Below are positions 1-64,000 of a stretch of 64,000 nucleotides of DNA, piece by piece. Positions within the stretch are counted from its first letter, which is position 1; each line of letters begins with the position of its first letter. This stretch comes from Sulfurimonas sp. HSL-1716. GTDB lineage: Bacteria; Campylobacterota; Campylobacteria; Campylobacterales; Sulfurimonadaceae. The notes under the pieces are model-generated. The model ran no database searches, had not been told where the DNA came from, and saw nothing but the letters and a program-made list of their open reading frames with translations. Location: contig NZ_CP147918.1 in NCBI RefSeq assembly GCF_039645975.1, positions 558,001-622,000 of the forward strand, in the 5' to 3' direction. Made by a program: the position numbers and the translations under genes.

Positions 1-497
1 TCGGCAAGAGGAGTGTCGAGCAGCTGACGTCCGCCGCGAAAGTTAAATCCCTCTTTTTTATAGTTGATATAAGCTTCCGTCACGTCTGTATAATGGCCTT
101 TTGATGAGGAAAGTTCGTTGTTTTGTTTTGCACCGTCGCCTGTTGCGAAGTCCAGGTCGTTTGCAGTGTAGAATGCTACGGCTCCGTTGAAACCGTTGAG
201 CTGGGCAAGCTCATATTTCAGCTGACCGCCCAGAGAGGTTGCGTAGGTGTCCGTATCGTTTTTGAAATCGTATCCTGCGTACATCGCTCTTATCTGACCG
301 GTTACTTTACCGTTTTTGAACATATTTTTAAATTTTTCGGCAGTCGAAATATTTTTTTCTTCCGGCTCTCCTATATTATTGATGACGTCTCTTACGGATT
401 CGGCACGTTCGTTTTTTTGATTATCCACTTCGATATCGTGAGCCAACAGTGCGGAAGATGTTATTAAAAACGCCATTGTTACTATTTTTATTTTCAT
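1..497 (-). CDS. Outer-membrane porin, OprD-like (partial, cut by window edge)
   Basis: The reading frame opens at an ATG at 497 and stays open to base 1, so only the first 165 codons are seen. It starts with a signal peptide (MKIKIVTMAFLITSSALLA) followed by a short hydrophilic linker. Beta-barrel-like text with alternating aromatic residues then begins at GKVTGQIRAMYAGYDF. The pattern fits the Campylobacterota OprD-type porins, which form passive channels in the outer membrane. It is preceded by GGAAAA on its own strand. Two perfect Fur boxes lie just upstream, so iron-dependent repression is likely (inference). The substrate cannot be told. The missing C-terminal part would settle the family. 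Confidence 0.75.
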   Translation of the reverse strand, partial: MKIKIVTMAFLITSSALLAHDIEVDNQKNERAESVRDVINNIGEPEEKNISTAEKFKNMFKNGKVTGQIRAMYAGYDFKNDTDTYATSLGGQLKYELAQLNGFNGAVAFYTANDLDFATGDGAKQNNELSSSKGHYTDVTEAYINYKKEGFNFRGGRQLLDTPLA

Positions 498-528
498 GTT
501 TTTTCCTAGTTAGAAACATTTTATTTAG

Positions 529-547
529 TAATGATAATAATTATCAA
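529..547. promoter_or_regulatory. Fur box 1 (perfect 7-1-7)
   Basis: The core TGATAATAATTATCA (533-547 minus flanking base) is a perfect 7-1-7 inverted repeat and matches the known Fur heptamer consensus TGATAATNATTATCA. It lies 32 bases upstream of the porin start and about 95 bases upstream of the response regulator. Confidence 0.8.
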
Positions 548-563
548 CTTAAATAATGCTGAA

Positions 564-582
564 TAATGATAATAATTATCAA
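564..582. promoter_or_regulatory. Fur box 2 (exact copy of box 1)
   Basis: The 19-base string TAATGATAATAATTATCAA is repeated identically 35 bases after the first copy. A spacing of 35 bases puts the two sites about 3.3 helical turns apart. It sits between the divergent porin and two-component genes, so either or both could be iron-regulated. Confidence 0.8.
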
Positions 583-640
583 AAAAATAATTGTTTCGAT
601 TATTATCTAAATATTAATACAAATTGGTTAAAGTATCATT

Positions 641-1303
641 ATGAATAAAATACTTATGATAGAAGATGATCTGGAATTAGCGGAGATACTAACGGAGTAT
701 CTTGAGCAGTTTGATTTTAAAGTGATTACAGAAGATGATCCGTTTAAAGCTGTAAGCATCTTAAAACTTGAACCTTTTGATCTGGTGATATTGGACTTGA
801 CGTTACCGGGAATGGACGGTTTGGAGGTCTGCGAGGCCATACGTGAACGTCAGGATATACCTATTATCATCTCTTCGGCGCGCAGCGACGTTACCGATAA
901 GGTGAGCGCTTTGGAACTCGGAGCCGATGATTATATGCCAAAACCCTATGATCCTCGAGAACTGGAGGCCCGTATACATTCCGTACTCCGTAGATACGAG
1001 ACCAAGATTCTGCAAAAAGATGAAATGAAAAGCGACTTTAAATGTGACGCATCATCCATGCAGATCAGCTACAAAGGACGTGCTTTGGATCTTACAAACG
1101 CCGAATACGGAATACTCTCGTATATGATCCAAAAACAGGGCAATGTCGTTTCACGAGAAGACCTTATCCATAACGTAAACGCCATAAACGAAGATTCGTC
1201 GAACAAAAGTATCGATGTTATGGTCGGGCGTATAAGAAACAAACTCGGTGACAAATCACTTATCGAATCTGTTCGCGGCGTAGGGTATAAACTTATTAAA
1301 TGA
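641..1303 (+). CDS. OmpR-family response regulator, ArsR (acid-response) type
   Basis: This is a 220-residue response regulator. The receiver domain spans about 1-118 with acidic residues in MIEDD, the phosphoacceptor D52 in VILDLTLPGMDG, and the conserved K in MPKPYDP. A winged-helix DNA-binding domain follows at about 130-220, ending in ESVRGVGYKLIK. Both the receiver text (IPIIISSARSDV, GADDYMPKPYDP) and the partner kinase resemble the HP0166/HP0165 ArsRS pair of Helicobacter; this is recalled from family knowledge, not searched. The start ATG has no strong Shine-Dalgarno. Its stop overlaps the kinase start in an ATGA, so the two are translationally coupled. It lies downstream of two Fur boxes. 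Confidence 0.9.
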   Translation: MNKILMIEDDLELAEILTEYLEQFDFKVITEDDPFKAVSILKLEPFDLVILDLTLPGMDGLEVCEAIRERQDIPIIISSARSDVTDKVSALELGADDYMPKPYDPRELEARIHSVLRRYETKILQKDEMKSDFKCDASSMQISYKGRALDLTNAEYGILSYMIQKQGNVVSREDLIHNVNAINEDSSNKSIDVMVGRIRNKLGDKSLIESVRGVGYKLIK

Positions 1304-2580
1304 AGCGCCACGCAGTATTACTAACCGTTCTGTTCGCATTGAGCGTGACGCTTATCAGCGTCAGCTACATCTTTTGGGAGTTTTTTCAGTTAAACTACAA
1401 AAGATATGTGAACAATATCTTCAATAAACACTCGATCATTACACAGCTTTTTCATGAGTACCAGCAAAACAGAAGTTCTCTTGCTATCTTTGAAGCCAAT
1501 CTTGCTATTTATAATATGTCTACTATCTCGGAAAAATCGAGTAAGGAGATATTGAAAAAAGGAAAGATACTAAAAGAGGACGGAGAAAAGCAGATTGACA
1601 GTACGATCTTTTTCAGCAAAGATATGATCTACAGACAAAATGTCACCTCGCATATGAGAACCACCATGCTGCAGTATAAGCGTTCGATCTATTTTTATAT
1701 AAACTCCGATACGGGGACCATTATGATCATAGACAACTCGTTAAAACCCTATAAACCCTGGAGCCTGATCTCGGCATATGTGAGTATCATATCCATTATC
1801 ATCATCTCCTTCATGCTGATCCTACAGCGGCTGCGGCCGCTTATCAGGCTTTTTCAGCGTATCGCTTTGTTCGGCGAGGGTAACTTGAACGTTTCGTTCA
1901 AAGTAAAAGGAAGCGATGAGATAGCCGTTATCGCAAACGAACTGGAGACTGCAAGGATAAAGATAAACTCTATTTTAGAAGCGAGAACTCTGTTTTTGCG
2001 AAACATCATGCATGAGCTGAAGACGCCGATCGCAAAAGGTACGATAGCGACTCAGATGCTGGATTCGCAAAAACAGCGCGACAGGTTCACCTCTATCTTC
2101 GGGCGTTTAGAGACGATCGTAAACGATTTTGCGATGATAGAGGAGGTCACTTCTCTTACCTGCAAACAGGAATTTTCGGAATACAGGCTGGTGGACATCA
2201 TCGACGGAGCCATCGATATGTCGATGGTTGACGGCGTACATGTGAGCGTTGATGTAAGCGCATCGGTGAAGATGAACGCCAATTACAGGCTTTACACGAC
2301 GGCGATAAAGAACATGATAGACAATGCGATGAAATACTCTCCCGATAAACATATCAACATCGTGATGAAAGAGGAAGAACTTTGTTTTGAGAGCAACGGC
2401 GAGAAGCTCAAACATCCGTTAAGCTTTTATATAGAGCCTTTTAGTAAAGAATCGCCCTCAAAAAACAGCTTCGGACTCGGTCTTTATCTGGTGGATTCCA
2501 TCTTAAAAGCGCACAAGCAGGTATTAGCATACGAATATGAAGAGGGCGTGAACAGATTCATCTTTGCAAAAGATGTCTGA
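1300..2580 (+). CDS. ArsS-family sensor histidine kinase
   Basis: This 426-residue membrane kinase partners the regulator it overlaps. TM1 is about 6-27 and TM2 about 155-175, with a periplasmic sensor of roughly 125 residues between them. A HAMP-like linker follows at 178-228. The H-box is RNIMHELKTPIAK with phospho-acceptor H238, an ArsS-like H-box. The catalytic domain is short: N-box IKNMIDNAMKYSP and a G box SFGLGLYLV are visible. Helicobacter ArsS senses acid, but the signal in this organism is unknown. The stop TGA is part of the palindrome TGATCA, whose other strand is the stop of pgi, so the convergent genes abut with no spacer. Confidence 0.88.
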   Translation: MKRHAVLLTVLFALSVTLISVSYIFWEFFQLNYKRYVNNIFNKHSIITQLFHEYQQNRSSLAIFEANLAIYNMSTISEKSSKEILKKGKILKEDGEKQIDSTIFFSKDMIYRQNVTSHMRTTMLQYKRSIYFYINSDTGTIMIIDNSLKPYKPWSLISAYVSIISIIIISFMLILQRLRPLIRLFQRIALFGEGNLNVSFKVKGSDEIAVIANELETARIKINSILEARTLFLRNIMHELKTPIAKGTIATQMLDSQKQRDRFTSIFGRLETIVNDFAMIEEVTSLTCKQEFSEYRLVDIIDGAIDMSMVDGVHVSVDVSASVKMNANYRLYTTAIKNMIDNAMKYSPDKHINIVMKEEELCFESNGEKLKHPLSFYIEPFSKESPSKNSFGLGLYLVDSILKAHKQVLAYEYEEGVNRFIFAKDV

Positions 2581-3786
2581 TCATTTTCCTTTTAGTTTCT
2601 CTTTTAAGATCACTTTGCCCATCTCGACGCCGGGCTGATCGTAAGCGTTTATGTCGAGCATCTTGGCTACCAGTGCGGTCAGAAGTTCGTAGTAATAGAT
2701 AAGCTCTCCCATAGATTCTTCGTTTATTTGAGATATCTCTATGACGTCAAGAGGGATATGCTCAAACGATGCCAAAGATTCTATGATGGAATCAGCCTGC
2801 ATGTTGATGAGTTCGGAGAACTTCAGTCCGTTTAAAATATCCAAGGACTCCAGATGTTTTAAAGAGTTGTTCGGCACTTTCATCGAGGTGTCGAAGTTAT
2901 TTATCTTGATGACGGTGACGCTTTTGTCGCGTTTGCCGTCGACGATGAGCTGCAAAAACGAATGCTGATCCGTCGGTCCTATAAGCCCAACGGGGGTGAG
3001 TCCTACGTGAAGCTGCGAATGCATCTGCTTTTTCCCAAGGCTTTCGCCCCAGAGCTGGACATACCAGGCGTTAAACTCGCGGAACACCTCCGAGTAGCTG
3101 AAAAGACAGTTTATGTTGTAGGTATTTGAGGTCTGGGCGTAGTAGGTCGCTTTTTTTAAGAGCGAAGTGTCATATCCGTCTTGATTGAAAAACGAGTTAT
3201 ATATCTTTTTCGCTCCTGCAAGAAGCGCTTTTATATCCACTCCGATGATGCAAAGCGGTACAAGACCAACTGCACTCAGCACCGAGAAACGGCCGCCCAC
3301 GTTATGAGGGATATGAAAGACCTTTATGTCGTTGTCTTGTGCAAATTTTTCAAGCAGAGAGTCTTCGTCTGTTATGACGGTACAGTTGTTCTTGTCTATC
3401 TCTACGATGGAAGCGATATATTTAAATACGGAGATGGTTTCCACCGTCGTTCCCGATTTGCTGATAACACAGAAAAATGCGTTTTTCAGATCGATCTTGT
3501 CAAGTTCGTCGCCTATGACGATGGGGTCTGTGGTTTCCAGTACGTGAAGCGTTTTTGCATAGTTGTTTGTGTATTTTAAAAATTTATAGATAGCGGATGT
3601 TCCAAGTGCGCTTCCGCCGATGCCTATGACGACTATATCTTTGGCATTTACCGTTTTTGCGAACTCTTCATAAGGTGTCACATCCGAGTGGCATAACTCG
3701 TAAAATCCTATCTCTTTTCTTTCCTCACTGATGAAATCAAGGATCTTTTTGTTCGGTTTCGTATCAAAATAAAACTTATTTTTCAT
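2581..3786 (-). CDS. pgi: Glucose-6-phosphate isomerase
   Basis: This 401-residue enzyme interconverts glucose 6-phosphate and fructose 6-phosphate. Visible motifs are the sugar-phosphate site VIGIGGSALGTSAIYKF, VISKSGTTVET, the GGRFSVLSAVGLVP signature, and the C-terminal YDQPGVEMGK with its catalytic lysine. It is the compact type found in Campylobacterota, about 400 residues against 550 in E. coli. I chose the ATG at 3786 (MKNKFYFDT) over one 42 bases upstream because family proteins begin near here. With tal further along, it supports central sugar-phosphate metabolism. Confidence 0.93.
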   Translation of the reverse strand: MKNKFYFDTKPNKKILDFISEERKEIGFYELCHSDVTPYEEFAKTVNAKDIVVIGIGGSALGTSAIYKFLKYTNNYAKTLHVLETTDPIVIGDELDKIDLKNAFFCVISKSGTTVETISVFKYIASIVEIDKNNCTVITDEDSLLEKFAQDNDIKVFHIPHNVGGRFSVLSAVGLVPLCIIGVDIKALLAGAKKIYNSFFNQDGYDTSLLKKATYYAQTSNTYNINCLFSYSEVFREFNAWYVQLWGESLGKKQMHSQLHVGLTPVGLIGPTDQHSFLQLIVDGKRDKSVTVIKINNFDTSMKVPNNSLKHLESLDILNGLKFSELINMQADSIIESLASFEHIPLDVIEISQINEESMGELIYYYELLTALVAKMLDINAYDQPGVEMGKVILKEKLKGK

Positions 3787-3813
3787 AATTTCTACTTTTA
3801 AGTGGATGATTTC

Positions 3814-3843
3814 TTGACATAATAACATAAATGATTGTAAAAT
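3814..3843 (+). promoter_or_regulatory. Sigma-70-type promoter for rho
   Basis: TTGACA (3814-3819) is followed 18 bases later by TAAAAT (3838-3843), a 6/6 and 5/6 match. Transcription would start near 3850 and leave a leader of about 80 bases before rho. The element overlaps the region just upstream of the divergent pgi start. Confidence 0.6.
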
Positions 3844-3930
3844 GGCGTATCTAAAGTGTAATATAAAACTTCAAAATCTACACAAATCTTTCAGTTTATA
3901 AAATCCAAACTATACAAGGTGAAGCAATTA

Positions 3931-5259
3931 ATGGCTGAGCAAACAACAACCACAAGCACGAACAAAAAAACTACGAAGAGCCGTACTCATACTCCCGTTC
4001 AAGGGCATAAGATCGAGGATTTGAGAACCAAGACGACCGCAGAACTCGTTATCATTGCAAACGAGCTGGCGGTAGAGAATCCAAATGAGCTCAAGCGTCA
4101 GGATATCATATTTGAGATACTAAAAGCACAGGTCGCTCAAGGCGGATTTATCCTCTTTACGGGAATACTCGAAGTAATGCCCGACGGTTACGGATTTTTA
4201 CGTACGATAGACAAAGATTTTGGAGACAGCGTACACGACGCTTACGTATCAAGTACACAGATCAAACGTTTTGCCCTTCGTAACGGGGACAGCGTCACGG
4301 GACAGGTGCGTCCTCCAAAAGATCAGGAGCGTTACTACGCACTTCTTAAAATAGAAGCGATCAACTACCTTCCGCCTGAAGAGAGCAAAAAACGTCCTCT
4401 TTTTGAAAATCTTACCCCGCTATATGCAACCGATCAGATAAAGTTAGAGTATCAGGCAAACAAGCTCACAGGGCGTATGATGGACCTTTTCGCGCCTATC
4501 GGCCGCGGTCAGCGCGGTCTTGTAGTCGCTCCTCCAAGAACCGGTAAAACGGAACTTTTAAAAGAGATAGCAAACGGTATTACGCATAACCATGCCGATA
4601 TGGATTTGATGGTACTTCTAGTCGATGAGAGACCAGAAGAGGTAACGGATATGGAGAGAAGCGTAAAAGGAGAGGTTTACAGCTCGACTTTCGATATGCC
4701 TGCAAAAAACCATGTAAAAGTCGCAGAGATGGTGATAGAGCGTGCAAAACGCCGCGTCGAGCTTGGACGCGACGTCGTTATCCTGCTTGACTCTATTACC
4801 CGTCTTGCCCGTGCATACAACACCGTTACGCCTTCAAGCGGCAAAGTGCTCTCAGGCGGGGTCGATGCAAACGCTCTGCATAAACCAAAACGTTTCTTCG
4901 GTGCCGCACGTAACATAGAAAACGGCGGAAGCCTTACCATCATAGCGACCGCGCTAATCGAAACGGGTTCGAAGATGGATGAAGTGATCTTCGAGGAGTT
5001 CAAAGGTACGGGTAACTCCGAGCTTGTGTTAAGCCGCAAGATCTCCGACAGACGTATTTACCCTGCTATCGACATCCTTAAATCCGGAACCCGTAAAGAG
5101 GAGCTTCTTATCGCTCCTGAAATACTTCAAAAGGTGTTTATCCTCCGTTCTATGCTTCATAAGCAGGACGATGAGGTCGAAGCGCTCAAATTCCTATATA
5201 CCACGATGCAGAAAAACAAAACGAATGCAGAGTTTTTAGAAAGTATGAACAATCAATAA
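3931..5259 (+). CDS. rho: Transcription termination factor Rho
   Basis: This 442-residue RNA-dependent ATPase/helicase ends transcription at rut sites. The N-terminal helical and cold-shock-like RNA-binding region (about 20-130) includes [10 protein letters not shown]. The ATPase core has Walker [14 protein letters not shown] and Walker [17 protein letters not shown]. The Q/R-loop region is [20 protein letters not shown], and the C-terminus ends in [16 protein letters not shown]. The ATG at 3931 is preceded by AAGGTG (3916-3921). A GTG inside that Shine-Dalgarno would add four residues but is unlikely. A short Thr/Lys-rich N-terminal tail precedes the RNA-binding region. murI follows after 15 bases. 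Confidence 0.97.
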
Positions 5260-5274
5260 CCGAGGAGTTCTTTG

Positions 5275-6018
5275 ATGAAAGTAGGTGTTTTTGACAGTGG
5301 TATCGGAGGATTGACGGTTGTTAAATCACTTCTTAAGCACCGGTTTTTCGAAGAGATCATCTATTTTGGCGACACTGCCAGAGTCCCTTACGGTATCAAA
5401 GACAAAAATACTATTATCCGTTATGCCATCGAGGCTGTAGAGTTTTTCAAAAACTTCGAACTGGATCTTATTATCGTCGCATGTAACACCGTGAGCGCGT
5501 ATGCGCTTGAGGAGATGAGAGAAAATTCTTCCTGCCCCGTTATCGGCGTTATCGAATCGGGAGCCCTTGCCGCGCAGAATGCCATCACTTCTAAAGAATC
5601 CAATATTCTCATCATCGGTACGAAGGCGACGATAAATTCGAGATCTTATGAAGAGAAGCTTCACGCTCTGGGGTATACGAACCTGCAGGCAAAAGCTACA
5701 GGTCTTTTCGTTCCGCTCGTGGAGGAGGAGATATACGAGGGAGAGATAATACAATCTGCTTTTCATCACTATTTTAACGCCATTGAGGCTCCGAGTGCCG
5801 TCATCCTCGGATGCACTCACTTTCCTCTTATCGCAAATGCTTTGCAAGACTATTTCGGCAAAAAGTGCCTGCTTATTCATTCGGGAGACGCCATAGCGCA
5901 GCAGCTAGAAAAAGAGTTCGATTTTACAAAAAGATACGCATCTCCCGAGTTGAAGTTTTTTGCTTCGGAGAACCCTGATGCCTTGCGAAATATTGCGAAA
6001 AAATGGCTGGATTTATGA
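5275..6018 (+). CDS. murI: Glutamate racemase
   Basis: This 247-residue cofactor-independent racemase makes D-glutamate for peptidoglycan. Catalytic motifs are present: VFDSGIGGLTV at the N-terminus, VACNTVSAY with the first catalytic Cys, and VILGCTHFPLI with the second. A GAGGAG Shine-Dalgarno (5262-5267) lies 7 bases before the ATG at 5275; a TTG just upstream is less suitable. It follows rho closely, suggesting cotranscription. Its stop overlaps the ATG at 6015 of the WD40 gene by ATGA. Confidence 0.95.
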   Translation: MKVGVFDSGIGGLTVVKSLLKHRFFEEIIYFGDTARVPYGIKDKNTIIRYAIEAVEFFKNFELDLIIVACNTVSAYALEEMRENSSCPVIGVIESGALAAQNAITSKESNILIIGTKATINSRSYEEKLHALGYTNLQAKATGLFVPLVEEEIYEGEIIQSAFHHYFNAIEAPSAVILGCTHFPLIANALQDYFGKKCLLIHSGDAIAQQLEKEFDFTKRYASPELKFFASENPDALRNIAKKWLDL

Positions 6019-8138
6019 TCAAAGACAATAAAAAATTCGATACTGCAGTAAAAAATCTCGCTTACGATGAAGAGAACAAACATCTCGGAGTATTGACGCA
6101 AGACGGAGATTTCAGGATATTCAATGATGACCTTTCAACGATGGTCTGGGGACTTCGCACACGTATCGTCCAAGAGCATCTCCTAAGACAAACGGAGTTT
6201 ATTTCGGATGATTTGAAATATATCGTCTTGGCAAAACCAAAGACGAACGAAGCGTCTGTTCTTGACGTAAAAAAGAAAAAGATACTCTATACCATATCTA
6301 AAAACAGCGGAGAGATCGAGACGCTCTTTATAAACAACACCAACAAATACCTTTTATCAGGCGGTGTTGACGGCAGAACATATATATTTAACCTTCAGAC
6401 CGGACATTTTCTCTATAATCTTCCTTCACACGCAGATTATGTAACGGCCATTACCGTGACAAACACTGCTCAGCTTGTCGCTACGGGGAGCTTTGACGGT
6501 ACTATCTATCTTACGAACCTCAATACGTTGAAAAATCCAGTGAAACTGACGGGACATAGAGGGTATATCAGCGGAATAGAGTTTTTAAACAATGGAAAAC
6601 TGGTATCTGCGGACAAAAACGGAAATATCATTATCTTTGATTTTGTTCAAAGAAAAATAAAGAAAAGACTTCAAAAAGTACCCGACGACATCACTAAAAT
6701 AAAAGTCGACGCAAACAGAGAGTTTCTTTTTGTCGGCACAAAGCTCGGAAAGGTCTTGGTATATGATCTTACAAAAGAGAAGCTTTTTGCGAATAATTTC
6801 CGAAAGTTCAACGCATCTATCAGCAAAATAGCTTTGACAAAAGACGGATATCTGTATGTGGGACTGCAAAACGGAGAGATACATAAAGAGAAGCTTATAG
6901 ATGAAGAGAAGTACGAAACCTTTTATGAAAAAAACGACTATTTAGCTATTTACGATGAGCTGGAGAGATCGCCTTTTGTCATCTATACACAGGCGTACAA
7001 AAAAGCGGAACGTACGTGGGAAGAGGCTTTGTTCTCTGCTAAAGAGCTCCTTTCGCAGCAAAAAACGCAAGAAGCGAAAAAGATGCTTGAGCCTTTTAAC
7101 GATGTACCGAAAAAAAGAACCGTTATCAAGACCATCATAAAAGAGTTCGCGGAGTTCGAGAAGTTTAAAAGCTATGTCGAAGGCAATAAATATTCACTGG
7201 CATATCAGATGACGCTTATGAATACCTCTTTTTTGGATACGAAAGAGTATAAAAAAATGGAAGGCGACTGGAGCAAAAAGTTTAACAAAGCCCAGGATAT
7301 TATCCTTGATCCACGTTCGGACGAGATAGTCAAAGAGCTGCTCAAAGATTTTCGCGGCATCCCCTCAAAAACCAAACAGATCCAGCAGCTTTTTAAAGAC
7401 AAAATTGCTTATAACATGCTCAAAAAAAGGCTGGATGCGAAAAACTACAAAGAGATATTCGGACTGATAAAACAGTATCCTTTTTTAAAAGAATCTCAAG
7501 AATATGAGATGCTTATAAAATATGCCGACAACTGCTACATCAATCTCATGAAAGCGTTTTCGAAATCGGACTTTTCAAAAGTAAAAGAGTATTTGGAAAT
7601 ACTGGATGGTTTTGAGGACTATGACGAGGAGCTAAAAAGCATCCAAAAAGAGATAACGGCGCTGATACAGCTGACACAGGCATGTAAAAGCAACGACAGA
7701 GTTAAGATGTATGAAATACTAGACAGTCTCAGCCATACCGTTAACCTTGAATGCGTGCAAAAGATCAAACAAGAGTGGCAGGAGATTATGAATGAAGCGG
7801 ATACGCTCACTTACGGCGGCGATGTCAAAAAACTGATCGAACTCTTCAAAGATTTTTTTATTATAAAATCAAAAAGTATGATCATTAAAAAATATATTTT
7901 TTCCGCATATGTCCAGGAACTTGAGCAGATGATGAAAGATGCGGGACCGCAAAACGAAAAGATCAAAGCGCTTGTAAAAGACAAGATAGTAAAAGTAAAC
8001 GACATGTTCGGTTCTATCGAAGAGATACGATCCCTTTTATATAGCTATAACGGTTTTTACGGGGATACTTTCGAAATTACCGACGAAAAGCCCGAACAGG
8101 ATATATCCAAGAAGGAATATATCGATTTTTTTGGATAA
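6015..8138 (+). CDS. WD40-repeat beta-propeller protein with helical C-terminal half
   Basis: The protein has about 707 residues and no signal peptide or membrane segment, so it should be cytoplasmic. Residues about 1-300 carry degenerate WD40 blades, for example GGVDGRTYIFNL, TGSFDGTIYLTNL and SADKNGNIIIFDF, each about 40 residues. Residues 310-707 are strongly helical and charged, with no enzyme motif that I recognise. I chose ATG 6015, which gives an ATGA overlap with murI; an in-frame ATG at 6003 would add four residues. The propeller-plus-helix layout suggests a protein scaffold (inference). It is probably cotranscribed with murI and may extend to the lsr-like pair. Confidence 0.75.
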   Translation: MIKDNKKFDTAVKNLAYDEENKHLGVLTQDGDFRIFNDDLSTMVWGLRTRIVQEHLLRQTEFISDDLKYIVLAKPKTNEASVLDVKKKKILYTISKNSGEIETLFINNTNKYLLSGGVDGRTYIFNLQTGHFLYNLPSHADYVTAITVTNTAQLVATGSFDGTIYLTNLNTLKNPVKLTGHRGYISGIEFLNNGKLVSADKNGNIIIFDFVQRKIKKRLQKVPDDITKIKVDANREFLFVGTKLGKVLVYDLTKEKLFANNFRKFNASISKIALTKDGYLYVGLQNGEIHKEKLIDEEKYETFYEKNDYLAIYDELERSPFVIYTQAYKKAERTWEEALFSAKELLSQQKTQEAKKMLEPFNDVPKKRTVIKTIIKEFAEFEKFKSYVEGNKYSLAYQMTLMNTSFLDTKEYKKMEGDWSKKFNKAQDIILDPRSDEIVKELLKDFRGIPSKTKQIQQLFKDKIAYNMLKKRLDAKNYKEIFGLIKQYPFLKESQEYEMLIKYADNCYINLMKAFSKSDFSKVKEYLEILDGFEDYDEELKSIQKEITALIQLTQACKSNDRVKMYEILDSLSHTVNLECVQKIKQEWQEIMNEADTLTYGGDVKKLIELFKDFFIIKSKSMIIKKYIFSAYVQELEQMMKDAGPQNEKIKALVKDKIVKVNDMFGSIEEIRSLLYSYNGFYGDTFEITDEKPEQDISKKEYIDFFG

Positions 8139-8172
8139 AATCTGCAAAACATACTATTTTAAAGGAGAAAAA

Positions 8173-8460
8173 ATGACGATCACCAAACGTGTGACATTTA
8201 TTGCCAAACCTGATGGAATCGAGAAGATGAAAGAGCTTTTAACTGCGATGGTCATACCTTCGCAGGCTGAAGACGGTTGTATATTTTACGAGATATTTCA
8301 ATATGAGAACAAACCTGAAAAATTTATGGCGGTAGAGACTTGGAGAGACGAAGCAGCACTTGACGGGCATAAAGCTTCAGCACACTACAAGATATACAAA
8401 TCAAGTTATGAACCTTACTGTCTTGATAAATATACGGATGAACTGGAAGTTCTGGGCTAA
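8173..8460 (+). CDS. Antibiotic-biosynthesis-monooxygenase (ABM) fold protein, LsrG-like
   Basis: This 95-residue protein has the ferredoxin-like ABM fold. The family marks are a first strand RVTFIAKPDGIEKMKELL, the strand pair CIFYEIFQYENKPEKFMAVETW, and the helix ALDGHKASAHYKIY with a conserved His. LsrG, which isomerises phospho-AI-2, belongs to this fold, and the next gene is a clear LsrK, so an LsrG-like role is inferred from context. The residue-level match to E. coli LsrG is loose. An AAGGAG Shine-Dalgarno lies just before ATG 8173. A 58-base gap separates it from lsrK. Confidence 0.7.
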   Translation: MTITKRVTFIAKPDGIEKMKELLTAMVIPSQAEDGCIFYEIFQYENKPEKFMAVETWRDEAALDGHKASAHYKIYKSSYEPYCLDKYTDELEVLG

Positions 8461-8518
8461 GAGTTTGAAATATCCGTCTTTAGACGCAAACGTCGACAAG
8501 CGGAAGCAAGGAAGTAAA

Positions 8519-10081
8519 ATGAGTTATTTGATGGCCATAGACGCAGGAACGGGAAGCGTAAGGGCGGTGATCTTCGATACAAAAGGCAAGCAGATAAGCG
8601 TGTCTCAAAGAGAGTGGACGCATCTTGAAGAACCGGGTGTGCCAAACAGTATGAGCTTTGATTGTCAAAACAACTGGCTTCTTGTCTGCGAATGTATAAA
8701 AGAATCTTTGAAAAATGCGGATCTCAAAGGCGAAGAGATAACGGCTCTGAGCGCTACGAGCATGCGTGAGGGGATCGTGCTTTACGATAACGAGGGCAAT
8801 GAGCTTTTTGCAGTAGCCAACGTAGATGCAAGAGCCTGTGATGAGGTAAAGTATCTCAAAGAGAACTTTCCCGGCATCGAAGAGGAGTTTTACGCCATCT
8901 CAGGTCAGACCTTTGCTCTTGGAGCGCTTCCCCGAATCATGTGGCTGAAAAACAACAGAGAAGATGTCTATGAAAAGGTATCGCGTATCTCCATGATAGG
9001 AGACTGGATACTTTTCAAGCTTAGCGGTATTATCGCGACGGATCCGAGCAACGGGGGCACTACGGGGATATTCTCGCTTAAAGACAGAGACTGGCAAAGC
9101 GAAATGGCGGCAAAGACCGGCCTAAAAGATGATATTTTTCCTCCATGTCTGGAGGTCGGCACGCTTATGGGAACAGTGAGCGAAAAAGCCGCACATGAGA
9201 CGGAGCTTTGTTTATCTACAAAGGTCGTGATGGGAGGAGGCGACGTCCAGCTCGGTTCTGCCGGTCTGGGTGTCGTAAACGAAGGTGATGCGGCGATTTT
9301 GGGAGGATCGTTCTGGCAGCAGATCGTCAACATTTCAAGCGGTGTCATACCTCCAAAAGATATCTCTGTGCGCGTTAATCCGCATGTCGTAAAGGGGCAG
9401 TCACAAGCCGAAGGGATAACCTTTTTCAGCGGTCTTGTGATGCGGTGGTTCAGAGATGCCTTTTGCGACATGGAAAAACTCGAAGCCCAAAAAAGAGGCA
9501 TGGATGTTTACGCGGTTTTGGAAGAGAAAGCCAAAAGCGTACCTGCGGGCTCGCACGGCATCATTCCCATCTTCTCCGATTCTATGAAATACGGCAGATG
9601 GTATCATGCCGCTCCGAGCTTTTTAAACCTCTCTATCGATCCAACTGTATGCAACCGTATTTCGATGTTTAGAAGCCTGCAGGAAAATGCGGCGATAGTA
9701 TCGAGCATAAACCTGCAGAAAATAAAAGAGTTTACGGGCATCGAGATAGATACCGTCGTATTTGCCGGAGGAGCGAGCAAAGGCACCCTTTGGCCTCAGA
9801 TACTCGCAGACGTCACGGGATGCAGTGTCAAGATCCCAAAAGTAACCGAAGCGACGGCTTTGGGTGCGGCAATGGCCGCTGGTGTCGGAGCGGGGATATA
9901 CGAAGATATAGTGTCTGCGGCAAACAGATTGGTTGTCTGGGATAAAACGTATGAGCCAAACATGCAAAACAAGCAGATCTATGATGAGCTAAAAACAAAG
10001 TTCGAGCATGCTTACAGCGCTCAGTTGAAGCTTGTAGACGAAGGCGTGACGACCTCTATGTGGAAGGCTCCCGGGCTGTAA
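8519..10081 (+). CDS. lsrK: Autoinducer-2 kinase LsrK (FGGY family)
   Basis: This 520-residue FGGY kinase opens with the ATP-binding DAGTGSVRAVIFDTKGK. It matches E. coli LsrK as I remember it at several specific places: SMREGIVLY, NVDARACDEV, GGGDVQLGSAGLGVV, FWQQIVN, RVNPHVVKG, MRWFRDAFC, YHAAPSFLNLSIDP, VFAGGASKGTLWPQILADV, ATALGAAMAAGVGAGI and the C-terminus TSMWKAPGL. These lie outside the generic FGGY signatures, so this is not merely a glycerol or xylulose kinase. LsrK phosphorylates the quorum signal DPD/AI-2 in the cytoplasm. Start ATG 8519 has AGGAAG (8509-8514). A longer frame from 8360 would overlap the upstream gene and is not credible. No lsrR, lsrACDB or lsrF is in this window. 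Confidence 0.88.
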   Translation: MSYLMAIDAGTGSVRAVIFDTKGKQISVSQREWTHLEEPGVPNSMSFDCQNNWLLVCECIKESLKNADLKGEEITALSATSMREGIVLYDNEGNELFAVANVDARACDEVKYLKENFPGIEEEFYAISGQTFALGALPRIMWLKNNREDVYEKVSRISMIGDWILFKLSGIIATDPSNGGTTGIFSLKDRDWQSEMAAKTGLKDDIFPPCLEVGTLMGTVSEKAAHETELCLSTKVVMGGGDVQLGSAGLGVVNEGDAAILGGSFWQQIVNISSGVIPPKDISVRVNPHVVKGQSQAEGITFFSGLVMRWFRDAFCDMEKLEAQKRGMDVYAVLEEKAKSVPAGSHGIIPIFSDSMKYGRWYHAAPSFLNLSIDPTVCNRISMFRSLQENAAIVSSINLQKIKEFTGIEIDTVVFAGGASKGTLWPQILADVTGCSVKIPKVTEATALGAAMAAGVGAGIYEDIVSAANRLVVWDKTYEPNMQNKQIYDELKTKFEHAYSAQLKLVDEGVTTSMWKAPGL

Positions 10082-10126
10082 GAGCCTTGTAACAATTTTG
10101 AAATATTGTAGTGTTATATTGCTATT

Positions 10127-11878
10127 ATGCAAACGACACTCACACAGACTTGGCTGGACAGGTTGGATCTTCTGGATATCGCCTTTCAGCCGATCTTAAA
10201 TATCCATACCGGTAAAATCTATGCAGTCGAAGCTCTGCTGCGCAATGTCGAAGATGCCGGATTTAAGTCTATATTCTCTCTTTTTGACAAGGTATACAAA
10301 GAGGGTATCCTTTACCCTTTTGATATAAAACTAAGAGAGATCGCGTTTGAAAAATTCACTACCATACCCGGCTACAAAGAGATAAAACTTTTTTACAATC
10401 TTGACAACCGCCTTTTCGAGATAAAGAACTATTCTCACGGAAATACGAAAAGATTATTAGAACAGTTCGATATCTCAAAAGACAATATCTGTTTTGAGAT
10501 ATCCGAACGTCATGAGATAACTCAGGAATGCGATATAACCACAGTCTTAAAACATTATCAGGATGAAGATTTTTGCATAGCTATCGATGATTTCGGGGTA
10601 GGACATTCAGGGTATAAGCTTCTGTATGAAAGCACTCCAAACGTCATTAAGATAGACAGATTCTTTTTAAGCGGTATCGAAACGAACATGAAAAAAAAAC
10701 TGCTTGTCAGAAACATAACGAACCTGGCGGTACAATTCGGTATAAAGGTCATAGCAGAAGGGGTGGAAACAAAGGAAGAGCTTCTAACCTGTAAGGATAT
10801 CGGATGCCACTATATACAGGGGTATCTCATCCAAAGACCGACCTTGAACGCCAAAGAGATAAAACCTCGTTATGAGGAGATCGTGGAGATTCTAAAAAGT
10901 GATAAAAGAGCAAAAGATATAAACTCCCAGATAAACGCATACATAGACAGGGCAAAGCCGTTTGATATAAAGACAAAAACGGCGGAGGTACTCAAATATC
11001 TCAAAGAAAATCCGAATATAAGTATCATGCCCATTGTCAACTCTTTGGATGAACCGATGGGCATCCTGCAGGACAAAGAGATAAAGAACTTTTTGTATTC
11101 GCCTTACGGGATGTCGCTTTTAAACAACGATTTTACGCAAAAGACAAAACTGAAAAATCTGATGACACCATGCGGTACCGCCGATATCAACAGTGACATA
11201 TCCACGATAATAGAGCTTTTTTCCAATAATCCCGAATCGGTCGGCATCCTTATTACAAAGAATTCAAAATATGTCGGATTTCTCTCTGCGCGTGCGATCA
11301 TCACTATCATGAACGAACAGAATCTTATCTTTGCAAGAGAACAAAATCCGCTCACAAAACTGCCCGGCAATATGGCAATAGACAGATATCTTGCCGGTAT
11401 TTCGGATGACAACTGCATCCTGTGCTATTTTGATCTGGACAATTTTAAGGCGTATAACGATAACTATGGATTTAGAAACGGGGACAGGGTGATAATGCTG
11501 TTTGCGGATATTTTAAAACAAAATCTTCCCGGCGAGTTTTTTAAAGCGCATATCGGCGGAGATGATTTCTTTGTCGCCGTCAAATTTCATAAAAACGGTG
11601 AGATCGCTTACGTAAATGCCATAAAAGAGATCATAGAAAAGTTTTCGCAAGACGTAAAGGCTTTTTATAGCCAAGAGGATCTGCAAAGAGGGTATATCGT
11701 GGCCAAAGACAGAGAATGCAAGACGAGAGAGTTTGCTCTGCTGAGCGTCAGCGCTTCTGTCATAGTGATAAAAACAAAAACAAAAAGAGATCTGGAGAGC
11801 ATCAATATGGTTTTGTCTTTTCAAAAAAAGATCGCCAAGAACGACAACACGAAGATATGTATAAGCAGTTTGTTGTAA
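10127..11878 (+). CDS. EAL - CBS pair - GGDEF signalling protein (cytoplasmic)
   Basis: This 583-residue protein has an unusual order. The N-terminal EAL phosphodiesterase domain (about 1-250) has FQPILNIHTGKIYAVEALLR, DDFGVGHSGY and IAEGVET intact, so c-di-GMP hydrolysis is plausible. A tandem CBS module (about 270-400) follows, a likely nucleotide sensor. The C-terminal GGDEF domain (405-583) carries the variant GGDDF in AHIGGDDFFVA and no RxxD inhibitory site. No TM segment is seen. It follows lsrK by 45 bases, so an AI-2/c-di-GMP link is possible, but a promoter-like ATATTGTAGTGTTATATTG in the gap allows separate expression. Confidence 0.85.
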   Translation: MQTTLTQTWLDRLDLLDIAFQPILNIHTGKIYAVEALLRNVEDAGFKSIFSLFDKVYKEGILYPFDIKLREIAFEKFTTIPGYKEIKLFYNLDNRLFEIKNYSHGNTKRLLEQFDISKDNICFEISERHEITQECDITTVLKHYQDEDFCIAIDDFGVGHSGYKLLYESTPNVIKIDRFFLSGIETNMKKKLLVRNITNLAVQFGIKVIAEGVETKEELLTCKDIGCHYIQGYLIQRPTLNAKEIKPRYEEIVEILKSDKRAKDINSQINAYIDRAKPFDIKTKTAEVLKYLKENPNISIMPIVNSLDEPMGILQDKEIKNFLYSPYGMSLLNNDFTQKTKLKNLMTPCGTADINSDISTIIELFSNNPESVGILITKNSKYVGFLSARAIITIMNEQNLIFAREQNPLTKLPGNMAIDRYLAGISDDNCILCYFDLDNFKAYNDNYGFRNGDRVIMLFADILKQNLPGEFFKAHIGGDDFFVAVKFHKNGEIAYVNAIKEIIEKFSQDVKAFYSQEDLQRGYIVAKDRECKTREFALLSVSASVIVIKTKTKRDLESINMVLSFQKKIAKNDNTKICISSLL

Positions 11879-11908
11879 AACCCGGAGCGTAAAAGCGGTT
11901 ATAGAGAT

Positions 11909-11944
11909 AAAAAAAGGGAAGGATCCGATTCCGAAGAACCGGAT
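11909..11944 (-). terminator. Probable intrinsic terminator for the SnoaL-like gene
   Basis: A 22-base hairpin (11923-11944) pairs ATCCG with CGGAT and TTC with GAA around a CGAA tetraloop with one mismatch. On the minus strand it directly follows the stop at 11945 and is followed 7 bases later by seven T's (11915-11909). The spacing is longer than ideal. Confidence 0.45.
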
Positions 11945-12343
11945 TTATGAAGGACCGATCTGTTTGTACAGGGAGTTTAGATCCCCCAAGACGTTTATGC
12001 TGGCGATCTTTCCGTTTTTAAAGTGAAAAAAAGAAGCGCCGGAGTAGCTGATACGTTTTTTTGTCGGTTCATAATCGAGAAGTTTTCCTTCATGTTTGCC
12101 TGAATAGGTCACATAAGCTGAAGCTACATTTCCCTCAGAGATCAAGATCTCGACGGCATGATAAAGGTTGGGAAATGCCTCAAAGAGCATTTTCGCATAA
12201 TCTTTAAAACCGTCTATGCCGTTGGCGACAATATCTAAAGAGCCTCTGAAACGGACGTCGCCATCGAGCAATAGATCCGCTTTTGTAAAATCATGACTGT
12301 TCCACATAGCATAGTATTCACTCACAAGTTGTTTGTTGTCCAT
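11945..12343 (-). CDS. SnoaL-like / ester cyclase family protein (NTF2 fold)
   Basis: This 132-residue protein has the pattern of the SnoaL-like polyketide-cyclase/ester-cyclase group of the NTF2 superfamily. Marks are the opening helix QLVSEYYAMWNSHDFTKADLLL, then GIDGFKDYAKMLFEAFPNLYH, the strand SAYVTYSGKHEGK, and the closing FFHFKNGKIASINVLGD. Members are small cytoplasmic proteins with varied or unknown substrates, so no reaction is assigned. AAAGAAAG precedes the ATG at 12343. It lies 9 bases after a small acidic protein gene on the same strand; the two are probably cotranscribed. Confidence 0.75.
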   Translation of the reverse strand: MDNKQLVSEYYAMWNSHDFTKADLLLDGDVRFRGSLDIVANGIDGFKDYAKMLFEAFPNLYHAVEILISEGNVASAYVTYSGKHEGKLLDYEPTKKRISYSGASFFHFKNGKIASINVLGDLNSLYKQIGPS

Positions 12344-12352
12344 GATCTTTCT

Positions 12353-12598
12353 TTAATCAACGTAATTTTTTTTGTGACCGAATTTTTGCACCGAAGGGTA
12401 TTCATCGTCAAAGTCATCCATGTCATCATAATCTTCATAATTGATCGAGAAGATCTTCTCATAGCCTCTTTTTTCAAGCTCGCTATCGAGCACATGTGTG
12501 TCGTACCCTTTGCTTTTGCAAAGCTCTAAGATTTCAGCAATATCATCTGAATCAACGCCGTAAAGTTCCATTTCTAATTTAATATCAGAAATTTTCAT
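12353..12598 (-). CDS. Small acidic conserved protein, unknown
   Basis: The 81-residue product is very acidic near its C-terminus (NYEDYDDMDDFDDEYP) and begins with an amphipathic helix, MKISDIKLEMELYGVDSDDI. There is no signal peptide, TM segment or cysteine pattern. A good AAGAGGA Shine-Dalgarno precedes the ATG at 12598, which supports it as a real gene despite its size. It leads the SnoaL-like gene. I do not recognise the family. Confidence 0.65.
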   Translation of the reverse strand: MKISDIKLEMELYGVDSDDIAEILELCKSKGYDTHVLDSELEKRGYEKIFSINYEDYDDMDDFDDEYPSVQKFGHKKNYVD

Positions 12599-12649
12599 TC
12601 GTTCCTCTTAAAAAACAATAAAAATAGCAGTAAAACACCGCTCTGAAAA

Positions 12650-12730
12650 GTTTGATTGTTCATCAAACACAGACATAAAAAACTAAATCAAAGATCTGAC
12701 TCAATAGCGAAGCGCTATGAATATCTGAGT
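12650..12730. other. Structured intergenic region between small protein gene and dnaX
   Basis: The 220-base gap holds a perfect 7-bp hairpin GTTTGAT/ATCAAAC with a 5-base loop (12650-12668). It also holds the inverted repeat ATAGCGAAGCGCTAT (12704-12718), flanked by ACTCA (12699-12703) and TGAGT (12726-12730). The latter could be an operator or an RNA stem with a 7-base bulge. It matches no RNA family I know. Confidence 0.45.
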
Positions 12731-12783
12731 AGGAAATTATACAATATTTTGCAATTTTTTATAGTAACTCTTAATTTTTTTAA

Positions 12784-12792
12784 TGCTAGAAT
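12784..12792 (+). promoter_or_regulatory. Extended -10 promoter of dnaX
   Basis: TGCTAGAAT is an extended -10 (TG-n-TAGAAT, 5/6) behind a T-rich tract, the style of Campylobacterota sigma-70 promoters. It lies 27 bases before the dnaX start. Confidence 0.55.
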
Positions 12793-12818
12793 CTATTTAA
12801 AATATATCGGAGCCGCGC

Positions 12819-14498
12819 GTGAAAGAAAATTCTGAAGTCTTAGCATTAAAATACCGTCCCAACAGTTTTGAGGAACTGATAGGCCAGGAAGCTATCTCTC
12901 AGACGCTTTCGCTTGCACTTGATTCAAAACGGCTCTCCCATGCCTATCTTTTCTCGGGACTTAGAGGAAGCGGCAAGACGTCCACGGCGCGTATCTTTGC
13001 CAAAGCTCTCATCTGTGACAGAGGGCCGACATCAAATCCATGCGGCAGCTGTGAACACTGCATGATGGCCGAACAAAACCGCCATATAGATATCATTGAG
13101 ATGGATGCGGCTTCAAACCGCGGGATCGACGATATACGCGAACTGGTCGAACAGACGAAATATAAACCGGCATCTGCAGGATATAAGATATTTATCATCG
13201 ATGAGGTACATATGCTGACGCCTCCGGCATTCAATGCTCTTTTAAAAACGCTTGAAGAGCCGCCGGAATACGTGAAGTTCATACTTGCGACGACCGATCC
13301 GTTGAAACTTCCCGCTACCATACTTTCGCGCACTCAGCATTTTAGGTTCAAGCGCATTGCACCTTTGAAGGTTGTGCACCATCTTTCACATATACTTCAT
13401 CTTGAAAATATCGAGTATGAACCTCAGGCTCTGGAGATACTTGCGCGCAGCGGAAACGGAAGCCTTCGCGATACTTTGACTCTGCTCGATCAGGCTATTA
13501 TCTATTCGAAGAACTTCGTGGACGTCAAGACCGTTACCGATATGCTCGGGTTAGTAGACCCTAACTTTATAACGGAGATATTTAAAGCGGTATTTGCCAA
13601 AGATTATGCTTCACTGGTCGAGTTTACGAAAGTACTTGAAGAGTATGAAGCCGAGATGGTTGTCGATGAGCTTGTTTCCTACTTAAAAGAGCGGATGTTT
13701 GCAAACGATCCGCTCTTTTCTACGCTTATATTGGATAGATTTTTCAGGATACTGAATGATTCGAAAAGTCTGTTCGCTATCAATGCCGACGGAAGTTTTG
13801 TCCTCTCGCTTCTTTTTTTCAAGATGGTCGAAGCCCTTAGAGTCAAAGAGATAGACCAGATGATAGAATCTCTGCAAAAAGAGGTGAAGCATCTGGATGT
13901 CGTGAAAGTTCCGGCTCCGGCTCAGATAGCCGATAAATATGAGGATGAAGAGCCTCTCAAACAGTCTCCTGCCGAGGTACCTGCGGTGCAAGAGGAAACT
14001 TCATCGGAAGAAAAAGCAGATGATGAATCGCTTAAAAAATATGAAAAACTCGTCGCAAACATTATGGATAGAAACATAGAACTGGGAGAGTGTTTTGTCC
14101 GACATATCCGTTTTATCTCTTTTGAAGAGGGTGTGTTGACATGGGAAAGCTGTGTTGATGAAGAGTGCAAAAAAGCGCTTAGCCGTGGTTTTAGTGTTAT
14201 AAAACAGCTGGTTCGCGAGGTGTTCGGATTTGAAACGGTTATGAAAAACCTTCCATGCTCCAGATCAGAAGAACAGATAGTGCAAAACCAGCCAGAATCC
14301 CAAGAAGAGGAAGAATCTCAACCCTCTTCGATGGTGGAAGAGAGCGAAGTCGGAACGGGAAGCTGTGTGACGAACTGTTCGGAGGGCGACGAGTCGGTAA
14401 AAGAGTTTGACGGAGCTTCCATTTTGGATGAGCCGATGATACAAAAAGCCACAGAGATGTTTGAAGCTACGAAGATAACGGTACAGTCAAAAATATAA
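12819..14498 (+). CDS. dnaX: DNA polymerase III subunits gamma/tau
   Basis: This 559-residue clamp-loader ATPase has the signature VLALKYRPNSFEELIGQE and P-loop GLRGSGKTSTAR. Its zinc module starts at Cys in LICDRGP and continues NPCGSCEHC. The Walker B is FIIDEVHML, with sensor 1 LATTDPLKLPATILSRTQ. Residues about 370-559 form the acidic, Glu-rich tau-like tail. The start is GTG at 12819 with GGAG 6 bases ahead; the next in-frame Met is too far in. I saw no obvious slippery A-run with hairpin for a gamma frameshift, but did not fold the RNA. The MFS gene follows after 2 bases. Confidence 0.95.
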   Translation: MKENSEVLALKYRPNSFEELIGQEAISQTLSLALDSKRLSHAYLFSGLRGSGKTSTARIFAKALICDRGPTSNPCGSCEHCMMAEQNRHIDIIEMDAASNRGIDDIRELVEQTKYKPASAGYKIFIIDEVHMLTPPAFNALLKTLEEPPEYVKFILATTDPLKLPATILSRTQHFRFKRIAPLKVVHHLSHILHLENIEYEPQALEILARSGNGSLRDTLTLLDQAIIYSKNFVDVKTVTDMLGLVDPNFITEIFKAVFAKDYASLVEFTKVLEEYEAEMVVDELVSYLKERMFANDPLFSTLILDRFFRILNDSKSLFAINADGSFVLSLLFFKMVEALRVKEIDQMIESLQKEVKHLDVVKVPAPAQIADKYEDEEPLKQSPAEVPAVQEETSSEEKADDESLKKYEKLVANIMDRNIELGECFVRHIRFISFEEGVLTWESCVDEECKKALSRGFSVIKQLVREVFGFETVMKNLPCSRSEEQIVQNQPESQEEEESQPSSMVEESEVGTGSCVTNCSEGDESVKEFDGASILDEPMIQKATEMFEATKITVQSKI

Positions 14499-14500
14499 CT

Positions 14501-15694
14501 TTGAAAAACAGATCTGCGAAAAACAAGTACGCCGTACATGGCTTTTTTATCTCCATTGCCACGACCATTGCCGAACCTGCGACCATTTTGCCTCTGATGG
14601 TGAGTTTTTTCGGCGGTTCGCATCTGCTTATAGGTTTTTTTACTTCACTTATCAAAGGCGGTTCTATTTTAGTACAGCTGTTTGCCGCTTTTTATGCACA
14701 GAGCTATCCCAAGATGATGCCTTATCTTTACCGCGTTTTTGCCGCAAGGTTCTTTGCCTGGTTTAGCATAGGTTTTGTCATCTTCTTTTTCGGCAAAGAC
14801 CATCCCGATATCGCTCTTGTCAGTATAGGAACGGGATTATTTCTATTTTCGTTTGCAGCCGGATTTGGGTCGGTCTATTTTAACGAGATAGTCGCAAAAG
14901 TCTTTACCCATAAAACCCGAGGCAAAGCGATAGCCAACAGACAGTTCTTTATGGGGCTGGGTTCGATCATAAGCGGCGGGATAGCTGGCTGGATAATGTC
15001 GATGTATGAAGCTCCGTATTCGTACGGAGTGCTTTATATGTTCAGTGCGCTGCTTATGCTTATTGGCATCTATGCTTTTGCGACCATAGAGGAGCCGGTA
15101 AAGGAACAGGTATCGCAAAAAGAGGAGAAGTTCAGACATTTTTTAAAAAACAGTTTTAAAACTCTGCGGGCCGACAAAGCCTTGAGATGCCAGATCCTTG
15201 TTTACCTGTTTTCATATACCTATCTTCTGTCTCTGCCTTTTATTATTTTGGACATAAAAGATCAGATACACCTCAGCGGTTTTATCGTCGGCGGACTTAT
15301 AACGGCACAGATGGCAGGCGGAATGATAAGCAATATCCTCTGGGGATATCTTTCTCAAAACAGATATATAGTACGAAGCGGGTTTGTTTTGCACATAAGC
15401 GCGATCGCCCTTATGCTTGTAAGTACGAAAGAGGAAGTTTTTTTTCTGGTGTTTTTTCTCATAGGTGCTGCGATGGACGGTCTTCGCCTCGCTTTTTCAA
15501 ACATGATTCTTATCATTGCTCCCGAACATAAACGTCCCGTTTATATTGCGCTGCAGTCGAATCTGACTTCTTTAGGGCTTTTTTTCCCCGTTTTAGGCGC
15601 TTTACTGGTAGAGCGTTTGGGATATCATCCGCTTTACGGGTTCACTCTTCTTACGTTAAGTGCGGGATTTCTTCTCTCGCTGAGGTTAAAGTAG
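14501..15694 (+). CDS. MFS transporter
   Basis: This 397-residue integral membrane protein has about 12 hydrophobic segments and the two-halves pattern of the major facilitator superfamily, with a cytoplasmic charged loop near 190-220 (KEQVSQKEEKFRHFLK). The start is TTG at 14501, two bases after the dnaX stop. It has no clear Shine-Dalgarno and so probably depends on translational coupling. Residues FNEIVAKVFTHKTRGKAIAN resemble the A-like loop after TM4. The substrate is unknown. Its stop lies one base from the stop of the convergent MCP-like gene. Confidence 0.85.
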   Translation: MKNRSAKNKYAVHGFFISIATTIAEPATILPLMVSFFGGSHLLIGFFTSLIKGGSILVQLFAAFYAQSYPKMMPYLYRVFAARFFAWFSIGFVIFFFGKDHPDIALVSIGTGLFLFSFAAGFGSVYFNEIVAKVFTHKTRGKAIANRQFFMGLGSIISGGIAGWIMSMYEAPYSYGVLYMFSALLMLIGIYAFATIEEPVKEQVSQKEEKFRHFLKNSFKTLRADKALRCQILVYLFSYTYLLSLPFIILDIKDQIHLSGFIVGGLITAQMAGGMISNILWGYLSQNRYIVRSGFVLHISAIALMLVSTKEEVFFLVFFLIGAAMDGLRLAFSNMILIIAPEHKRPVYIALQSNLTSLGLFFPVLGALLVERLGYHPLYGFTLLTLSAGFLLSLRLK

Positions 15695-15695
15695 T

Positions 15696-16784
15696 TTATT
15701 TCAGGTTGCCTATAGCATCGACTATAAGGGATATCTCTGTTTTGGCTTCGGTGAGAGACTGCTGGGTGCGTTCGGCAAGTTTGCGTACTTCGTCCGCGAC
15801 AACGGCAAAACCGCGTCCATGTTCACCCGCACGGGCTGCCTCTATGGCGGCGTTTAGAGCGAGCAGATTTGTCTGATCCGCTATGTCGTTAATGGTTTCT
15901 AAGACTTTGTATATCTCTTTGCTTTGAGATTGCAGCTGCGTTATATCCGTCTGCTCTTCGCTGCTGTGTACCTCGCAGCTTTCCAGTTTACTTTTTAGAT
16001 CTTCGATTTGCAATGCCGTTTCGTTTTCAAGATTTGAGAGTTTTTCTTTGAGTTCATCTATCGTGATGAGATAGGAATCTTCAAGCTCTTTTTTTTCATT
16101 GACGATCTGCTCTTGCGTATCATGCAGCGAGCTGTTTTGCTCTTTTAATCCGTTATTCTCCTCTTGCAGTTCATGCATATCTTTTTCGATCTTTGAGATC
16201 TCATTTTGCAGAGACATTATCGTTTCGTCTTTAAAATCGTCGTTCGTATCTGTGATTTTTTCGATGATTGTCTCTTTTGTTTTTCCAAACAGCATATAAC
16301 CCGCAAAAATTCCTGCGATCAGCGCGAGAAGAGCAGAGATAAATATAAAGACGTATGATGCAGACGATTTTTCGACGACCTTTTTGATAACGGGTTTATC
16401 GACATATACGGTGCGTATTTGAGGTTTGGGTGTCATGTCTTGCTTTTGTTGTTTTGTAGCAGGTGCGGGAAGATCTTTTTTCATCTGTAGATAACTCTTC
16501 TTTATCGATTCGATCTCTTCTTTTTGTACGGTTTTGTTTTTTAGCGAATCCAAAAGCGTGACAGTAGCGTTTCTTATCTTGTTTAAAGATGCGTCTTTGT
16601 CTGATGAAGAGACAAGCAGCCTCTCATGTGTTGCAAGAGTAAGGTAATAAAGGGAGATTTTATCTTCGATGCCAAGACGGGGTGCTATCTTGTCTATTTT
16701 GTCATTTAATTCTGCATAGTTCGTTTCAAGATTTTCTGCGAAAAGATTTACAAATATAAAAAAAGCCAATAGTATGATTTTCAT
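15696..16784 (-). CDS. Truncated MCP-like membrane protein with chemoreceptor tip
   Basis: The 362-residue protein has a signal peptide (1-16) and a periplasmic helical region (17-140) with a Pro/Lys/Gln-rich stretch. One TM segment lies at 143-166, a long coiled coil at 170-300, and the highly conserved chemoreceptor hairpin tip at 303-340 ([39 protein letters not shown]). It then ends after only about 20 more residues, so the C-terminal methylation helix of a normal receptor is absent. The stop TAA is clean. The tip should still bind CheA/CheW, which are encoded 8 kb away, but receptor trimer geometry would be unusual. No strong Shine-Dalgarno is seen. Confidence 0.8.
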
Positions 16785-16861
16785 ACTTGTATTAAAGCAT
16801 AAAACTCTTCAAAAATCAAACTATATTTAGCTAAAACAGATAAATATAGTAGAATTTCATT

Positions 16862-17635
16862 ATGAAAAAATTGAAGATATTAATAACCAATGACGACGGA
16901 TATGAAGCAAAGGGTTTGCGCTGTTTGATCGAAGCGCTAAAAGATATAGCCGATCTCACGGTCGTGGCACCTGCGACGGAGAAATCGGCCTGCGGACATT
17001 CGCTCACTCTGACGCGTCCGCTCAGGTTTGTGAACGTCGATGACAACTTTCATAAGCTTGACGACGGTACGCCCAGCGACTGTATCTATCTGGCGCTAAA
17101 CTCACTTTTTGAAGGAACGAAACCCGATCTTGTCATAAGCGGCATCAACCGCGGTTCGAACATGGGAGAGGATATCACCTACTCGGGTACCTGTGCGGGA
17201 GCCATGGAGGCCGTACTGCATGACATTCCCGCCATCGCCATCTCTCAGGTAGTCGATTTTGCCGTTTCGAACAACGACTATACGCTTGCTTGTGAAACTA
17301 TCAGAGAACTCGTACTGAAGATAAGCAGAGGCGTGTTTCCTCTCCCTCACAGAGAGTTTTTAAACGTGAACATTCCTATGGGCGTCACGGAAGCAAAGAT
17401 GATGGTGACCTATGCCGGGTACAGATTTTATGCAAACGACGCACATCTTCACCGCAACCCAAGGGGAGAGGAGTTCTACTGGCTGGGGCTGCATCCTCTT
17501 GCTTTCAAGCCAAGAGAAAAGTATGCAGGGCTATGCGATTATGATGCCATAGAACAGGGCTATATTTCACTCACGCCCGTTCATCTGGACCTGAGTGCCT
17601 ATCACTCCATGAACAAGCTCGAGGAGTGGCTTTGA
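16862..17635 (+). CDS. surE: 5'-nucleotidase / survival protein SurE
   Basis: This 257-residue metal-dependent nucleoside monophosphatase has the metal site ITNDDGYEAKGL. The core motifs TPSDCIYLAL, SGINRGSNMGEDITYSGTCAGAMEA (metal Asn included) and the C-terminal domain ending ISLTPVHLDLSAY are also present. The length matches the family. The start ATG at 16862 is preceded by a TATAGT -10-like element. Its 3' end overlaps tcdA by TTGA, with the GAGGAG for tcdA inside surE, so the two are coupled. Confidence 0.95.
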   Translation: MKKLKILITNDDGYEAKGLRCLIEALKDIADLTVVAPATEKSACGHSLTLTRPLRFVNVDDNFHKLDDGTPSDCIYLALNSLFEGTKPDLVISGINRGSNMGEDITYSGTCAGAMEAVLHDIPAIAISQVVDFAVSNNDYTLACETIRELVLKISRGVFPLPHREFLNVNIPMGVTEAKMMVTYAGYRFYANDAHLHRNPRGEEFYWLGLHPLAFKPREKYAGLCDYDAIEQGYISLTPVHLDLSAYHSMNKLEEWL

Positions 17636-18273
17636 GATATGCCAGAAGCGAGATGCTTTTTGGAGAAGATTTTAAGAAACTCCAAGATGCAAAAATCCTT
17701 CTTCTTGGTGTCGGCGGAGTGGGGAGCGTATGTCTTGACTGCCTCGTACGTACCGGTGTAACCGACATCACCATAGTAGACTTCGACAGTTATGACGAAA
17801 CGAATCAAAACCGTCAGATGTGGTCTGAACTGCATCTGGGAGAATCGAAAGTAGAAGCGCTCAAAAAACACTATCCCAGCGTTACCGCCATACATGTAAA
17901 AGTGGACAAAGAGTGGATAGACGCTGTAGATTTTGATAAGTACGACCTGGTGCTTGATGCCATTGACGATATCCATGCAAAGCTCTATCTCGCCCAAAAA
18001 ACATACAAAAAGCTTATCTCGGCAGTGGGATCGGCAAAAAGACTCGATCCTACAAAAGTTGAGGTTTCTACCATCTGGAAAACTCACGGAGACAGGTTCG
18101 GTGCGAAGATCCGCTATGAGCTTAAAAAAAGAAAATTCTCCAAAAACTATACGGTGATCTTTTCAAGCGAACCCTCACTCATAAAAGAGAAGGGCAGTTT
18201 TATGGGAGTTACGGGAACATTCGGATTGACAATGTGTTCGCAGGCTGTCATGAGACTCACGGGGAAGAAGTGA
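17632..18273 (+). CDS. tcdA: tRNA threonylcarbamoyladenosine dehydratase (ThiF/E1-like)
   Basis: This 213-residue E1-like ATP-binding protein starts RYARSEMLFGEDFKKL. It has the nucleotide motif LLGVGGVGSVCLDCLVRTG, then VDFDSYDETNQNRQ and DAIDDIHAKLYLA. TcdA cyclises t6A37 to ct6A37 in tRNAs. The length is shorter than E. coli TcdA (about 268). The start is a TTG at 17632 with GAGGAG at 17621-17626, giving a 4-base TTGA overlap with surE; a GTG at 17626 lies within the Shine-Dalgarno itself. It overlaps the next small gene by one base. Confidence 0.85.
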   Translation: MRYARSEMLFGEDFKKLQDAKILLLGVGGVGSVCLDCLVRTGVTDITIVDFDSYDETNQNRQMWSELHLGESKVEALKKHYPSVTAIHVKVDKEWIDAVDFDKYDLVLDAIDDIHAKLYLAQKTYKKLISAVGSAKRLDPTKVEVSTIWKTHGDRFGAKIRYELKKRKFSKNYTVIFSSEPSLIKEKGSFMGVTGTFGLTMCSQAVMRLTGKK

Positions 18274-18530
18274 TGACTTTTAAAGAGATAGAACAGTTCG
18301 ATCCTATAAGTGCATGTGAAGGAGTTGCAGGGGACGGATGCGGCGGCGGACGGATCTTTTTTACGGACAAAGATTCGCTAAAGGTTTATGATCCGACTAC
18401 AAAAAAAGTTTTCACTCTTTTAGAGGATATGCAAAATCCAAAGGAACTTTCAAAAAAAGGGTGTCTTCTCTTTTTTACTTGCGAAGAGAAAAATATGACA
18501 TATGACCTTTCTAAAATGAGCCTGATCTAA
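18273..18530 (+). CDS. Small protein of unknown function coupled to tcdA
   Basis: The 85-residue product starts at ATG 18273, which shares one base with the tcdA stop (TGATG), with GGGGAAGAAG as Shine-Dalgarno. It is cysteine-containing (SACEGVAGDGCGGGRIFF, KKGCLLFFTCEEKN) with a beta-rich pattern and no signal or TM. The Cys-Gly pattern and the tRNA-modification neighbour hint at a metal- or sulfur-related role, but I do not recognise the family. An upstream in-frame ATG at 18234 lies inside tcdA and is not credible. Confidence 0.6.
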   Translation: MTFKEIEQFDPISACEGVAGDGCGGGRIFFTDKDSLKVYDPTTKKVFTLLEDMQNPKELSKKGCLLFFTCEEKNMTYDLSKMSLI

Positions 18531-18548
18531 AAGGATCAGCGGATTTTT
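18522..18548 (+). terminator. Weak hairpin terminator between convergent genes
   Basis: CTGATC and GATCAG (18522-18539) form a 6-bp stem with a 6-base loop, followed by five T's at 18544-18548. It covers the 5-base gap between the small tcdA-linked gene and the convergent exported protein, with its stem inside both 3' ends. Confidence 0.4.
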
Positions 18549-18982
18549 AGACAATCCTCTTTCTCTATCGTATAGTCGAACAACGGTCTTGAAGAGAGAT
18601 CCACGTAATGCTGTTCTATGATGACGTCTTTTTTCGTTATGATATAGTTCGTATAGGGATTGTTGCAGGCGATCTGGCAGTCGTATTTAAACATCAGTTT
18701 GTTGAACGTCTTTTCGTTCTTTTTCCATTGACCTTTAAACATCGGGTCGTTTACGCTCACCATCTTCTCTACAACGATATGGTTTTCGATCGCGAACGCT
18801 CTTGTCATCTTTGTTACCCTGTCTATCTGTATGGGTGCACTTTTTGCCATCTGAGTGGCTACTTCGTAAGCGATTTCCTTTGAAGACATCTTGTCAAATA
18901 CGCTCATATCCAGAGGTTTGTTGTGCATTCCTGCATATAAAAAACTCGCCGTAAATATCAGAAAAAAAAGAAACTTTTTCAT
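18536..18982 (-). CDS. Small exported protein of unknown function
   Basis: The 148-residue protein has a clear signal peptide, MKKFLFFLIFTASFLYAG, with cleavage near A17. The mature part carries two near cysteines (YDCQIACNNPYTNY), likely a periplasmic disulfide, and a charged tail ending EKEDCLKIR. The start at ATG 18982 was chosen because it begins the signal peptide and has GAAGT upstream; a longer frame adds an unlikely charged leader. I do not recognise the family. Confidence 0.65.
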   Translation of the reverse strand: MKKFLFFLIFTASFLYAGMHNKPLDMSVFDKMSSKEIAYEVATQMAKSAPIQIDRVTKMTRAFAIENHIVVEKMVSVNDPMFKGQWKKNEKTFNKLMFKYDCQIACNNPYTNYIITKKDVIIEQHYVDLSSRPLFDYTIEKEDCLKIR

Positions 18983-19067
18983 GCGGACTTCTTTTGATTG
19001 GATTTTATTAACTGTATCAGATTTAATCTTAATTTTCAAAATTTAACAGTATTAAATATCCCGCTCT

Positions 19068-21356
19068 TTAAAAAAGTTTGTCGCAGATCCCGTTGCTTGA
19101 AGCCAGCATTAGTGAAAAGCTTTCTTTGTCTATAGGTCTGGAACAGTAATACCCTTGTAGATATTTCGATCTTTTTTCATTTGCAAAAAAGTATTGTTCG
19201 TATGTTTCGATCCCCTCGATAACGACTTCGAGGTTGAAGTTTTTGGCGATCGTTATTATCGTGCTTATAAGCTCTTTGTCGTCGACATCGTCTTGAATGT
19301 CATGCGTAAAGGATTTGTCGATCTTGAGTGTGGTAAATGGCAGCTTTTTAAGATATGAAAGAGAGGAGTAGCCCGTTCCAAAATCATCGATCGAGAGGTT
19401 TACCCCAAGCTCTCTTAAGTGCAGCATCTTATCGCGGACGGAATCTATGTCTTTTACGATAATGGATTCCGTCAGTTCCAGCTCAAGATTGTTCGCTTTT
19501 ATATCACTGCTTTTTATGATCTTTTCTATCTGCTCTAAGAAATCTTTGTTGTTAAACTGATAACTGCTTACGTTCACGGCTATTTTTCTGAATGTCGTTA
19601 TATTGGGAAACCGTTTTTGCCACTGTGTAAACTGTTCTACGGCATTTTTAAGCACCCATTCGCCGATACCAAAGATAAGTCCGCTCTCTTCGGCGATTGG
19701 GATGAACTCATCGGGAAAGATCTCTCCGAGTTTAGGGCTTTTCCATCTTAGAAGGGCTTCCGCACCGGCGATTTCGGAGGTGGCGAACTCGACTATCGGC
19801 TGATAATGTATCTCAAACTCGCCGTTTTGCGCCGCTTGACGGAGTTCGTTTTCGATCTCCAAGCGTCTTTTGACCCAGTTATCCATTTCGCTCTGATAGA
19901 ATCTGGTCGTATTTCTGCCCTCTTTTTTCGATTGGTACATCGCGATATCGGCATGTTTCAACAAGTCGTCCGCGTCTTGCGTATCATGGCTTATGAGCGT
20001 GATGCCTATGCTTGAAGAGATATTTAGGTTGTACCCTTCTACTTCAAATACCATGTTTAAAGATTCATGGATTTTTAGGGCAATATATTCAAGATGCGTC
20101 GCAGCTATCTTCTCATTGTTTGAGAGATCGGGTGCCAGAATGACGAATTCGTCACCGCCTATGCGGGCGACGACATCTTCGGCCCTTACGGCATCGAGAA
20201 GTCTTTTTGCGGTTTGTTTAAGAAGTTCGTCTCCTATGTTGTGTCCTAAAGAATCGTTTATGTTTTTAAAGTGGTCGAGATCCAAGAAGATGATCCCAAA
20301 TATCCGGCCGTGTCTTTTAAATCTCAATATCTCTTTGTTTATATCTTTTAGGAGGTTCATCCTGTTTGGTATGTCGGTGAGAGTATCGTAGTTCGCCTGA
20401 TGTTCTATATGCTGTTGTGCAAGTACTCTTTGCGTTATGTCCGAGACGATCCCGATTGCGCCGATGATCTCTCCGGATATATCTCTTAAAGGAGAAGTCG
20501 TCATATTGATCCAGATCTCTTTTTTTGCAAACAGGGTTTTGTATTCACCTTCGTAAAATCCCTGTATACCCTCAAGGGCAGCCTGCAGTGTCGGAAGTAT
20601 CCTTTTATCTTTGATTGTATTGAGATCTAGTCCGGTGAGAAAATTTCGCGGTGCTTCAAGAAAATAGACAAACTCCTGGTTTACCTCTTTGATAATAAAG
20701 TTATTGTCATAGAAGAAGATGCCGATAGGCACGCCTTTAAAGATCGTCTCGAATTTCTGTTCGGATCTTGAGAGCTCATCTAGTTTGATCTGGTACAAAA
20801 GCTGCGATTTTATGGAATCGACATAGTTTTTATTGAATATTTTTGAGATATATAACAATAAAAGCAGGTAAAGCGAAATGATCGCGGCCAGCTCGTAATG
20901 GATAGATGTTCCTTGCAAAATGAACTGCAGGATAAGCGGAACGAGTATGATAGTTAAAAATATTCGAAGTTCTCGCAGCAGAGGGAGCAGGCTGCTCATA
21001 GCTCCCGAACTCAGACCGGCGATAAAAATAGCCGTTATAGTCTGGTATGTAAAATCACCGCTTATAAAGAACATGCACGGAGTCACGGCCCAGGTAAGCG
21101 CGGAGAGAATGACTCCCGCCAAAAATATCCGTCTCCATTTTTCGGTGCTGAAATGCTCTTTCTCTTTTTCAAATCTTTTTAAAGAGATAAAACGCCAAAG
21201 AGATACCAAGATCAGGGCGATGTCCCAGAAAATTAAATATTTGATATTAACGATTTTATAAAAAATCAGATTAAAAATAATTGCACTGGCTGCAACTCCG
21301 ATCAATGATATTTTTAAGTTTGTATAAGCTTCTTTTACTAATCTTTTTATATGCAA
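19068..21356 (-). CDS. Membrane PAS-GGDEF-EAL c-di-GMP protein
   Basis: The 762-residue protein has about six hydrophobic helices in residues 15-190, a membrane-embedded sensor. A PAS domain follows (about 197-305, FETIFKGVPIGIFFYDNNF). The GGDEF domain is intact (ARIGGDEFVILA), with an RxxD inhibitory site (RAED) exactly five residues ahead. The EAL domain has AEALLRWKSP, LDFGTGYSS-type DDFGTGYSSLSYLKKLP and VIEGIETYEQY. Both synthesis and hydrolysis are therefore possible. The frame opens with a TTG (21356) without a good Shine-Dalgarno; the start is uncertain. It diverges from greA. Confidence 0.88.
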   Translation of the reverse strand: MHIKRLVKEAYTNLKISLIGVAASAIIFNLIFYKIVNIKYLIFWDIALILVSLWRFISLKRFEKEKEHFSTEKWRRIFLAGVILSALTWAVTPCMFFISGDFTYQTITAIFIAGLSSGAMSSLLPLLRELRIFLTIILVPLILQFILQGTSIHYELAAIISLYLLLLLYISKIFNKNYVDSIKSQLLYQIKLDELSRSEQKFETIFKGVPIGIFFYDNNFIIKEVNQEFVYFLEAPRNFLTGLDLNTIKDKRILPTLQAALEGIQGFYEGEYKTLFAKKEIWINMTTSPLRDISGEIIGAIGIVSDITQRVLAQQHIEHQANYDTLTDIPNRMNLLKDINKEILRFKRHGRIFGIIFLDLDHFKNINDSLGHNIGDELLKQTAKRLLDAVRAEDVVARIGGDEFVILAPDLSNNEKIAATHLEYIALKIHESLNMVFEVEGYNLNISSSIGITLISHDTQDADDLLKHADIAMYQSKKEGRNTTRFYQSEMDNWVKRRLEIENELRQAAQNGEFEIHYQPIVEFATSEIAGAEALLRWKSPKLGEIFPDEFIPIAEESGLIFGIGEWVLKNAVEQFTQWQKRFPNITTFRKIAVNVSSYQFNNKDFLEQIEKIIKSSDIKANNLELELTESIIVKDIDSVRDKMLHLRELGVNLSIDDFGTGYSSLSYLKKLPFTTLKIDKSFTHDIQDDVDDKELISTIITIAKNFNLEVVIEGIETYEQYFFANEKRSKYLQGYYCSRPIDKESFSLMLASSNGICDKLF

Positions 21357-21394
21357 TTATTAAGGTCTTTCTCGAAAATAAAAAATTTTTATGT

Positions 21395-21433
21395 GATTAT
21401 ATCAAAACTTTATTTTGATTTTTTGATATAATC
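21395..21433. promoter_or_regulatory. Mirror-image divergent promoters for greA and the GGDEF-EAL gene
   Basis: GATTATATCA (21395-21404) and TGATATAATC (21424-21433) form a perfect 10-base inverted repeat 19 bases apart. Each arm holds a TATAAT pointing outwards: 21427-21432 toward greA, and 21397-21402 on the minus strand. The symmetric arms could also be an operator. Confidence 0.55.
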
Positions 21434-21469
21434 GTATCAATAAATTCTAATGTTGCCAAAAGAGAAACT

Positions 21470-21967
21470 ATGCAGATACAAGAACCCATGACAAAATTCG
21501 GATACCAAAAACTTCAAGCCGAGATCAATCAGCTGAAACTGGTTGAACGCCCGCAGACAGTAAAAGATATAGAAGAGGCTTTGGAGCATGGTGATCTAAA
21601 GGAGAACGCAGAATACCATGCTGCCAAAGAGAAACAAAGACTCATAGATACAAGACTCATCGAACTGGCCGAACTGGTTACCAATGCCCAGATAGTCGAT
21701 CCCGGCGAGCTTGAACATACAAGAGTCAGTTTCGGTTCTACGGTCACTCTTAGCGATATGAACAGCGGTGAAGAGGTGACGTATACCATAGTAGGCGGAT
21801 GCGAGAGCAATCCCGATATCGGTCTTATCTCGTTTAACTCTCCTTTGGCAAAACAGCTTCTCGGACGCGAAGAGGGAGACGACGTGAAGGTGAAACTTCC
21901 AAGCGGTGTTAAAGAGTTCGAGATCGAAGAGATAAAATATCAGGAGATAGTATTTGAATGTCACTAA
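21470..21967 (+). CDS. greA: Transcription elongation factor GreA
   Basis: This 165-residue factor stimulates transcript cleavage by backtracked RNA polymerase. The N-terminal coiled coil includes the tip acidic motif EEALEHGDLKENAEYHAAKE, whose D and E residues act at the polymerase active site. The C-terminal FKBP-like globule starts VSFGSTVTL and includes SPLAKQLLGREEGDDVKVKLP. The start ATG 21470 has AGAGAAAC upstream. A second in-frame ATG lies six codons later. It overlaps argC by 14 bases. Confidence 0.95.
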   Translation: MQIQEPMTKFGYQKLQAEINQLKLVERPQTVKDIEEALEHGDLKENAEYHAAKEKQRLIDTRLIELAELVTNAQIVDPGELEHTRVSFGSTVTLSDMNSGEEVTYTIVGGCESNPDIGLISFNSPLAKQLLGREEGDDVKVKLPSGVKEFEIEEIKYQEIVFECH

Positions 21968-22958
21968 TGTAGCGATCATAGGAGCCAGCGGATATACGGG
22001 TCTAGAGCTTTTAAAGATGCTTATAAATCATCCCTATTTTAATATCGCCTATGTCGCCAACAGCGAAGGAAATATGAGCTTAAAAGAGCTTCATCCTTCG
22101 TTAGAAGGCGTCTTTGAATGCGATGTCCAAAAAGCGGATATCGATGAGGTTGCAAAGATCTGTGAACTCGTATTTTTGGCGCTTCCCCACAAAGCGGCGA
22201 TGGCGTATGTCAAACCGTTGCTGCAAAAAGGTCTCAAGGTCGTGGATCTTTCGGCTGATTACAGACTTGAGAAAGGGACCTATGAAAAGCATTACTGCCA
22301 ACATACGGACCAAGAGAACCTGACGCATGCCGTCTACGGTCTTCCCGAGTTGTTCCGCCAGGAGATAAAAAAAGCAAAACTCATAGCAAATCCGGGATGT
22401 TATCCGACAAGCGTGATACTCGGTGCACTGCCGTTTATGCAGTACAAAAAAGCTGCGACTCCTTTCATCGTCGATGCAAAAAGCGGCGTGAGCGGAGCGG
22501 GTAAAAAACTAAGCGACGTCACGCACTTTGTAAACGTAAACGACAATTTTTTTGCGTACAACCCTTTAGAGCATCGCCATGCTCCCGAGATCGCGGAAAA
22601 ACTGAACATCGATTTTTCGGATGTAAGTTTCGTGCCTCATCTGGTTCCTGCGACACGCGGAATGATATCGTCTGTGTATATGCAGGTAAGCGGTGATTTC
22701 GATCCTATAGAGATTTTAAAAGAGTACTACAAAGATGAAAAGTTCGTCCGCGTGAGAGAAAATCCCGTTGATATGAAAAGCGTTGCGGGAACGCATTTTT
22801 GCGATATTTTTGCCAAAAGAAACGGCGATACTCTGTTTATTTCCTCTGCGATCGACAACCTGTTAAAAGGTGCATCTTCGGCAGCCGTTGCAAATGCAAA
22901 TCTTATGATGGGGTATGACGAGCATATATCTCTGCCGAATATAGCGTATGTCCCATAG
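21954..22958 (+). CDS. argC: N-acetyl-gamma-glutamyl-phosphate reductase
   Basis: This 334-residue NADP-dependent enzyme is the third step of arginine biosynthesis. It shows the Rossmann motif VAIIGASGYTGLELLKML, the active-site Cys in IANPGCYPTS, and the GVSGAGKKLSD and HRHAPEI segments. The start is TTG 21954 inside the end of greA, with AGGAG at 21942-21946 at proper spacing. It overlaps the lpxH-like gene by 11 bases. The greA-argC-lpxH-cheV run is closely packed, so cotranscription is likely. Confidence 0.94.
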   Translation: MNVTNVAIIGASGYTGLELLKMLINHPYFNIAYVANSEGNMSLKELHPSLEGVFECDVQKADIDEVAKICELVFLALPHKAAMAYVKPLLQKGLKVVDLSADYRLEKGTYEKHYCQHTDQENLTHAVYGLPELFRQEIKKAKLIANPGCYPTSVILGALPFMQYKKAATPFIVDAKSGVSGAGKKLSDVTHFVNVNDNFFAYNPLEHRHAPEIAEKLNIDFSDVSFVPHLVPATRGMISSVYMQVSGDFDPIEILKEYYKDEKFVRVRENPVDMKSVAGTHFCDIFAKRNGDTLFISSAIDNLLKGASSAAVANANLMMGYDEHISLPNIAYVP

Positions 22959-23703
22959 TTTTGAACTCAAAAAGGGAGCATTCATCATTTCGGATGCTCA
23001 CTACTCTTCGCATCACCGTCCCGAACTCAAATCACTTTTTGAAGATATTTTCTCAGGCAGGTTGAACCCGTCTCAGCTTATCTTGATGGGGGATATCTTC
23101 GATGCACTTTTTGCTCCCATCCCTTACACCGTACATGAAAATCGGGATATGATCGGCCTTTTAAACGGAATCTCAAAAAAGATCGAAATCGTCTATCTGG
23201 AAGGAAATCATGATTTTTGCCTGAAGGGGATCTTTGAAAACATCAAGATATACCCTCTAAAATCCCAGCCCGTCTCTTGCAGATATGAGAATAAAACAGT
23301 TCTTCTTGCCCATGGCGATCTTGGTGAAGGGATTTTGTACAAAATATACACGTCACTGATCAGAAGCCCTTTTGTTCTTTATCTCTTAAAATATATAGAT
23401 ATTCTAGGAAATCATTTTATACTTAAAAATCTTGACCGATACCTGCAAAAAAAAGAGGATTGTAATGATTTTGAAGCTTTTCAGGAGTATATTACGGCAC
23501 GTATCGGTAAAAGATTTACAGGCAGATGCGACTACTTTATCGAGGGTCATTTTCATCAAAACAGAAGCTTTGAGATCGATGATTTCGTCTATATCAATTT
23601 GCCTGCTTTTGCTTGTAATCAAAGATATTTTATAGTACAATCGTCTCAACAAGAACTATTATTAGAAGCGCAAACTTCTAAGGGGTTAGGTAATGAAAAA
23701 TGA
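22948..23703 (+). CDS. lpxH: UDP-2,3-diacylglucosamine diphosphatase-like metallophosphoesterase
   Basis: The 251-residue calcineurin-like phosphoesterase has the full set of metal motifs: ISDAHYSSH (D-x-H), LMGDIFDALF (GD), LEGNHDFCL (GNHD), LLAHGDLGEG, and GHFHQNR. The GDIFDALF and GNHDF context is that of LpxH, which splits UDP-2,3-diacylglucosamine in lipid A synthesis at the inner membrane. The assignment to LpxH over other phosphoesterases is likely but not certain. It overlaps argC at its 5' end and cheV by 11 bases at its 3' end. Confidence 0.75.
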   Translation: MSHSFELKKGAFIISDAHYSSHHRPELKSLFEDIFSGRLNPSQLILMGDIFDALFAPIPYTVHENRDMIGLLNGISKKIEIVYLEGNHDFCLKGIFENIKIYPLKSQPVSCRYENKTVLLAHGDLGEGILYKIYTSLIRSPFVLYLLKYIDILGNHFILKNLDRYLQKKEDCNDFEAFQEYITARIGKRFTGRCDYFIEGHFHQNRSFEIDDFVYINLPAFACNQRYFIVQSSQQELLLEAQTSKGLGNEK

Positions 23704-24634
23704 TTCATCGTTAAAAGTCGGCAGCAATGAGATGGAGCTCGTAGACTTTCGTATCTTCAAACAAGAAGACGGCGAAGTTTATGAAGGGATCTACGGTGTC
23801 AATGTCGCAAAAGTAAGAGAGATCATCAGAGTTCCCGTTTTAACGGAACTTCCCGGTGTGCCTGAATTTATCGAAGGAATATTCGATCTCAGGGGAGTGG
23901 TTATACCCGTTGTCAATCTGGCAAGATGGATGGGTGTCACCGTACCCGAAGACGCTGAAAAAAATGCACGTGTGATCATCGCAGAGTTCAATAACATCCT
24001 TATAGGTTTTATCGTGCATGAAGCAAGACGTATCCGCCGTATCAACTGGAAAGATATCGAACCTGCGGCGTTTATATCGAACTCTGATGGTATCGACGGA
24101 AGTAAGATAACGGGTGTAACGCGCATAGAAGACGATGCCGTTCTTTTGATACTTGATTTGGAAACGGTCGTACAGGATCTGGGGCTTTACAAACCTAATG
24201 TAGGAGACATTCCAAAAGAGATCGACAGTTTCAGCGGACTTGTTTTGCTGCTTGACGACAGTTCGACGGCAAGAAAAATAGTAAAAGAAGCAGTTGAAAA
24301 GATGGGATTCGATGTTATAGAAGCCAGTGACGGACAGGACGGTCTGGAGCGGCTGGACGAACTGTATGCCATGTATGAGGATAATATTGCCAAACATCTT
24401 AAGCTGATCATTTCAGATGTCGAGATGCCTTTGATGGACGGTTTTCATTTTGCTGCAAACGTTAAAGAGGACGGCAGGTTCAAAAATATCCCTATAGTGT
24501 TTAACTCGTCTATAAGCGACCATTTTAGCGAGATACGTGGAAAAGATGCTGGTGCTGAAGCTTATTTGGTTAAGTTTGACGCTAATTTATTTTACGGTGA
24601 AGTTGCGCGCGTAGTCCGTGCGCATATGAAGTAG
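23693..24634 (+). CDS. cheV: Chemotaxis coupling protein CheV
   Basis: This 313-residue protein joins an N-terminal CheW-like domain (about 15-165, GVNVAKVREIIR, LPGVPEFIEGIFDLRG) to a C-terminal receiver domain. The receiver has LLLDDSSTARK, the phosphoacceptor Asp in LIISDVEMPLMDGF, and a conserved Lys in AYLVKFD. It links receptors to CheA and may dampen signalling as a phosphate sink. The start ATG 23693 has AAGGGGTTAGG upstream. It begins the cheV-cheA-cheW set with 11 bases before cheA, the same order as in Campylobacter. Confidence 0.93.
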   Translation: MKNDSSLKVGSNEMELVDFRIFKQEDGEVYEGIYGVNVAKVREIIRVPVLTELPGVPEFIEGIFDLRGVVIPVVNLARWMGVTVPEDAEKNARVIIAEFNNILIGFIVHEARRIRRINWKDIEPAAFISNSDGIDGSKITGVTRIEDDAVLLILDLETVVQDLGLYKPNVGDIPKEIDSFSGLVLLLDDSSTARKIVKEAVEKMGFDVIEASDGQDGLERLDELYAMYEDNIAKHLKLIISDVEMPLMDGFHFAANVKEDGRFKNIPIVFNSSISDHFSEIRGKDAGAEAYLVKFDANLFYGEVARVVRAHMK

Positions 24635-24645
24635 GAGAGTAGTTT

Positions 24646-27066
24646 ATGGATGAATTTCAAGAAATATTACAGGATTTTCTAGTTGAATCTTTTGAGCTTA
24701 TAGAGCAGTTAGACCAAGATTTAGTCGAGCTAGAGACGAATCCTCAAGATCTGGATCTTTTAAACCGCATATTCCGTGTCGCACATACGGTCAAGGGCGC
24801 TTCATCGTTTTTGAACTTTGACGTACTTACCCATCTGACCCACCATATGGAAGATATCTTAAATAAAGCCAGACACGGGGATCTCATCATCACTCCCGAT
24901 ATCATGGACGTCGTACTTGAATCGATCGATCTGATGAAAGAACTTTTGACTACTATACGCGATACGGGTGCCGATGACGGTATAGACGTATCTGCCTGTG
25001 TAGCAAAACTTGATGAAAAATCAAGCGGCGTCGAAGCTTCCGTAGATATAGCATCCGGACAGGTCAAAGAGGAACAAGCGGTCGTCGAAGAGGTTCAAGA
25101 AGAACCGGAAGTTCAAGAAGAGCCGGAGGAAGAACCCAACTACGACGATATGAGCGAAGATGAAGTGGAAGCTGAAATAGCGAGACTTTTAGCCCAAAGA
25201 CAAGAGGAAGACAAAGCAAAAAGAAAAGCGAAACTAGAGGCGGGCGAAGATGTTCCTCAAATGCCGGAGAACAAAGAAGAACCTGCCAAAGAACCTGAAG
25301 AGAAGAAAGAAAGTGCACCGAAGGCCGCTGCGAGCGCTATCGTTCCAAAAGCTTCGACGGCTCCTAAAAAACAGGAAGAGGCACAAGAAGAGATAAAAGC
25401 GGCAGCTCCTACGAAATCATCTCCTGCTATGGTCGAGCAGACTATTCGTGTTGACGTAAAAAGACTCGATCACCTTATGAATCTTATCGGAGAGCTTGTT
25501 CTTGCAAAAAACCGCCTGATCAAGATAAACGTCGATGTCGAAGAGCGTTACGAGGGAGAAGAGTTTCTTGAAGAACTCAACCAGGTAGTTTCCATCGTTT
25601 CTCTCGTAACGACCGATCTGCAAATCGCCGTTATGAAAACAAGAATGCTTCCGATAGGAAAAGTTTTCAATAAGTTCCCTCGTATGATCCGCGATCTTTC
25701 TCGTGAGCTGAACAAAAAGATCGACCTGGAGATATTCGGTGAAGAGACCGAGCTTGACAAATCCATAGTCGAAGAGATAGGAGATCCGCTGGTACATATT
25801 ATCCGTAACTCCTGCGATCATGGTATAGAATCGGCTGAAGACCGTTTAGTACTGAGCAAACCTGAAACGGGCAAGATCATCTTAAAAGCCTATAACGAAG
25901 GAAACCACATTGTCGTTCAGATCGATGACGACGGAAAAGGATTGGATCCGGAGATGCTGAAAAGCAAATCTTTGGATAAAGGGATCATTACCGAAAAAGA
26001 AGCGGATTCAATGAGCGATAAAGAGGCTTTTGCTCTTATCTTCAAACCGGGCTTTTCGACAGCTGCTTCGGTAACAAGCGTTTCAGGACGCGGTGTGGGT
26101 ATGGACGTCGTTAAAACGAATATAGAAAAACTAAACGGAATAATCGATATCGACAGCGAGGTCGGTCATGGAACTTCCATCAAACTGAAGATTCCTTTGA
26201 CCCTTGCGATTATTCAGGCTCTGCTTGTCGGTGTACAAGAGGAGTACTACGCTATTCCGCTCGCATCGGTCTTAGAGACCGTCCGTATCTCTAAAGACGA
26301 GATATATACCGTAGACAACCGCTCTGTCATGCGGCTTCGTGACGAAGTTCTCTCTCTTGTTCATATCGGCGATATCTTCGAAGTCGAACGTATCATAGAT
26401 GCCGGCGAACATGCTTATGTCGTCGTTCTCGGTCTGGCTGAGAGCAAACTGGGACTCATTGTCGATTCTCTTGTCGGACAAGAAGAGATTGTTATCAAAT
26501 CTCTGGGAGAGTACCTCAAAGGTATGGAAGGGATTGCGGGAGCTACTATCCGCGGTGACGGAGGCGTTACTCTTATCGTTGACGTTGCGGCGCTTATGCA
26601 GATGGCTAAAGGGGTAAAAGCGAAACCTATGGTAGAATCGGGCGCATCAAGCGTCTCGAAAGAGAAGACAAAGCCGAGCGATTATGCCGTTATGATAGTC
26701 GATGATTCCAAAACGGACAGAATGATCATGAGAAAAGCCTTGGAGCCTATGGGCATAACTCTCATCGAAGCTGCAGACGGGCAGGAAGCATTGAATATTT
26801 TAAAACAGGGTGAACACAGTTTTGATGCGATGCTCATAGATATCGAGATGCCGAGAATGGACGGATACACATTGGCAAACGAGATCAAAAAATACAATAA
26901 ATACAAAAATCTGCCGTTGATCGCGGTCACATCCCGTTCTAGCAAATCCGACCGTATGCGCGGCGTCGAATCCGGAATGGTAGAGTATATAACCAAGCCG
27001 TATTCATCGGATTATCTCGCTAGTGTCGTCCAGAGAAACATCAAGTTTAAAGCGGAGTTAGCATAA
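24646..27066 (+). CDS. cheA: Chemotaxis histidine kinase CheA with C-terminal receiver (CheAY)
   Basis: This 806-residue hybrid kinase has an HPt domain (1-105, phospho-His in AHTVKGASSFL) and a long Glu/Pro/Ala-rich linker (130-260). The dimerisation domain starts TIRVDVKRLDHLMNLIGELV. The ATPase domain has HIIRNSCDHGIES, DDDGKGLDPEM and SGRGVGMDVVK. A CheW-like domain is at about 525-660. A receiver domain (about 680-800) has MIVDDSKTDRM, LIDIEMPRMDGY and the Lys in YITKPYS. The added receiver is usual in Campylobacterota. An AGGAG lies before ATG 24646; the stop overlaps cheW as TAATG. Confidence 0.96.
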   Translation: MDEFQEILQDFLVESFELIEQLDQDLVELETNPQDLDLLNRIFRVAHTVKGASSFLNFDVLTHLTHHMEDILNKARHGDLIITPDIMDVVLESIDLMKELLTTIRDTGADDGIDVSACVAKLDEKSSGVEASVDIASGQVKEEQAVVEEVQEEPEVQEEPEEEPNYDDMSEDEVEAEIARLLAQRQEEDKAKRKAKLEAGEDVPQMPENKEEPAKEPEEKKESAPKAAASAIVPKASTAPKKQEEAQEEIKAAAPTKSSPAMVEQTIRVDVKRLDHLMNLIGELVLAKNRLIKINVDVEERYEGEEFLEELNQVVSIVSLVTTDLQIAVMKTRMLPIGKVFNKFPRMIRDLSRELNKKIDLEIFGEETELDKSIVEEIGDPLVHIIRNSCDHGIESAEDRLVLSKPETGKIILKAYNEGNHIVVQIDDDGKGLDPEMLKSKSLDKGIITEKEADSMSDKEAFALIFKPGFSTAASVTSVSGRGVGMDVVKTNIEKLNGIIDIDSEVGHGTSIKLKIPLTLAIIQALLVGVQEEYYAIPLASVLETVRISKDEIYTVDNRSVMRLRDEVLSLVHIGDIFEVERIIDAGEHAYVVVLGLAESKLGLIVDSLVGQEEIVIKSLGEYLKGMEGIAGATIRGDGGVTLIVDVAALMQMAKGVKAKPMVESGASSVSKEKTKPSDYAVMIVDDSKTDRMIMRKALEPMGITLIEAADGQEALNILKQGEHSFDAMLIDIEMPRMDGYTLANEIKKYNKYKNLPLIAVTSRSSKSDRMRGVESGMVEYITKPYSSDYLASVVQRNIKFKAELA

Positions 27067-27563
27067 TGAGTGATAAACTAAAAAATATTATCAGTAAGCA
27101 GAGTGATCAGCAGTTAAGAGGTACAGTAAGCCAATTAGAAGATGCCGTCCAGCTGGTCGGATTTATCATCGGCGATGAAGAGTACAGTGTGCCGATATTA
27201 AACATTCAAGAGATCATCAAGCCTATCTCTTGGACAAGAGTCCCTCAGACGCCAAACTATGTGCTTGGTGTTTTCAATCTCCGCGGCTCGGTCATCCCTT
27301 TGATCGACCTTAGATTGAAATTCGGACTGCAGTCAAAAAAACACAGCGATGAAACGCGTTTTATCGTGATGAAAGACGGTAACGAAGTTGCGGGGTTTGT
27401 CATAGACAGACTGACCGAAGCACTTCGTATCAGAAAGTCCGATATCGGTCCCGCACCCGATACTATGCAAGAGGATGAAAGCATGATCGACGGTGTGGGA
27501 AAACAATCCGACAGGATCATAACCATACTTAAAGTAAATAAACTTCTCGAGAGAGATTTTTAA
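27066..27563 (+). CDS. cheW: Chemotaxis coupling protein CheW
   Basis: This 165-residue scaffold connects CheA to receptors. It is all CheW domain: FIIGDEEYSVPILNIQEI, TRVPQTPNYVLGVFNLRGSV, IPLIDLRLKFGL and a C-terminal DRIITILKVNKLLE. It starts within the cheA stop codon (TAATG), so translation is coupled. There is no separate cheY in this window. The STAS-MlaE gene follows after 10 bases, so it may share the transcript. Confidence 0.95.
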   Translation: MSDKLKNIISKQSDQQLRGTVSQLEDAVQLVGFIIGDEEYSVPILNIQEIIKPISWTRVPQTPNYVLGVFNLRGSVIPLIDLRLKFGLQSKKHSDETRFIVMKDGNEVAGFVIDRLTEALRIRKSDIGPAPDTMQEDESMIDGVGKQSDRIITILKVNKLLERDF

Positions 27564-27573
27564 AAATTGCTGT

Positions 27574-28698
27574 ATGTCGTCCGAACAAAGATTATCGTAC
27601 GCATCTGATCTGAACAACAGCCGGCTGGAGGTGATCCTCACCGGCGAAATCTCCTTATCTACTACACCGGAACTACAACGATACATAACAAACCGGCTAT
27701 CAAATATTTCGGAACTGGATATCAACCTTGAAAACGTACTCTTTCTTGATACGGCGGGAGCGATATATATAAACGGTTTGACGGCGGCTCTGTCAAAAAA
27801 GAATATCCGAGTTTCTGTGACATGCAAAGATAAAAAGATATTAAGAACGCTTGGGGATATAAAAAATATCGACAAAGAGTTGAAGATCCCCGAACATAAA
27901 AGCAGATCGTTTGTAGAAAAGCTGGGTGAAGACTTTTATCTGCGTTATGAAAAATTTGCCGAGTTTTTGAACTTTTTCGGTCGGATCGTATACGGATTTT
28001 TTTATGTTTTAAGACATATATCCTCGCTGAGATATAAAGAGATATTCTTCGAGATAAACGAAAATGCCATAAGAGCCTTTTCGATCGTCGCGCTCACAAG
28101 TTTTTTGGTGGGTATCGTTATCGCATATCAATCGGCTTTTCAGCTAAAGATATACGGCGCCAATATCTTTATAATAGATATGCTGGGGCTATCCATACTC
28201 AGAGAGATAGCTCCTCTTATTACTGCTATCGTCATAGCCGGCAGAAGCGGTTCTGCCTTTACTGCGCAGATCGGTGCGATGAAGATAACAGAAGAGCTTG
28301 ATGCCATGCGTACCATGGGGTTTGATCCCATCATTTTTTTGGTTCTGCCCCGTATCATCGCTCTTATGATAATGCTGCCTATGCTCATATTTTTATCCGA
28401 TGTCATGGGAATAGTGGGAGGGATGCTCGTTGCAAAACTGGATCTTGGCATATCGACATCGCTGTTTTTAGACAGATTCAACGAAGTCATTGCCGTAAAA
28501 CATTTTTACGTAGGAATATCCAAAGGGCCTTTCTTTGCATTTTTGATAGCTTCCATAGGTGTGTTTAGAGGTATGATGGTCAAAGACGATACGCAAAGCA
28601 TAGGACTTAATACGACAAAAAGTGTCGTGGAATCGATCTTTGCGGTCATCGTTTGTGATGCCGTCTTTTCGATCATCTATACGAACCTGGGGATATAG
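27574..28698 (+). CDS. mlaE: MlaE-family lipid ABC permease with N-terminal STAS domain
   Basis: The 374-residue inner-membrane permease starts with a STAS-like domain (about 5-110, DINLENVLFLDTAGAIYING), the role played by separate MlaB in E. coli. The permease (about 130-374) has five or six helices and the family marks FLVGIVIAYQSAFQL, LREIAPLITAIVIAGRSGS, FTAQIGAMKITEELDAMRT and the C-terminal KDDTQSIG. It moves phospholipids between inner and outer membranes. Fusion of STAS and MlaE removes the need for mlaB. No clear Shine-Dalgarno is seen. It directly abuts mlaF. Confidence 0.9.
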   Translation: MSSEQRLSYASDLNNSRLEVILTGEISLSTTPELQRYITNRLSNISELDINLENVLFLDTAGAIYINGLTAALSKKNIRVSVTCKDKKILRTLGDIKNIDKELKIPEHKSRSFVEKLGEDFYLRYEKFAEFLNFFGRIVYGFFYVLRHISSLRYKEIFFEINENAIRAFSIVALTSFLVGIVIAYQSAFQLKIYGANIFIIDMLGLSILREIAPLITAIVIAGRSGSAFTAQIGAMKITEELDAMRTMGFDPIIFLVLPRIIALMIMLPMLIFLSDVMGIVGGMLVAKLDLGISTSLFLDRFNEVIAVKHFYVGISKGPFFAFLIASIGVFRGMMVKDDTQSIGLNTTKSVVESIFAVIVCDAVFSIIYTNLGI

Positions 28699-29436
28699 AT
28701 GAAAAAAATAATAAAGGTCAGGGATTTACAAACAAGATTCGGAGACAACATCGTTCATGAAGGACTTAACCTGCATGTATACGAAGGCGATATATACGGG
28801 ATACTCGGTCCCAGCGGGTGCGGAAAAAGTACGCTCCTGCGGGAGATGGTGATGCTTCAGGAGTTTCAAAAAGGCATGATAGAGGTTTTGGGGTACGACA
28901 TCTCGGACATCTCATACGATGACGCCCAGAATCTTCGTAAAAGCTGGGGTGTCCTTTTTCAAGGCGGAGCACTTTTTTCATCACTGAACCTCTATGAAAA
29001 TATAGCGCTGCCTCTGCAGGAGTACACGAAGCTGGATAAAAAACTGATATCGGAGATAGTGGCATACAAGATAGATATAGTCGGACTCAAACAAAGCGAT
29101 GCATATCTCTATCCTTCACAGATAAGCGGCGGTATGCGCAAAAAAGCGTCTTTGGCCCGTGCATTGTCGCTTGATCCGAAACTCCTGTTTCTGGATGAAC
29201 CGACATCCGGACTGGATCCCATATCCGCCAGAGAGTTTGATAAACTGATACTCAAGCTCCGGGATATGCTGGGGCTTACTATCGTTATGGTTTCACATGA
29301 TTTAAAATCAATTTATGATACACTTGATAGAGTCGCCGTCATAGACAACAAAATCATTGTTGCCGAAGGACGACTCGAAGACGTCGTCTCGATGGATTTA
29401 CCGTTTATTCAAACATTTTTTAAGGCGGATATATGA
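28699..29436 (+). CDS. mlaF: Lipid ABC transporter ATP-binding protein MlaF
   Basis: This 245-residue ATPase powers the lipid transporter. Motifs are Walker A GPSGCGKSTLL, Q-loop VLFQGGALFSSL, signature ISGGMRKKASLARAL, Walker B LLFLDEPTSGLDP and switch His VSHDLKS. The GGALFSSL and GGMRKK forms are typical of MlaF rather than general importers. It starts at the base after the mlaE stop and overlaps mlaD by ATGA. Confidence 0.93.
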   Translation: MKKIIKVRDLQTRFGDNIVHEGLNLHVYEGDIYGILGPSGCGKSTLLREMVMLQEFQKGMIEVLGYDISDISYDDAQNLRKSWGVLFQGGALFSSLNLYENIALPLQEYTKLDKKLISEIVAYKIDIVGLKQSDAYLYPSQISGGMRKKASLARALSLDPKLLFLDEPTSGLDPISAREFDKLILKLRDMLGLTIVMVSHDLKSIYDTLDRVAVIDNKIIVAEGRLEDVVSMDLPFIQTFFKADI

Positions 29437-30395
29437 ACAATAAAGTAAATTTTACATTTGTGGGTTCAGTCGTTTTGGCGATCATATTGTCGATGGTCTT
29501 TACCGTGTACTGGCTTATGCGGCCGGCGGACGGGCACAGCCAAAAAGAGTATCTTATATATTTTAATGAATCCGTTTCGGGATTGAACCTGAACTCGCCC
29601 GTAAAATACAGAGGCGTAAACGTAGGAAAAGTAAGAGATATACGCATCAGCCATAAAAACACGAAGGAGATCGAAGTTCTGGTCTCCATCACATCCAACA
29701 CGCCCATAAAGGAATCGACCACGGCTACGTTGAACGCTCAGGGGATCACGGGACTGGTATTTATCGATCTCTCTTTAGGCGACGAACGATCACCCAATCT
29801 GGTAAGAGAGGAAGGTGAGAGATATCCTGTTATCAGATCGAAACCTTCGCTTTTTAAACGGTTTGAAAGTTCGGTTGGAAATGTCACGGAAAAACTTTCA
29901 GGTATGCTGGATGGTACAAGCAGGCTTTTAAACGATCAAAACCAAAAGAACATAGCTGCCACGCTTGATGAATCTCAGGAATTCGCAAGAAAAATGAATC
30001 TTCTGCTTGATGAAAAAAGCATAAAACATCTCCACAGAACGTTTGAAAGTCTGGATAATATAACGTATAAAATGGACACGGTCATTATTCCTAAGGTGGA
30101 GCGTATGGCGGACAAAGGCAGTGCATTTACGGACAGCGTATCGGGATCGATGGCATCTGTTGCAAGCAGTTACAAAGTTATCCAGGCATCCATGGCAGAG
30201 TTCAATCGTGCGATCTCAAGCGGAGAGTTCAACATAAAAGAGATATCGAAAAATACGCTTGAGAATCTGGACGGTTCTTTGGAGAGCCTTCAAAACGTTA
30301 TGACAGAACTCGATAATATTTTGAAAAAATATGAGAACAGTCCGAATGATTTTTTATTTAAAAAACAAGAGATCAAAAAAGGTCCGGGAGAGTAG
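29433..30395 (+). CDS. mlaD: MCE-family lipid-binding protein MlaD
   Basis: The 320-residue protein has one N-terminal TM segment (about 8-28) and an MCE domain with LIYFNESVSGLNLNSPVKYRGVNVGKVRDI-type text (key residues G, V, Y, G, V, G) at about 38-115. The remaining 200 residues are helical and likely periplasmic. MlaD rings hold phospholipid for transfer. It is longer than E. coli MlaD (183), closer to the longer Campylobacterota versions. There is no mlaC-like gene nearby. Confidence 0.9.
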   Translation: MNNKVNFTFVGSVVLAIILSMVFTVYWLMRPADGHSQKEYLIYFNESVSGLNLNSPVKYRGVNVGKVRDIRISHKNTKEIEVLVSITSNTPIKESTTATLNAQGITGLVFIDLSLGDERSPNLVREEGERYPVIRSKPSLFKRFESSVGNVTEKLSGMLDGTSRLLNDQNQKNIAATLDESQEFARKMNLLLDEKSIKHLHRTFESLDNITYKMDTVIIPKVERMADKGSAFTDSVSGSMASVASSYKVIQASMAEFNRAISSGEFNIKEISKNTLENLDGSLESLQNVMTELDNILKKYENSPNDFLFKKQEIKKGPGE

Positions 30396-30398
30396 AGT

Positions 30399-31016
30399 AT
30401 GATGAGAATATTTTTTTACGGTTTGGTTTTGATATTCATATCGGGCTGTTCGTTTCAGACGGTGGTCAGTGCAAGTAACGAGTATAAGATCGATGTCGGT
30501 AACAAGATAGGCCGCTATGATTCTACGGGATGTAAAGGGTATGTTCTGCGGGTGAAGAACGTAGAGAGCTATACTCATATCAAGAGCCGTTCCATCTATT
30601 ACGGCGTGGGTGATTACGAGCTCTCAACTTATACCAAATCAAATTGGCAGGAAGCCCCTTTTAAAAGTATAAAACACTCTATCATAAAAGAGCTGCGCGA
30701 GTCGAAGATATTTAAAGACATTGTTTCAAACCGCTCAAGCGTACAGCCCGATTATGTGCTTGAATACAGTGTCGAAAACTTTATTCAGCGTTTCAGTGAA
30801 GACATGAAGAGTTCGACGGTTGAAGTGAAGATACATTTTTCACTTATAAACTATAAAACTTCCAAGCTTCTTTACTCCACGACGATCGAGAAAAAACTGC
30901 CTTCTGCCTCCCTTGATGCCATAGGAGGGGTAAAAGCTATCAGCAGGGCTTTAGGCGATGTCATCGAACAAGACACTCTTTGGCTGAACGACAGATGTAA
31001 AGAAGATATAAAATGA
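30399..31016 (+). CDS. ABC-type transport auxiliary lipoprotein
   Basis: This 205-residue lipoprotein has signal peptide MMRIFFYGLVLIFISGC with the lipobox ISGC, where the Cys would be lipidated. The mature part resembles the PqiC/YmbA-like auxiliary lipoproteins found beside MCE operons, with two repeats of strand-helix text such as YVLRVKNVES and LEYSVENFIQRF. It likely anchors or guides the MCE system at the outer membrane (inference from position). GGGAGAGTAG is the Shine-Dalgarno. It overlaps the aminopeptidase gene by ATGA. Confidence 0.75.
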   Translation: MMRIFFYGLVLIFISGCSFQTVVSASNEYKIDVGNKIGRYDSTGCKGYVLRVKNVESYTHIKSRSIYYGVGDYELSTYTKSNWQEAPFKSIKHSIIKELRESKIFKDIVSNRSSVQPDYVLEYSVENFIQRFSEDMKSSTVEVKIHFSLINYKTSKLLYSTTIEKKLPSASLDAIGGVKAISRALGDVIEQDTLWLNDRCKEDIK

Positions 31017-32329
31017 TAAAAGAGGAAATATACAAAAGCAGAAGAGAGTCTTTTTTAAGACGGATGAAAAAAGAGAGTGCCGCTCTGTTTTTCAGCGCAC
31101 CGCAGAAAGTACGTTCAAACGATACTGAATACCCTTACAGGCAAGACAGCGACTTTTATTATCTTACCGGTTTTAAAGAGGATAATTCCGTCTTGCTTCT
31201 GATAAAAGGAAAAAAAACGACAAAAGAGATACTCTTTGTCCAGAAAAAAGACGAGACGCTTGAACTTTGGACGGGAAAACGTTTGGGTGAGACGGAAGCA
31301 AAGAAGCGATTTTCGGTAGACAAGGTATATACATCAAAGAGATTTGAAGCAAAGCTGAAAAAGTCGCTCTTAAATAAAAAAAGAGTCTATCTGGATATCT
31401 TCAGCGAAGATAAAAGAGTATTGCAGGTCAAAGAGCTTGTAAAAGAACTTTCAAAAAGCAGAAGCGCAAAATATACCCCAAAAGAGTTCTTGCATGCAAG
31501 AGATATTTCTCAGGCGATGCGCCTTAAAAAAACATCCCAAGAGATAGAGCTTATAAAAAAAGCCTTGAGCATCACAAAAGAGGCGCATCACAGGGCGATG
31601 AAGATGAAAAAAGCAGGGATCCGCGAGTATGAGCTTCAGGCGATGTTCGAATACGAGTTCAAAAAGAACGGGGCGTACAGTGACGCTTATACGACCATAG
31701 TTGCGGGCGGCAACAGAGGCAATACCCTTCATTACGTACAAAATTCCGAAGTATTAAAAAGAGGTGAACTCATCCTCATAGACGCGGGATGCGAATATGA
31801 GATGTATGCCAGCGACATCACCCGTACCATTCCGGTAAGCGGCAAGTTCACCAAATCGCAAAAAGAGGTCTATGAAGCGGTACTAAAGACGCAGCTTTTA
31901 GTGATAGATGCTATAAGACCCGGCATAAAAAAGAGTGAACTTCAAGAGACGGCAAGAAAATCTTTATGCGAAGCGCTCATAAAACTCGGTATCTTAAAAG
32001 GCGATGTAAAGACGCTTGTAAAAGAGAACAGGGACAAAAAGTACTTTCCTCACGGCATAGGACATTGGATGGGTATAGATGTTCATGACCAGTGTCCGTA
32101 TAAAGATGAAAAAGGCGAAGAGATAACGTTGGAAGAAGGGATGGTTTTGACGGTCGAACCGGGATTGTATCTGCAACAAGACGATAAAGAAGTACCTAAA
32201 AGATACAGAGGAATCGCGATAAGGATAGAGGATGATATTCTAGTGACAAAAGAGGGATGTGAAAACCTCTCTTTTGATATCGCAAAAACCGTGCAGGAGA
32301 TAGAATCTCTGTTTTTGCAAAGCCTTTAA
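31013..32329 (+). CDS. pepP: Xaa-Pro aminopeptidase (M24B, aminopeptidase P)
   Basis: This 438-residue di-metal peptidase removes N-terminal residues before proline. The N-terminal creatinase-like domain starts RRESFLRRMKK and has DSDFYYLTGF. The catalytic pita-bread domain carries the metal ligands in LIDAGCEYEMYASDITRT, GIGHWMGIDVHD, VLTVEPGLY and IRIEDDI. It starts in an ATGA overlap with the lipoprotein. The stop overlaps that of the convergent protoglobin gene (TTAA shared). Confidence 0.93.
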   Translation: MIKEEIYKSRRESFLRRMKKESAALFFSAPQKVRSNDTEYPYRQDSDFYYLTGFKEDNSVLLLIKGKKTTKEILFVQKKDETLELWTGKRLGETEAKKRFSVDKVYTSKRFEAKLKKSLLNKKRVYLDIFSEDKRVLQVKELVKELSKSRSAKYTPKEFLHARDISQAMRLKKTSQEIELIKKALSITKEAHHRAMKMKKAGIREYELQAMFEYEFKKNGAYSDAYTTIVAGGNRGNTLHYVQNSEVLKRGELILIDAGCEYEMYASDITRTIPVSGKFTKSQKEVYEAVLKTQLLVIDAIRPGIKKSELQETARKSLCEALIKLGILKGDVKTLVKENRDKKYFPHGIGHWMGIDVHDQCPYKDEKGEEITLEEGMVLTVEPGLYLQQDDKEVPKRYRGIAIRIEDDILVTKEGCENLSFDIAKTVQEIESLFLQSL

Positions 32330-33225
32330 CTGTTTTTATTCTTAGAACCTACCAGCCAATAGGCAATGGCAAGGCTGATGATCACCGCACCGATGATCAA
32401 AAGCTCTTTTGATTTTTCCGATGAGAGCGAATAGATCAAGATTTTTCTGATGAGTGCTGCCATAGCCAGCATGATGAACGCACCTATGGCAAAACCTTTG
32501 CCCTGCAGATGGGTTATCTCTTCATGAATGAGCTCGATAGCCGCCCATAAGACGAGCAGACTGCCCAGAACCGTTAAGATCCCTTTTTCTATGCCTACAT
32601 CCGAGAAGAAGAGCAGATAGATATCATAGACAAACAGACCGATGGCAAAGAAAGCGACAAGCGCCAAGGCTCCGGCAAGAAAAAAGTTGACATAGGAATT
32701 GAACTTTTTGAGACCCAGCAAAACGGTTTTTTCAAATTTCGATAGCGACAGAAACTTGCTCAATTCCTCTTCTCTGTAGGAGCTTGTAAGCACGTCGAGG
32801 TTCATATCTATTATCTTTTCGACGGCTTTGATCTCTTTTATGTGCTGCTCTTTATTGTAAAAATTGCCTTCAATGTTTTGCAGGATGAAAGTTCTGACAA
32901 AAGTGAACGCGGAGTTCACGTAATGTGTCGGCAATCCTATTTTTACGTGAACTTCGCCTATTTTGTAGAGGTGCATAAAATAAGACATGTCGTAGTTGCC
33001 GCAAAACAGATTGATAAACCACTCTTTTATCTTTTGACGGTGATGAGCTATGATATCTTTGTTTTTTAGGAACTGGGCCGTTTTTCCAAAACCCCAGATA
33101 TAGTCGTAAAACCCGTCTATGAACTCTTCGGAAAGCTTTTCCATTCTCGGCTGCAACTCATGCAGTATGTGTGCTTCCTCTTCGGTGAACTTATAGTGTG
33201 TCTTTAAAGTACTGTATTGCTGCAT
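32326..33225 (-). CDS. Protoglobin domain fused to a PsiE-type membrane domain
   Basis: This 299-residue protein has an N-terminal protoglobin-like globin domain (about 8-165). It contains FWINLF-like WFINLFCG and the characteristic KIGEVHVKIGLPTHYV, in which H93 is the expected proximal haem ligand. The C-terminal 130 residues hold four TM segments (about 182-202, 208-228, 245-262 and 275-293) with PsiE-family text VLWAAIELIHEEITHLQG and ALIRKILIY. It is thus a membrane-tethered haem protein, probably sensing or binding O2, NO or CO (inference). AAGGAG lies well spaced before the ATG. It is third in a minus-strand operon behind two unknown genes. Confidence 0.8.
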   Translation of the reverse strand: MQQYSTLKTHYKFTEEEAHILHELQPRMEKLSEEFIDGFYDYIWGFGKTAQFLKNKDIIAHHRQKIKEWFINLFCGNYDMSYFMHLYKIGEVHVKIGLPTHYVNSAFTFVRTFILQNIEGNFYNKEQHIKEIKAVEKIIDMNLDVLTSSYREEELSKFLSLSKFEKTVLLGLKKFNSYVNFFLAGALALVAFFAIGLFVYDIYLLFFSDVGIEKGILTVLGSLLVLWAAIELIHEEITHLQGKGFAIGAFIMLAMAALIRKILIYSLSSEKSKELLIIGAVIISLAIAYWLVGSKNKNS

Positions 33226-33234
33226 GACGACTCC

Positions 33235-33672
33235 TTATTTTGATTCGTAGATATAGCTCCATCCGGTAAGACTTTTCGTTTTTACTTCTTCAAAGTAGGT
33301 GGAGTCCGCCAAAAAGTCTATGACGTGCATAGGTACGCTCGGTATGCTCATCCGGTCCTGAGGCTTTATCAAAAGCATCGGCATCGGAGTTTCATGCGAG
33401 GTAAGGGCGAATCCGACGGGCATGACCTGGCTCATCACCTCTGCAGATTTCGTTATATCGTAATCGGTGCAGAATTTGTCCAATATCAGCTCTTTTATAT
33501 CTTCGCTGAAATTTTCCGAAGTGTTTAAAAAGATGCTTACATGAATGGGAGTATCTGAAAAATGTTCAGGTGCGGGAGCGGCCATGATGATATACTCGAC
33601 ATTGTCCAGATGAGCTGCGATTTCGTTTGTATTGAGATAGCTTTGAGTTTTAATGGCTTTGTTCTCTTGCAT
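33235..33672 (-). CDS. Conserved hypothetical protein in the protoglobin operon
   Basis: The 145-residue soluble protein has no signal, TM or known motif. It has a mixed alpha/beta pattern with a central PVGFALTSHETPMPMLLIKP and several Met-Pro pairs. AAAAGGGA precedes ATG 33672. It lies 11 bases after the upstream gene and 9 bases before the protoglobin, so the three are cotranscribed. No function is assigned. Confidence 0.65.
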   Translation of the reverse strand: MQENKAIKTQSYLNTNEIAAHLDNVEYIIMAAPAPEHFSDTPIHVSIFLNTSENFSEDIKELILDKFCTDYDITKSAEVMSQVMPVGFALTSHETPMPMLLIKPQDRMSIPSVPMHVIDFLADSTYFEEVKTKSLTGWSYIYESK

Positions 33673-33683
33673 GTTCGTCCCTT

Positions 33684-34157
33684 TTACAGCAGTGATTTTA
33701 TGACGTTTTTCACACCTTGATGCACATTATAGTTGGCTATGGGAAAATCAAGCGCTTCGTTCTCGAGGTTCACATTATATCGCGTCAGGTATGCCGCCAA
33801 AGTTTCAAGATCTATGGGTTCGTATGTGAGGCATTTGGCATCGTCTAGGGATGTTCTTAAAAGTTTTGAAGCATCGTTTGATGCCTGCAGCGTAAAAGCC
33901 AGCATCTTCAGGCTCACAAAATCCATCCATTCCAAAAAAAGTTCTGCAGAGAGGGAATCTTGATATCTTCCTTCGGGATTAAAAAGGAGGTCTTGTTCTC
34001 TTAGAGGGATGAGCACGGAGAGGATCGCCTTGCTAAAAGGCACAACCTTGTCCATCCAAAAAGGGCTTTCGTTTCTGCTTTTTAAAGTGGTATCAAGTGC
34101 TGTTAGTATCTCCTCTGCGGATCTTGAAGTAAAAAGTTCTCTTGTCGATTCGTTCAT
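33684..34157 (-). CDS. Hypothetical helical protein, first gene of the protoglobin operon
   Basis: The 157-residue protein from ATG 34157 (GGAAA ahead) is mostly helical, with an aromatic-rich start to the core, ESPFWMDKVVPFSKAIL, then PLREQDLLFNPEG. No enzymatic motif is seen. An in-frame start at 34199 would add 14 residues without a good ribosome site. Position and spacing place it in one transcript with the two genes downstream. I do not recognise the family. Confidence 0.6.
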   Translation of the reverse strand: MNESTRELFTSRSAEEILTALDTTLKSRNESPFWMDKVVPFSKAILSVLIPLREQDLLFNPEGRYQDSLSAELFLEWMDFVSLKMLAFTLQASNDASKLLRTSLDDAKCLTYEPIDLETLAAYLTRYNVNLENEALDFPIANYNVHQGVKNVIKSLL

Positions 34158-34316
34158 AAAGATTATTTCCAATACGTTTTTGCGCATTTTACATCGCATT
34201 GCATAACATAGGCTTTAAAATTTCAAGCTAAAAAGAGAAGATATGAAAAAGAGAGATTTTAATATGCATATTTTGTACTAAATTTTTAGACAATAATAAA
34301 ATTGTAATTTTATAAC

Positions 34317-34325
34317 TGATAGAAT
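34317..34325 (+). promoter_or_regulatory. Extended -10 promoter of glnK
   Basis: TGATAGAAT is an extended -10 in the T-rich 140-base gap between the divergent hypothetical gene and glnK, 26 bases before the start. I saw no sigma-54 site (TGGCAC-N5-TTGC) here. Confidence 0.45.
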
Positions 34326-34336
34326 AGCTGTATTAA

Positions 34337-34690
<354 letters not shown>

Positions 34691-34692
34691 GG

Positions 34693-35868
34693 ATGGCTGA
34701 ATTAGATTTTAAATATATTATAGATACGTTTTTCATGCTTTTTACCATGGTGCTCATCATCTTTATGGTGCCGGGTTTTGCCATGCTTGAAGCAGGATTG
34801 GTGCGTACAAAGAACGTAACGGCCGTTTTGACTACCAACGTCATGATTTATGCGGTCGCATCGACGGCTTTTTTACTTTTAGGGTATCAGCTGGCTTTTG
34901 GGACCTGGGAAAAGGTGGAGTACAGCATGTGGGCGGCATTCCTGTTCCAGATGGCGTTCGTGGGTAAGACCATCAACATCATGAGCGGCGGTGTGAGCGA
35001 GCGTGTCAGGATGATACCTCTGGCGATCTTTGCCGTCATCATGGGCGGGATCATCTATCCGCTTGTCGTTAACGTTACCTGGGGAGCAAACCTTTTAAAG
35101 GGCACGATGTTAGAACTTCATATGTTCGACCTTGCAGGTTCTACCGTCATCCACTCTACCGGCGGATGGGCGCTTTTAGCGGCGATCCTGGTCATCGGTT
35201 CCCGTAAGGACAGATACAAAAACGGGATGATAAAAGTCATTCCGGCTTCAAACATCCCTTTGGTCGTTTTGGGAGCTCTTCTTTTATGGATAGGCTGGTT
35301 TGGATTTAACGGAGGTTCGGTAGGTACTATCTCTACTAAAGAAGCGGCAGACAGTGTGGCTCTTACCATCTTAAACACAAACACGGCAGGTCTGGCAGGT
35401 GCCATTGTGGCGGGTCTGATCATGTACATAAGATACAAACTTTTCGATATCACGATGATATTAAACGGTGCCCTCGGCGGACTTGTCGCCATCACGGCGG
35501 GAGCGAACCTGTACGACATACACACGCCTTTGATCGTCGGCATCATCGGCGGGATACTTGTGGTCTTTGCAGTACCGTTCTTTGATAAGCTTAAACTAGA
35601 CGATCCCGTCGGTGCTCTTTCGGTTCACTTGGTCAACGGTATCTGGGGGACGCTTGCAGTGGGGATCTTCGTCAAAAAGATTTCGTTTATCGACCAGCTC
35701 AAAGGTGTAGTGGTAGTAGCTGCTTTCACATTTACGGTCTCATATGTCGTGATATACATCATCAATAAAGTGATCGCATTCAGAGCCGAAGACGATATGC
35801 AGGTCCAAGGTATAGACGTCGTGGAATGCGGTGTCGAAGCATATCCTGAGTTCAAGCGCGCCATCTGA
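34693..35868 (+). CDS. amt: Ammonium transporter
   Basis: This 391-residue protein has 11 membrane helices typical of Amt/MEP. Family marks are PGFAMLEAGLVRTKN, DLAGSTVIHSTGGWALLAA with the pore His, LGALLLWIGWFGFNGGS, and GALSVHLVNGIWGTLAVG with the second pore His. It starts directly after the glnK stop, with an AAGGATG ribosome site. A hairpin after the stop may end the operon. Confidence 0.95.
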   Translation: MAELDFKYIIDTFFMLFTMVLIIFMVPGFAMLEAGLVRTKNVTAVLTTNVMIYAVASTAFLLLGYQLAFGTWEKVEYSMWAAFLFQMAFVGKTINIMSGGVSERVRMIPLAIFAVIMGGIIYPLVVNVTWGANLLKGTMLELHMFDLAGSTVIHSTGGWALLAAILVIGSRKDRYKNGMIKVIPASNIPLVVLGALLLWIGWFGFNGGSVGTISTKEAADSVALTILNTNTAGLAGAIVAGLIMYIRYKLFDITMILNGALGGLVAITAGANLYDIHTPLIVGIIGGILVVFAVPFFDKLKLDDPVGALSVHLVNGIWGTLAVGIFVKKISFIDQLKGVVVVAAFTFTVSYVVIYIINKVIAFRAEDDMQVQGIDVVECGVEAYPEFKRAI

Positions 35869-35891
35869 TCTTTTTTCAATGCAAGCCGTTT

Positions 35892-35931
35892 CGTACACTT
35901 TTTAAAAGTGTGCGGAATAAACTCTCTTTTT
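35892..35931 (+). terminator. Hairpin terminator after amt
   Basis: CGTACACTTTT and AAAAGTGTGCG (35892-35914) form an 11-bp stem allowing one G-T pair. T-rich sequence (CTCTCTTTTT) follows after a short spacer. It is an imperfect but plausible intrinsic terminator. Confidence 0.5.
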
Positions 35932-36001
35932 CGCGCTATTTTGCATATTTTTTGATGAGACTTAATGCTTCTGTAACACAACCTTTGATAAAATCGTATC
36001 T

Positions 36002-36784
36002 ATGATACGACACAGCAGTTCTTTTTCCATATCTCTTATTTTTCACATTCTTGTGCTTGTTTTTGCTGTGCTTATGTACAACTATGCTTCTTCGCAAAGA
36101 GAGAAAAGACGTGTCGCCGTCGATCTTTCCCGCTGTGTCATGAATTGTGAGTGCGGATGTATGCCAAAAGCGGAAGAAAAGATCAAACAAACTCCTCCAA
36201 AACCTAAAGAACCGCCAAAGAAAAAAATAGAAAAAAAGATAAAAAAGAAAATCGAGAAAAAAACTGTAAAAAAAGTCGCCAAAAAGGAACCAAAAAAGGT
36301 TCTTGTGAAAAAAACACCTGAAAAACCGATAGAAAAAGAGGTGAAAAAGATCGTGGAAACTAAAGAGGTTGTAGAAAAAACACCGCCTCCGGCAGCGAGC
36401 ACGTCCGTCGAAGAGGAAGCACCTCAGGAAAAGGTCCCGGTCGAAAAAGAGGATACGGCAAAACAGGAAGAACAAAAACTCCAAGAGCGAAAAAGAACAC
36501 TTCAAAAAAGATATATCAACGAGAACCTGCAAAAGATAGTTCAAATGCTCAAAGACAACCTCTACTATCCTACAAGAGCAAGAAAAAGAGGGATAGAGGG
36601 GGACGTTGTAGTTAAATTTACGCTTTTAAAAAACAGCGAGATAAAAGACGTAACGATCATCAAGCATTCACATGATATACTTGACTCTTCGGCCGTAAAG
36701 ACCATTGAAAATCTACAGGGAAAACTTCCTGCACCCAGCGAAGAGATGGTTTTGGAAGTTCCCATAAATTATAGATTGAATTAG
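36002..36784 (+). CDS. TonB-family protein with periplasmic cysteine cluster
   Basis: This 260-residue protein has one N-terminal TM (11-29), a long Lys/Pro/Glu-rich span (56-165) that would bridge the periplasm, and a TonB C-terminal domain (about 180-260). That domain starts YYPTRARKRGIEGDVVVKF and ends LEVPINYRLN. It would transfer inner-membrane energy to outer-membrane receptors. Unusually, C45, C49, C51 and C53 lie in SRCVMNCECGCMPK just after the TM. No exbB/exbD gene is beside it. The thioredoxin-fold gene follows 9 bases later. Confidence 0.85.
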   Translation: MIRHSSSFSISLIFHILVLVFAVLMYNYASSQREKRRVAVDLSRCVMNCECGCMPKAEEKIKQTPPKPKEPPKKKIEKKIKKKIEKKTVKKVAKKEPKKVLVKKTPEKPIEKEVKKIVETKEVVEKTPPPAASTSVEEEAPQEKVPVEKEDTAKQEEQKLQERKRTLQKRYINENLQKIVQMLKDNLYYPTRARKRGIEGDVVVKFTLLKNSEIKDVTIIKHSHDILDSSAVKTIENLQGKLPAPSEEMVLEVPINYRLN

Positions 36785-36793
36785 AGGGATCAA

Positions 36794-37216
36794 ATGAAAA
36801 GAGTATTGATGTTTATATCTATCGCATTGTCGTTGTATGCAAACGACGCATCAAAAGCGGCAAAAGAGCTGGGTTATGTGAACTCGTTTGACAAAGGAAT
36901 AGCAAAAGCGCAAAAAGAGCATAAGCTCATGATGCTCGTACTTGTCAAAAATGGCTGCTCATGGTGTAAAAAACTGGAGCGAGAAACTTTGTCCGACAGC
37001 TTTGTAAAGGACAAGATCAATAATTTCGTCAGGGTGCTCCTTGACAGAAACGACAAGATGCCCGATTACTATAGGACGCCTATCGTACCCGTGGTTTATT
37101 TTGTAGATCCAAAAACCAAAAGCAGTGTTTTTGAGACTGCGGGATTTAGAGAGCCCAATGAGTTTTTAGACGATATCCAAACGGCGGAGGATGATTATAA
37201 CGCTTTGAAAAAATAG
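36794..37216 (+). CDS. Secreted thioredoxin-family protein
   Basis: The 140-residue protein has a signal peptide (1-16) and a thioredoxin-fold core with the CxxC active site in VKNGCSWCKKLER and the cis-Pro region TPIVPVVYFVD. It resembles the DUF255/SoxW-like periplasmic group. A role in disulfide reduction or shuffling is plausible. Only 9 bases after the TonB-like gene with its four cysteines, it may act on that partner (inference). AGAGGGA is the Shine-Dalgarno. Confidence 0.82.
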   Translation: MKRVLMFISIALSLYANDASKAAKELGYVNSFDKGIAKAQKEHKLMMLVLVKNGCSWCKKLERETLSDSFVKDKINNFVRVLLDRNDKMPDYYRTPIVPVVYFVDPKTKSSVFETAGFREPNEFLDDIQTAEDDYNALKK

Positions 37217-37219
37217 CTT

Positions 37220-38608
37220 TTAGTTTATAGGCAATTTCAATCTGAAGCGTGCGCCTCCGCCTATATTACTTACGTCTATAGCTCCTCCAAGATGGTTCTC
37301 GACGATCATCTTGCTCATATATAATCCTATTCCCGTACCGTTCTTGCCTTTTGTACTGAAATATGGTTCGAAGATCTTTTCTTTGAGATCTTCGCTGACC
37401 CCGCCGGCGTTGTCTTTTATGTAGATGTACACGGATTCGTCCCCGTCGCACTGATCTATGTTTATATTGACTACGGGATCGGCGGGATTTTTCAGCATCG
37501 TTGCATCTATGGCGTTGTTAATGATGTTTATGAGTACCTGAACAAGCTCGTTCGTATGCGTCTGTACGGTTATGTTGTTCTGGCAGTAGAAATCGATGGA
37601 GATATCTTTTGCCAAAGCTCTTGGAAGCGTAAATGTTACCGCTCTTTTTACGATCTTACAGATATCGATGGTCTCTTTTTCCTTGTTCGGCTGAAAATAT
37701 GTCTGAAAATCGTCGATGGTCTCCGAGAGGTAGATTATGGTGTTTGAGATGTTTTCAAGTTTGTCCAGTATCTCTTTTGTCGTGACCTCGTTTAAGATGG
37801 AGCTGATCTGAAGATTGGATATCTGAAGCGTAATGTTTGAAAGAGGCTGTCTCCATTGGTGAGCGATCATGCTTATCATTTCGCCCATCGCCGCCTGTCG
37901 CGACTGTGCGACGAGAATAGTGTCTTTTTTCAAAAGCTCATTGACCTTTTGTTCGACCTGTTTTTCGAGATTTTGGTTTATCTCTAAAAGCTCTTTTGTC
38001 TTTTGGTTCACTTCGTTTTGCAGTTTTAAGGAGAAGTTTTCCAACTCTTTGTTCTGTTTTTGTATGGTCGCTTCATCCTCGTCTATCTTTTTTCTATAAA
38101 GCTGCAAAATTATAGATATGACGATCAGACCGAGCGCAAGATATGAGATCTGGTACAAAGTATAATATGTCGCGACAAATGATTGAATTTTGAGTATGAA
38201 CATGACCGCTATAAAAGCAGACAGCCAGTAGACGCCGTTTTTATCCTTAAAATACAAAAGCACGACGGGGTAGGTGAATATCCAGATGTGCCTAAGTTCG
38301 GATGGAGGGTTAAAGAGTATAAGAAAATTGAAAAATATGAGGTATTCAAAACATAAGATCGTGGTTATATACTCGAAATATTCTCTTTTTATCCGCAGCA
38401 GACTAAAGAGCATGATGTTAAAAGAGACGATACCGATCTCTATATAAAGCAGAGTGAGCTCTTTTACCAGATAGTTGTGCACGGCGGCATACATGATCGC
38501 CAAGGAAGAAAGGATGAACGATATGTTTACCATGCTGTAGCGGTTTTGTATCTTTCTTTCGTTCTTGTCAAAAGAGAGACCGCTCGTTAAAAAGTTGTTA
38601 AAATCCAT
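37220..38608 (-). CDS. Sensor histidine kinase with multi-TM N-terminus
   Basis: The 462-residue kinase has about six TM helices in residues 28-172, a coiled coil (175-230), a HisKA helix with the HQWRQPL variant (H250 in SMIAHQWRQPLSNI), and an ATPase domain with NIINNAIDAT, IKDNAGGVSEDL and GTGIGLYMSKMIVE. The short extramembrane loops suggest it senses within the membrane. There is no adjacent response regulator. AAAGGCGG precedes ATG 38608, 9 bases after pabB, so it lies at the end of the bioD-pyrB-pabB operon. It ends 3 bases from the thioredoxin gene stop. Confidence 0.88.
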   Translation of the reverse strand: MDFNNFLTSGLSFDKNERKIQNRYSMVNISFILSSLAIMYAAVHNYLVKELTLLYIEIGIVSFNIMLFSLLRIKREYFEYITTILCFEYLIFFNFLILFNPPSELRHIWIFTYPVVLLYFKDKNGVYWLSAFIAVMFILKIQSFVATYYTLYQISYLALGLIVISIILQLYRKKIDEDEATIQKQNKELENFSLKLQNEVNQKTKELLEINQNLEKQVEQKVNELLKKDTILVAQSRQAAMGEMISMIAHQWRQPLSNITLQISNLQISSILNEVTTKEILDKLENISNTIIYLSETIDDFQTYFQPNKEKETIDICKIVKRAVTFTLPRALAKDISIDFYCQNNITVQTHTNELVQVLINIINNAIDATMLKNPADPVVNINIDQCDGDESVYIYIKDNAGGVSEDLKEKIFEPYFSTKGKNGTGIGLYMSKMIVENHLGGAIDVSNIGGGARFRLKLPIN

Positions 38609-38617
38609 ATACCGCCT

Positions 38618-39556
38618 TTAGGGAATATATATTTTATCAATAAGTTCTTTATATTCGCTTTGTACGTCGCTGTCTAAGGTTATACCGCCGCCGCTTTTGT
38701 AGATAAGTTTTCCGTCCTTTTTTTCAATGAACCGTATCATCACCGCGCTTTGAAGCTCTTGTCCGTCAAAAAAACCGAATATTCCGCTGAAATAGCCTCT
38801 TTGATATGCTTCGATTTTTTCGATGAGTTCGACGGTCTTTCTTTTAGGCGTGCCGCTGATACTGCCGGCAGGAAGCAGCTTTAAGAGTATTTGAGAAAGG
38901 TTCTTTTGCCAATCAAAAGGCAGGCAGCCCGTTATCTTCGAGCTTACATGCAGAAGCTTTTTTTCTCCTGCATTTATCACTTCGGTATATCTGAACTTTT
39001 CCACTTTGATATCTTTGGCGACGATGCCCAGATCGTTGCGAAGCAGATCGACTATCATCACATGTTCTGCCATCTCTTTTTCATTTGAAAGTATCTTCTC
39101 TTTCGCATTTTCCACCGAAGCGTCTATCGTCCCTTTCATTGGAAATGTAGAGATTCGGCTGCCCTGTATCGTGACGAACCTTTCGGGTGAAAAGCAGACA
39201 AACTCGTCTCTCACTCTTAGTTTAAACGGGGCGTTGGCGAGTTGAAATATCTCTTTTAGGTCATGATCGCATTCTACTGCCGTGGGCGCGGTCAAATTAA
39301 AAAGATAGGTGTTTCCCGCTTTGATGTTCTCGATCACTTCATCAAACTTTTTTTTGTACTCATAAAAAGAGATCGGGTGTTTGATAAGTGAAGCATCATG
39401 TTTTTTGTATGTGAAGTTTTCATCAAATGTAAACTCGATGTCGTTCTTTGCAAGTTCGTCGAGTCTGTAAACCTCTATGCAAGAGGCTTTAAAATCCGTG
39501 AAGAAGAGAAAGGGCTCTTTGGCGGATGCCAGAGAGTCTATTTTATTTAGCATCAT
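38618..39556 (-). CDS. pabB: Aminodeoxychorismate synthase component I
   Basis: This 312-residue chorismate-binding enzyme makes aminodeoxychorismate for folate. The family core is visible: [68 protein letters not shown] and [13 protein letters not shown]. It is shorter than PabB of E. coli (about 453) because it lacks much of the N-terminal subdomain, as in other Campylobacterota. It starts with ATG-ATG overlapping pyrB by 14 bases. No pabA or pabC is adjacent. Confidence 0.88.
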
Positions 39557-40421
39557 ATATGAGTTTTTTAAGCACCGCCATACGGATGTTCACACCGTTA
39601 CTTACCTGATTTAGGACTTTGCATCTCTCATCTGCAAGAAGCGCATCGTCTATGTCGATGTTTCTGTGCACGGGTCCCGGGTGAAGTATAATGATGTCGC
39701 GGTCGCCGACAAGCTCTTTTGTGACGCAGAAATCGCTTGCATAGTCTTTTAGAGAAGCGTAGTTTTGAGAAGAGTGGCGTTCGGTCTGGGTTCTAAGACT
39801 CATAACGGCGTCCACGCTTTGTAACGCTTCTTTGAGGCTGTGCGTCGTCTTCAAAGGTGTTTTCGGCAGAAACTGCGGCGGAGCGACGAGAGTCACGTCC
39901 ATACCGAATCTGCTCAGCAGTTCTATGTTCGAGTTGGCGACGCGGGAGTTTTTGATATCTCCGACTATCGCGATGCGTTTGCCTTTTACATCGCCGAAAT
40001 GCTCTTTTAGGGTGTAGAGGTCAAGAAGTGCTTGTGTCGGATGGGCGTGAGCTCCGTCGCCGGCATTGATGATGGAAGCTTTCGTATGATTTGAGAGAAT
40101 CTTTGGGACACCCGCGTTTTCATGACGCACTATGATGGCATGAGGGCCCATCGCATCGAGGTTCATAGCCGTATCTACCAGCGTTTCGCCTTTTTTCGTA
40201 GAACTTTTTGCGACGTCGAGATGTACTATCTCCGCACCAAGACGTTTTGCGGCTATCTCAAAAGAGCTTTTCGTCCTTGTGGAGTTTTCAAAAAAGAGCG
40301 TGATGATGATCTTATCCTGCAGGATCCGCTCAAACCTGCCGTCACTGAATTTTTTCGCATCTTTTAAAATGGTCTCTATCTCTTGTATCGTCAAGTCGTC
40401 TGTACGGATTAAATGCTGCAT
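39543..40421 (-). CDS. pyrB: Aspartate carbamoyltransferase catalytic subunit
   Basis: This 292-residue enzyme catalyses the first committed step of pyrimidine synthesis. It has the carbamoyl phosphate site [44 protein letters not shown], and [12 protein letters not shown]. The start at ATG 40421 fits family proteins (QHLIRTDDL); a GTG two codons upstream is possible. It lies 21 bases behind bioD and overlaps pabB at its 3' end. No pyrI is seen. Confidence 0.95.
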
Positions 40422-40442
40422 GATCACACTTCTTATAATTTT

Positions 40443-41087
40443 TTATAGATTATACAAGAGTTCACATATAGAATCAATATCATCGCTCACTTTTAAGACC
40501 TTTTGCCCTGTTTTTATAAAATAGGGCTCGGATACGACGCTGAAACTTTTTTCCTCGCCTTTGCAGTTGAAAACAGTGATATACGGTATATTCGCACTTT
40601 CTAGCGCTTTTTCGCTCAGCAGGGTGTCGTTGATGCATCCAAGCGAACAGTGCGTCACAAGAAGGGCTTTTGCGTTTAAGAGTTTGATGAGGTCTATCAT
40701 CATGGTTTTTTCGTCAATAGGTACGTAAAGGCCTCCGGCACCTTCGATGAGGACGATGTCTGAAAATGCTTCCATCTCCTCTATCTTTTGGAGGATCTTT
40801 TTCAGGTCAAGCGGTGTGTTGCCCGAAGCAACAAAAGGAGCGGCAGGAAGAGGGTAGGTGATAGGGACGATATCTTCGACCTCCAGCGACCAGAGTTTGG
40901 GATTGAGCCCTTTGACGCACTCCAAAAGTTCTTCTCCGTCAAGCGGATAATCGACGACTCCCGTCTCGATAGGTTTGATCACTCCTACTTTAAGACCGCG
41001 CTCGGCAAAAGCTTGTAAAAGTAGTTTTGTCGTATAAGTTTTTCCGATATCAGTATTTGTTGCGGTTATAAAGATTCTTCTTTTCAT
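40443..41087 (-). CDS. bioD: Dethiobiotin synthetase
   Basis: This 214-residue ATP-dependent carboxylase closes the dethiobiotin ring in biotin synthesis. The P-loop TATNTDIGKTYTTKLL, KPIETGVVDYP and VLIEGAGGLYVPIDE are visible. It heads a minus-strand operon with pyrB, pabB and a histidine kinase, an unusual mix of cofactor and nucleotide pathways. It diverges from the trans-sulfuration gene over a 46-base gap. Confidence 0.92.
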   Translation of the reverse strand: MKRRIFITATNTDIGKTYTTKLLLQAFAERGLKVGVIKPIETGVVDYPLDGEELLECVKGLNPKLWSLEVEDIVPITYPLPAAPFVASGNTPLDLKKILQKIEEMEAFSDIVLIEGAGGLYVPIDEKTMMIDLIKLLNAKALLVTHCSLGCINDTLLSEKALESANIPYITVFNCKGEEKSFSVVSEPYFIKTGQKVLKVSDDIDSICELLYNL

Positions 41088-41101
41088 ATGCCAACTTTCG
41101 T

Positions 41102-41123
41102 TATAATGTCACAATTTTATAAT
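41102..41123 (+). promoter_or_regulatory. Tandem -10 boxes upstream of the trans-sulfuration gene
   Basis: TATAAT occurs at 41102-41107 and again at 41118-41123 in the 46-base gap between the divergent bioD and PLP-enzyme genes. The upstream copy would give a normal short leader; the second would start nearly at the start codon. Confidence 0.5.
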
Positions 41124-41133
41124 AGGTTTGCTA

Positions 41134-42369
41134 ATGAATCGCTTTGAGAACTTTTGTACGAGATTTGTCCAGTCGACAGGGAAAAAAGAGGGTGCGGTAA
41201 GCCCGGTTATCACGGGTTCCGCTTCATTTGCATACGGCGACAGCGAAACGGCGGAGGGTATATTTGAGGGAAGCGTGAAAAAACCGCTTTACTCGCGTAT
41301 GGGCAATCCGACCTCCGCACAGCTTGAGAATATTTTGGCGGATATGGACGGGGGCATCGGCGCAGTCGTCACGAGTTCGGGAATGGCGGCTACGACTCTT
41401 GCTACGATATCGCTTCTAAAGAGCGGTGACGAGCTGATAAGTATCGGAGGCCTTTTTGGGGGTACGTACTCATATTTCAGCGAAACGCTTCCCCGTTTTG
41501 GGATAAGTACCTCTTTTTTTGACGTGGACGAACTAGATGCTATCAAAGACGCGGTCAACGAAAACACGAAGATCATCTTTTTAGAAAGCGTAGGAAATCC
41601 CAACATGCGTCTGCCCGATATGAAAGCCATAGCCAAGATAGCAAACGACGCGGGCGTGGTTCTCATAGTCGACAACACGATAACGCCGATGAGCATAGCG
41701 CCCCTAAAGCTCGGTGCGGATATCGTCGTTTACTCGACGACAAAGATCATCAGCGGAAACGCTTCTGCTCTGGGCGGTGCTGCGGTGTTTCGTGCTGTTG
41801 CCGAAGGTGAAGACAAGTTTAAGAGCGCAAGATATGCGGATATTCATAAGTTCATAGAGAAGATAGGCAAAACCGCGTTGATAGCAAACGCCAAAAAACG
41901 TGCGATGCGCGATTTTGGGATGAGTGCGAGCGCATATAACAGCTATTTGACCATGCTCGGTCTTGAGACCTTGCCGCTTAGAATGGAAAGGATCATCGGC
42001 AGTGTAGAAAAAGTGGTAAAAGGACTGAATGAAAGAGGGTTGAAAGTAAATCATCCCTGCCTCTCTTTTCATCCTCATCATGAAAGATACATAACCGATT
42101 TTAAAAACGGATGCGGCACGCTTTTTACCTTGGATATGGGGAGTAAAGAAAAAGCGTTCTCTTTTTTAAACAAAACGAAAATCGCGACTCTGACGGCCAA
42201 TATCGGAGACAACAGAACACTGGCTCTGCATATGGCGTCGACCATATACCGCGATTTTGACGAAAAGACAAGAGTGTTTCTCGGGATAACCGAAGGGCTT
42301 GTCCGCGTATCGGTAGGGCTTGAAGATCCTTTGGATATCATTGATGATTTTTTAAATGCGGCGAAATAG
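41134..42369 (+). CDS. PLP-dependent trans-sulfuration enzyme (Cys/Met metabolism family)
   Basis: This 411-residue enzyme has the family marks LYSRMGNPTSAQLE, SSGMAATTLATISLL, FLESVGNPNMRLPD and VDNTITPM. The PLP Lys segment is VVYSTTKIISGNAS, with Lys in the usual TK position. The group includes O-acetylhomoserine sulfhydrylase, cystathionine gamma-synthase and methionine gamma-lyase, and sequence alone does not settle which. ATG 41134 was chosen over TTG 41128. It faces away from bioD and is followed by an 83-base gap to clpS. Confidence 0.88.
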   Translation: MNRFENFCTRFVQSTGKKEGAVSPVITGSASFAYGDSETAEGIFEGSVKKPLYSRMGNPTSAQLENILADMDGGIGAVVTSSGMAATTLATISLLKSGDELISIGGLFGGTYSYFSETLPRFGISTSFFDVDELDAIKDAVNENTKIIFLESVGNPNMRLPDMKAIAKIANDAGVVLIVDNTITPMSIAPLKLGADIVVYSTTKIISGNASALGGAAVFRAVAEGEDKFKSARYADIHKFIEKIGKTALIANAKKRAMRDFGMSASAYNSYLTMLGLETLPLRMERIIGSVEKVVKGLNERGLKVNHPCLSFHPHHERYITDFKNGCGTLFTLDMGSKEKAFSFLNKTKIATLTANIGDNRTLALHMASTIYRDFDEKTRVFLGITEGLVRVSVGLEDPLDIIDDFLNAAK

Positions 42370-42416
42370 ATATTTTTTTAAGCCAACTAATACGAAAAAA
42401 TAGGTAGAGTTAATTA

Positions 42417-42422
42417 TATAAT
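42417..42422 (+). promoter_or_regulatory. -10 box upstream of clpS
   Basis: TATAAT in TTATATAATATAC lies 30 bases before the clpS start, in an A/T-rich gap. It has no recognisable -35, as usual for this phylum. Confidence 0.5.
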
Positions 42423-42452
42423 ATACAAACAGACTATTTTTAGGAAACCATT

Positions 42453-42752
42453 TTGGATACAAAAACAGATAATGAGCTGGACAGTGAACTTTCGCTGATG
42501 ACGCCAAAGCGTTATAAAGTGCTTCTTTTAAATGATGACTACACCTCTATGGATTTTGTGATAGATATCTTGATGAACGTCTTTCATAAAAACTATCAGC
42601 AAGCAGAGGTCATCATGCTTGAAATACACAGAACGGAGAGAGGACTTTGCGGAGTGTACAGTTATGAAATAGCCGAAACAAAGGTGATGCAGGTTCACAA
42701 ACTGGCACGGGAACAGGGATTCCCTCTAAAAGCAGTAATGGAGGAAGAGTAA
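42453..42752 (+). CDS. clpS: ATP-dependent Clp protease adaptor ClpS
   Basis: This 99-residue adaptor brings N-degron substrates to ClpA. It has PKRYKVLLLNDDYTSMDFVIDIL (Asn-Asp-Asp binding the substrate N-terminus), Met of YTSMDFV, and ETKVMQVHKLAREQGFPL. The start is TTG 42453 with AGGAAA (42442-42447) five bases ahead. The stop overlaps clpA in TAATG. Together with clpA and aat it forms an N-degron gene set. Confidence 0.93.
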   Translation: MDTKTDNELDSELSLMTPKRYKVLLLNDDYTSMDFVIDILMNVFHKNYQQAEVIMLEIHRTERGLCGVYSYEIAETKVMQVHKLAREQGFPLKAVMEEE

Positions 42753-44932
42753 TGATAAGTGCGGAATTAAACTCTATATTTCAAAAATCTCTCTCATATG
42801 CAAAAGACCAAAGACATGAATACCTGACGATAGAGCATGTATTTTTCTCTATATTAGGCTCCCCCGAAGGTATGGCGATTATAAAAGAGTGCGGAGCCGA
42901 TCCGCATGTCATGCGTGAAGAACTCGCCGAATATATTATGACGAGCATGGAGTCTCTCCCCGAAGATGTCATAAGTGATCCTTACGAGACTGTCGGACTC
43001 TCCCGCCTGATAGACAAGATGATACGCCATATACAAAGCGCACAGAAACCGAGTGCCGATGTGGGTGATCTGATTGCTGCGATATATGAGGAGGAAAATT
43101 CCTACTCTTGCATGCTGTTAGAAGCTCACGGGATAGAGCGGATAGACGTCTTGGCAGCTATCTCCCATCAGGAGAGCATTTCTGTTTCGGATGAACAGCA
43201 AGAAAGCGCGCTTGCAAAATATACGATCAACCTTCTGCAAAAAGCAAAAGAGGGTGCTATCGATCCGATAATAGGAAGAGACAATGAGATTCAAAGGGTG
43301 ATACAGACCCTTTGCAGAAGGAAGAAGAACAACCCTCTGCTCGTAGGCGAACCGGGAGTTGGAAAAACTGCCATAGCCGAAGGACTCGCGCTACGTATTA
43401 GCGAGGGTGATGTTCCCGACATCATCAAAGACGCTCCCGTATTTGGACTGGATCTTGGAGCGCTGCTTGCGGGGACAAAATACAGAGGTGATTTTGAAAA
43501 ACGTCTCAAAGGCGTCATAGATGAACTCAAAGGTGTCAAGAATGCAATACTTTTCATAGACGAGATTCATACGCTTGTCGGTGCGGGAGCGGTAAACGGC
43601 GGAGGTATGGATGCTTCAAACCAGCTCAAACCCGCACTCGCTTCGGGCGAGCTCAAATGTATGGGTGCGACGACGTACGGGGAGTTTAGAAATATTTTTG
43701 AAAAAGACAAAGCGCTTTCTCGCCGTTTTGCGAAGATAGACGTCGATGAACCGACACTGGAGGACAGTTACCTGATACTAAAAGGACTGGCTCCAAAGTA
43801 TGAAAAACATCATGACATAAAATATACCGACAAAGCGCTTCGTGCGGCGGTAGATCTGTCGAAAAAATATATTTCGGACAGATTTTTGCCGGATGTCGCG
43901 ATCGATCTGGTGGATGAAGCGGGAGCATCATTTCATCTGCACCGTCGCAGACGCAAAACGGTGACTCCGCATGATATAGAGGCGATCATCTCTAAAATCA
44001 CGGGCATGCCAACATCGAAGATAGGTGAAGACGATATCGAAAGACTCGCTTCTTTACAAGAAGATCTTAAAGCCGTGGTCATCGGTCAGGATGAAGCGGT
44101 TCAAAAAGTAAGCGAAGCTGTAAAACGCTCCCGCGCAGGGCTTATGGGTGAAGATAAACCGATTGCATCGTTTTTATTTTCCGGACCTACGGGCGTCGGT
44201 AAAACAGAACTTTCCCGTGCTCTTGCTTCGGTGCTCGGAGTACATTTCGAGCGTTTTGACATGAGTGAGTATATGGAGAAACATTCGATTTCACGTTTAG
44301 TCGGAGCACCTCCCGGTTATGTCGGGTTCGAGCAGGGCGGACTTTTGACCGAAGCAGCAAGAAAGCACCCATATATGGTGTTGCTGCTTGACGAGATAGA
44401 AAAAGCGCACCCCGATCTTATAAACATACTGCTTCAGGTGATGGACAGCGCCGTTCTTACGGATAATAACGGGTATAAGGCAAACTTCAAAAACGTGGTG
44501 CTCATTATGACCTCAAACGTAGGTGCGACCGAGCGCAATGTCATGGGATTCAATGCAGACAGTTCGCTCTCCCGCGGAGAAGCTTTGAAATCTTTCTTTA
44601 CGCCGGAGTTTAGAAACCGTCTTGATGCAATCGTCGAGTTCAAACCGTTGAAAATGGAGATAGTCGAGCGCATAGTGAGAAAATTCGTCAACAACATAAA
44701 TAAAGAACTCGGCAAGAAAAAGATATCTCTGCATATAAGCGACAAGGCTGTGGGATATATAGCGCAGATGGGCTACGACAAAGAGATGGGAGCAAGACCT
44801 TTGGTGCGTTTCATCCAAGAAAACGTCAAAAATCCGCTGACCGATGAGATGCTCTTTGGAAAACTCAGACATGGCGGAAACGTATATATCGATTTTAATA
44901 AAAAGCTGACGTTCGATTTTCAAGAGAAATAG
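42752..44932 (+). CDS. clpA: ATP-dependent Clp protease ATP-binding subunit ClpA
   Basis: This 726-residue AAA+ unfoldase has the N-terminal repeat region starting LNSIFQKSLSYAKDQRHEYL. AAA1 has Walker A GEPGVGKTAIAE, Walker B AILFIDEIHTLVGAG and GAL(L)AGTKYRGDFE. AAA2 has SGPTGVGKTELSRAL, LLLDEIEKAHPD and ASNVGA-type TSNVGATERN. The DMSEYMEKHSISRLVGAPPG motif is intact. It partners ClpP (not in this window) and takes substrates from ClpS. It is a little shorter than E. coli ClpA (758). Confidence 0.96.
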   Translation: MISAELNSIFQKSLSYAKDQRHEYLTIEHVFFSILGSPEGMAIIKECGADPHVMREELAEYIMTSMESLPEDVISDPYETVGLSRLIDKMIRHIQSAQKPSADVGDLIAAIYEEENSYSCMLLEAHGIERIDVLAAISHQESISVSDEQQESALAKYTINLLQKAKEGAIDPIIGRDNEIQRVIQTLCRRKKNNPLLVGEPGVGKTAIAEGLALRISEGDVPDIIKDAPVFGLDLGALLAGTKYRGDFEKRLKGVIDELKGVKNAILFIDEIHTLVGAGAVNGGGMDASNQLKPALASGELKCMGATTYGEFRNIFEKDKALSRRFAKIDVDEPTLEDSYLILKGLAPKYEKHHDIKYTDKALRAAVDLSKKYISDRFLPDVAIDLVDEAGASFHLHRRRRKTVTPHDIEAIISKITGMPTSKIGEDDIERLASLQEDLKAVVIGQDEAVQKVSEAVKRSRAGLMGEDKPIASFLFSGPTGVGKTELSRALASVLGVHFERFDMSEYMEKHSISRLVGAPPGYVGFEQGGLLTEAARKHPYMVLLLDEIEKAHPDLINILLQVMDSAVLTDNNGYKANFKNVVLIMTSNVGATERNVMGFNADSSLSRGEALKSFFTPEFRNRLDAIVEFKPLKMEIVERIVRKFVNNINKELGKKKISLHISDKAVGYIAQMGYDKEMGARPLVRFIQENVKNPLTDEMLFGKLRHGGNVYIDFNKKLTFDFQEK

Positions 44933-44935
44933 ATA

Positions 44936-45613
44936 TTGTATATCCCTAAACTTACGCATCGGTTAAGCTTCCCGGATCCAGAAACCGCCTGTGAAGAGGG
45001 CATCGTCGCATACGGAGGAGATCTGAGCCCCTCACGCCTTATGCTTGCGTATCAAAGCGGAATATTTCCATGGTATGCAGAAGGTGATCCGATCCTTTGG
45101 TGGTCGCCCGATCCGCGTCTTATCCTTGAACTCTCCGATTTTAAGCTGCGCCGTTCTCTTAAAAAAAGGATGAAACACTTTACCTATAGGTTCGATACGG
45201 CTTTTGCGGAGGTGATAAAAGAGTGTTCCAAGATTCCACGCAAAGGACAGAACGGAACATGGATACGGCCCGAGATCATCGAAGCTTATACCGTACTTCA
45301 TGGAATGGGCAAAGCTCACAGCGTCGAAGCTTATCTTGACGGCGAACTTGTAGGAGGTGCCTACGGCGTGGTAGTGGGCGGCGTATTTTGCGGCGAAAGC
45401 ATGTTCGCCAAGGTCGATGATGCTTCAAAAGCCGCATTTGCAGTGCTTGTCGAACATCTCAAAAAATGGGGTTACAGTTTCATCGACTGTCAGGTTCCGA
45501 CACCGCATCTGCTGAGTCTTGGAGCAAAAGAGGTAGCACGCGAATATTTTCTGACCCGTTTAAAAGATGTCGTTTACGATGAAATAAAACATGAGTGGCA
45601 GATAGAAAAATGA
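44936..45613 (+). CDS. aat: Leucyl/phenylalanyl-tRNA-protein transferase
   Basis: This 225-residue enzyme adds Leu or Phe to proteins with N-terminal Lys or Arg, creating the destabilising residue read by ClpS. Marks are YGGDLSPSRLMLAYQSGIFPW, ILWWSPDPRLIL, GTWIRPEIIEAY, GGAYGVVVGGVFCGESMF and FIDCQVPTPHLLSLGA. It starts at TTG 44936, 3 bases after clpA, probably by coupling with AAGAGAA upstream. The clustering of transferase, adaptor and unfoldase is a strong functional link. Confidence 0.94.
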   Translation: MYIPKLTHRLSFPDPETACEEGIVAYGGDLSPSRLMLAYQSGIFPWYAEGDPILWWSPDPRLILELSDFKLRRSLKKRMKHFTYRFDTAFAEVIKECSKIPRKGQNGTWIRPEIIEAYTVLHGMGKAHSVEAYLDGELVGGAYGVVVGGVFCGESMFAKVDDASKAAFAVLVEHLKKWGYSFIDCQVPTPHLLSLGAKEVAREYFLTRLKDVVYDEIKHEWQIEK

Positions 45614-45681
45614 CCAATATATATCTAAGATATCATTAAACCGCTTCTTTTAAAAAAAATATATCCTTAAGTTAATTTATT

Positions 45682-45687
45682 TATAAT
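45682..45687 (+). promoter_or_regulatory. -10 box of the SYLF-domain gene
   Basis: TATAAT lies 22 bases before ATG 45709, in a 95-base A/T-rich gap. The AAGGAG Shine-Dalgarno sits between them. Confidence 0.55.
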
Positions 45688-45708
45688 TGTGTTAAAAAGG
45701 AGTGAAAG

Positions 45709-46272
45709 ATGAAATATATGAAGTTACTGATGACGGCAATGGCCGCCATACTGTTTTTTTCGGGATTTTGGTCGGGCAAGAGTAACAGCGATCTGAGAAA
45801 AGAGCGTTTAAAAACAAACAAAGAGACATTGGCTTATCTTTATAAATATGCTCCAAAATCCAAGGAAATGATAAGAAGAGCCTACGGATACGCAACGTTT
45901 ACGAATCTTGGAGTAAACCTTGTCATCCTTTCCGCAGAGGGCGGAAAAGGTGTCGCACACAACAACAAAACAGGCAAAAACATATATATGAACATGGCTT
46001 CAGGCGGAGTGGGACTCGGTCTGGGAGTCAAAGACTTCAGGGTCGTTTTCATCTTTGAGAACAAAAAAGTGTTTGATAATTTCGTAAATCACGGATGGGA
46101 AGCAAACGCGCAGGCCGATGCTGCTGCCAAAGCCGGAAAAAAAGGCGGTGCTGTAAATGCCGCTATAACGGTTGCACCGGGTGTCAGACTCTATAAGCTT
46201 ACTCAAAACGGGCTTGCTCTTCAAGCTACGATACAGGGGACAAAGTACTGGAAAGATGGAGATTTGAATTGA
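45709..46272 (+). CDS. SYLF/YSC84-domain lipid-binding protein, exported
   Basis: The 187-residue protein has an N-terminal hydrophobic signal (MKYMKLLMTAMAAILFFSGF). A SYLF/Ysc84 domain follows, with GYATFTNLGVNLVILSAEGGKGVAHNN, MASGGVGLGLGVKDFRVVFIFEN and an AGKKGGAVNAAITVAPGVRLYKLT-type finish. Family members bind lipid and sit in the periplasm or on a membrane, with poorly defined roles. AAAAAGGAGTG is a strong Shine-Dalgarno. It stands alone with its own promoter. Confidence 0.85.
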   Translation: MKYMKLLMTAMAAILFFSGFWSGKSNSDLRKERLKTNKETLAYLYKYAPKSKEMIRRAYGYATFTNLGVNLVILSAEGGKGVAHNNKTGKNIYMNMASGGVGLGLGVKDFRVVFIFENKKVFDNFVNHGWEANAQADAAAKAGKKGGAVNAAITVAPGVRLYKLTQNGLALQATIQGTKYWKDGDLN

Positions 46273-46279
46273 AAGATGA

Positions 46280-46302
46280 TATAATCTTCATCAAAATATA
46301 AT
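46280..46302 (+). promoter_or_regulatory. Two -10-like boxes upstream of tal
   Basis: TATAAT at 46280-46285 and 46297-46302 both lie in the 42-base gap before the transaldolase start at 46315. The upstream copy gives a more sensible leader. Confidence 0.45.
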
Positions 46303-46314
46303 GTAGGTGAATGT

Positions 46315-47295
46315 ATGTATATAAAAGATCTGAAGTTTTCTCTGTGGGCCGATTTTATCGAGCGTGATTATCTGGATAAAGAGTTCAAGCAGCTTATAAA
46401 CCAGGGCATCATAAACGGTGCGACAAGCAATCCTGCTATTTTTAAAAACGCCATCCTTTCCTCGCCGGCTTATAAAGAACAGCTCTCATCATTAGACGGT
46501 CTGTCGGCAAAAGAGAAATACGAAGCTCTTGCTATTTTTGACATACAAAAAGCGGCCGACATTCTCAAACCGCTTTATGATAAAGGCGATGACGGGTATG
46601 TAAGCATAGAGGTCGATCCGTTCTTATGTGACGATGCGCAGGCTACCGTAGCCGAAGGCAAACGCCTTCACGATATTATTGCCAGAGACAACATCATGAT
46701 AAAAGTGCCGGCGACGGATGCCGGATATATCGCCATGGAAGAGCTGAGTGCATCGGGTATCCCGGTAAATGCGACGCTGATATTTTCTAAAGAACAAGCG
46801 GTGTCATGCGCAAAAGCGTTTGCACGGGGACAGCAAAGATCAAGTAAAGAGGTCGATACGGTCATCAGCGTGTTTGTCAGCAGGATCGACAGAGCATTGG
46901 ACGATATCCTGATCTCCAAAGGGATGACCCCTTCACTGACGGGAGTCTATAATGCCGCGGATATCTACAACAGCGTCGAAGCTTTGCAGGTTAAGGGATG
47001 CAGGACGCTTTTTGCAAGTACGGGAGTCAAAGGCGACAATCTCAGAGCTTCATACTATGTCGACGAACTGCTGGCCGGTAACAGTGTGAATACGGCACCC
47101 ATCGATACGATAAAAGCGTATGTGCAAGGCGGCGATAAAACGGCAAAACTTCCTTTAGCACAAGAAAAGATCGATGCTCTTTTTCAAGAGCTAAAAGAGG
47201 CTGAGATAGATTTTGACGAGGTCGTCCGTATTCAGATCGAAGATGGGCTCGAAGCGTTTAAAGAAGCATTCAAAGAGATATTGGAGAACTTATGA
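46315..47295 (+). CDS. tal: Transaldolase
   Basis: This 326-residue pentose-phosphate enzyme moves a dihydroxyacetone unit. Motifs are GATSNPAIFKNAI, YVSIEVDPFLCDD, the Schiff-base Lys in MIKVPATDAGYIAM, and NATLIFSKEQ with VFVSRIDRALD. It is the longer Campylobacterota-type transaldolase. It overlaps pilT by ATGA, an odd pairing of sugar metabolism with a motility ATPase. Confidence 0.93.
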   Translation: MYIKDLKFSLWADFIERDYLDKEFKQLINQGIINGATSNPAIFKNAILSSPAYKEQLSSLDGLSAKEKYEALAIFDIQKAADILKPLYDKGDDGYVSIEVDPFLCDDAQATVAEGKRLHDIIARDNIMIKVPATDAGYIAMEELSASGIPVNATLIFSKEQAVSCAKAFARGQQRSSKEVDTVISVFVSRIDRALDDILISKGMTPSLTGVYNAADIYNSVEALQVKGCRTLFASTGVKGDNLRASYYVDELLAGNSVNTAPIDTIKAYVQGGDKTAKLPLAQEKIDALFQELKEAEIDFDEVVRIQIEDGLEAFKEAFKEILENL

Positions 47296-48497
47296 ACAAT
47301 CCACAACCCGACGGAAACGTAGACGTATCAAAACTTACGTTCGAGACGCTAAAAAGGATCAGAGCATATCTGAAACGTATGATAGAAGCAGGAGGGAGCG
47401 ACCTGCACGTAAAAGCGAATTCGGTCGTACGCGCCCGCATAAACGGTGAGATCATTCCTCTTTCTGGAGAGGTGTTCTCTTACGAGAGCTCCATCATTTT
47501 TGCAAAAGAGCTTTTAAGAAGCAGGTTCGGCGAATTCGTCGAAAAAAAAGAGCTAGACCTTGTCTATCCGTTTGACGAAAACAACAGGTTTCGTGTAAAT
47601 ATCTTTTTTCAGATGGAAGGGGTATCGGCAGTTTTTCGTCTTATTCCGGTGAAGATATTGACCATTGACGAACTTTTACTGCCTCAAGTCGTTCATCAGT
47701 TCACCCATATGGAGCGCGGGCTTGTTCTAGTTACGGGAGTAACGGGTAGCGGTAAATCAACGACGCTTGCAGCGCTTATAAATGAGATAAACTGGTCAAA
47801 GCGCAGACATGTCATCACCATCGAAGACCCGATCGAATTCGTACATAAAGATCGAAAATGTATCGTAAACCAAAGAAGCGTGGGTCAGGATACGCTCTCT
47901 TTTGCAGCGGCGCTTCGTGCAGCGCTTCGTGAAGATCCCGACATCATACTTGTCGGGGAGATGAGGGATAGGGAGACCATAGAGATCGCTTTGCATGCCG
48001 CCGATACGGGTCACCTTGTCTTTTCCACCCTGCATACGCTCGATGCCAAAGAGACCGTAAACCGTATCATTTCGACATTCCCGACAGATGAGCAGAACAG
48101 GATACGTTTGACTCTGGGAAGTGTTTTAAAGGGCGTTATCTCTCAACGGTTGATACCGACGATCGATAATAAACGTATCGCGGCGTTAGAGGTTTTGGTC
48201 CGTACTCCGAGGATCGAGCAGCTTATCAAAGAGAATCGCGACGACGAGATAGTCGATACGATGTATGAAGGTAAAGATATTTATGGTTCCCAGACCTTCG
48301 ATCAGGCTATTTTAGACCTTTATCAGATGGGAAAAATATCACAGGAAAAAGCTTTTGAATTTGCTACGTCTCCGTCTGATTTGAAACTGAAAATGGAAGG
48401 TCTCAACGACATATCCGCGACGCCTTCATCTTCAGATGAAAAGAGCGACGGCAAAAAAGAGTACAGACAAGACGAGATATTTGAACTAAAAGAATAA
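47292..48497 (+). CDS. pilT: Type IV pilus twitching ATPase PilT-like
   Basis: This 401-residue secretion-type ATPase has the N-terminal PAS-like domain IEAGGSDLHVKANSVV and Walker A GVTGSGKSTTLAALI. The Asp box is IEDPIEFVH, Walker B ILVGEMRDRETIEIAL and the His box TGHLVFSTLHT. The AGGSDLH and GEMRD forms are those of PilT/PilU, which retract pili. No other pilus gene is in the window. It starts in an ATGA overlap with tal. A charged C-terminal tail ends FELKE. Confidence 0.88.
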   Translation: MNNPQPDGNVDVSKLTFETLKRIRAYLKRMIEAGGSDLHVKANSVVRARINGEIIPLSGEVFSYESSIIFAKELLRSRFGEFVEKKELDLVYPFDENNRFRVNIFFQMEGVSAVFRLIPVKILTIDELLLPQVVHQFTHMERGLVLVTGVTGSGKSTTLAALINEINWSKRRHVITIEDPIEFVHKDRKCIVNQRSVGQDTLSFAAALRAALREDPDIILVGEMRDRETIEIALHAADTGHLVFSTLHTLDAKETVNRIISTFPTDEQNRIRLTLGSVLKGVISQRLIPTIDNKRIAALEVLVRTPRIEQLIKENRDDEIVDTMYEGKDIYGSQTFDQAILDLYQMGKISQEKAFEFATSPSDLKLKMEGLNDISATPSSSDEKSDGKKEYRQDEIFELKE

Positions 48498-48514
48498 ATT
48501 TACATTTTTTTTGA

Positions 48515-48520
48515 TATAAT
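48515..48520 (+). promoter_or_regulatory. -10 box upstream of rplY
   Basis: TATAAT in TTGATATAATTACGCCC lies 31 bases before the rplY start, with AAGGATTTAGT as the ribosome site. It follows a T-rich run. Confidence 0.55.
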
Positions 48521-48550
48521 TACGCCCATTTTTAAAATTAAGGATTTAGT

Positions 48551-49087
48551 ATGTTAGAAGGCATAATTAGAGAGAGTATCGGTAAACGTGGTACGAAAGC
48601 GTTGCGTCGTGATGGATATCTAATTGCAAATATTTACGGAAAAGGTGTTGAAAACATCAATGCTGCATTTAAATCAAATGAGTATATCCGTGCTGTTCGC
48701 AACAAAGAAACTATCGCATTCCCTGTAAACGTCGGTGGAAATGAGTTGAATGTTGTCGTTCAATCATACGAATCTCATCCTGTTACGGGCGAGCTGCTTC
48801 ATGTTGACCTTATGGTAGCGCAACAAGGTGTAAAAGCACATTATTTTATCCCTGTTGAAACAACGGGTACGGCATTAGGTCTTAAAAACAAAGGTATGGT
48901 AAACATCTCGAAAAAACGTTTACGCGTAAAAGCTGCCGTTGAAGATCTTCCAAGAGCGATCGTCGTTGACGTTACAAATATGGATGTCGGCGATTCAAAA
49001 ATGATACGCGACCTTGAAAAAATCGAAAACGTGACTTTTACAGACTCAGACCGTGTGGCTGTAGTAAGTATCATCAAAGCAAAATAA
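48551..49087 (+). CDS. rplY: 50S ribosomal protein L25/CTC
   Basis: This 178-residue long form of L25 has the 5S rRNA-binding N-terminal domain (about 1-90, with KRGTKALRRDGYLIANIYGKG) plus the CTC extension (90-178, ending VTFTDSDRVAVVSI). It sits one base before pth, a usual pairing in Bacteria. Its own promoter is upstream. Confidence 0.95.
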   Translation: MLEGIIRESIGKRGTKALRRDGYLIANIYGKGVENINAAFKSNEYIRAVRNKETIAFPVNVGGNELNVVVQSYESHPVTGELLHVDLMVAQQGVKAHYFIPVETTGTALGLKNKGMVNISKKRLRVKAAVEDLPRAIVVDVTNMDVGDSKMIRDLEKIENVTFTDSDRVAVVSIIKAK

Positions 49088-49088
49088 T

Positions 49089-49637
49089 ATGCTTATCGTC
49101 GGACTTGGCAACCCGGGTCCGATGTACGCTCAGACGCGTCATAACATCGGCTTTATGGTGATTGACGAGCTGGTGCGAAAAACTCACGCTACCCCTATCT
49201 CCAAAGCTTCGTTTGAAGGTGAACTCTTTAAGTTCAAAGATCATTACCTGCTAAAACCCATGACTTTTATGAATCTTTCGGGCCGTTCGGTATCAGCGGT
49301 GAAAAACTTTTATAAAATTGATGATGTTTTAGTTATACATGATGATCTGGATCTGCCTTTTGGTGCGCTCAGATTCAAAAGAGGCGGCGGACACGGAGGG
49401 CATAACGGACTAAAGTCGATAGATTCTGCGATCTCAAAAGAGTACGCCAGAGTCAGGATGGGAATAGCAAAACCGCCTTATAAAGGCGAAGTCGTAAACT
49501 ATGTTCTATCTGCGTTCAATGAAGCGGAAAAAGAGCATTTGGACAAATGGATCAAAGCGGCTGCCGATGCGGTAATGAAACTCGACACAATAAGTCTGGA
49601 AGATGTTTCTTCACAGTACTCTATTAAACAAATTTAG
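49089..49637 (+). CDS. pth: Peptidyl-tRNA hydrolase
   Basis: This 182-residue enzyme frees tRNA from dropped-off peptides. It has LIVGLGNPGPMYAQTRHNIGFMV with catalytic His, LLKPMTFMNLSGRSV, LVIHDDLDLPFG with catalytic Asp, and RGGGHGGHNGLKSID. It begins one base after rplY. The LptF/G-like gene follows 12 bases on. Confidence 0.96.
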   Translation: MLIVGLGNPGPMYAQTRHNIGFMVIDELVRKTHATPISKASFEGELFKFKDHYLLKPMTFMNLSGRSVSAVKNFYKIDDVLVIHDDLDLPFGALRFKRGGGHGGHNGLKSIDSAISKEYARVRMGIAKPPYKGEVVNYVLSAFNEAEKEHLDKWIKAAADAVMKLDTISLEDVSSQYSIKQI

Positions 49638-49649
49638 ATAAAATACCAT

Positions 49650-50714
49650 ATGCTCGCATTTAAATATATATCTTTTCATTATCTTAAATATTTTTTGATC
49701 ATTATGATCGCACTTGTTTTGTTTATGGTCGGTTTCGATTATCTTCAAAACGTGAACGACCTTCCAAAATCGGCCAACCTTCTTTTGATATATCTTGTGT
49801 ACAGAATATTTTTCGCCATTGACATGCTTTTGCCTCTTGCCCTCGTGTTTGCTATGATATCGACGAAAATATTTCTTATCAGATCCAATGCACTCGTATC
49901 TTTTTTCTCATTGGGTTATTCTCGTACGGATATTTTAAAACCCTTTATTTTCGTATCTACCTCTATCATTATTCTTTTCATAGGTGCGCATGCCACGAAT
50001 TTTGCAAGAGCCGACGAGTTTGCGAACAACATAAGAAAAACGGAACAGTATCTCAATCCTACGAGAAATCTGTTCTTTACCTATGAAGACAAATACATCT
50101 ACTTTTCAAAACTTTCCCCTTTGCAGAAAAAAGCAACGAACGTAAGAGTGTTTACGGTAAAAGAGGGTGCTTTGAGCGAAGTCATTACATCCAAAGAAGC
50201 CGTATATATCGATGGCGACTGGCATCTTAAAAACGCTCATATCATTGAAAAACCGAGCATAGTCGGATTGAAGAATCCGGGAATAAAAATAACCGACAAA
50301 AAAGATCTGGCAATATTGCATGATTTTAAACCGAAGATCCTCGATCAGGTCTATGAAGGCAAAGTTAATTTTACGATCGGCGACGCTTTGGATGCTCTTT
50401 ATCTTTTAAAAAACCAAAATATTAATACGTCGCAGATCAAAAGTGCTCTTTATAAGATATTCGTATACCCTTTCTTCGTACCTGCACTGATAATTATCAT
50501 CTTTTTCTTTGTTCCCGCCAGCAGCAGATTTTTGAACATATCTTTTTTTACGTTTGTGGCGATACTTTCGACATTGATAGTCTGGGGGATACTGTTCATG
50601 ATGATAGAGTACGCCAACAACAAGACCGTTTCAAGCGAAGTCGGTATCATTCTTCCCGTACTCCTTTTATTTATAGCTTCTTCGGTGCAATACAGACGTT
50701 TTAATATACGCTGA
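49650..50714 (+). CDS. LptF/LptG-family lipopolysaccharide export permease
   Basis: The 354-residue protein has three N-terminal TM helices (about 10-30, 50-75 and 95-115), a periplasmic beta-jellyroll region (about 120-260), and three C-terminal helices (about 265-350). This is the LptF/LptG layout (family YjgP/YjgQ). It works with LptB and a second permease to extract LPS from the inner membrane. Whether it is F or G is not decided here. ATG 49650 is preceded by AGATAAAATACC with no strong Shine-Dalgarno. Confidence 0.85.
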   Translation: MLAFKYISFHYLKYFLIIMIALVLFMVGFDYLQNVNDLPKSANLLLIYLVYRIFFAIDMLLPLALVFAMISTKIFLIRSNALVSFFSLGYSRTDILKPFIFVSTSIIILFIGAHATNFARADEFANNIRKTEQYLNPTRNLFFTYEDKYIYFSKLSPLQKKATNVRVFTVKEGALSEVITSKEAVYIDGDWHLKNAHIIEKPSIVGLKNPGIKITDKKDLAILHDFKPKILDQVYEGKVNFTIGDALDALYLLKNQNINTSQIKSALYKIFVYPFFVPALIIIIFFFVPASSRFLNISFFTFVAILSTLIVWGILFMMIEYANNKTVSSEVGIILPVLLLFIASSVQYRRFNIR

Positions 50715-50786
50715 TCCTTTTACATATCTCCTTAAGCAAATTTTGGATAGAATCAAAAAAAAATTAAGATTTTTTAAGGATAATGG

Positions 50787-52001
50787 GTGATCAATTTTCA
50801 AGAGTTAGCCGACAAATATAAAACTCCGCTTTATGTGTATGATTTTGACTATATGAGCGAGCAGTATCAATCGTTAAAAGAGGCATTTAGAGGAAGAAAA
50901 TCGATTTTGGCCTATGCCGTAAAAGCAAATTCAAATCTCAGCGTTGTAAAGCACTTCGCTTCTCTTGGAAGCGGTGCGGACTGCGTCTCTATCGGAGAGG
51001 TTAGACGTGCTTTGATGGCAGGAATAGCACCCTATAAGATACTTTTCAGCGGTGTAGGAAAGAGCGACGACGAGATTCGTGAGGCGATAGAGCATGACAT
51101 TTTATATATAAATGCGGAGAGTATCGCGGAGTTGGAGCGCATAGATATTATAGCCCGCGAACTCGACAAGATCTGCCGTATAAGCGTGAGGGTGAACCCA
51201 AATATCGACCCTAAGACACATCCTTACATCTCGACGGGGCTCAGTGCAAACAAATTCGGTGTCGATATCGACAGCGCAAAACGCATGTATATCTTTGCCA
51301 AAAACTCTGCGAATCTCGATCCTGTCGGCATTCACTTTCATATAGGAAGCCAGTTGACGGAGCTTGATCCTATCCGAGAATCATCGGAGATAGTCGCCGA
51401 CCTTGTGCGTTCGCTAAAAGTGATAGATATCGAACTGAAGTTCTTTGATATCGGAGGCGGTATCGGCGTGCAGTATAAAAATGAAACCACGATCGCTCCG
51501 TATGATTATGCACAGGCTATCTTATCGACTTTAACGGGACTCGATCTGACCATCGTCTGCGAACCGGGCAGATTCTTAACGGCGAATGCGGGATATTTTC
51601 TCACAAAAGTATTGTATGAAAAAACGAACAAAGATAAACGCTTCGTTATCGTTGACGGCGCTATGAACGATCTGATCCGCCCGAGCCTCTACACTGCATA
51701 CCATAAGATCGAGGCGTTGAAACAAAGTTCTGAAACGACAAAAGCGGATATCGTCGGTCCGGTTTGCGAAAGCGGCGATTTTCTGGCAAAAGATTATGAT
51801 CTTCCTGCACTTTCTCATAACGACCTTTTGGTAGTTCACAGTGCCGGAGCGTATGGTTTTGGAATGGGAAGCAACTATAACACCAGAGGACGCAGCGCGG
51901 AAATCGCACTGCAAAAAGGTGCGCACAGGATCATCCGCAGACGCGAGACGTTTGAAGATATCATCGCTTTAGAGAAAGATTACTTAAAAGAAGACGACTA
52001 G
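50787..52001 (+). CDS. lysA: Diaminopimelate decarboxylase
   Basis: This 404-residue PLP enzyme makes L-lysine. It has the PLP Lys in ILAYAVKANSNLSVV, the pocket GSGADCVSIGEV, HFHIGSQLTELDP, FDIGGGIGVQY, CEPGRFLTANAG, and VGPVCESGDFLA with the cross-subunit Cys. The start is GTG 50787 behind AAGGA (50776-50780). An ATG just upstream is out of frame. The HAD gene follows after 4 bases, then pheA and hisC, an amino-acid gene run. Confidence 0.95.
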   Translation: MINFQELADKYKTPLYVYDFDYMSEQYQSLKEAFRGRKSILAYAVKANSNLSVVKHFASLGSGADCVSIGEVRRALMAGIAPYKILFSGVGKSDDEIREAIEHDILYINAESIAELERIDIIARELDKICRISVRVNPNIDPKTHPYISTGLSANKFGVDIDSAKRMYIFAKNSANLDPVGIHFHIGSQLTELDPIRESSEIVADLVRSLKVIDIELKFFDIGGGIGVQYKNETTIAPYDYAQAILSTLTGLDLTIVCEPGRFLTANAGYFLTKVLYEKTNKDKRFVIVDGAMNDLIRPSLYTAYHKIEALKQSSETTKADIVGPVCESGDFLAKDYDLPALSHNDLLVVHSAGAYGFGMGSNYNTRGRSAEIALQKGAHRIIRRRETFEDIIALEKDYLKEDD

Positions 52002-52005
52002 AGAT

Positions 52006-52800
52006 ATGAATAGACAAAAAGCATACTTTATCGATGTCCAAGGCACTCTTATTGATGATGCAAAAAGAATGCCTGTTCGCGGGAGTATTGAGTTTATCGA
52101 CAGTCTAAATCTGCAAAAGATTCCCTATATGGTTATCACAAACAATACGAAACATTCAAGCGAAGATTTTTTAAGCTATTTGAACTCTATAGGCTTGAAT
52201 ATTAAAAAAGAGCATTATCTTGATCCTTTGATGCTTTTACAGAGCAAGATCGCTAAGGATCAGGGTCTTGCGGCTTACGGTACGAAAGAGTTTTTGGATG
52301 TCGTCGTTTCTATGGGGTACACTTTGGATTATGAAAATCCTCAAACGGTTCTGGTATCGATCAAAAACGATTACAGCTCCGAAGAGTATGCCAGCATCAT
52401 AGATTTCCTGCTTAAAGGAGCGAAGCTTGTAGGAATGCATGAGACGACCATCTACGCAAAGAATTCAAAAAGATATCCCGGTGTAGGTGCTATACTCAAG
52501 ATGCTCTCATTTGCTACTTCCGTTTCTTACGAAGTCGTTGGAAAGCCGAGCGATAACTTCTACGCAGAAGCGCTAAAAAGGATTAAAGAACAGATGAGTT
52601 CGATCGCGTTTGAGGATATTACGATAATAAGCGACGATGTAAAAGGCGATCTGACGGGCGCCGCAATATTTGGAATGAAGACGGTCTTTGTACTCAGCGG
52701 AAAATACACAAAAGCAGAAGAGATCATCCCTTTGCTCAAAGAGGATGAAAAACCGGACTTTATATTCGAGGATATGCAAGACGTGATGGAGAGACTATGA
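52006..52800 (+). CDS. HAD-IIA family protein with altered catalytic motif
   Basis: The 264-residue protein has the HAD fold with NagD-like cap. Motif I is FIDVQGTL: nucleophile D10 is kept, but the usual second Asp (general acid/base) is Gln12. Motif II TNNTKHSS, motif III with Lys in VGKPSDNFY, and motif IV SDDVKGDLTGA are present. The D-to-Q change would be expected to weaken classical phosphatase action. It lies in a lysA-HAD-pheA-hisC operon, overlapping pheA by ATGA. The substrate is unknown. Confidence 0.85.
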   Translation: MNRQKAYFIDVQGTLIDDAKRMPVRGSIEFIDSLNLQKIPYMVITNNTKHSSEDFLSYLNSIGLNIKKEHYLDPLMLLQSKIAKDQGLAAYGTKEFLDVVVSMGYTLDYENPQTVLVSIKNDYSSEEYASIIDFLLKGAKLVGMHETTIYAKNSKRYPGVGAILKMLSFATSVSYEVVGKPSDNFYAEALKRIKEQMSSIAFEDITIISDDVKGDLTGAAIFGMKTVFVLSGKYTKAEEIIPLLKEDEKPDFIFEDMQDVMERL

Positions 52801-53885
52801 AGAACTTGGAAGAGTGCAGACAGCATATAGATAAGATAGACGATCAGATATTAGAGCTTTTAAACAAGCGCATGAAGGTTGTCGAGCGTGTCGGCGTGAT
52901 TAAGAACGAAACGGGCGGAGCGATATACAGACCTGAACGTGAAAAAGCGATCATCAAGCGCTTAAGCATAAAAAACAGAGACAGCGGCGGATTATTGAAC
53001 GATTCGGCGATAGAAGCGATATATCTGGAAATATTCGCCGTAGCACGTAATCTGGAGCTGCCTGAACGTATAGCGTATCTGGGACCGGAAGGAAGCTTTA
53101 CCCATCAAGCTGCAGAGAGCCGTTTTGGAGCGATGAGCAGCTATCTTTCGCTTAGTTCCATACAGTCGGTCTTTAAGACCATCGAGGCGGGACGCGCAAA
53201 ATTTGGTGTAGTGCCTATCGAGAACTCCCGTGACGGAGTGGTAGGCGAAACACTGGACCTGCTGGCAAAATCGCCTATTAAAATAGTCTCCGAACTCTAT
53301 ATGCCGATCCATATGGCGTTTGTCTCAAAAGCAAGAGAGTTAAAAGATATAAAACGTATCTATTCAAAAGATAAAGGATTCGGCCAGTGCAGGGAGTTTT
53401 TGCAAGAGCATGAGCTCATCAATATAGAGCAGATCCCTGTCGAATCGACCGCAAAAGCCGCGATACTTGCAGCTGCCGATCCCGAAGCTGCTGCGATATG
53501 CAGTCATATAGCGGCAAAACTTTACGGCGTACCGACAATGTTTGAGAATGTGGAAGATACAGTGGACAATACGACCAGATTCGTAATACTGAGCGATTTT
53601 AAAAACGGGATCAGCAAAGAGGACAAGACATCGATACTGGTTAAACTCAAAGACCCTTTAAAGGCAGGTTCGCTTGTGAATTTTCTGCAGGATTTCAATA
53701 ATGAGAAAATAAACCTTTCTAAGATAGAATCACGTCCGTCAAAAGAGAAAAACAAGATGGGATACTGGTTCTTTATAGACTTCTTCGGACATATCGATGA
53801 TGAAGCGGTGCAAAGAGTCATAAACAAACATCCAAAAGAGGTTACCTGGCTTGGCAGTTATGTAAAGGAAAAATATGGAGTTTAA
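52797..53885 (+). CDS. pheA: Bifunctional chorismate mutase/prephenate dehydratase
   Basis: This 362-residue enzyme makes phenylpyruvate from chorismate. The N-terminal mutase domain (1-85) has [22 protein letters not shown]. The dehydratase (about 90-270) has [32 protein letters not shown] and [10 protein letters not shown]. The ACT domain (about 280-360) is the Phe feedback site. It overlaps the HAD gene by 4 bases and hisC by 11. Confidence 0.95.
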
Positions 53886-54969
53886 CAAACATTTAGAGAG
53901 TATAAAGACGTATGAAGCCGGTAAACCTATAGAGCTTGTCGTAAGAGAGTTCGGTATAGATCCCAAAGATATCATAAAACTGGCAAGCAACGAAAATCCG
54001 TTTGGATGTTCGCAAAAAGTACAAGACGCGGTATCGAAAATAGTAAAGAACATGGCTCTTTATCCGGATGATTCGATGTTAAAGCTTAAAAATGCTTTGG
54101 CAAAAAGATTCGGCGTGGATATCAAAAACCTTATTATCGGCTCGGGAAGCGACCAAGTCATAGAGTTTATAGTCCATGCAAAACTTGATGAAGATTCGAC
54201 CGTACTTATGAACAGTGTCACTTTTGCGATGTATGAGATATATGCAAAACAGGTCGGCGCAAAGATAGTAAGAACAGCTTTGCAAGAACATGATCTGGAT
54301 GAGTTTTATGCGATGTATCAAGAGCATAAGCCCTCGGTCATTTTTTTGTGTACGCCGAACAATCCTACAGGCGATGCGATCGATGCAAAATCTTTGCTCG
54401 AGTTTATCGCAAAGATCGATGATGAGACATTGGTCGTCATAGACGGTGCGTACATGGAGTATGCGATCGCAAAAGACGCGTCTAAAAAGATCACGCCAAA
54501 AGAGATCGTCGATAGATTTGACAATGTCATCTATCTTGGAACATTCTCCAAAGCCTACGGGCTCGGCGGTATGCGGGTAGGATACGGCGTAGCCTCGTCT
54601 AGTATCATCGATGCGCTCTATAAGCTTCGTCCTCCGTTTAATATTACGACCCTTTCGCTTGAAGCGGCAAGCGTTGCTTTGGAGGATGAAGGGTTTGTTC
54701 AAGAGAGCATAGAGAACAACTTCAACGAGATGAAACGATACGAAGAGTTTGCTTCGGCAAACTCTATTGAAATAATACAAAGTTATACCAACTTTGTTAC
54801 ATTGTGTTTAAATAAGGGACAAAATTCATCACAATTAGCTGATTCTCTGCTTAAAAAGGGTATGATTGTAAGAGATTTAAGTGGTTATGGTCTTAATGCT
54901 GTCAGGGTGACCGTGGGAACACCTGCTCAAAACGATAGATTTTTTGAATTGACTCCACAATTTTTATAA
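53875..54969 (+). CDS. hisC: Histidinol-phosphate aminotransferase
   Basis: This 364-residue PLP aminotransferase shows [31 protein letters not shown], the PLP Lys in [18 protein letters not shown], and RPPFNI. It serves histidine synthesis and may also use aromatic substrates, fitting its place after pheA. It begins inside the pheA 3' end and is 9 bases before fliF, joining amino-acid and flagellar genes in one string. Confidence 0.93.
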
Positions 54970-54978
54970 CGGGTTTGT

Positions 54979-56706
54979 ATGGATTTTAAGGTACTTTTTT
55001 CACAGCTGGTTGTACTTTATTCAAAGCTAAGTAAGGCTCAGCGCATTATAATCGGCGGCGCTATCGTCGGGATTGTCGCATTTTTAGTCTTTTTGGTCGT
55101 CTTTACGTCAAAAGGCGAAATGAAGGACAATTATGAGATCCTCTTTGAAAAGCTCAGTAATGAAGATGCCGCCAAAGTGGTGCAGCAGCTCGACAAAGAG
55201 AACGTACCATATTCGCTTTCAGACAACAACACGATAAAAGTTCCAAAAAACATAGTCTACAAACAACGTATCTCGATAGCTTCCATGGGAATTCCGACAA
55301 ATAAAAACGTCGGTTTTGAACTTTTTGATTCCCAGGAGTTCGGCGCTACGAGTTTCGATCAAAATGTCAAATATCTAAGAGCGTTGGAGGGTGAGCTTTC
55401 GCGTACTATCTCTGCTCTTGATCCCGTCGAAGGTGCAAGCGTTTCTCTTGCCCTTCCTAAAGAAACTCTATTTGTCTCAAAACAAACAGAGCCGACGGCT
55501 TCGGTGATGGTCAAACTCAAAGACGGAAGAACACTTACTCCAAAACAGATCCGCGGCATCAAAAACCTTGTGGCTTCCGCAGTTCCCAAACTTACGATCG
55601 AAAATGTTGCCCTTATAAACAGTAACGGCGAAGTGCTTGGCGACAATGACGATTCGACACAGCTCGGAGAACTTTCCGTCGTAGAGCAGAGATATAAATC
55701 AAAAGAGGAGAAAAAAAGCGAGCAGAAAATAGTCGACGTTCTTGCTCCTTTCTTGGGCGGAAGCGATCATGTTGTGGCTAAAGTTACCATAGAGTATGAT
55801 TTTTCGCAAAAAAGTTCCACGTCCGAGAAATACGATCCTGAAAATGTCGTCAGAAGCGAGCAGACGGTAGAGGAAAAACGCGAAGGTTCGACTCCTGCCA
55901 AAGTCGGCGGTGTTCCCGGAACGGTAAGTAACATCGGTCCTGTGCAGGGGCTTAAAAGCAATACTACGACCGATAAATATCAAAAAAACAGCGGTACGAC
56001 GAACTATGAGATATCTAAAACGGTTTCGACTCAAAAAGATCAGTTCGCCCGTATAAAAAGGATCACTGCCGCAGTCGTCGTAGACGGAAAATATCAACAT
56101 AAGGTCGATAAGAACGGAAATCCGACAAACGAGATGGAGTATGTAGCCCTAGACCAGTCCCAGCTGGATGCGATTGCTTCGCTCGTGTCGCAATCCATAG
56201 GGATCAATCAAGAAAGAGGCGACCAGGTATCGATCAAGAATTTTCAGTTTAAAAGTTCCGGTGAAACGGCTACGGGCAATGAGGGCATCACCAAATTCGT
56301 ATCGTTTACGGATATGTATATTACACCGTTTGCATCCGTGTTTAAGTATGCTTTTGTTCTTATTATTCTGTTTGTACTATACAAAAAAGTCATATCTCCG
56401 TTTGCAGAAAGGATGCTTGAGATATCACGCGAGGATGAAGATATCGAGAGACCTGTCCTTGCCGTAGAAGATGATGAAGACGATGATCTTGTAGAAAGGG
56501 TGCAGGAGATGCGTAAAAAAGTCGAAGACCAGCTCGGCGTCGGTCAAAACTTTAATGAAGACGAACTCAAATACGATGTCCTTTTAGAAAAAATAAAAAC
56601 GATTGCCGATGATCATCCGGAAGATATTGCCGCACTTATTCAAAGTCTGCTAAGCGAGGAGTCTGTCGCCAATACACCGAGTTATTCAAAATTGGAGGGA
56701 CTATAA
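54979..56706 (+). CDS. fliF: Flagellar M-ring protein FliF
   Basis: This 575-residue MS-ring protein has TM1 (about 25-45), the secretin-like ring domains starting YEILFEKLSNEDAAKVVQQL, the conserved KNVGFELFDSQEFGATSF and GARVSLALPKETLF-type segment, and TM2 (about 450-470). The cytoplasmic tail that binds FliG ends NTPSYSKLEGL. It is the platform of the flagellar basal body and export gate. It abuts fliG. Confidence 0.96.
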   Translation: MDFKVLFSQLVVLYSKLSKAQRIIIGGAIVGIVAFLVFLVVFTSKGEMKDNYEILFEKLSNEDAAKVVQQLDKENVPYSLSDNNTIKVPKNIVYKQRISIASMGIPTNKNVGFELFDSQEFGATSFDQNVKYLRALEGELSRTISALDPVEGASVSLALPKETLFVSKQTEPTASVMVKLKDGRTLTPKQIRGIKNLVASAVPKLTIENVALINSNGEVLGDNDDSTQLGELSVVEQRYKSKEEKKSEQKIVDVLAPFLGGSDHVVAKVTIEYDFSQKSSTSEKYDPENVVRSEQTVEEKREGSTPAKVGGVPGTVSNIGPVQGLKSNTTTDKYQKNSGTTNYEISKTVSTQKDQFARIKRITAAVVVDGKYQHKVDKNGNPTNEMEYVALDQSQLDAIASLVSQSIGINQERGDQVSIKNFQFKSSGETATGNEGITKFVSFTDMYITPFASVFKYAFVLIILFVLYKKVISPFAERMLEISREDEDIERPVLAVEDDEDDDLVERVQEMRKKVEDQLGVGQNFNEDELKYDVLLEKIKTIADDHPEDIAALIQSLLSEESVANTPSYSKLEGL

Positions 56707-56707
56707 G

Positions 56708-57733
56708 ATGAATCTTTCTTCAGCACAGCAGGCTCAATTCGAAGAGATGTCGATGACCGAGAAGATCGCAATACTCCTATTACAGCTTGGAGAAGATGTC
56801 ACGGCCAATATATTTTCGCACCTTTCTGTGGATTCGATCACCGAGATATCAAAGTTCATCGCCACAAACAGATCTATAGACAAGGCAGTGGCTACCGCGA
56901 TATTAGAAGAGTTTCACGCCATTGTACAGTCAAGCCAGTATTTGACTTCAGGCGGTATGGAATACGCACGAGAGCTGTTATACCGTACGCTGGGACCCGA
57001 TGAGGCGAAAAAAGTTTTGGACAAACTTTCAAAAAGTATGCAGAACTCACAAAACTTCGCATATCTTTCCAAGATCAAACCGCAGCAGCTTTCCGACTTT
57101 ATTATCAACGAGCATCCTCAGACGATCGCGCTTATTTTGGCTCATATGGACGCTACGGCAGCGGCGGACGTCTTGGGATATTTTTCAGATGATCTTCGTG
57201 CCGAAGTCGCTATGAGGATGGCAAAGCTCGGAGATATTTCACCGTCTGTTATCAAGCGTGTCAGCGCCGTGCTGGAATCGAAACTGGAATCTCTTGCAAG
57301 CTACAAGGTCGAAGTCGGCGGACCGCGAGCCGTTGCGGATGTATTTAACCGTCTGGGTGCAAAAGCCTCCAAAGCTACTCTCAGTTCTATCGAACAGATC
57401 GATGAAGAGCTTGCATCTGCTATTAAAGAGATGATGTTCACGTTTGAAGATATCTCCAAACTCGACAATAACGCGATCAGGGAAGTGCTCAAAGCTTCGG
57501 ACAAGCAAGACCTTATGCTTGCGCTTAAAAGTGCGGCTGAAGATCTCAAAGAGAAATTCTTTGCAAATATGTCCCAGCGTGCGCGTGATACGTTTGAAGA
57601 GGAGATGCAGTTTATGGGTGCGGTTAAAATGAAAGATGTCGAAGCCGCACAGCGTAAGATCGTAGAGGTCGTAACACAGCTTGCCGAGCAGGGACTTGTT
57701 CAGATGGGCGAATCAGAAGAGATGATAGAGTAG
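56708..57733 (+). CDS. fliG: Flagellar motor switch protein FliG
   Basis: This 341-residue rotor protein has TEKIAILLLQLGEDVTANIF, the middle-domain EHPQTIALILAHM, and the torque-generating C-terminal domain with KEMMFTFEDISKLDNNAIREVL and charged residues that meet the stator. It starts one base after fliF. fliH follows after 4 bases. Confidence 0.97.
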   Translation: MNLSSAQQAQFEEMSMTEKIAILLLQLGEDVTANIFSHLSVDSITEISKFIATNRSIDKAVATAILEEFHAIVQSSQYLTSGGMEYARELLYRTLGPDEAKKVLDKLSKSMQNSQNFAYLSKIKPQQLSDFIINEHPQTIALILAHMDATAAADVLGYFSDDLRAEVAMRMAKLGDISPSVIKRVSAVLESKLESLASYKVEVGGPRAVADVFNRLGAKASKATLSSIEQIDEELASAIKEMMFTFEDISKLDNNAIREVLKASDKQDLMLALKSAAEDLKEKFFANMSQRARDTFEEEMQFMGAVKMKDVEAAQRKIVEVVTQLAEQGLVQMGESEEMIE

Positions 57734-57737
57734 ACCG

Positions 57738-58529
57738 ATGGATATTTTAATAACGACGGACCGTCTTGACAACCATACGATAGACAAATATAAGTTCAAA
57801 GTTTTTTCTCACGGAGATAAAGAAGTCAAAGAGCTCGAAAGTTCCGAAAATTCACAAGAGATCTTTAAACAATTCGATGCAAAAAAACAGGACAATGAAG
57901 AACAAAAGCATACGGCTAGCGAAAAAAAGGATGAGTTGGTCGAATCTCTTTTGCAAAAGACGGACGAGATGTCATCAAACTTTATCAAGCTTCAAATGAA
58001 ACTCGAAGCTTGTGAAGAGGAGTGTGCACAAAAGCTTGAAGCGGCAAAGAAAGAAGCCTATCAAAACGGTATGGACGATGCCAAGGAGCAGTTCGATACA
58101 AAACTCGACAATGATAAAATCGTCGCGGTCAATCAGTTTGCCGAGTCCGTTAAAAAGCTTGATGAAAGTGCAAACGAGTATATAAACGTGCTTGAAGGCA
58201 TAAAAAAGGAGCTCCTGGAAGCCGCTTTGGACATCGCAAGAGAAGTCGTAGAGGTCGAGCTTACTTCCAGCTCATCGAAGGTTGCGGTCACTCTTGCGAA
58301 CGAACTTATAAAAGACTTGCAAAGCGCGAGCAAGATAAAACTCAAAGTCAATCCCAACGACCATGGTGCAGTATCGGAAAAAGTCGGTTCTCTAGGAAAT
58401 ATCGAGATAATCTCGGACCGTGCGGTAAGCCCCGGCGGCGTGATCGCTATCAGCGATGCAGGCAATATTGACGCACAAATATTAAATCGTTATGAGCGTG
58501 TGAAACAAGCGGCGTTAAAAGAAGATTAG
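57738..58529 (+). CDS. fliH: Flagellar assembly protein FliH
   Basis: This 263-residue protein regulates the export ATPase FliI. It has a charged N-terminal half (1-75), a long coiled coil (about 75-165), and the FliH/V-ATPase-E-like domain (LEAALDIAREVVEVELT, ASKIKLKVNPNDHGAV, SPGGVIAIS). Its place after fliF-fliG supports the call. No fliI in the window; dxs follows, 6 bases later. Confidence 0.9.
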   Translation: MDILITTDRLDNHTIDKYKFKVFSHGDKEVKELESSENSQEIFKQFDAKKQDNEEQKHTASEKKDELVESLLQKTDEMSSNFIKLQMKLEACEEECAQKLEAAKKEAYQNGMDDAKEQFDTKLDNDKIVAVNQFAESVKKLDESANEYINVLEGIKKELLEAALDIAREVVEVELTSSSSKVAVTLANELIKDLQSASKIKLKVNPNDHGAVSEKVGSLGNIEIISDRAVSPGGVIAISDAGNIDAQILNRYERVKQAALKED

Positions 58530-58535
58530 GAAGAT

Positions 58536-60371
58536 ATGAAAATAGATATAAAATCGTACAATATAGAACAGTTAAATAGATTATGTAAAGATATCAGAGA
58601 AAGAATTTTAGAGGTTGTCAGTAAAAACGGCGGGCATCTGAGCTCGACACTGGGTGCGACCGAGCTCATAGTCGCAATGCATAAAGTTTTTGATTCGTCA
58701 AAAGATCCTTTTATCTTTGATGTCTCCCATCAGGCATATGCGCATAAATTGCTTACCGGCCGCTGGAAAGAGTTTGACACGCTCAGAGAGTTTGACGGAA
58801 TCAGCGGATATACAAAACCGTCTGAAAGCAGCGATGATTATTTTGTCGCGGGACACAGCTCTACATCTATATCGCTTGGTATCGGCGCAGCAAAAGCCAT
58901 CGCTCTTAAAGGGGAGCAGAACGAAAGAGTTCCCGTCATTATGATAGGAGACGGCTCTATGACCGCGGGAATGGTTTACGAAGCGCTAAACGAGCTTGGA
59001 GAAAGAAAGTATCCGATGATCATCATTTTAAACGATAACGAGATGAGCATTGCATCTCCGATAGGTGCAGTCAGCCGCATGCTGAGTTCGGCGATGGCAT
59101 CTCCGTTTTATCAAAAGTTTAAAAAAAGAACAGAGCAGTTCGTAGACAATTTCGGTGACGGCGCGAGATATATAGCAAAAAGGCTTGAAGAATCTTTGAA
59201 ATTGATCACACCGGGGATCATGTTTGAAGAGATGGGCATAGATTATATAGGACCCGTTGACGGGCATGACCTAAAATCTATCATCGATATCCTAGAACGC
59301 GCAAAAGGGATGAAAAAACCCGTTATCATCCATGCACAGACCTTAAAAGGCAAAGGTTACGAGATTGCCGAAGGCAAACATGAGAGATGGCACGGTGTAG
59401 GGCCTTTTAATATCGAAAGCGGTGACAGTTATAAAAAATCACCCGCAAAATCAGCGACTCAGATATATACCGAAGCACTTTTGCATGCAGCGGCGCATAA
59501 CGACAAGATCGTGGGTGTCACGGCTGCTATGCCGAGCGGAACGGGATTAAGCGAACTGATGGAGAAATATCCGGAACGTTTTTGGGATGTTGCCATTGCC
59601 GAACAGCATGCGGTCACATCGATGGCGGCGATGGCAAAAGAGGGTTTTAAACCTTTTTGTACCATCTACTCTACATTTTTACAGCGCGGTTATGATCAGA
59701 TCATCCATGATGTCTGTCTGATGGGCGTACCGGTAGTATTTGCTCTTGACCGTGCCGGAATAGTCGGTGAAGACGGCGAGACCCATCAGGGAGCTTTTGA
59801 TATCAGTTTTTTAAGAGCAATACCCAATATGACCCTGCTGGCACCTTATGATGAGAGATCCTTTCATCAAGCCGTAGGTTTTGCCTCGACGTATGATCGT
59901 CCATGCGCCATCCGTTATCCAAGGGGATCTTTTATGGAGTGCGAACTGCCCGATTCCGCTCATTTTGAACTCGGAAAATCCCAGCTTCTTAACAGTGGCG
60001 AGGGCGACATACTCTTCATAGGCTACGGTAACGGCGTGGGACGCGCATACCAGACCATGAAACTGCTTGAGAGAGAAATTTCGCTGCTGGATCTGCGTTT
60101 TGTAAAACCGCTTGATACGGTGATGCTGCGGGATTTGGCCAAGAAGCATACGAAGTGGTTCGTCTTCAGCGACAGTTCAAAAGCGGGCGGAGTGGGCAGC
60201 GCTATTTTAGAGTTTTTGTCCGAAGAGGGGATCTCTGATGTCGAAGTAGTAAGTTTTGAATATGAAGACGATTTCATAAAACACGGCAACACGTCTTTAG
60301 TGGAAAAATCTCTTGGTATCCGTCCCGAACAGCTTGCAGAAAAAGTAAAGAGTACATTGAAAAAGGATTGA
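58536..60371 (+). CDS. dxs: 1-deoxy-D-xylulose-5-phosphate synthase
   Basis: This 611-residue thiamine-diphosphate enzyme is the first step of the MEP isoprenoid route. It has GGHLSSTLGATELIVAMH, the ThDP motif IGDGSMTAGMVYEALN, LNDNEMSIASPIGAVS, FWDVAIAEQHAVTSMAAMA with the catalytic Glu, and DRAGIVGEDGETHQGAFD. Its placement right after fliH is common in Campylobacterota. Confidence 0.97.
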   Translation: MKIDIKSYNIEQLNRLCKDIRERILEVVSKNGGHLSSTLGATELIVAMHKVFDSSKDPFIFDVSHQAYAHKLLTGRWKEFDTLREFDGISGYTKPSESSDDYFVAGHSSTSISLGIGAAKAIALKGEQNERVPVIMIGDGSMTAGMVYEALNELGERKYPMIIILNDNEMSIASPIGAVSRMLSSAMASPFYQKFKKRTEQFVDNFGDGARYIAKRLEESLKLITPGIMFEEMGIDYIGPVDGHDLKSIIDILERAKGMKKPVIIHAQTLKGKGYEIAEGKHERWHGVGPFNIESGDSYKKSPAKSATQIYTEALLHAAAHNDKIVGVTAAMPSGTGLSELMEKYPERFWDVAIAEQHAVTSMAAMAKEGFKPFCTIYSTFLQRGYDQIIHDVCLMGVPVVFALDRAGIVGEDGETHQGAFDISFLRAIPNMTLLAPYDERSFHQAVGFASTYDRPCAIRYPRGSFMECELPDSAHFELGKSQLLNSGEGDILFIGYGNGVGRAYQTMKLLEREISLLDLRFVKPLDTVMLRDLAKKHTKWFVFSDSSKAGGVGSAILEFLSEEGISDVEVVSFEYEDDFIKHGNTSLVEKSLGIRPEQLAEKVKSTLKKD

Positions 60372-60375
60372 TGTT

Positions 60376-60633
60376 ATGAGGTTTTTATCGAAGTTTCTGT
60401 TCGTATTGATTCCTTTGGCACTAAGTGCCGATAGCGTAGAACAGCTTGCCGCCGATATGAACCTTTTAGCCGGGACTAAAGCTACGACGCAGTGGCAGAG
60501 AATTTTTTCGAGTTATAAAAAACAGCTGCAGTACGGTATAAATAATTTAAACGAGATCGAAAAGATGCGTTTAAAAGAGTATCTTATAAAGCATGCCGCC
60601 GATTCCGATCAGCCTGTTATCCCGGGATTGTGA
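60376..60633 (+). CDS. Small exported protein of unknown function
   Basis: The 85-residue protein has a signal peptide (MRFLSKFLFVLIPLALSADS, cleaved near A17) and a short helical mature part with no Cys. It starts 4 bases after dxs. The mature sequence LLAGTKATTQWQRIFSSYKKQLQYG has no family I know. It may be conserved beside dxs, which a comparison would show. Confidence 0.6.
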   Translation: MRFLSKFLFVLIPLALSADSVEQLAADMNLLAGTKATTQWQRIFSSYKKQLQYGINNLNEIEKMRLKEYLIKHAADSDQPVIPGL

Positions 60634-60684
60634 TGAAAAAGATCGTTTTTTTTCGATAAGCACGGATGCCGGATTTGAGAAGCC

Positions 60685-62664
60685 ATGAAGTTTAAAAGAA
60701 AACTCTATCTATACGTGTCCATCGGAATGGCTTTTATGGCTGTCCCTTTGTATCTCAGTATTCAAAGTATGAAGTCGACAAATAAGATCATCGATTTCAT
60801 AGTAAACGAACAATTCAGACTCTCAGAACTTGCATACAAACTGGATAACGACATCAAGATAAACAATTCCGATGTCCTGACTGCCATTATATTGAACAAT
60901 CAATCAACAAGAGACAATCTTCAAGACTCTTTTACAAATATAAAAAACGACGTGGACAACGTGGGCAGATTTTTAAAAAATATCGATATCGAGCATGACA
61001 AGCTGGCTGAAAAGATCGATATTATCAGACGCAGAGTGGTCGGTTATGAAGCGGTGAATCAATCCATCAACGAGGCGTTAAACAGCAATAACACAGAAGA
61101 TATAGAAGACGCTTTGCTTGGATTTAGCAAGATAAACAAAAAGTTCAGCGAAGATACGAACGCTTTGCTAGCGCTGGTGAAAAATGAACTTCAAAAAGAT
61201 ATACATAATCTCAGAGCTACCAATGCCGATATGAAATTCAGGATATTTTTATCGTTCAGCGTTTCGTTCTTGATTATCTTCTTTTCCATATATAAGCTTA
61301 TCGCATTGAATTCTAAAGCAAAGACACAGCTCAAACGTGCCGAAGACGCGGAAAGAGAACAGAGATATCTCAAAAGCGAACTCGCAAAGTATAACGACGA
61401 TTTGGAAAAAGAGATCGAGAAAAAAACAGAGGAGCTTCACTCCAAGATATATACAAGCTATTTGAGTGGACTGCCCAATAGGAATCAGCTGCTTTTGGAT
61501 ATGCAGGAGACCGATTTTATATACATGGCAATACTCGATATCGATAAATTTCAACAGTTCAATGATATTTACGGTGAGGATACGGGAAATATAGCGCTGC
61601 GGATGAGTGCCGATTTTATAAATAAATATATATCAAAAGACGGCTACAGACTGTACCATATCACAGGAGACGAGTTTGTCATAGCTGTAGAAAAAACCAA
61701 TCTTTCCAAGATCGATTTTATCACCGCGATCGAGCAGCTTCTTGAAGAGTATAAACATAATGAGTTTCGATACGAAGATGAAAAATTCAATCTCATCATG
61801 AGTGCCGGGCTCTCTTTTTCCGGTGCCTCGAAGATGCTCGCTTATGCCGATATGGCTTTAAAAAATGCCAAAAAGAAAAATATCTCTCTAGGGATATTTG
61901 AAGACGATAAAAAAATAGAAGAGGAGCATATCAAGATAATCGAGTGCTACAATATTCTTTTGAGATCTTTTGAGAACAATACGGTAATATCCTATTTTCA
62001 GCCGATACTGCCGCTTAAAGATAAAACAAAACCGAAAAAATATGAATCTCTCGTAAGAATTATGGAAGAGGGTAGGATCATGGCTCCTGTCACCTTTATC
62101 GATGTGGCCAAAAAGCACAGGCTTTACCAAAAGCTTACGCAGGTAGTGGTGGAAAATACACTGGATGTCATTCAAAAATATAAGATACCATGTTCCATAA
62201 ATATTTCCGTCGATGACGTGATAAGCAAAGCCACTTTGGAGTTCATCTATAAAAAGCTTGATAGTTTTGAGTATAATAACCTCATAACTATCGAGCTTTT
62301 GGAGACCGAAGACTTTAAAGATTACGAAGAGGTCTTGGAGTTTTGTAAAAAGATCAGGTCATACGGTGCAAAAATAGCGTTGGACGATTTTGGGAGCGGA
62401 TATTCCAACTTTTCGCATGCGCTTAATCTTCCTATCGACTACATCAAGATAGACTCTTCGATCATATCCAACATCGACAGAGACAAGAACTCCCAGATAA
62501 TGGTCGAGACCATAGTGGACCTGGCGCAAAAGATGAAGGTGGAGACGATCGCGGAGTTTGTATCTTCGGTAGAGATACTCGAAACGGTAAGATCGCTCGG
62601 GGTAGATTATGCCCAAGGTTTTTACATAGGAAAGCCGGAGCCGATCACGTATTATATAACATAG
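60685..62664 (+). CDS. Membrane GGDEF-EAL protein with variant motifs
   Basis: The 659-residue protein has TM1 (about 6-25), a periplasmic helical sensor (about 26-180) and TM2 (about 187-207). A coiled coil comes next, then GGDEF (about 260-400) and EAL (about 415-655). The GGDEF site reads TGDEF in YHITGDEFVIA, missing the first Gly. The EAL motif reads ESL in YESLVRI, with Glu kept. LDDFGSGYSNFSH and an AEFVSS loop in place of the usual AEGVET are seen. One or both activities may be reduced. It starts at ATG 60685 after a 51-base gap. Confidence 0.82.
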   Translation: MKFKRKLYLYVSIGMAFMAVPLYLSIQSMKSTNKIIDFIVNEQFRLSELAYKLDNDIKINNSDVLTAIILNNQSTRDNLQDSFTNIKNDVDNVGRFLKNIDIEHDKLAEKIDIIRRRVVGYEAVNQSINEALNSNNTEDIEDALLGFSKINKKFSEDTNALLALVKNELQKDIHNLRATNADMKFRIFLSFSVSFLIIFFSIYKLIALNSKAKTQLKRAEDAEREQRYLKSELAKYNDDLEKEIEKKTEELHSKIYTSYLSGLPNRNQLLLDMQETDFIYMAILDIDKFQQFNDIYGEDTGNIALRMSADFINKYISKDGYRLYHITGDEFVIAVEKTNLSKIDFITAIEQLLEEYKHNEFRYEDEKFNLIMSAGLSFSGASKMLAYADMALKNAKKKNISLGIFEDDKKIEEEHIKIIECYNILLRSFENNTVISYFQPILPLKDKTKPKKYESLVRIMEEGRIMAPVTFIDVAKKHRLYQKLTQVVVENTLDVIQKYKIPCSINISVDDVISKATLEFIYKKLDSFEYNNLITIELLETEDFKDYEEVLEFCKKIRSYGAKIALDDFGSGYSNFSHALNLPIDYIKIDSSIISNIDRDKNSQIMVETIVDLAQKMKVETIAEFVSSVEILETVRSLGVDYAQGFYIGKPEPITYYIT

Positions 62665-62678
62665 CAAAAGGCAGAGTT

Positions 62679-64000
62679 TTGAACAGATATTACAGTTATC
62701 CTCCTACACTGACGGACGATGGCGATAAACGTGAAGAGATACGCAGGTATTTTCATAACAGTTATGATATGTTTGAAAAGGTTTTTGACCTTTTAAAAGA
62801 TGAAAGTGTCTTTTACAGGCAATCCGAGCCCTCCCGCCATCCTATGATATTTTATTTCGGTCATACCGCAGCCTTTTTTATAAACAAGCTTGTGATTGCG
62901 GGGATCATCAAAGAGCGGATCAATCCCGAATTTGAATCGATCTTTGCCATCGGCGTGGACGAGATGGTTTGGGATGATCTTGACGAAGAGCATTACAGAT
63001 GGCCCAAAGTAAGCGAAGTACGACAATACAGAGACAAAGTAAGAGAAGTCGTCGATGCTCTTATCACCGACCTTCCCCTTACATTGCCCATAAAATGGGA
63101 AGATCCTTTTTGGATCATACTGATGGGCATCGAACATGAGCGCATACACATAGAGACATCTTCGGTCCTTCACCGTCAGATGCCCATAGAGTTTATAAAA
63201 GAGGTAAAAGAGTTCGATATCTTTGATGACGGACGGGAAGATTTTCCTTTAAATGCCATGGTAGACATCAAGGGTGCTGCGCTGCGGCTTGGAAAAGATT
63301 TCAATCATCATCTGTACGGCTGGGATAACGAATACGGAACGTTTATGTGCGGAGTAGATGATTTTAAAGTCTCGAAGTTTCTGGTAAGCAACGGTGAATT
63401 TTTGGAGTTTGTAAAAAGCGGCGGTTATGAGGATGAGACGCTTTGGGATGAAGAGGGTTTGAAATTCCTGCAGATAAGAGGTGCGAAATATCCTCCTTTT
63501 TGGGTCAAAACAGAGACAGGCTTTAAATACAGGACTATAAGCAGGATCGTAGATATGCCAAAGAACTGGCCTGTCGACGTTAACGCTCTTGAAGCGCAGG
63601 CGTATTGCAGGTATATCTCCAGACGCGACGGCATTACATATTCGCTGCCGAGCGAAGCTCAATGGTACAGACTTTATGAGCATGCCGGATTGAAAGACGT
63701 ACCGAGCTTTGATGATAAAAATGCCAATATCAACCTTTCTCATCATCTTTCCTCCTGCAGTGTGGACAGATTCTCTTTTAACGGCGTTTATGACGTCGTG
63801 GGCAATGTATGGCAGTGGACGGATACGCCTATAGACGGATTTAGCGGCTTTAAAATTCATAATGCCTATGACGATTTCTCTACTCCTACGTTTGACGGCA
63901 AGCATAATCTCATAAAGGGCGGTTCCTTCATAAGTACAGGAAATGAGATCATGAAGCATGCCCGTTATGCCTTTAGAAGACATTTTTATCAGCATGCGGG
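62679..64000 (+). CDS. ovoA: 5-histidylcysteine sulfoxide synthase OvoA (partial, cut by window edge)
   Basis: From TTG 62679 (AAAGGCAGAG ahead) the frame stays open to base 64000, giving 440 codons of a protein normally about 700 long. The N-terminal DinB-like iron-binding domain has SRHPMIFYFGHTAAFF (H62) and the HxxxHxE motif H153-H157-E159 in GIEHERIHIETSSVLHRQ, plus GVDEMVWDDLDEEHY. A FGE/sulfatase-modifying domain follows from about 215, with SLPSEAQWYRLYEHAG, VVGNVWQWTDTP and IKGGSF. OvoA joins Cys and His in ovothiol synthesis. The C-terminal methyltransferase domain is outside the window. Confidence 0.9.
   Translation, partial: MNRYYSYPPTLTDDGDKREEIRRYFHNSYDMFEKVFDLLKDESVFYRQSEPSRHPMIFYFGHTAAFFINKLVIAGIIKERINPEFESIFAIGVDEMVWDDLDEEHYRWPKVSEVRQYRDKVREVVDALITDLPLTLPIKWEDPFWIILMGIEHERIHIETSSVLHRQMPIEFIKEVKEFDIFDDGREDFPLNAMVDIKGAALRLGKDFNHHLYGWDNEYGTFMCGVDDFKVSKFLVSNGEFLEFVKSGGYEDETLWDEEGLKFLQIRGAKYPPFWVKTETGFKYRTISRIVDMPKNWPVDVNALEAQAYCRYISRRDGITYSLPSEAQWYRLYEHAGLKDVPSFDDKNANINLSHHLSSCSVDRFSFNGVYDVVGNVWQWTDTPIDGFSGFKIHNAYDDFSTPTFDGKHNLIKGGSFISTGNEIMKHARYAFRRHFYQHA

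Follow-up and report, generated by a model that had tools for sequence, protein, structure and literature searches.

Genes of the locus and identity of the kinase

The window considered in the current analysis is a stretch of 64,000 nucleotides (G000:C1:558001-622000) from the single 2.26-Mb contig of G000, the genome of a bacterium related to Sulfurimonas and of the sulfur-oxidising type. A gene coding for a protein of the ABM fold and an lsrK gene lie there as a tandem pair on the + strand. The pair is flanked at the 5' side by rho, glutamate racemase and a beta-propeller protein, and at the 3' side by an EAL-GGDEF protein and dnaX. The features are given below in window positions.

8173..8460, + strand: ABM-fold protein of 95 aa, candidate phospho-DPD isomerase; ATG at 8173, stop at 8460, AAAGGAG upstream
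8461..8518, + strand: gap of 58 bp with no gene, the site of a 391-aa class II aldolase gene in most sister species
8519..10081, + strand: lsrK, autoinducer-2 (DPD) kinase of 520 aa; ATG at 8519, stop at 10081, GGAAG upstream
10127..11878, + strand: EAL-CBS-GGDEF protein (Pfam EAL and GGDEF), an adjoining gene outside the proposed system

The beta-propeller protein directly 5' of the ABM gene (window 6003-8138) is a 711-aa protein of WD40/beta-propeller type with a long C-terminal region, and its top Pfam matches are eukaryotic WD40 families.

The kinase, over residues 1-520, matches the autoinducer-2 kinase equivalog of NCBIfam (NF008187) with 869.6 bits, about 340 bits above the cut-off of 528. 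The second-best NCBIfam model is that of xylulokinase (190 bits against a cut-off of 380), and none of the other FGGY models reaches its own cut-off. The best solved relative is LsrK of E. coli (PDB 5ya0, 651 bits; the next FGGY kinase scores 99), with which the kinase shares 56% identity across the whole length. The residues T11, S13, R83, E84, D242, Q244, F302 and R312 correspond to the identical residues T21, S23, R93, E94, D253, Q255, F312 and R322 of E. coli LsrK, among which T21, F312 and R322 are binding-site residues and S23 lies in the catalytic cleft (PMC8028047).

In a tree of 42 rows (LG+G4), whose outgroup branches remain long, LsrK sequences are set apart from GlpK, XylB, LyxK, FucK and AraB with a support of 100/99, and the window kinase is found inside the LsrK clade. 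An earlier mixture-model tree was set aside on account of its saturated outgroup branches. Inside LsrK, a clade with a support of 99/99 unites the Campylobacterota rows with those of Shewanella, Ferrimonas and a record titled Algicola. The nearest named relatives of the window LsrK are from Sulfurimonas and, more widely, from other Campylobacterota (Sulfurospirillum, Sulfurovum, Arcobacteraceae). Campylobacterota-like lsrK genes are also seen in the metagenome records L110, L133 and L141, titled Helicobacter pylori, Algicola and Helicobacter cetorum respectively; these titles may be wrong.

The sequence-only reading had named the gene lsrK, had pointed to its C-terminus TSMWKAPGL and had proposed a tree against other FGGY kinases. 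The C-terminal motif is present as described, and the identification is borne out by the model score, the tree and the identical active-site residues. A chance open reading frame or a generic FGGY kinase is ruled out by the model score and the tree. To judge from its sequence, the window kinase is a full-length LsrK.

The ABM protein and a class II aldolase as third partner

The upstream gene is no chance open reading frame, as it has matches in 156 of the 228 genomes of the family (one of the order Campylobacterales). Its product is a true member of the Pfam family ABM (54.6 bits, cut-off 23.1) and gives 28.3 bits with the LsrG equivalog NF007791, the cut-off of which is 135; E. coli LsrG scores 191.8 and the S. 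meliloti homologue 110 with the same model. The AlphaFold model (pLDDT 94.5) has the ABM fold and superposes on LsrG with a TM score of 0.92 (3qmq, Z 16.1, rmsd 1.4 A), and other ABM proteins tie with LsrG, so that the fold search does not discriminate among them. The earlier description of this gene as LsrG-like holds for the fold; the score stays below the LsrG family cut-off and the protein is equally close to other ABM proteins. Orthology to LsrG is rejected, and the role of the protein is LsrG-like at best.

Since the LsrG score is far under its cut-off and the closest solved relatives are PA3566 and YE0340, the protein could instead be an unrelated monooxygenase, of quinol or antibiotic type, that lies upstream by chance, with only LsrK and the aldolase described below cooperating. 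We hold this to be doubtful though worth consideration. The ABM gene is linked with lsrK across genera and stays with both lsrK and the aldolase gene despite many rearrangements, and its co-occurrence with the aldolase in the 228 family genomes is 153/11/3/61 (both, aldolase only, ABM gene only, neither). With lsrK it occurs in 148 genomes, while 10 have lsrK only, 8 the ABM gene only and 62 neither.

A Cupin_2 gene has been identified directly 3' of lsrK in 10 fetched loci, many of them with no ABM gene (for example L151:10663-11037, L153:10576-10944 and L146:3473-3880), and at the same position in Salmonella, Lacticaseibacillus and Deinococcus plasmids. This cupin may be a second phospho-DPD isomerase. 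As a strict replacement of the ABM protein it is suggestive only, because both genes are present in 2 of the 57 well-flanked loci (cupin without ABM gene in 5) and Salmonella has LsrG and the cupin together.

Sister species of the window bacterium have the gene order ABM-aldolase-lsrK (L033, L034, L036 and L037, and with extra genes L035). The aldolase of 391 aa represents the first portion of PRK08324, a family of bifunctional aldolase/SDR proteins, and its model (pLDDT 91) matches class II aldolases, the best being 3m4r. In Shewanella hanedai and Ferrimonas marina the order is aldolase - lsrK - cupin. The window species has no aldolase gene beside lsrK, and the only aldolase of the PRK08324 family in its genome (G000:C1:1755805) is a protein of 653 aa with an intact SDR half. 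The initial reading of the locus as a pair was correct for both genes and their coordinates and missed this conserved third partner.

Among the 228 family genomes lsrK is encoded in 158 and the aldolase in 164; 152 have both, 6 lsrK only, 12 the aldolase only and 58 neither, counts that are not independent of descent. Of the 18 genera, 11 include at least one genome with both genes, a number that may go back to few events, and the other 7 are without either gene; no genus has lsrK and lacks the aldolase. The aldolase tracks lsrK and not mtnK (p=0.37). Order-wide, 62 of 397 genomes and 20 of 68 genera have lsrK. In 9 of the 57 well-flanked loci lsrK has neither ABM gene, aldolase nor cupin alongside.

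Two unusual loci were also observed. L176:12340-15066 (G217) is a 908-aa open frame in which an aldolase with a decayed SDR remnant runs into mqnE-like sequence, and G211:C11:50823-52385 is an lsrK with 12 in-frame stops, apparently a pseudogene, adjoining an open aldolase frame.

The SDR half of the aldolase family follows a distribution of its own. MtnK is encoded in 25 of the 26 genomes with a full-length aldolase/SDR and in 7 of the 122 in which the SDR is truncated or missing (p about 6e-21, with no correction for descent); contig ends may account for some of the truncations. In G128, G093, G217, Shewanella, Ferrimonas and Sinorhizobium, the copies linked to LsrK have lost the SDR motifs and kept the aldolase E, HxH and NHG residues, which makes the aldolase half appear sufficient for the LsrK branch. 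The aldehyde arising from the MtnK branch seems to require the SDR. A reduction by the SDR before cleavage of the LsrK product is disfavoured by the loss of the SDR in the LsrK-only versions.

Linkage to methyl-cycle genes, and lsr components that were not found

The neighbours that recur at lsrK are genes of S-adenosylmethionine (SAM) metabolism. Among 105 lsrK loci, 19 have a linked metK, 8 a linked luxS and 6 a linked mtnK, the linked gene being without exception on the strand of lsrK. The metK loci show at least three orders (ABM-lsrK-metK, ABM-metK-aldolase-lsrK and ABM-aldolase-lsrK-metK), and in the genera g8, g14 and g15 luxS, lsrK, the ABM gene and the aldolase lie inside about 4 kb. 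Operons with the methylthioribose genes are seen as ABM-mtnK-mtnA-aldolase/SDR-lsrK in G096 and as ABM-lsrK-metK-mtnK-mtnA-aldolase/SDR in G199. In the window genome the aldolase, luxS and lsrK are far from one another. Outside the window it encodes MtnK (score 477.8, cut-off 275), MtnA (409.8, cut-off 279) and the aldolase/SDR (1001.9, cut-off 831) contiguously, the 653-aa aldolase/SDR being directly behind MtnK-MtnA in one operon.

At 27 of 79 loci, lsrK or its operon is closely followed on the 3' side by mqnE, the gene for the aminofutalosine synthase of menaquinone synthesis (a radical-SAM protein); the identity of mqnE has been confirmed by NCBIfam at L135:10573-11634.

As the aldolase family also occurs behind mtnK-mtnA, lsrK is in some species part of one operon with the genes of the methylthioribose route. 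The kinase might have turned to a different linear C5 sugar, such as 5-deoxyribulose, 1-deoxyxylulose or methylthioribulose, as the compound by which the class II aldolase is supplied. We regard such a shift as improbable: the LsrK active-site residues are unchanged, the link to luxS points to DPD, and lsrK is kept where mtnK and the fused aldolase occur, so that it is no replacement of mtnK.

The further lsr genes that the first observation had noted as lacking were indeed not found. None of lsrACDB, lsrR and lsrF is found near the window pair. No protein of the LsrB family (Peripla_BP_4) is encoded in the window genome; in the genus, 2 of 8 genomes have one. The LsrF model has no match in the window genome and none above the cut-off in the 228 family genomes, the E. 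coli control genome also giving a score only below the cut-off and so being no clean positive control. A single query that combined LsrF, LsrB and LsrR of E. coli, the only search for LsrR, likewise found no match in the window genome. HPr, which binds LsrK in E. coli, is absent from it as well. The search for luxS that had been proposed gave a positive result, with an HxxEH motif and a score above the curated cut-off. The window set is not an lsr uptake system.

With a genuine LsrK and a c-di-GMP gene directly 3' of it, a role in AI-2 signalling or quenching has also been considered, in which AI-2 from outside would enter by an unknown route and be trapped as phospho-DPD, so that neighbours are silenced or sensed, perhaps with coupling to c-di-GMP. 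This has little probability in our estimate. Quenching of outside AI-2, one of the initial suggestions, is disfavoured because no known importer was found, and the window genome has no LsrB-family protein, no HPr and, by the combined query, no LsrR. The recurrent neighbours are luxS, metK and the mtn genes, and the EAL-CBS-GGDEF gene adjoins lsrK in 5 of the 8 genomes of the window's own genus, with no such case seen in other genera. The c-di-GMP link, also an initial suggestion, is not supported. With LsrB-type import, LsrR and HPr not found, the role of the set would be one in metabolism rather than in quorum sensing.

Proposed salvage of DPD and comparison with known systems

We consider it likely that the window pair is the remnant of a Campylobacterota cassette, devoid of an importer, for the disposal and salvage of the cell's own DPD. 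LuxS frees DPD, the precursor of AI-2, when homocysteine is regenerated in the activated methyl cycle, and inside the cell LsrK would convert it to phospho-DPD. An isomerisation by the ABM-fold protein, or by the cupin in some lineages, would then probably turn phospho-DPD into 3-hydroxy-2,4-pentanedione 5-phosphate, as LsrG does. The PRK08324-type class II metal-dependent aldolase, in the place of LsrF, is predicted to cleave the isomer to dihydroxyacetone phosphate (DHAP) and a two-carbon piece, most likely acetate. In the window species the single aldolase/SDR behind mtnK-mtnA would take over for the absent dedicated aldolase, so that one enzyme would serve both the DPD branch and the methylthioribose/5-deoxyribose branch (DHAP shunt). 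Recycling would then be the purpose of the set. The sequences themselves show the identity of LsrK, the lsr parts that are missing, and the co-occurrence and linkage of the partners, and the later steps (isomerisation by the ABM protein, cleavage by the aldolase, release of acetate) and the purpose are inferred from them.

The product of LsrG from phospho-DPD is CH3-CO-CHOH-CO-CH2OP, the 4-keto form of 5-deoxyribulose 1-phosphate. The latter compound is the substrate of the DHAP-shunt aldolase (PMC6079011). The C3-C4 bond would be cut as in the DHAP shunt, but acetate would leave instead of acetaldehyde, which fits a dispensable SDR; the loss of the SDR half is the one pointer to acetate. We know of no class II aldolase that cleaves a beta-diketone.

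The wider proposal is of an unrecognised route of AI-2 degradation, in which a class II aldolase would replace the thiolase LsrF in a retro-Claisen cleavage of the phospho-DPD isomer to DHAP and acetate. In Campylobacterota this route would be wired to a combined salvage of SAM by-products and not to quorum sensing, with one aldolase serving LsrK and MtnK/MtnA, and the same enzyme would act in the lsr operon of S. meliloti. Taken as a whole, this proposal seems to us evenly balanced between right and wrong.

LuxS is widespread and most of the bacteria that have it are without a known AI-2 receptor (PMC2561040). If the proposal is true, one large group gains a concrete use of DPD in its phosphorylation, cleavage and carbon recovery. 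LsrK could then be purely metabolic, LsrF would have an unrelated functional equivalent that is active also in the model symbiont S. meliloti, and in these lineages it would be misleading to annotate an AI-2 kinase as a quorum-sensing protein.

Surveys have reported lsr systems in gammaproteobacteria, the Bacillus cereus group, Rhodobacter, Sinorhizobium and Spirochaeta (PMC3420918), and no lsrB was found in epsilonproteobacteria (PMC2561040). The literature searched, which covered few subscription journals, gave no description of LsrK in Campylobacterota or of a class II aldolase with LsrK, and no paper in it joins lsrK with Sulfurimonas, or 'autoinducer-2 kinase' with Epsilonproteobacteria or hydrothermal. 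Papers naming lsrK along with aldolase or methylthioribose are, in the portions available, not about such a link, and the DHAP-shunt papers searched make no mention of lsr genes.

With the lsr operon of E. coli and Salmonella (lsrACDBFG, lsrRK) the window pair shares the LsrK active-site residues and an adjoining protein of the LsrG fold. It differs in that the window genome is without matches to LsrB, LsrF and LsrR and without HPr. The aldolase of the Campylobacterota set is of class II whereas LsrF of E. coli and Salmonella is of class I type, and LuxS and methyl-cycle genes are linked to this set, unlike the lsr genes of these organisms.

Complete import operons (lsrACDB, an LsrR-like regulator, lsrK and an LsrG-like gene) have been identified on plasmids of Sinorhizobium meliloti, which has no luxS (PMC2561040), and Rhizobium sp. 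WL3. Both operons have a PRK08324-type aldolase with no SDR half beside lsrB, in the position of lsrF, and neither has a gene annotated as lsrF. The WL3 aldolase has about 40% identity over 419 residues to the aldolase of the Sulfurimonas family. The rhizobial systems thus resemble the Campylobacterota set in having a PRK08324-type class II aldolase with lsrK and differ in the presence of the importer, the LsrR-like regulator and the LsrG-like protein.

By analogy, the Campylobacterota set works like a branch of the DHAP shunt (MtnK, MtnA, Ald2 or DrdK, DrdI, DrdA). The two have in common the logic of kinase, isomerase and class II aldolase, with DHAP obtained from a by-product of SAM, and mtnK-mtnA are in one operon with lsrK in some relatives. 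They differ in the aldolase, which is here of the bifunctional PRK08324 type and not FucA-like, and in DPD, which LsrK would bring in as a third by-product.
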